This document shows, in pieces, positions 1 to 18,828 of a stretch of DNA of 18,828 bases. The notes under the pieces are model-generated. The model searched no databases. It saw only the letters and a program-made list of their open reading frames with translations, and had not been told where the DNA came from. The DNA is taken from contig JAHFHC010000017.1 of assembly GCA_023247085.1 (NCBI GenBank), forward strand, positions 1 through 18,828, read 5' to 3'. The DNA is from Microcaldota archaeon. Lineage in GTDB: Archaea; Micrarchaeota; Micrarchaeia; Norongarragalinales; UBA8480. Numbering within the stretch: the stretch's first letter is position 1; every line of letters begins with the position of its first letter. The position numbers were made by a program, and so were the translations under genes.

Positions 1-476
1 CCGCTCGTTTTAGGTGTATACTTGGAGAAAAACTTTCTGTTGATCCCAAAAGTATTCATGCGTATATTTTAGGCGAACACGGTGACAGTGAGTTTCCAGT
101 GTGGAGCTCAGCAACAATCGGTGGCGTCAGCCTAAGCGAATTTCCAGGATTTAACAAAGCAGTTGCATCACATGCATTTCAACACACTCGCAATGCCGCT
201 TATGAAATAATCAATAAAAAAGGTGCAACTTATTATGCAATTGCTTTAACAATTGCCGATATAGTGCGTTCCATTGTTTCCGACGACAAAGAGGTTATTC
301 CAGTTTCAACACTTATTCATAATTATAGTGGGGTTTCCAACCTTTGTCTTAGTGTACCGTGCATTATTGGTTCAAATGGGATAAAAAAGCAATTGTTTCC
401 AAAGTTGAATTCAACTGAACAAAAAGCGTTGAAAAAAAGCGCACAGGCTATAAAGTCGGCTATTAGCAAAATATAG
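1..476 (+). CDS. ldh: L-lactate dehydrogenase, C-terminal part (5' end outside window)
   Basis: The open frame enters from the left edge (first full codon at base 3) and gives 157 residues with no start codon before base 99, so the gene is cut by the window and the GTG at 99 is not its start. The visible part begins with ARFR, containing the substrate-binding Arg of the LDH/MDH family, followed by GEHGDSEFPVWS with the catalytic His, and later by the segment KKGATYYAIA. The GEHGDSE and GATYYAIA forms are those of NAD-dependent L-lactate dehydrogenases rather than malate dehydrogenases (which tend to have GxHGDxMVPL). The specificity loop near residue 100 is missing, so malate cannot be strictly excluded. 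Expected role: cytoplasmic interconversion of pyruvate and lactate with NADH. It lies 69 nt ahead of malic enzyme on the same strand, which suggests a malate-pyruvate-lactate redox route (inference). Confidence 0.88.
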   Translation, partial: ARFRCILGEKLSVDPKSIHAYILGEHGDSEFPVWSSATIGGVSLSEFPGFNKAVASHAFQHTRNAAYEIINKKGATYYAIALTIADIVRSIVSDDKEVIPVSTLIHNYSGVSNLCLSVPCIIGSNGIKKQLFPKLNSTEQKALKKSAQAIKSAISKI

Positions 477-492
477 GCGATTAACGAATTAC

Positions 493-500
493 TTATAAAT
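493..500 (+). promoter_or_regulatory. TATA box for malic enzyme gene
   Basis: The sequence TTATAAAT lies in the 69-nt gap after the lactate dehydrogenase gene. A start site about 25 nt downstream would leave a leader of some 20 nt that contains the ribosome binding site at 535-539. This suggests malic enzyme can be transcribed separately from the upstream gene. Confidence 0.5.
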
Positions 501-534
501 TAGCTAATTCAAAAATACTTTTCTTGTTGCGAAC

Positions 535-539
535 GGTGA
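535..539 (+). promoter_or_regulatory. Ribosome binding site of malic enzyme gene
   Basis: GGTGA lies 6 nt ahead of the ATG at 546 and matches the archaeal 16S rRNA tail (complement of UCACC). It fixes the start codon chosen for malic enzyme. Confidence 0.7.
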
Positions 540-545
540 TTTAAA

Positions 546-1724
546 ATGAATGACATTAATTGGGCAGAAGAATCCATCAAATTACACAAAAAGTGGAAGG
601 GCAAACTAGCTGTAAAAAGCAAAGCGCCTTTGAAGACGAAATATGACTTGTCAACTGCATATACGCCGGGCGTTGCCCAACCTTGCCTTGAAATTGCAAA
701 AAATAAAGAAGCAGCTTACGAATACACTTGGAAACGCAATAGTGTTGTAGTTTTATCCAATGGAACGCGAGTGCTTGGCCTTGGTAACATCGGTGCACTT
801 GCAGGCTTGCCTGTAATGGAGGGCAAGGCAATTTTGTTCAAAGGATTTGCTAATATTGATGCAGTGCCTTTATGCGTGAATGCTTATACTGTTGACGAAC
901 TAGTTACAATTGGAAAAGCAATTGCGCCGACATTTGGTGGTATTAATTTAGAGGATATACGCGTACCGGATTGTTTTGAAGTTGAAGACCGTTTAATTGC
1001 AGCACTTGATATCCCAGTTTTTCACGATGACCAGCACGGCACAGCAATTGTTGCACTTGCTGCACTTGTCAACGCGCTTAAGGCAACGAATCGGGATATA
1101 AAAACTGCTAGAATACTCTGCAATGGAGTGGGGGCAGCTGGAAGCGCAATTCTCAAAGCAATTTACGCTGCAGGTGCAAGAAACATAATTGCATTTGATT
1201 CTAAATCCACTTTATCAAAGAGCAGGCCAGAACTAAAAGAAACTTACAAAGAAAAATTACTTCCACTTATACAAGAATTCGACGGATCTTTTGAAGCGGG
1301 GTTTGTAAACGCTGATGTTTTTATTGGCACTTCAAAACCAAGCATTGTAACAAAGCAAATGATTTCCACAATGGCAAAAGACTCAATTGTAATTGCGTTA
1401 TCTAATCCCGTTCCAGAAATAATGCCAGAAGAAGCAATTACAGGTGGCGCAAAAATAGTATGCACGGGCAGAAGCGATTATCCAAATCAAGTTAATAACG
1501 TGCTAGCATTTCCCGGCGTGTTTCGTGGTGCCCTGGATTCAAAAGCAAAGAAAATAACTGATGGGATGAAACTTGCAGCTGCAAATGCACTTGCAAGTAT
1601 AGTAAGTGATGAAGAAATTGCATCTGGAATAGTTGTGCCTTCGCCTTTTGACAAAAGTGTGTCAAAAACAATAGCTAAGGCAGTTGCGCGACAAGCCAAA
1701 AAGGAAAAAGTTACACGAAATTAA
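546..1724 (+). CDS. Malic enzyme (NAD(P)-dependent, decarboxylating)
   Basis: 392 residues, the usual length of the short bacterial/archaeal malic enzymes that lack the phosphotransacetylase tail. It converts malate to pyruvate and CO2 with reduction of NAD(P)+ in the cytoplasm. Visible signatures: AYTPGV with the catalytic Tyr (about residue 39), [19 protein letters not shown] with the catalytic Lys (about 94), NLEDI (metal-binding Glu/Asp, 136-137), FHDDQHGTA (metal-binding Asp near 161) and the dinucleotide-binding GVGAAGSA (194-201), with an Asp at the end of the next strand that would favour NAD+ (inference). The ATG at 546 is supported by a GGTGA site. The gene is downstream of lactate dehydrogenase and converges with the IPP isomerase gene, the stop codons being only 4 nt apart. 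Nothing appears truncated. Confidence 0.95.
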
Positions 1725-1728
1725 GCAG

Positions 1729-2742
1729 CTAATTAGTCAGCATCTTTGCTTTTTTCAATGCGGTTAAGTCTTTTGAGCGCGTGAGAAACATCGCTATTTT
1801 TAGTTCGTTTTCCCATTTTTCAATTTCTTTTTTCACGCCTTCGGAACCGTCGGTGTTTTGTGCTTTTAGAAAAGGTGAAGCTGCGCCGGCAAGAGTTGCG
1901 CCTAATCGAATTGCTTTAGCAACGTGTAAACCATTTCTAACTCCGCCGCTTGCAATAAGTGGAATTTTCACTGCTGCTTCTTTTAATGCCGTGACCGTTG
2001 GTACCCCCCAGTTCCAATATAGATTACCAGCTTGTGCGTCTTTGCGTTGAATTTCAATAGCTGCCCATGAAGTTCCGCCTGTGCCGCTTATGTCAATAGC
2101 AGCTACGCCTGCTTGTTCGAGCTCTTTGCAAACTTCTGCGTTTATTCCAGCTCCAACTTCTTTTGCAATAATTGGAATACCTAGTTTACTGCAAGTTTTT
2201 TCAATTGCCTTTAATACGCCACGCCAATCAGAGTCACCTTCAGGCTGAATTATTTCTTGCAATGGATTTAAGTGAACACAAAGCGCATCTGCCTCTATAT
2301 CTGAAACCATTTTTTCGATTTTTTCAAACGAATATTTAGTTAATTGGTACCCGCCAATGTTACCGCATAAAAAAACGTTGGGAGCAACATCTTTTACTTT
2401 AAATGTTTTTGTTAATTCGGGTTTTTCAATCATTGCGCGCTGTGAACCGACACCCATTACTATGTTCTTTTTTTCACACGCAATTGCAATATCCTTGTTG
2501 ATTTTTTCAACGGTTTCGTGCCCGCCAGTCATTGAAAGTATAAAAAATGGTAGTGAAAATTTTCTCCCAAGAAATTTTACTTCGGTGTTTATTTCAGAGA
2601 AGTTCATTTCTGGTAATGCATAGTGCAAGAAGTTTATGTCGTCGAACCCCGTTGGTGTTGTATGCTGCACGTTTTTTTCCAATACGATCTTAACGTGTTG
2701 TACTTTCCTTAAACTTGTCGGGTCATTGGAATCATCTGGCAT
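1729..2742 (-). CDS. fni: Type II isopentenyl-diphosphate isomerase (FMN-dependent)
   Basis: 337 residues, normal for the family. It interconverts isopentenyl and dimethylallyl diphosphate, using FMN and a reductant, and so closes the mevalonate pathway. Visible features: an N-terminal GFDDINFLHYALPE, FILSMTGG, GSQRAM (about 99-104), HLNPLQEIIQPEGD (157-170, with the conserved Gln and Glu implicated in isomerisation and metal binding), KEVGAG, DISGTGGTSW and the C-terminal flavin phosphate-binding SGGVRNGLHVAKAIRLGA. It is unrelated to the Nudix-type isomerase. It is the last gene of the reductase-kinase-kinase-isomerase operon, 40 nt after phosphomevalonate kinase, and has its own GTGAT ribosome binding site 6 nt ahead of the ATG. 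Confidence 0.96.
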   Translation of the reverse strand: MPDDSNDPTSLRKVQHVKIVLEKNVQHTTPTGFDDINFLHYALPEMNFSEINTEVKFLGRKFSLPFFILSMTGGHETVEKINKDIAIACEKKNIVMGVGSQRAMIEKPELTKTFKVKDVAPNVFLCGNIGGYQLTKYSFEKIEKMVSDIEADALCVHLNPLQEIIQPEGDSDWRGVLKAIEKTCSKLGIPIIAKEVGAGINAEVCKELEQAGVAAIDISGTGGTSWAAIEIQRKDAQAGNLYWNWGVPTVTALKEAAVKIPLIASGGVRNGLHVAKAIRLGATLAGAASPFLKAQNTDGSEGVKKEIEKWENELKIAMFLTRSKDLTALKKAKMLTN

Positions 2743-2748
2743 TTTTTC

Positions 2749-2753
2749 ATCAC
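2749..2753 (-). promoter_or_regulatory. Ribosome binding site of IPP isomerase gene
   Basis: Read on the minus strand the bases are GTGAT, with 6 nt to the ATG at 2742, matching the 16S rRNA tail. The 40-nt gap after the kinase gene therefore has room for independent translation initiation, unlike the tighter junctions further upstream in this operon. Confidence 0.6.
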
Positions 2754-2782
2754 TGTTTTTTTTATGTTAATAGTAATTTAAT

Positions 2783-3916
2783 TCAAGGCCGTTTTAAAAC
2801 ACTTGTTTCTACTTTAAACCCCGTATTATCAATTGAAATGTCAAGCAATTCTAATCCGCTTTTTGACCAAAATGATTTTAGTTTAAATGCATCGGTTTGA
2901 GATAAGCAAAGCCCCGCAATTGAGTCCCCGCCACCCGCGCCAGGTAAGCTGGCTGTAAATGCACCGTGTTTTTTTGATTCTTCAATAAGTTGAGTCATTT
3001 CATTTGATTCAATTTCAATCCCACTTTTTTCGCCTAGAGTTTTTAATATCCCGCGAGCGGAGTCAAACCATTTTTCGAACTCCGCGAGTTTTTCTTCACT
3101 GCGCTGCGCTTGGAGAATTTCAAGGCACTTAATCGCTTTTTGATTGTATTCGTTTAATTCCGAAATCATTTTTGTATATTCGGCTTTATTTTTTTCTTTA
3201 AATTCTTTTACTTTTGCAATCATTTGTGTTGTGCTTGTACTGTTGTTTGGAATATTCGCTACAACCGCGTAAAAAAACGAAGGTAAGTTGATTGGCGTAA
3301 TTGAGTAATCCCACTTTGAACCAATTGCTTGTGATAAGCTCATTTTAATGAGTTCTGGCGAGTAACGCGAATATCGAATAGAACCATAAGTGCTACTTGC
3401 CACGTCAAACCCACTCCCTGCTTTTCCTTGAGACGTACAATGCGAGTATTGCGCTATTTTGTGTAGCGCTTCAATTTCTTTTTTGTTGATTAAGTCGATT
3501 CCATGAAGCGAGAGCACTGCGCCTACAGTTGCAACTGTAACTGCTGCACTTGAGCCTAACCCGCTTTTTGCCGCATCTATGCTAAACGCTGCATCGCTTT
3601 TTGTTTTAACACTTACGCCGTGGAGTTTGACGCCTCTTTGTTCCAAATAGTTTAAAGCGAATTGCACTGCATCTCTAATGAAAGTTGCTTTTTTTTGTTC
3701 TGTTTCATCCTTTAAAACAATTTTATTATTTTTATAAACCCCTTTGCAGTCAATGTCAAGTTGGTTATTTTTTAATTCAATATGTGGAAAAGGCAATGCA
3801 GTTGCTTCAGCGTAAACGCGTTTGTCTATGCTCGTGACAAAACCAATGTTGTTGGGTTCGATAATGGAGTAACCGCCCATCCACAGTATTTTTCCAGGTG
3901 CAGAAACGGTTGCCAT
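2783..3916 (-). CDS. Phosphomevalonate kinase (GHMP family)
   Basis: 377 residues. It phosphorylates mevalonate 5-phosphate to mevalonate 5-diphosphate with ATP, the committed step of the classical mevalonate route. Visible: SAPGK near the N-terminus with WMGGYSIIE (the kinase type with GGY instead of GEH), the ATP loop SGLGSSAA (118-125), the strongly diagnostic HCTSQGKAGSGFDVAS followed by TYGSIRY (159-182), and the C-terminal GHMP motif SLPGAGGGDS. The QGK-GSGFD-GS pattern separates it from mevalonate kinase and from diphosphomevalonate decarboxylase. The ATG lies 2 nt after the stop of the mevalonate kinase gene, indicating translational coupling. Most archaea lack this enzyme and use a dehydratase or alternative decarboxylase route, Sulfolobales being the usual exception, so its presence here is notable. 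Family assignment is firm; the exact substrate is inferred from motifs and context. Confidence 0.9.
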   Translation of the reverse strand: MATVSAPGKILWMGGYSIIEPNNIGFVTSIDKRVYAEATALPFPHIELKNNQLDIDCKGVYKNNKIVLKDETEQKKATFIRDAVQFALNYLEQRGVKLHGVSVKTKSDAAFSIDAAKSGLGSSAAVTVATVGAVLSLHGIDLINKKEIEALHKIAQYSHCTSQGKAGSGFDVASSTYGSIRYSRYSPELIKMSLSQAIGSKWDYSITPINLPSFFYAVVANIPNNSTSTTQMIAKVKEFKEKNKAEYTKMISELNEYNQKAIKCLEILQAQRSEEKLAEFEKWFDSARGILKTLGEKSGIEIESNEMTQLIEESKKHGAFTASLPGAGGGDSIAGLCLSQTDAFKLKSFWSKSGLELLDISIDNTGFKVETSVLKRP

Positions 3917-3918
3917 GT

Positions 3919-4944
3919 TTATTGCATTGCCCCTTTGGTTGGTTTTGCTTCAAAGGCGTTGAATCTATTTTTTTTTAATTCTTCGATTAGTTTTGTCGTA
4001 TTGTTTTTATTGACAAGTGCAATTACTGCTCCTCCGTTTCCCCCTGCTCCAGTTAATTTTGCGCCGTAAGCGTTGTTTTGCAATGCGATTTCTTTCGCTT
4101 TTTCAATTTCGTTACTGCTTGCACCAATGCTTTTTAACAATTCGTGATTTTCATTCATTGCCTTGCCAAGAGCGTCAGGATTTCCATTTGTTTTTAATTC
4201 GCTTACTATTTTTTGAAATATTTTTCTAAATGGCTTAAGCTTTTGTTTATCGTTGTCAGTTAATTCAGTTATCTGTTTAATGGTTCCGTCATTTTTTAAA
4301 AATTCTAAATGCTCTGCAACAGTTCTAACCACTTCGCCAGTTAAGCTTCGTTTGCCTCCTCTTGAAGAGTCAATAACTATGAGTGTTGTGTCTTGTGGTA
4401 ATTTGACATCGACATGCTGGAAATCCCATTTAGCGTTTTCTCCTGCTTTTTGTGTTTTAGTCAATTGTGTTGGTCCAAACAACACGGTCATTGCATCTAT
4501 TCCGCTTGGTGCGCCTCCATGTGCGCTTGTGTCAACGAATTGCACGTCTTGAAATAATTCTTCTCTAGTTGGTGTAACTTTCATATGTTTGTACAGCGCA
4601 ATTGCAAGTGCAGCTGCGACACTTGAACTTGCGCCCATTCCTTTTGGTACATTTGACTCAAGTTCAATAACTGTTTTTTTTCTTGGTTTCAGTCCTTTTT
4701 GTATAAAGCGTTTTAACAAGTCACAAAATACTGGCCAAGTTATTTCTCCGCTTTTTACGTTTCCAGTTGCGTCGAGAGAAATTAATTTGCCGTTTTGTTT
4801 CATTTCAAAACCCGGTTCGGCGTTTGTTTCGCTTAATTTAACGGTGTTAAATGGTTCTATGCTAATTGCAAGTGCTTGGCAACCGTAGACAACTGCATGT
4901 TCGCCGGTTAAGATTACTTTGCACGGTGCTTTTACGTCTATCAC
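3919..4944 (-). CDS. mvk: Mevalonate kinase (GHMP family)
   Basis: 341 residues. It phosphorylates mevalonate at C5 with ATP. GHMP motif 1 reads KAPCKVILTGEHAVVYG: the GEHAVVYG part is classic mevalonate kinase, but Cys8 replaces the usual Gly of APGK. Motif 2 is PKGMGASSSVA (about 100-110). HGGAPSGID (142-150) carries the catalytic Asp, and motif 3 is LTGAGGNGGAV (298-307). The start is a GTG: the reductase stop TAA is followed by one AAA codon and then this GTG, in the same frame, and no ATG occurs nearby. GGCGA, one mismatch from a consensus binding site, lies 8 nt upstream inside the reductase gene. Second gene of the operon, tightly coupled on both sides. Confidence 0.92.
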   Translation of the reverse strand: MIDVKAPCKVILTGEHAVVYGCQALAISIEPFNTVKLSETNAEPGFEMKQNGKLISLDATGNVKSGEITWPVFCDLLKRFIQKGLKPRKKTVIELESNVPKGMGASSSVAAALAIALYKHMKVTPTREELFQDVQFVDTSAHGGAPSGIDAMTVLFGPTQLTKTQKAGENAKWDFQHVDVKLPQDTTLIVIDSSRGGKRSLTGEVVRTVAEHLEFLKNDGTIKQITELTDNDKQKLKPFRKIFQKIVSELKTNGNPDALGKAMNENHELLKSIGASSNEIEKAKEIALQNNAYGAKLTGAGGNGGAVIALVNKNNTTKLIEELKKNRFNAFEAKPTKGAMQ

Positions 4945-4947
4945 TTT

Positions 4948-6333
4948 TTACTTCGCCTTTTCTCTCACTTGTTTTAATGCTTCTTTTGCTGAGTCTACAT
5001 TTACGATTTTTTGCTTTGCTATGATTTCTGCCACTTTTTCAATTTCATCGTTTTCAGCTCCGGCGATTACTGCTATGTTTTTTGCGTGTAGTTTCATGTG
5101 CCCAGTTTGTATTCCAGTTGTGCTTAGTGCTCGTAGCGCTGCGAAGTTCTGTGCAAGGCCGACGCAAGCAACTACTTGTGCTAGTTCTTGTGCTGTTTTT
5201 ATGCCAAGTATTCTTAATGCAATTTGTGCGAGCGGATGAGTTTTAGTTGCGCCTCCGACTAGTCCTAGCGCAAGTGGAAGTTCAATTGTTCCACGTAAGT
5301 TCCCAGTTTTGGTTTTTTCCCATTTTGTAAGCGGCAAATATTTTCCAGTTATTGCCGCGTACGTGTGTGCGCCTGCTTCAATTGCGCGCCAGTCGTTTCC
5401 AGTTGCGATTACAATGGGGTCTATTCCATTCATTATCCCCTTATTATGCGTACATGCGCGGTAAATGTCATGATAGGCAAATAGGTACGCGTCTACAACG
5501 CCATCTACGACTTCTTCACCGATTACGTTTTTATCGTATTCTACGCTTGCACGACTAAGTCGCTTGTCGGCTAAATTTGAAATTATTCTTAAGCGTACTT
5601 TGCCGTTGCTTAGTTTTTCTAAGTCAAGTGCAATTGCTTCAGCCATTGTGTTAATTGTATTTGCGCCCATTGCATCGCGTACATCTACGTCAAAATCTAC
5701 AACTAGCATATTTTTTGTTAATTTCCGACAACGTAATGCTTTTACTCCGCCGCCAAGCGTTATCATTATTGGATTAGTGGCATTTGCTTTTGTGATCAAC
5801 TCAACTTTATGCCCTTCAATTTGGTTCACTGCTTTCGCTACATTTGGCACATTGACGACTTGTACTTGGCCAGTCATAATTGGGTCATCGGAAGATGCGG
5901 TAAACCCCTTTGGAAGCGCTAATTTAGCGGCATTAGTGGCTGCTGCGATAACTGACGGCTCTTCAATTGCCATTGGTACAAGCAAGTCGCGGCCGTTTAT
6001 GCGAAAATTAGTGGCTATTCCAAGCGGAAGCTGGTGAGTCCCAACGACACTTTCTATCATTCTGTCAGCTACATTTACTGGTAATGCGCTTTCCTTAAGC
6101 AATAAGTCGCCTTCTTGACTCGTAATTACCCCTTGTTTTACCAATAACGCTACGCGTTCAGTTGGCTTCAATTTGTAAAGCGAGGAGAATTGAGAGTAGT
6201 CAGTCATTAATTGTTTCACCTGATTTCCTTGCAACTCGCGTGTTTTTTTAATCCCCTGTTCAGACCAAATATGTTCGACAAAGGTCGACAAATGGTTCGT
6301 CAACCGTCTCTTTTTTAAAGCGTTGATCGTCAT
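4948..6333 (-). CDS. mvaA: HMG-CoA reductase, class II
   Basis: 461 residues from the ATG at 6333 (a TTG two codons upstream is possible). It reduces HMG-CoA to mevalonate using NAD(P)H, in the cytoplasm, with no membrane segment. Signatures in order: IESVVG with the catalytic Glu (94), EEPSVIAA (124-131), DAMGANTINTM (220-230), ACTHNKGIMNGI with the catalytic Lys (298), ATGNDWRA with the catalytic Asp (314), GGATKTHP and QTGHMKLHA with the catalytic His (412). The Lys-Asp and Asp-His spacings (16 and 98) agree with the Pseudomonas mevalonii enzyme. This is the bacterial class II form, found in some archaea by transfer, not the class I form typical of most archaea. It is longer than the usual 428 residues because of extra length before the Lys. 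First gene of its operon, divergent from HMG-CoA synthase. Confidence 0.96.
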   Translation of the reverse strand: MTINALKKRRLTNHLSTFVEHIWSEQGIKKTRELQGNQVKQLMTDYSQFSSLYKLKPTERVALLVKQGVITSQEGDLLLKESALPVNVADRMIESVVGTHQLPLGIATNFRINGRDLLVPMAIEEPSVIAAATNAAKLALPKGFTASSDDPIMTGQVQVVNVPNVAKAVNQIEGHKVELITKANATNPIMITLGGGVKALRCRKLTKNMLVVDFDVDVRDAMGANTINTMAEAIALDLEKLSNGKVRLRIISNLADKRLSRASVEYDKNVIGEEVVDGVVDAYLFAYHDIYRACTHNKGIMNGIDPIVIATGNDWRAIEAGAHTYAAITGKYLPLTKWEKTKTGNLRGTIELPLALGLVGGATKTHPLAQIALRILGIKTAQELAQVVACVGLAQNFAALRALSTTGIQTGHMKLHAKNIAVIAGAENDEIEKVAEIIAKQKIVNVDSAKEALKQVREKAK

Positions 6334-6402
6334 AATCAATTTGCAAAATTAAGGGTTTAATTGATAAACTGATTAACCGATAAAAAGAGACTCGCAAATA
6401 AA
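6334..6402. promoter_or_regulatory. Divergent promoter region of the two mevalonate operons
   Basis: Only 69 nt separate the starts of HMG-CoA reductase (-) and HMG-CoA synthase (+), so both arms of the pathway must be transcribed from here. An AT-rich element TTTAATTGATAAAC (6356-6369) could serve as core promoter both ways: on the minus strand it is about 28 nt ahead of the reductase ATG (leaderless mRNA), and on the plus strand about 40 nt ahead of the synthase ATG. GATAAAAAG (6379-6387) is a second plus-strand candidate. Neither gene has a clear ribosome binding site. The exact boxes are a guess; the shared intergenic position is certain. Confidence 0.5.
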
Positions 6403-7530
6403 ATGGCTAAAATAATGAAATCTGACGCGTCCGTTCGCTCTGCAAGTCCAGTCATCAATGCTGGCGTTGGGATTGTAAGTTATGGCTATTTTGTCCCGCG
6501 CTTGCGCATAAAAGTGTCTGATATAGCTGCAACTTGGGGTAAAGACGCTTCAGTTGGTGAAAGCCTTGGTGTCAAAGAAAAGGCAGTTGGCGCTTGGGAT
6601 GAAGATTCATGCACTTTTGCAGTTGAAGCAAGTAGAATGGCGCTTAAAGCAACTGCTGGTGCAAATGGCGGTAGTGGTATTAATCCCCAAGAAATCGGGG
6701 CAATTTACGTGGGAAGCGAAAGCAAGCCTTATGCAGTTAAACCCTCTGCGGCTATTGTTGCTGAAGCAATTCAAGCTACTCCTTCGCTTACTGCTGCAGA
6801 TTTAGAATTTGCCTGTAAGGCAGGTACTGCTGGCATGCAAATGGCAATGGGGCTTGTATCAAGTGGTATGATAAATTATGGCTTGGCAATTGGCTCTGAC
6901 ACTGCTCAAGCGCAACCTGGCGATGCATTGGAATACACTGCAGGCAGTGGAGCAGCTGCGTTTATAATTGGTAAAAAAAATGTAATTGCAACAATTGATG
7001 ACACTTATTCTTTTACAACTGATACGCCTGACTTTTGGCGCCGCCAACACGCGGAGTTCCCGCAACATGCTGGCCGTTTTACAGGCGAACCCGCTTACTT
7101 CAAGCACGTGCAAGGGGCAACACAAGGCATACTAGAAAAAACGGGCACAACGACCAAAGATTACGATTACGTTGTGTTTCATCAACCTAATGGAAAATTT
7201 CCACTGCGAGTAGCAAAGAGCCTTGGGTTCGGCGACGAAGCTGTCAAGCAAGGGTTGATTACGCCATTTATTGGAAATACGTACAGTGCTGCTTCAATGA
7301 TTGGGCTGGTTAGTGTGCTTGACGTTGCAAAACCAGGCGACAAAATTTTGTTATGCTCTTATGGAAGTGGGTCAGGCAGCGATGCGTTTGTGTTAACTGT
7401 TCAAGATGAAATAACAAAACCAAATCGTAGACCAAGTGTAAAATTATTGGATTACATTGCAAAGAACAAAAAGTATGTTGACTACGCTGGCTATGCGAAA
7501 CACAGAAAGAAAATCAAGCACATAGAGTAG
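6403..7530 (+). CDS. Archaeal-type hydroxymethylglutaryl-CoA synthase
   Basis: 375 residues. It condenses acetyl-CoA with acetoacetyl-CoA to HMG-CoA, with a thiolase-type fold. The first about 20 residues look like a dispensable extension before GVGIVSYGYFVPRLRIKVSD, the typical archaeal opening. Catalytic Cys138 lies in LEFACKAGTAGM, and the His in VVFHQPNGKFPLRVAK (260). It also has GVKEKAVGAWDEDS and a C-terminal glycine-rich SYGSGSGSDAF. It is followed by thiolase and the DUF35 protein. In methanogens these three proteins form a complex that channels acetoacetyl-CoA directly, making the unfavourable thiolase reaction run forward; the same is inferred here. The ATG at 6403 is used; a second ATG at 6415 cannot be excluded. 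Confidence 0.96.
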   Translation: MAKIMKSDASVRSASPVINAGVGIVSYGYFVPRLRIKVSDIAATWGKDASVGESLGVKEKAVGAWDEDSCTFAVEASRMALKATAGANGGSGINPQEIGAIYVGSESKPYAVKPSAAIVAEAIQATPSLTAADLEFACKAGTAGMQMAMGLVSSGMINYGLAIGSDTAQAQPGDALEYTAGSGAAAFIIGKKNVIATIDDTYSFTTDTPDFWRRQHAEFPQHAGRFTGEPAYFKHVQGATQGILEKTGTTTKDYDYVVFHQPNGKFPLRVAKSLGFGDEAVKQGLITPFIGNTYSAASMIGLVSVLDVAKPGDKILLCSYGSGSGSDAFVLTVQDEITKPNRRPSVKLLDYIAKNKKYVDYAGYAKHRKKIKHIE

Positions 7531-7602
7531 AAAAAACTCAAAACGAAAAATAAACAAAAAAACAAAAAATAATAATAATTGAGAGAAAGTGAAAAAAATA
7601 AA

Positions 7603-8772
7603 ATGAAAGGCAGAGATGTTTATGTTATTGGGGCAGGAATGTCTAGTTTTGGAGAACACTGGGATTCTTCTTTGCGTGAGTTAATTGTCGACGCGGCAAT
7701 AAAGGCAATTGCAGATTCCAAAATAGAAGGAAAACAATTACAAGCCGTTTATGGTGGCTGCATGGCTTCTGGCTTATTTGCTGGGCAAGAGCACGTTGGT
7801 GCCTTGATTGCCGATTACCTTGGCCTTAACCCCCTTCCTTCAACTCGCCTTGAAGCCGCTTGTGCATCTGGTAGCGTTGCAATGCGCAATGGCATAATGG
7901 CAATTGCATCTGGATTTTACGATGTCGTGGCAGTTGGCGGAGTTGAAAAAATGACTGATGTTTCAACTGAAATGGCTTCAACTACGCTTGGCGGAGCAGG
8001 CGACGAAGAATGGGAATTATTTAACGGGGCAACTTTTCCTGCACTTTATGCATTAATGGCACGTAGGCACATGCTAGAATATGGCACAACTGAAGAACAA
8101 ATGGCAATGGTGGCAGTGAAGAACCACGCTAATGCCGCAAAGAACCGCTATGCGCAATTCCAAAAAGAAATCACAATTGACACTGTTATGAAATCGCAAT
8201 ATGTTGCATCTCCACTTAAACTCTTTGACTGTTCACCATTAACCGACGGTGCAGCAGCAGTTATCCTAGCTTCTGGCGATGTTGCGAAAAAAATCTGTGA
8301 AAAGCCAATTAAACTAATTGCAAGTAGTCAAGCAAGTGATTCACTAGCACTGGCAAATAGAGCTAGTTTTTCAAGTTTACGCGCAACGCAAATCGCTGCA
8401 AAAGAAGCGTTTACACAAGCAGGCATAAAGTCAAAAGATGTTGACGTAGCCGAATTACATGACTGTTTTACAATTGCAGAATTAATGGCAATGGAAGACC
8501 TTGGCTTCTGCGAAAAAGGCAAGAGTGGCAAAATGGTTGAAGCTGGCCAAACGAAAATTGGCAGTGATATCCCCATCAATACTTCGGGAGGGCTAAAAGG
8601 CTGCGGCCACCCTGTTGGAGCAACTGGAGTCAAGCAGATAGTTGAAATCGCATGGCAATTGCGAGGCGAAGCAACTGGACGACAAGTTAAAAACGCGGAA
8701 ATAGGTTTAACTCACAATGTAGGCGGAAGTGGCGCAACTGCAGTTGTGCACTTGTTAAAAAAAGATTTCTAA
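7603..8772 (+). CDS. Acetyl-CoA C-acetyltransferase (archaeal thiolase)
   Basis: 389 residues from the ATG at 7603; an in-frame TTG 24 nt upstream lies in a poor A-rich leader and is less likely. It condenses two acetyl-CoA to acetoacetyl-CoA, the first step of the mevalonate pathway. Nucleophilic Cys87 lies in LEAACASGS, His286 in ELHDCFT, and the C-terminal active-site loop is GGLKGCGHPVGATG (Cys334, His336). The HDCFT form is that of the archaeal/SCP2-like thiolases that work with a DUF35 partner. It lies 72 nt after HMG-CoA synthase and 23 nt before the DUF35 gene. A partial binding site (GTGA, 7589-7592) lies 10 nt upstream of the ATG. Confidence 0.94.
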   Translation: MKGRDVYVIGAGMSSFGEHWDSSLRELIVDAAIKAIADSKIEGKQLQAVYGGCMASGLFAGQEHVGALIADYLGLNPLPSTRLEAACASGSVAMRNGIMAIASGFYDVVAVGGVEKMTDVSTEMASTTLGGAGDEEWELFNGATFPALYALMARRHMLEYGTTEEQMAMVAVKNHANAAKNRYAQFQKEITIDTVMKSQYVASPLKLFDCSPLTDGAAAVILASGDVAKKICEKPIKLIASSQASDSLALANRASFSSLRATQIAAKEAFTQAGIKSKDVDVAELHDCFTIAELMAMEDLGFCEKGKSGKMVEAGQTKIGSDIPINTSGGLKGCGHPVGATGVKQIVEIAWQLRGEATGRQVKNAEIGLTHNVGGSGATAVVHLLKKDF

Positions 8773-8795
8773 AAAAAATTCTAAGCTGATAAAAA

Positions 8796-9194
8796 ATGAC
8801 TGAAGGTATTGCAAGGATTTGGAGAAACCAACGCGACAGGTACAACTTAATTGGAACACACTGTGAAGAGTGCAAAAATGATTTTTTTCCACAACGCAAG
8901 ATTTGTCCTGTTTGCCGGCGTAAAGGTAAATTAAAGGAAAAACAAATGCCTACAACTGGCAAAATCTATTCATTTACGCTAGTTACAGGCGGGCCAGTTG
9001 GATTCGACTATGAAACCCCTTACTATTTGGCAATTGTTGAACTTGACAATAAAGTGAAAATCTTAACGCAAATAGTTGACAGTGACGATGACAAAGTAAA
9101 AATCGGGCAACCAGTTAAAGCCATGTTCAGACGCATCCAAACCCACGGAGAAGAAGGGCTAATTGCATACGGGTACAAGTTCAAAGTAGTTTAG
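8796..9194 (+). CDS. DUF35 zinc-ribbon/OB-fold protein, thiolase-HMGS scaffold
   Basis: 132 residues, the normal size. The N-terminal rubredoxin-like zinc ribbon has Cys23/Cys26 (CEEC) and Cys37/Cys40 (CPVC), followed by a nucleotide/CoA-binding OB-fold domain beginning around GKIYSFTLVTGGPVGFDYETPYY. In archaea such proteins bridge thiolase and HMG-CoA synthase and help form a common CoA-binding site; no catalysis of its own is expected. Position directly after the thiolase gene (23 nt) supports this. The role is inferred from family knowledge and gene order. Confidence 0.92.
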   Translation: MTEGIARIWRNQRDRYNLIGTHCEECKNDFFPQRKICPVCRRKGKLKEKQMPTTGKIYSFTLVTGGPVGFDYETPYYLAIVELDNKVKILTQIVDSDDDKVKIGQPVKAMFRRIQTHGEEGLIAYGYKFKVV

Positions 9195-9195
9195 T

Positions 9196-9204
9196 TATTT
9201 ATAT
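9196..9204 (+). promoter_or_regulatory. TATA box for nucleobase deaminase gene
   Basis: TATTTATAT is centred 28 nt ahead of the ATG at 9228, and the gap holds only T-rich sequence with no ribosome binding site. This is the spacing expected for a leaderless transcript beginning at or next to the ATG. The T-rich run after it (9205-9226) may also end the upstream mevalonate transcript. Confidence 0.6.
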
Positions 9205-9227
9205 TCTTCTTTTGTTTTACTTTTATT

Positions 9228-9698
9228 ATGACTCTCGATTACGATTTTATGCGTTTAGCTATTGATACTGCGCGTAAAGGCGTTACTGCAGGTCAGACTC
9301 CATTTGGAGCTGTGATTACAAAAAATGGTAAAGTAGTTGCCGAAGCGCATAATTCAGTATGGAAAACAACTGACCCTACTGCACATGCTGAAATAAATGC
9401 GATTCGCTTAGCTTGTAAAAAATTAGGTACTATTAACTTAGATGGCTGCGTGATTTACTCCACTACTGAACCTTGTCCCTTGTGTTTTAGTGCAATTCAT
9501 TGGGCTAGGATTTCAAAAATAGTTTATGGCGCGGAAATTGCAGACGCAAAGAAAGCGGGTTTTAATGAACTTATTCTTTCAAACCGCGTCATGAAAAAAT
9601 TGGGTAAAAGCCGCGTTGCGATTAAAGGCAGGGTATTAAAAAAAGAAAATCAAGCCTTGTTTGAATATTGGAAAAAAGTTAATTGGAAGCCGTACTAA
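9228..9698 (+). CDS. guaD: Cytidine/deoxycytidylate deaminase-family enzyme, probably guanine deaminase
   Basis: 156 residues. Zinc-dependent nucleobase deaminase of the CDA superfamily. The active-site TDPTAHAEINAIR has zinc-binding His53 and proton-shuttling Glu55, and EPCPLC has zinc-binding Cys83 and Cys86. The DPTAHAE wording, the AIHWARI segment after PCxxC, DAKKAGFNE and the short tail ending in an aromatic residue after a basic stretch resemble Bacillus guanine deaminase (guanine to xanthine), in which the C-terminus covers the active site. Cytosine deaminase and tRNA adenosine deaminase (TadA) are relatives and cannot be fully excluded, but TadA lacks the DPTAHAE pattern. Own promoter upstream and a probable terminator downstream, so it appears monocistronic. 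Confidence 0.85.
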   Translation: MTLDYDFMRLAIDTARKGVTAGQTPFGAVITKNGKVVAEAHNSVWKTTDPTAHAEINAIRLACKKLGTINLDGCVIYSTTEPCPLCFSAIHWARISKIVYGAEIADAKKAGFNELILSNRVMKKLGKSRVAIKGRVLKKENQALFEYWKKVNWKPY

Positions 9699-9720
9699 GA
9701 AAATTCCTTGCGGTTTTCTT
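9697..9720 (+). terminator. Inverted repeat with T-rich tail after deaminase gene
   Basis: AAGAAAA (9697-9703) and TTTTCTT (9714-9720) can pair around a 10-nt loop, starting inside the TAA stop codon. Runs of T follow at about 9729-9736 and 9741-9749. Archaeal terminators depend mainly on T tracts, so termination between deaminase and the CorA-like gene is likely; the stem is AT-rich and weak. Confidence 0.45.
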
Positions 9721-9777
9721 TCAACTCTTCTTTTTTTCCACTTTTTTTTGATTTAGCGCAATTTTTCCTGCAAAAGC

Positions 9778-9785
9778 TATTTATA
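9778..9785 (+). promoter_or_regulatory. TATA box for CorA-like gene
   Basis: TATTTATA lies about 41 nt ahead of the ATG at 9823. Transcription would begin near 9808, leaving a short leader with a purine-rich GAGAG (9811-9815) as a possible ribosome binding site. Confidence 0.5.
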
Positions 9786-9822
9786 CCCTTCGCGTTTCTT
9801 TAGTACTTAAGAGAGTTTTTTT

Positions 9823-10653
9823 ATGATCCGTACTTTTTCGAGTTTCAATGAGTTTAGCAAGGCAGCGCAAGAGCTTGGCTTAGATATGGACTTGCAAGCC
9901 TTAACTACATTAGACGTGTTGTTTTTTGAATTTTATAAAGAATCTCTAATTTTAAATATTCGCGACTATGGCGAAAACCCAAATAATCTACTTGTACTTA
10001 GCAAAAAAGATAGTTTAGTTTATTCTGAAAAGCCATTCACTGCAAAAGATTTCAAACTATTTAGGTTAACTATGAGCGAACAATTTGGAGAAAGTACAGT
10101 AATTGCCTTCTTGGCTTTAAGGGAAACAATGAATAATTATTCATATCGCTTTGAAAAATTACACGCTGAATTAGATGAAGTTGAAAAAACATTTGATATT
10201 GACAAGCTTGACGAGCTCGGTAAAGCGTTCAGAAAGTTGTCAGATAAACTTGACGATTATGTAGATTTATTATTAAAATTACGAGATAGGAAAGTTCCAC
10301 AAGTAAACACGAAGTTTATTTCCTATGATTATAATTTACTAACAACAAAAGCCCAGCATACCTTAGATCGAACAAAAAATCAAATAAGCCGGATAAGTGG
10401 ACTGCGTTCTGAAATAGAAGTACAGGAAACTCGCAAGTTGAATAAACGAATTGAATACTTGTCTGAAGTTGTGAAAAAATTAACTGCCATTACGGTTATT
10501 TTAATGATTCCGACTTTAGTTGCGGGTCATTTTGGTATGAATGTTAATTTATTACTAGCAAATAGGCCAGATGCTGAACTGATAATAATTGTTGGCACTT
10601 TGGTAATAATGGGTTCAGTCGGCCTTTTCTTCAAGTGGAAAGATTGGATTTAA
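9823..10653 (+). CDS. CorA-like magnesium/divalent cation transporter
   Basis: 276 residues, somewhat short for CorA. The N-terminal alpha/beta part is followed by a long charged helical region (about 100-215), then two transmembrane helices at the extreme C-terminus. The first helix ends in the GMN signature (238-240, in the form HFGMNVN), the selectivity-filter motif of CorA pentameric channels; the second helix is followed by a short basic tail ending KWKDWI. The expected role is passive Mg2+ (or Co2+/Ni2+) uptake across the cytoplasmic membrane. The canonical YGMN is FGMN here. It converges with the Mre11-like gene, overlapping it by 4 nt at the stop codons. Own promoter. Confidence 0.88.
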   Translation: MIRTFSSFNEFSKAAQELGLDMDLQALTTLDVLFFEFYKESLILNIRDYGENPNNLLVLSKKDSLVYSEKPFTAKDFKLFRLTMSEQFGESTVIAFLALRETMNNYSYRFEKLHAELDEVEKTFDIDKLDELGKAFRKLSDKLDDYVDLLLKLRDRKVPQVNTKFISYDYNLLTTKAQHTLDRTKNQISRISGLRSEIEVQETRKLNKRIEYLSEVVKKLTAITVILMIPTLVAGHFGMNVNLLLANRPDAELIIIVGTLVIMGSVGLFFKWKDWI

Positions 10654-11837
10654 CTTTTTTTAACAAGTAACATTGCTTTTTCAATTTCTCCTTCTGCCAA
10701 AAGAGAAAATAACTCTTCATCGTTAACCAATTGTGATTTATTTTTACGTAGTTTTTCTTTCAATACTGCATTTCCTATTTCGGAAACGCTTTTTTCTTCA
10801 GTTTTCAACTTGCGTATCAACTCAATCTTATCTCTTAGATTATCTGCGACTTCAAACTCTTTGTCAATGTAAACCTCTGCATTTGCAAAACCGACTGCAA
10901 TTGCATTAGCATCAATTGCAGACGCATTTAGCCCATCGCTTGCAAGTGAGCCACGCAGCTTTAATTTGACAAGTGGTTTCTTCAAATCTTGACTTACGTC
11001 AGTAATTATTTTAGCGATCGCGCTTTTCACTTGTTCTACCGTTGCGTTTTCAAAAACTAATTCTCGGTAAATGAACGGTCGTGAGTCAATGTAAATAAAT
11101 TCATATGTGCGTGTGATTGTGTCATAGAGCCAAAAGCCTTTTTTTTCCATTTCATTTTTCTTCATTTGCGTGATAACCGCACTTCCTGGAATAAGCAGCG
11201 TATTTTTGCCGAATTTTATATCGCGTTTCCAGTGAATATGGCCATTTACGTATAAGTCAAATCCCTTTGGCAAATCGTCGCATGTCATAAAGATGTCGTT
11301 CATTGGGATAATTTCTTTAATGGTCTGGTGAAACATAAAAATGTTAAAACAATCTGGCAATGGTGCAAAACCAGCTGCTTTGATAACATCTCCGGCATAT
11401 TCTTCTGGAACGCCGGCCATGCCAATAATCGCCACGCGTTCGTTTTCAGCTTCTTTCTTTACAATAACGTGTTTATTGTGACAATTTATCAAAACTCCTG
11501 CGCTATCGAGCACGTCAATTGCGTTTACTAATCCTTTTGTGCGGCGTTCATGTGTTCCTGGAATAGCAATTACGGGCATGTTTGGATACGTTCTATTGTT
11601 TTTTTCAACGCTTATAGTGATTTTTGCAGCGCTTGCAGTTGTTGCTTCACGGTGTGTCTTAAATAATTTTATTGCGTCATTTAGCACTTCTTGCTTTGGT
11701 ACGCGCACATCAAACAAGTCTCCTGCTGCTATAACTACGTCGCTCATTTGCCTGGCTGTTTCAAGTATTTTTGCAGTTTGAGCGAGCGCGTCTTCGCTAT
11801 AGCCAAGGTGATAGTCTGAAGTGATTGCGATTTTCAT
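10650..11837 (-). CDS. mre11: Mre11/SbcD-like DNA repair nuclease
   Basis: 395 residues. Calcineurin-like metallophosphoesterase of the Mre11/SbcD type, which with Rad50 processes DNA double-strand breaks. Metal-binding motifs in order: SDYHLG (Asp8, His10), GDLFD (Asp40), GTHER (95-97 region), HQT (His170) and GHIH (His200, His202). In motif 3 the usual GNHD/E Asn is Thr95. The C-terminal 130 residues fit a capping/dimer-partner region and a charged helical tail. The usual archaeal neighbours rad50, herA and nurA are not present; the gene stands alone and is divergent from a small transporter. A possible promoter is TTTATTAAAACC (minus strand, around 11870-11881). It could alternatively be another archaeal metallophosphoesterase with DNA substrates. 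Confidence 0.85.
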   Translation of the reverse strand: MKIAITSDYHLGYSEDALAQTAKILETARQMSDVVIAAGDLFDVRVPKQEVLNDAIKLFKTHREATTASAAKITISVEKNNRTYPNMPVIAIPGTHERRTKGLVNAIDVLDSAGVLINCHNKHVIVKKEAENERVAIIGMAGVPEEYAGDVIKAAGFAPLPDCFNIFMFHQTIKEIIPMNDIFMTCDDLPKGFDLYVNGHIHWKRDIKFGKNTLLIPGSAVITQMKKNEMEKKGFWLYDTITRTYEFIYIDSRPFIYRELVFENATVEQVKSAIAKIITDVSQDLKKPLVKLKLRGSLASDGLNASAIDANAIAVGFANAEVYIDKEFEVADNLRDKIELIRKLKTEEKSVSEIGNAVLKEKLRKNKSQLVNDEELFSLLAEGEIEKAMLLVKKS

Positions 11838-11926
11838 GTTTTGTATATCTCAAGAAAGAGGAACGCCAAGGTTTTAATAAAACGCGGGCTTTGAATTAAT
11901 GCGCGATTTGGTGTAAAAAAATTGTT
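11838..11926. promoter_or_regulatory. Divergent promoter region, mre11-like gene and EamA-type gene
   Basis: This 89-nt gap holds TTTTAATAAAA (11872-11882), usable in both directions as a core promoter, and TTGAATTAAT (11891-11900), which lies about 31 nt ahead of the plus-strand ATG. GGTG (11910-11913) is a poor, distant candidate ribosome binding site for the plus gene. Confidence 0.4.
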
Positions 11927-12352
11927 ATGAATAGCTGGTTAATACTTGCGTTGGCCGCGATGCTTATATTTTCTATTTCAAATACGTTGCTAAAAGTAGC
12001 AACTGATCAATTTGATATAGCCAAAAGTCTTGCCCCGCTAATACCTGTAGCTGCAATTGCGTTCGTTGTCTTTTTAATCGGCACCATTTACGTATTATTT
12101 GTACAAAAAGCGCCAGTTCCTATTACGCTTCTTGAATACGGTGCAGCAATTGTAATCTTATCGCTTTTAGGAGTTGCATTGTTCTTAGCTTCTCTTAAAA
12201 CTGGTAAAGTAGCGGAAGTAACGGCAATACTCAGTATAAGCACGATTGCAGTTGCCCTTATTTCAATTCATTTTCTAAAAGTAGAGTTCAATGCAAAAGA
12301 AGTAATTGGTATGCTAATGGCAGTTGCAAGCATATTGCTATTCGTGCTCTAG
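11927..12352 (+). CDS. Single-domain EamA-type (DMT superfamily) membrane protein
   Basis: 141 residues, almost entirely hydrophobic, with about five transmembrane helices (roughly 3-22, 35-60, 68-88, 95-115, 118-140). The motif-like segment SNTLLKVA in the first helix and the final helix pair after LKVEFNAKEVIGM (compare the LGE-x-GxxLI pattern of drug/metabolite transporters) point to a half-size EamA domain. Such proteins act as dimers and may export small metabolites; the substrate is unknown. It has no same-strand partner nearby: it is divergent from the mre11-like gene and followed after 136 nt by a regulator with its own promoter. Confidence 0.75.
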   Translation: MNSWLILALAAMLIFSISNTLLKVATDQFDIAKSLAPLIPVAAIAFVVFLIGTIYVLFVQKAPVPITLLEYGAAIVILSLLGVALFLASLKTGKVAEVTAILSISTIAVALISIHFLKVEFNAKEVIGMLMAVASILLFVL

Positions 12353-12428
12353 TTTCTTTATTTGATTATAGTTCTTCACAGACCTAGATGCCGTAAGTGA
12401 ACGAACGCGAGTTATCTTTTATTACATA

Positions 12429-12447
12429 ACAAAGCCCTAACCTTTGT
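12429..12447. repeat. Inverted repeat upstream of Lrp-like gene, candidate operator
   Basis: ACAAAG (12429-12434) and CTTTGT (12442-12447) form a perfect 6-bp inverted repeat with a 7-nt spacer. It ends a few bases upstream of the TATA element of the downstream double-Lrp gene, where regulators of this family often bind. It could be an autoregulatory operator; a chance occurrence is possible given its short length. Confidence 0.35.
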
Positions 12448-12455
12448 ACGAATAG

Positions 12456-12467
12456 ATAAATTTATTA
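12456..12467 (+). promoter_or_regulatory. TATA box for Lrp-like regulator gene
   Basis: ATAAATTTATTA is centred about 27 nt ahead of the ATG at 12489, with no ribosome binding site between, the arrangement of a leaderless archaeal mRNA. The rest of the 136-nt gap after the EamA-type gene (12353-12428) shows no gene. Confidence 0.6.
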
Positions 12468-12488
12468 ACTATTTTTTCTATTTGTATA

Positions 12489-13502
12489 ATGATCATAATG
12501 GAGCTTCGTGACCTGGATAATAAGGATCGTTTGTTGTTATTTGAACTAGATATGGGTTGTCGCCAAACTTATTCTCAGCTATCGCGCAAAATTGGGCTTA
12601 GTAAGCAAAGTATAGAATATCGCATTCGTAGTTTGCTTGACAAGGGAGTTATCAAGGGGTTTTATGCTCCGCTTGACGTGTCTAAACTTGGCTATATGTG
12701 CTGTAGGGTTTTTGTTCAATTTTATGGGGTTAGCCCGCCTAAACAACTTGAAATCGTTAACTACTTATTATCAATGAAGGAAGTTGGCTGGGTAATTTCA
12801 GCTGACGGATCTTGGGATTTAATCTTTATTGTTTGGGCTCAAAATGTTCAAGAATTGTCAGAAATAGTTGACAAAATTTCGTATAAATATGGTTCACTAA
12901 TTAAGAAAAAAACAGTGTCAATAGCAACCAAAATGCATCACCTTCAAGCTAAATTTTTACTCCTCGAGCCTCAAGAAGGTAAAACTTTTGTAATGGAAAG
13001 CGGAGTAACGCCTCCAGTGGATTTAGATGAGCTTGACTATAAGATTTTGTCACTAGTTGCGCTTGACGCGCGTATGCCGTTGATTACAATGGCGAATAAA
13101 CTAAAGACTTCTTATAAAGTGGTTGGCTATAGGTTAAAGCGCCTTGAGAAAAAAGGGATTATTTTATGTTATCGTGCTGAAATAAATTACAATGCGCTTA
13201 AATACACGCATTACAAAGTTTTTCTCACTTTGCATAATAATTCAAAAGAACGAGAAGAAGAATTATTGGAATTTTTGCGTAATCGCCCAAATATAATCTA
13301 CGTTACAAAGGCATTGAACATCGCTGATTTAGAATTTGAATGTATTGTTTCAACTAGTTCAGAATTTTACGCGCTAATAAGGGATTTACGCGCCAAATTT
13401 TTTGATATAATTCAAGACCATTCAACAGTTATGCTAACTGAAACTCATCAAATAAACTACTTGCCAGTTGAAAGCAAAGCGCTTTTTCCAGTAAAAACTT
13501 AG
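12489..13502 (+). CDS. Tandem (double-domain) Lrp/AsnC-type transcription regulator
   Basis: 337 residues, twice the usual Lrp length. Unit 1 has a winged helix-turn-helix (about 5-60: LSRKIGLSKQSIEYRIRSLL, then KGVIKGFYAPLDVSKLGY) and an alpha/beta partner domain to about 150. Unit 2 repeats this plan with a diverged helix-turn-helix (about 178-232: MANKLKTSYKVVGYRLKRL, then KGIILCYRAEINYNAL) and a second alpha/beta domain to the C-terminus. One chain thus carries the architecture of an Lrp dimer. No enzyme domain is fused. A second ATG at 12498 is possible, but the TATA spacing fits 12489. The ligand and targets are unknown; the inverted repeat just upstream suggests autoregulation (inference). 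It converges with the DHH phosphoesterase gene (16 nt apart). Confidence 0.88.
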   Translation: MIIMELRDLDNKDRLLLFELDMGCRQTYSQLSRKIGLSKQSIEYRIRSLLDKGVIKGFYAPLDVSKLGYMCCRVFVQFYGVSPPKQLEIVNYLLSMKEVGWVISADGSWDLIFIVWAQNVQELSEIVDKISYKYGSLIKKKTVSIATKMHHLQAKFLLLEPQEGKTFVMESGVTPPVDLDELDYKILSLVALDARMPLITMANKLKTSYKVVGYRLKRLEKKGIILCYRAEINYNALKYTHYKVFLTLHNNSKEREEELLEFLRNRPNIIYVTKALNIADLEFECIVSTSSEFYALIRDLRAKFFDIIQDHSTVMLTETHQINYLPVESKALFPVKT

Positions 13503-13518
13503 GTTGCTATAACCCTCG

Positions 13519-14484
13519 CTATTTTAGTATATTTTTTATTTCAATAACCATTTTTTGAACTGCTTTTTTGACTAGTTCGGGTTTGCCAGTTAATCCTCCA
13601 ATGCTTTCGTGTCCGCCTCCGCTTCCTTTAACGCTAGGGCCAAATTGTTTCAATATTTTGCCAACGTCAACTTTTACTGAGTGAGGATTTTCAGTATCTT
13701 TTGCCATTGCTATTTTACCGTTTTTTGGATTAAGACAAATCCCAACAACGCAGCCAGTTTCAACCAAAGCTAGGCATGTTTTTGATTCAAAAGCGTTATT
13801 CTCAACTACGCCAATTAAACCTCCTTCTGTTTCTATTAGTTTGAGTTTCAGCAACGCTTGAAAAACGTTTTTTATTTCACTATTATCCGGCATAGCCCGT
13901 GCAAGTGAAAGCACTTCTCCATATTCTTTTCCGCTTGCAATTAATAATTGTGAAACTGCTGAAAACGTTTGCCTATTAGCTGTTTTGAACCGTGCAGTAT
14001 CTGCAATTACGCCAGTTAAAAGAAGTGTAGCGGTTATTGAATCCATTTTCTTTCGGCTTACGCGATAAAGGTCGTATATTACTTCACAGCAACTTGTCCT
14101 ATGCACAAATTCAAACATGCGTGCATTTGCAAGCATTTTGCCATGCTCGTGATGGTCAATTGCAATTATCTTTCCTTTAAATCTTGCTACTTCTTCGCCA
14201 AACTTTCCAAGCATATCCTTATTAGCAACATCAACCAGTACCAAGTTGTTATAATTATTTAACTCCTTTTGCTTAACAATTGGAATTGCAGGTAATCCTA
14301 AGCCTTGTAATAAATGACGTGAAGCAGAATTAGTTTTGTCTGGAGATTTAACTTCGCTTTGTTTCAAAAGTTTTGCAAGCGACAATGCGCTTGCAACTGC
14401 CTCAACATCTCCCAAAGAATGAAAACTGATTAGTGTAGAGCCCTCTAATTCTTTTAATTCACTAAGCAGTTCAGTGTATTTCAT
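13519..14484 (-). CDS. DHH-family phosphoesterase (NrnA/RecJ-like)
   Basis: 321 residues, the size of NrnA-type oligoribonuclease/pAp phosphatases. The N-terminal DHH domain has SFHSLGDVEAVAS (motif I, His22, Asp26), LVDVANKD (Asp85), the name-giving IDHHEHG (110-112) and GVIADTARF (Asp162). The C-terminal DHHA1 domain has GSGGGHESIGGL. Such enzymes use two Mn2+ ions to degrade short oligonucleotides or cleave nucleotide phosphates. In motif I the second metal-binding Asp of HxxxDxD is Glu28, a conservative change that may alter metal choice. The gene starts 31 nt after the prefoldin stop with no clear ribosome binding site, so it is likely co-transcribed with prefoldin beta. Confidence 0.85.
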   Translation of the reverse strand: MKYTELLSELKELEGSTLISFHSLGDVEAVASALSLAKLLKQSEVKSPDKTNSASRHLLQGLGLPAIPIVKQKELNNYNNLVLVDVANKDMLGKFGEEVARFKGKIIAIDHHEHGKMLANARMFEFVHRTSCCEVIYDLYRVSRKKMDSITATLLLTGVIADTARFKTANRQTFSAVSQLLIASGKEYGEVLSLARAMPDNSEIKNVFQALLKLKLIETEGGLIGVVENNAFESKTCLALVETGCVVGICLNPKNGKIAMAKDTENPHSVKVDVGKILKQFGPSVKGSGGGHESIGGLTGKPELVKKAVQKMVIEIKNILK

Positions 14485-14515
14485 AAAAAGAAATAAGGCC
14501 GACGGTGAATTTAAG

Positions 14516-14857
14516 CTATTGTTTCATCTTCTTCGCGGCTTCTTCTAGCTTTTTTCGTAGTTCATCAAATTTAGCTTTGAGTTTTTCTTCTTGTTTTTTA
14601 AAAGCAGTTATGCGGAGCGTTGACATTTCTTTTTCGTCACTTAATTCTTTTTTGAGGCTTTCCTTGTCTTTTTCTACTAAAACATTTGAGACAAAACGGT
14701 AAAATGGGCCATTGCCTTTGTCAACTTCATCAAGCGCCTTTTGCGTTTCGCTTTCTTGCATTGTCAATTGTTGCAATTGCATGTTAAGCATTTGCAATTG
14801 GGATTGCAGTGCTTGAAATTCTTGTAATTGTGCGGTTAATTCTTCATTCATTTGCAT
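14516..14857 (-). CDS. pfdB: Prefoldin subunit beta
   Basis: 113 residues, the usual length. Two long coiled-coil helices (about 4-42 and 62-108), rich in Gln/Leu in the first and Lys/Glu in the second, flank the beta-hairpin region containing GPFYRFVSNVLVEKDKESL, the typical archaeal prefoldin beta core (compare VYKxVGxLLVEKDKEEV). With the alpha subunit it forms the hexameric jellyfish-shaped chaperone that delivers unfolded proteins to the thermosome. ATG at 14857 or, two codons later, 14851. A GTGAT sequence on the minus strand sits upstream of the first ATG at a longish distance. The DHH phosphoesterase gene follows. Confidence 0.93.
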   Translation of the reverse strand: MQMNEELTAQLQEFQALQSQLQMLNMQLQQLTMQESETQKALDEVDKGNGPFYRFVSNVLVEKDKESLKKELSDEKEMSTLRITAFKKQEEKLKAKFDELRKKLEEAAKKMKQ

Positions 14858-14888
14858 ATAACGTAAATCACTGCTTTTTAGTGGGTGG

Positions 14889-14902
14889 TTTAAATATTAA
14901 AA
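14889..14902. promoter_or_regulatory. Symmetrical AT element, likely bidirectional core promoter
   Basis: TTTAAATATTAAAA is nearly self-complementary and lies in the 60-nt gap between divergent genes. It is about 25 nt ahead of the plus-strand ATG at 14918 (leaderless spacing) and about 38 nt ahead of the prefoldin ATG at 14857, so one TATA-like element could drive both. Confidence 0.5.
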
Positions 14903-14917
14903 TACCTTACATTATGC

Positions 14918-15454
14918 ATGGACATTTCAACTTCACTTGTTTCAATGAACTTATGGCACTTTCTTTTGCTTTTGTCAATTGGAATAATTTGGATGCTTAT
15001 AGCTGCTTTCAAGCCAAGTGAAGAAAAGCTACGCACCATGTTTGGAATGGGGCTGTTTCTTGCGATTTTCGACCTAGTTTTTGAAACAATTGGCCTTTAT
15101 CTCGGCTACTGGCAAGCCACTAATTCGTTGTTTTTAATTGGACCTGCAGTTCCATTGGAAGTTTTCGCCATTGCAATTTGCGCTGGTGCAGCAATGAACT
15201 TGCTTTTTTCAAAGTTTTCATGGGAATTTTCAGTTCCAGCCGCATTTCTAATTGCCGCTATGGGCACGTGGATAGAAGGAATGCTTGTAAATACCGGAAA
15301 TTTAGTTTACTTAGGCGGGTGGACTGCATTCCATGCTTTCGCGGCTTACTTCATAGTTTTTACTTTCCTTCAATATGTTAATTTCGCTAGCTTCACTAAG
15401 TCAACACTTAAAGCCCAACGTGTTTCAAGCAAAAAAGCCAAGAAACGATTGTGA
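14918..15454 (+). CDS. Unknown five-helix membrane protein, possibly carotenoid-cyclase-like
   Basis: 178 residues with about five transmembrane helices (12-30, 40-63, 70-96, 106-126, 131-152) and a very basic C-terminal tail (about 160-178) that should face the cytoplasm. Conserved-looking polar residues sit inside or at the edges of helices: Asp52 and Glu56 (FDLVFETIG), GYW (63-65), Pro79-Glu81 (GPAVPLEVF), Trp118-Glu120 (TWIEG) and His139. The GYW...GPxxPLE pattern recalls the intramembrane lycopene cyclase/carotenoid-hydratase type proteins, where acidic residues in helices do the chemistry; this is a weak, motif-level resemblance, not a recognised family. The start at 14918 fits the TATA spacing; an ATG at 14914 is in another frame. 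Confidence 0.75.
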   Translation: MDISTSLVSMNLWHFLLLLSIGIIWMLIAAFKPSEEKLRTMFGMGLFLAIFDLVFETIGLYLGYWQATNSLFLIGPAVPLEVFAIAICAGAAMNLLFSKFSWEFSVPAAFLIAAMGTWIEGMLVNTGNLVYLGGWTAFHAFAAYFIVFTFLQYVNFASFTKSTLKAQRVSSKKAKKRL

Positions 15455-15482
15455 AAAAACAAAAGAAATAATTAGAATGAAT

Positions 15483-16736
15483 TTAAGTTCCTTCTTTCCA
15501 TCCTGCTAAATAAGCTTTTTGTTCTGCGGTTAGTTCGTCTACTCCAATTCCATGTGCTTTAGCCTTTAGTAGTGCTACTTCTGCGTCAATTTTTGCTGGT
15601 ACATCGTAAACTTTTTTTTCATTTAATTTAGGTGAATTAGTTGCAATGTATTCCGCTACGAGTGCTTGGTCGGAAAATGACAAGTCCATAACTTCGCTTG
15701 GATGACCCTCTGCGCAAGCTAGATTAACTAACCTGCCTTGTGCAAGTAGAATTATTCTCTTTCCGTTTTTGAGCTTATATTCTTCAACAAGTGGACGCAC
15801 TTCTTTCTTTGCAGTTGCCATTTTTTGTAATTCACTTGCATTTACTTCAACGTCGAAGTGACCCGAGTTACAAACAACTGCACCGTCTTTCATTGCTTCA
15901 AAATGCCCTTTGTCAATTACGTGCTTGTTTCCGGTAACCGTTATGAAGATGTCGCCGATTTTTGCAGCATCAGTCATTTTTAGCACTTGAAACCCTTCAA
16001 AAAATGCGCGTAGTGCTTCAACTGGGTTTATTTCTGTGACAACTACTCTGGCTCCAAGCCCGCGTGCACGTGATGCAATTCCTTTGCCGCAATGTCCATA
16101 GCCTGCAATCACAACTACTTTGCCTGCAATGAGTTCGTTTGTTGCGCGTATTACTCCGTCAAGTGTAGATTGTGCTGTGCCGTACCAGTTGTCCATTAAG
16201 TGTTTTGTTGGCGTATCGTTAACTGCAATTACGGGGTATTTCAATGCCTTATCGTTTGCCATTGCGCGTAACCTTATGACCCCGGTTGTAGTTTCCTCTT
16301 GGCCAGCTATTACTTCTTTTAGTAATTCTTGTCGTTTTGTGTGAATTACGTTAAGCAAATCTGCCCCATCGTCAATAGTGATGTGTGGCTTTACGTCAAG
16401 TGCTTTGTCAATGCATTGAAAATAAGTTGGGTTGTCGCAGCCTTTTACTGCGTAGACATTAAATCCTTCTGCATCTAACGCGGCTGCGATGTCATCTTGA
16501 GTGCTTAATGGATTCGAAGCACAAATTGAAACTTCTGCCCCGCCTGCACGTAAGGTTTTTACAAGTACTGCAGTTTCTTTTGTAACGTGTAGACAAGCTG
16601 CAATGCGTTTTCCTTTTAATGGTTTTTCTTTTTCAAAACGCTGCTTCACTAATTGTAAAACCGGCATGTGTGCTTCTGCCCATTCAATATTTTTTTTTCC
16701 AGTTTCAGCTAATTTTTTATCTTTAATAATGTTCAT
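15483..16736 (-). CDS. ahcY: S-adenosylhomocysteine hydrolase
   Basis: 417 residues from the ATG at 16736, typical of archaeal/short forms that lack the roughly 40-residue insert of many bacterial ones. It hydrolyses S-adenosylhomocysteine to adenosine and homocysteine, relieving inhibition of methyltransferases, with bound NAD+. Visible: CLHVTKETAVL near the N-terminus, DDGADL (122-127), the substrate-binding TPTKHLMDNWYGTAQSTLDG (175-194, Lys178 and Asp182), the NAD-binding GYGHCGKG (212-219; bacterial forms have GYGDVGKG), TEINP (Glu235 for the NAD ribose), NSGHFDVE and AEGHPSEVMDLSF. The start is set by GGTGA 5 nt upstream; the in-frame TTG at 16748 is before that site. It follows the zinc protein gene by 26 nt and is probably in one operon with it. 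Confidence 0.96.
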   Translation of the reverse strand: MNIIKDKKLAETGKKNIEWAEAHMPVLQLVKQRFEKEKPLKGKRIAACLHVTKETAVLVKTLRAGGAEVSICASNPLSTQDDIAAALDAEGFNVYAVKGCDNPTYFQCIDKALDVKPHITIDDGADLLNVIHTKRQELLKEVIAGQEETTTGVIRLRAMANDKALKYPVIAVNDTPTKHLMDNWYGTAQSTLDGVIRATNELIAGKVVVIAGYGHCGKGIASRARGLGARVVVTEINPVEALRAFFEGFQVLKMTDAAKIGDIFITVTGNKHVIDKGHFEAMKDGAVVCNSGHFDVEVNASELQKMATAKKEVRPLVEEYKLKNGKRIILLAQGRLVNLACAEGHPSEVMDLSFSDQALVAEYIATNSPKLNEKKVYDVPAKIDAEVALLKAKAHGIGVDELTAEQKAYLAGWKEGT

Positions 16737-16741
16737 TTTTT

Positions 16742-16746
16742 TCACC
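16742..16746 (-). promoter_or_regulatory. Ribosome binding site of ahcY
   Basis: On the minus strand this reads GGTGA, 5 nt ahead of the ATG at 16736. It decides the start codon in favour of that ATG over the in-frame TTG at 16748, which would place the site inside the coding region. Confidence 0.75.
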
Positions 16747-16762
16747 AAATATTATTTAGTTA

Positions 16763-17266
16763 TTAATCGAGTATTTTTCTCATTGTATTGGCGCAATATT
16801 TGCACACGCCGTAAACTTCGTCAAGACACTTGCCGTGGCTTGTTCCTTTTCCAACCCATCGGCCACATCGGCCGCATTGCAATTTGTAAACCGAATTGAA
16901 GTTAACGTATTTGTTCAATTCTTTGAAAACCACTTCGTCGCTGCGTTCAAGTTCTTGTTTTGATTTTTCATCCCTAGCTAGTTCTAAGAAATTATCAACG
17001 TGTAACTCGCGAGTTTTGCCATGCATTTTCGTCTCTTGTACTGGTAACTCGCACACGTCACAGTAAAGCGTTGTTTTGTAAATTGGCGTAACTACAGTCC
17101 AGCCACCGAAATGCAGCGGGATTCCACTTATATTTGATGAATGAAAATCTATAAATTCATAGTTGTAACCTGGATTTTCCCCTTTTGCCTTTACTTTCTC
17201 AAAAGCAGGTATGTTGCTAGCCGGCAGGTAGGGGTCGAATAATGGCGCAAAACGCATTTTTAGCAT
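16763..17266 (-). CDS. Cysteine-rich zinc-binding protein of unknown function
   Basis: 167 residues from the ATG at 17266 (a second ATG at 17257 is possible). I do not recognise the family. Cysteine pairs stand at 69/72 (CDVC), 131/134 (CGRC) and 155/158 (CKYC), with a lone Cys147 and His145 between the last two pairs, enough for a two-site or cross-braced zinc fold. The N-terminal half (PLFDPYLPASNIPAF ... IPLHFGGWTVVTPIY) is rich in Pro and aromatics; the middle (95-125) is a charged helix. There are no membrane segments. The open frame runs 50 codons further upstream into the HAD gene, but that part looks non-coding. Upstream of ahcY by 26 nt, so it may be linked to methylation or RNA-modifying metabolism (speculative). 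A minus-strand TTTATTTC around 17285-17292 is a fitting TATA box. Confidence 0.75.
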   Translation of the reverse strand: MLKMRFAPLFDPYLPASNIPAFEKVKAKGENPGYNYEFIDFHSSNISGIPLHFGGWTVVTPIYKTTLYCDVCELPVQETKMHGKTRELHVDNFLELARDEKSKQELERSDEVVFKELNKYVNFNSVYKLQCGRCGRWVGKGTSHGKCLDEVYGVCKYCANTMRKILD

Positions 17267-17330
17267 GTTATAAGTAAAAATGAGTAGAAATAAAACGATA
17301 TCTCGTCCAATTAGTATCTTGTAATTATAT

Positions 17331-18053
17331 ATGTTTAAAGCTGTTTTATTCGATTTTCGTGACACTTTAGTTGATGTGTCAAAAGCGCGGGAAGCGCAGA
17401 CTGAGTTTCTTTTCAATTACTGTGCCGTGCGTACTAAAGTTAAATTTTCACTTGATGAATTCAAGCATAAATCAAAACAAGCGCACGCTGCCGTTATGGC
17501 GCGGTTTGGAAATAATCAATACATTCACAACTGGTCGCTTTTGATAAACAAGCACTTGTTAGACTCACTTGACGTGAAAGTTGAAGGCAAAGATTTTGAA
17601 AACCTCATGAACGATTTAGACTCGGTTTTTATAGAAAATGTTTCTCTTTTTCCAGATTCAGTCACTATTCTCGATTTCTTAAAATCAAGCGGAATCAAAA
17701 TGGGTGTAGTAATTGACGGCACTAGCAAAAGAGAAAATGCAGTTATCGATAAGCTTGACTTACGTAAATTTTTACGTGTGATAATAATTTCTGAAGAAAT
17801 CGGCAAAAATAAGTTTTCACTGCTTCCACTGCAAAAAGCACTTGAGCCACTGCACTGTCTTCCAGCAGAAGTGATTGTTGTTGGCGACCGCATTGACAAG
17901 GATATTTCGCCTGCTAATAAACTAGGTTGTTTTTCAGTTAGGTTAATTCGAGGAAGCGGCAGGTACGATGCTGTGCAATCCAATTCTACAAATATAGATG
18001 AGCGGCCAAAAAAGACGATTTCAAAACTAAACGAATTAGCTGAACTAGTGTAA
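17331..18053 (+). CDS. HAD-superfamily hydrolase-like protein with altered motif I
   Basis: 240 residues. Rossmann-like HAD fold with an alpha-helical cap at about 16-90. Motif I is LFDFRDTLVD: nucleophile Asp8 is present, but the +2 residue, normally the acid/base Asp of DxDxT phosphatases, is Arg10, with an Asp at 11. Motif II is probably VVIDGTSK (Ser/Thr near 131), motif III a Lys in EIGKNK (about 159), and motif IV GDRIDKDI (Asp186, Asp189/190). Haloacid-dehalogenase-type members also lack the +2 Asp, so a non-phosphatase or regulatory role is possible. The substrate is unknown. ATG at 17331, 64 nt from the divergent zinc protein gene, with AAATAAAACGATA (17288-17300) as a possible shared promoter region. 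It converges with the repeat protein gene (14 nt between stops). Confidence 0.85.
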   Translation: MFKAVLFDFRDTLVDVSKAREAQTEFLFNYCAVRTKVKFSLDEFKHKSKQAHAAVMARFGNNQYIHNWSLLINKHLLDSLDVKVEGKDFENLMNDLDSVFIENVSLFPDSVTILDFLKSSGIKMGVVIDGTSKRENAVIDKLDLRKFLRVIIISEEIGKNKFSLLPLQKALEPLHCLPAEVIVVGDRIDKDISPANKLGCFSVRLIRGSGRYDAVQSNSTNIDERPKKTISKLNELAELV

Positions 18054-18067
18054 AAAAGCGTTGATTG

Positions 18068-18828
18068 TTATCTTTCTTTTGGCAATTGAACCGTTGCTTT
18101 AGCAAATGCATATGCAGCTGCTTCTTGTGTTACTTGCACAATAATTTCATCAAGTATTGCTTGTGCATTTCTTTCGCCAGTCTCTAAAATTTCTAAGGCA
18201 GCTAGTTGAGCGATTTGCTTTGCGTCTTCTTCACCCAACAAACTTGCTTTGAAGTTATCAGCAATTCTATTTACCATTGATGTCAACGCTTCCAAAGCTT
18301 TGTCGCGACTCAAACCAGCTAATTTTGGTGCTTTCAAACCACGCAATTGTACGCTCCTTGCAGTTTCACGAACCTCAGCTAACCGTTGATCGTATGCACG
18401 TTTAGCTTGTTCAATTGTTTTGTATGATCTATTGAAGATTTGGTATGCTGCTGTTCTTACTAAAGGCTTAGAATCTTTATCTGCGCCAAAGACGCGTGTA
18501 GCATCTTTTAAGTACGCGTCGTATGCTTGTTTGGCTTGTTCAATAGTTTTGTATGCTTTAGTGAAGAGTTGGAATGCTGCAGTTCTGACTAACGGTTTGG
18601 AATCTTCATCTCCTCCAAAGACTCTTGTAGCGTCTTTGTAGTGTTGGTCGTATGCTTTTTTGGCTTCTTCAATGGTTTTGTATGTTTTAGTGAAGAGTTG
18701 GTGCGCTGCGGTTCTGACTAGTGTTTTAGAGCCCTCATCTCCTCCAAAGACTCTTGTAGCGTCTTTGTAGTGCTTGTCATATGCTAGTTTAGCTTCTTCA
18801 ATGGTTGAGTATTTTTTCTTAAAGAGTT
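18068..18828 (-). CDS. Protein with tandem 43-residue repeats, C-terminal part (5' end outside window)
   Basis: The minus-strand frame ending at 18068 stays open to the window edge, giving at least 253 residues; no in-frame ATG, GTG or TTG is met upstream of 18346, so the TTG at 18346 is internal. Three full 43-residue units (about 18809 down to 18425) and a fourth partial one precede a unique C-terminal region of about 110 residues. The unit consensus is YKTIEEAKKAYDQHYKDATR followed by VFGGDEDSKPLVRTAAFQLF and TKA. It predicts as a helical hairpin: one charged helix, a VFGG turn, then a second helix. Units 1 and 2 match at 36 of 43 residues, 2 and 3 at 31 of 43. The tail (SRDKALEALTSMVNRIADNF onward) is Ala-rich and helical. 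There is no signal or membrane segment in view. I do not recognise the family. Confidence 0.8.
   Translation of the reverse strand, partial: LFKKKYSTIEEAKLAYDKHYKDATRVFGGDEGSKTLVRTAAHQLFTKTYKTIEEAKKAYDQHYKDATRVFGGDEDSKPLVRTAAFQLFTKAYKTIEQAKQAYDAYLKDATRVFGADKDSKPLVRTAAYQIFNRSYKTIEQAKRAYDQRLAEVRETARSVQLRGLKAPKLAGLSRDKALEALTSMVNRIADNFKASLLGEEDAKQIAQLAALEILETGERNAQAILDEIIVQVTQEAAAYAFAKATVQLPKER
18425..18811 (-). repeat. Three tandem 129-bp coding repeats
   Basis: Units at 18683-18811, 18554-18682 and 18425-18553 are exactly 129 bp each (43 codons). The stretch containing TCCTCCAAAGACTCTTGTAG occurs identically in the first two, with the match extending over some 38 bp (18607-18644 and 18736-18773), pointing to recent duplication. 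The third is more diverged, and a partial fourth lies towards the C-terminal end. More units probably continue past the right edge. Confidence 0.9.

Follow-up and report, generated by a model that had tools for sequence, protein, structure and literature searches.

The locus studied here raised the question of how IPP is made by an archaeon whose mevalonate gene cluster contains no decarboxylase gene. The window, i.e. the whole stretch of DNA analysed (18,828 nucleotides, 18.8 kb), is one entire contig, C17, from the genome of a tiny uncultured Micrarchaeota archaeon of the order Norongarragalinales (G000; 892,562 bases, 36 contigs, completeness 92%, contamination 0.26%). The original prediction was right that no decarboxylase, AcnX or IPK is encoded in the window; since this is a single contig out of 36, the absence of a gene from it says little.

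The evidence points, with a probability of about 0.93, to the cluster being the chief locus for a complete mevalonate pathway of the classical (eukaryote) type, whose diphosphomevalonate decarboxylase (MDD) gene is located on another contig, C18, and was most likely moved there from between the mevalonate kinase (MVK) and phosphomevalonate kinase (PMK) genes. The pathway would be complete and of a known type, and the cluster itself is ordinary within the order.

Gene content of the divergent cluster

Seven open reading frames in two divergent arms were confirmed at the predicted coordinates, and profile scans agreed with the identities assigned to them in the original prediction, with PMK and MVK scoring below the curated cut-offs. 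The right arm, on the plus strand, begins with an archaeal-type HMGS gene (6403..7530; TIGR00748, 522 bits, cut-off 353), followed by a thiolase gene for an archaeal-type acetyl-CoA acetyltransferase (7579..8772; NF004720, 583 bits, cut-off 420; NF053570, 561 bits, cut-off 600) and the gene for DUF35, the scaffold protein of the thiolase/HMGS complex (8796..9194; Pfam PF01796 and PF12172). The best solved relatives of HMGS and DUF35 are chains I and E of 6esq, respectively. The three proteins would lead to HMG-CoA, probably via an archaeal-type thiolase/HMGS/DUF35 complex. A cytidine/adenosine deaminase-like gene (9228-9698) lies 33 nt after the DUF35 gene on the same strand, and no homologue of it was seen beside the mevalonate cluster in the relatives.

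The left arm, on the minus strand, encodes class II HMG-CoA reductase (HMGR, 4948..6333; bacterial-type profile TIGR00532, 401 bits, cut-off 260), MVK (3919..4944), PMK (2783..3916) and the type 2 isopentenyl-diphosphate isomerase IDI2/fni (1729..2742; TIGR02151, 399 bits, cut-off 281). MVK scored just under the TIGR00549 cut-off (159.8 versus 163 bits), its best hits being solved mevalonate kinases. PMK was the best class for the neighbouring protein, with all scores below the cut-offs (178/377 for TIGR01219, 117/166 for TIGR01220 and 155/500 for NF040957). The substrate specificity of these two kinases was therefore inferred from their context and co-occurrence with other genes. The products of the left arm are predicted to provide mevalonate, two phosphorylations and the isomerisation of the pathway product.

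The arms are separated by a divergent intergenic region (6334..6402), presumably containing both promoters, and conserved in the sister species G002 with an 8-nt indel. Its predicted length of 69 nt holds for an HMGR start at ATG 6333, a codon conserved in G002; the alternative upstream start, TTG 6339, showed no conservation there.

The decarboxylase gene on a second contig

The original prediction had left open how IPP is made and proposed a genome-wide search for decarboxylase, IPK and dehydratase genes. When profiles were run against all 36 contigs, a single MDD gene was found on contig C18 (14953-16035, minus strand), and AcnX, UbiD-type decarboxylase, IPK and Dxr were all absent. The encoded protein scored 324.7 bits with TIGR01240 (cut-off 171.35) and far below the cut-offs with other decarboxylase-type models (140/475 for PMD, 48/440 for M3K, 30 bits for MBD). 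It aligned over most of its length to solved MDDs and kept the motifs KYWGKRD, SGSA.RS and YTFDAGPNA, which identifies it as MDD rather than PMD, M3K or MBD. It would catalyse the ATP-dependent decarboxylation of diphosphomevalonate to IPP.

The GHMP kinase domain search of the genome yielded only three proteins, namely MVK, PMK and MDD. By established pathway logic, this trio and the lack of genes for alternative routes in the genome indicate a complete classical mevalonate pathway, MVK and PMK (the latter below the curated cut-offs) being encoded in the window and MDD on C18. GGGPS, through which the pathway product would be used for ether lipids, is also present in G000, its gene being split across two contig ends. 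A novel or incomplete pathway, lacking the decarboxylation step or relying on an undescribed enzyme, would agree with a window devoid of decarboxylase, but a full-length MDD scoring above the curated cut-off is encoded in the same genome and also in both other members of genus g1, G002 and the congener G001, which makes such a pathway very improbable. C18 is unlikely to be a contaminant, since the sister species has the same MDD gene with the same neighbours.

The position of MDD was compared among 29 Norongarragalinales genomes (MAGs, 61-92% complete), as the original prediction had also proposed; gene content, gene order and orthology were read directly from the assemblies. The HMGS and HMGR genes are adjacent and divergent in 23 of the 24 genomes with HMGR, the exception being G009, in which they lie on separate short contigs. 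Thiolase and DUF35 genes follow HMGS wherever the contig is long enough. The cluster had been regarded as unusual for archaea, a view to be abandoned if its gene order proved widespread; at the level of the order it is indeed widespread, the same divergent core being nearly universal, usually with MDD inside. PMK and MDD co-occur in the same 16 of the 29 genomes, among them G011 with a disrupted MDD frame and G018 with PMK cut by a contig end. MDD adjoins PMK or lies within about 1.2 kb of it in 14/14 genomes other than G000 and G002, the only two in which it is found outside the operon. The full order DUF35-THL-HMGS / HMGR-MVK-MDD-PMK-IDI2 was seen in G007, and the segment HMGR-MVK-MDD-PMK in G001, on a 4.5-kb contig ending just beyond PMK.

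In the window, MVK and PMK are separated by a junction of only 2 nt (3917..3918, minus strand), identical to that in G002 (89% identity of PMK between the two species). The MVK tail NAFEAKPTKGA runs into PMK in both genomes and into MDD in G001. In their present location the MDD genes of G000 (C18) and G002 (C75) have a common neighbourhood with an HTH-type regulator beside the gene, and in the MDD tree they fall inside the clade of the order. Most simply and most probably, the MDD gene already present in the operon was relocated, rather than lost and regained, in the common ancestor of G000 and G002, i.e. before the two species split; a fresh acquisition of MDD or an assembly error in both genomes would be less likely.

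The operon without MDD could be an artefact if MDD truly resided between MVK and PMK, as it does in G001, and both G000 and G002 are fragmented MAGs. Both species, however, show the 2-nt junction and have MDD in the same alternative neighbourhood, and only one MDD was found in G000, so there is little chance that the decarboxylase gene disappeared from this locus through assembly error, a possibility raised in the original prediction.

On C18 (14953-17957) the relocated gene lies downstream of the HTH-type regulator and of a large ORF resembling a surface-protein gene, an arrangement conserved on C75 of G002. Outside the order, MDD and a UbiD-type AMPD homologue occur together on L092, L094 and L096, which are contigs from one uncultured archaeon and from one MAG each of Micrarchaeota and Hodarchaeota. 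The MDD of YP3.bin60, a MAG labelled as Thermoplasmata, groups with those of Micrarchaeota, through either mis-binning or transfer.

The archaea-type route consists of AcnX, a UbiD-type AMPD and IPK, the haloarchaea-type route of PMD and IPK and the Thermoplasma-type route of M3K and MBD, and the MEP route has Dxr. In G000 the first was excluded by the absence of AcnX, AMPD and IPK from the genome, the second by the lack of IPK and a decarboxylase far under the PMD cut-off, the third, as judged by M3K and MBD, by a GHMP set limited to MVK, PMK and MDD, and the MEP route by the absence of Dxr, which is present in G004, G010 and G026. Three IPK candidates were rejected, as none matched the IPK model: on inspection of the sequences, the one on C22 reads as UMP kinase and the match on C24 falls in FtsZ, and the protein on C23 is most likely aspartokinase, judging by domain score and length. 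That an archaea-type or haloarchaea-type pathway has its modules on other contigs is scarcely credible: genus g2 of the same family does have AcnX, UbiD and IPK at the corresponding locus, but in G000, G001 and G002 AcnX and UbiD are absent and IPK never reached the cut-off, the full trio is confined to exactly five other genomes of the order and the decarboxylase fits MDD, not PMD.

Three routes to IPP within the order

Besides the 16 genomes with PMK and MDD, AcnX, UbiD-type AMPD and IPK were found all together in exactly five of the 29 (G003, G005, G008, G025 and G027) and Dxr in exactly three (G004, G010 and G026), all without HMGR and HMGS. The three routes are mutually exclusive across the 29 assemblies, and all of them occur inside the window's own family (classical in g1, archaea-type in g2, MEP in g3). 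Single absences from MAGs are weak evidence; the joint presence or absence of whole gene sets is stronger. Random placement would give such non-overlap of the route sets with a probability of about 0.01 to 0.02 per comparison, shared ancestry being ignored. No complete route was found in five genomes, four of them 61-82% complete (G006, G021, G024 and G028) and the fifth, G009, 90% complete. HMGR, HMGS and an MVK-like gene are present in G009, whose locus L238 is on C26, and MDD, PMK, AcnX, UbiD, IPK and Dxr were all not found in this genome.

In genus g2 (G003 and G005) the archaea-type set, comprising MVK, UbiX, AMPD, AcnX large and small subunits and IPK, forms one cluster on the divergent DUF35-THL-HMGS/HMGR core (1365-12914 of locus L076 in G005; L077 in G003). 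UbiX, AMPD, AcnX large and AcnX small lie beside MVK, where G016 has MDD-PMK-IDI2, and the divergent core is unchanged. The MEP genes are also clustered (L235, L236 and L237 in G010, G026 and G004, respectively), in the order Dxs-Dxr-IspG-IspD-IspF in G010 and G026 and Dxr-IspG-IspD in G004; GGGPS is kept in these genomes, and Dxr of G004 and G026 are 46% identical. In the three MEP genomes, archaeal ether lipids appear to be supplied by the bacterial MEP pathway.

On the EF-2 tree at least five route changes were needed when 'no route found' was left out as a state. With this state included there were 10 changes, a value as low being obtained in 91 of 200 shuffles, so the route labels are not significantly clustered and no direction of route change is claimed. 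Judging by gene content and order, it is fairly probable that the IPP module was repeatedly exchanged among three biochemically distinct routes that never co-occur in the order and the family, the first two being swapped beside the conserved DUF35-thiolase-HMGS/HMGR core and the mevalonate pathway having been lost altogether in the MEP genus g3. One core locus kept across the order while the IPP-forming module is exchanged would constitute a natural series, in which, if the exchange is real, the ancestral mevalonate route and route replacement become testable among close relatives.

Comparison with known mevalonate systems

The bacterial mevalonate operon of Bacillota has the order mvaK1-mvaD-mvaK2-fni. 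It resembles the MVK-MDD-PMK-IDI2 order of G007, seen also in the Carnobacterium, Enterococcus and Levilactobacillus loci. Unlike the Bacillota operons, the locus of the order has an archaeal HMGS/thiolase/DUF35 arm attached, and in the tree its MDD sequences fall outside Bacillota, on a DPANN/Asgard/CPR side. The archaeal thiolase/HMGS/DUF35 complex (PDB 6esq, 6et9) is the best solved match for HMGS and DUF35, a likeness seen in sequence.

Complete mevalonate pathways via mvaD have already been reported for Norongarragalinales (PMC12892359), and a eukaryote-type mevalonate pathway for several DPANN MAGs (PMC11052028). The same enzymes are encoded in the genomes studied here, with the differences that MDD of G000 and G002 is outside the operon and that the gene order and the AcnX-type members of the order are not described in the relevant passages of these reports. 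AcnX is not mentioned in the main text of PMC12892359, whose supplements may contain a prior description of the three-route pattern. In the same report Norongarragalinales are said to 'also' have a complete MEP pathway; in the genomes examined here, by contrast, MEP replaces the mevalonate pathway and does not stand alongside it.
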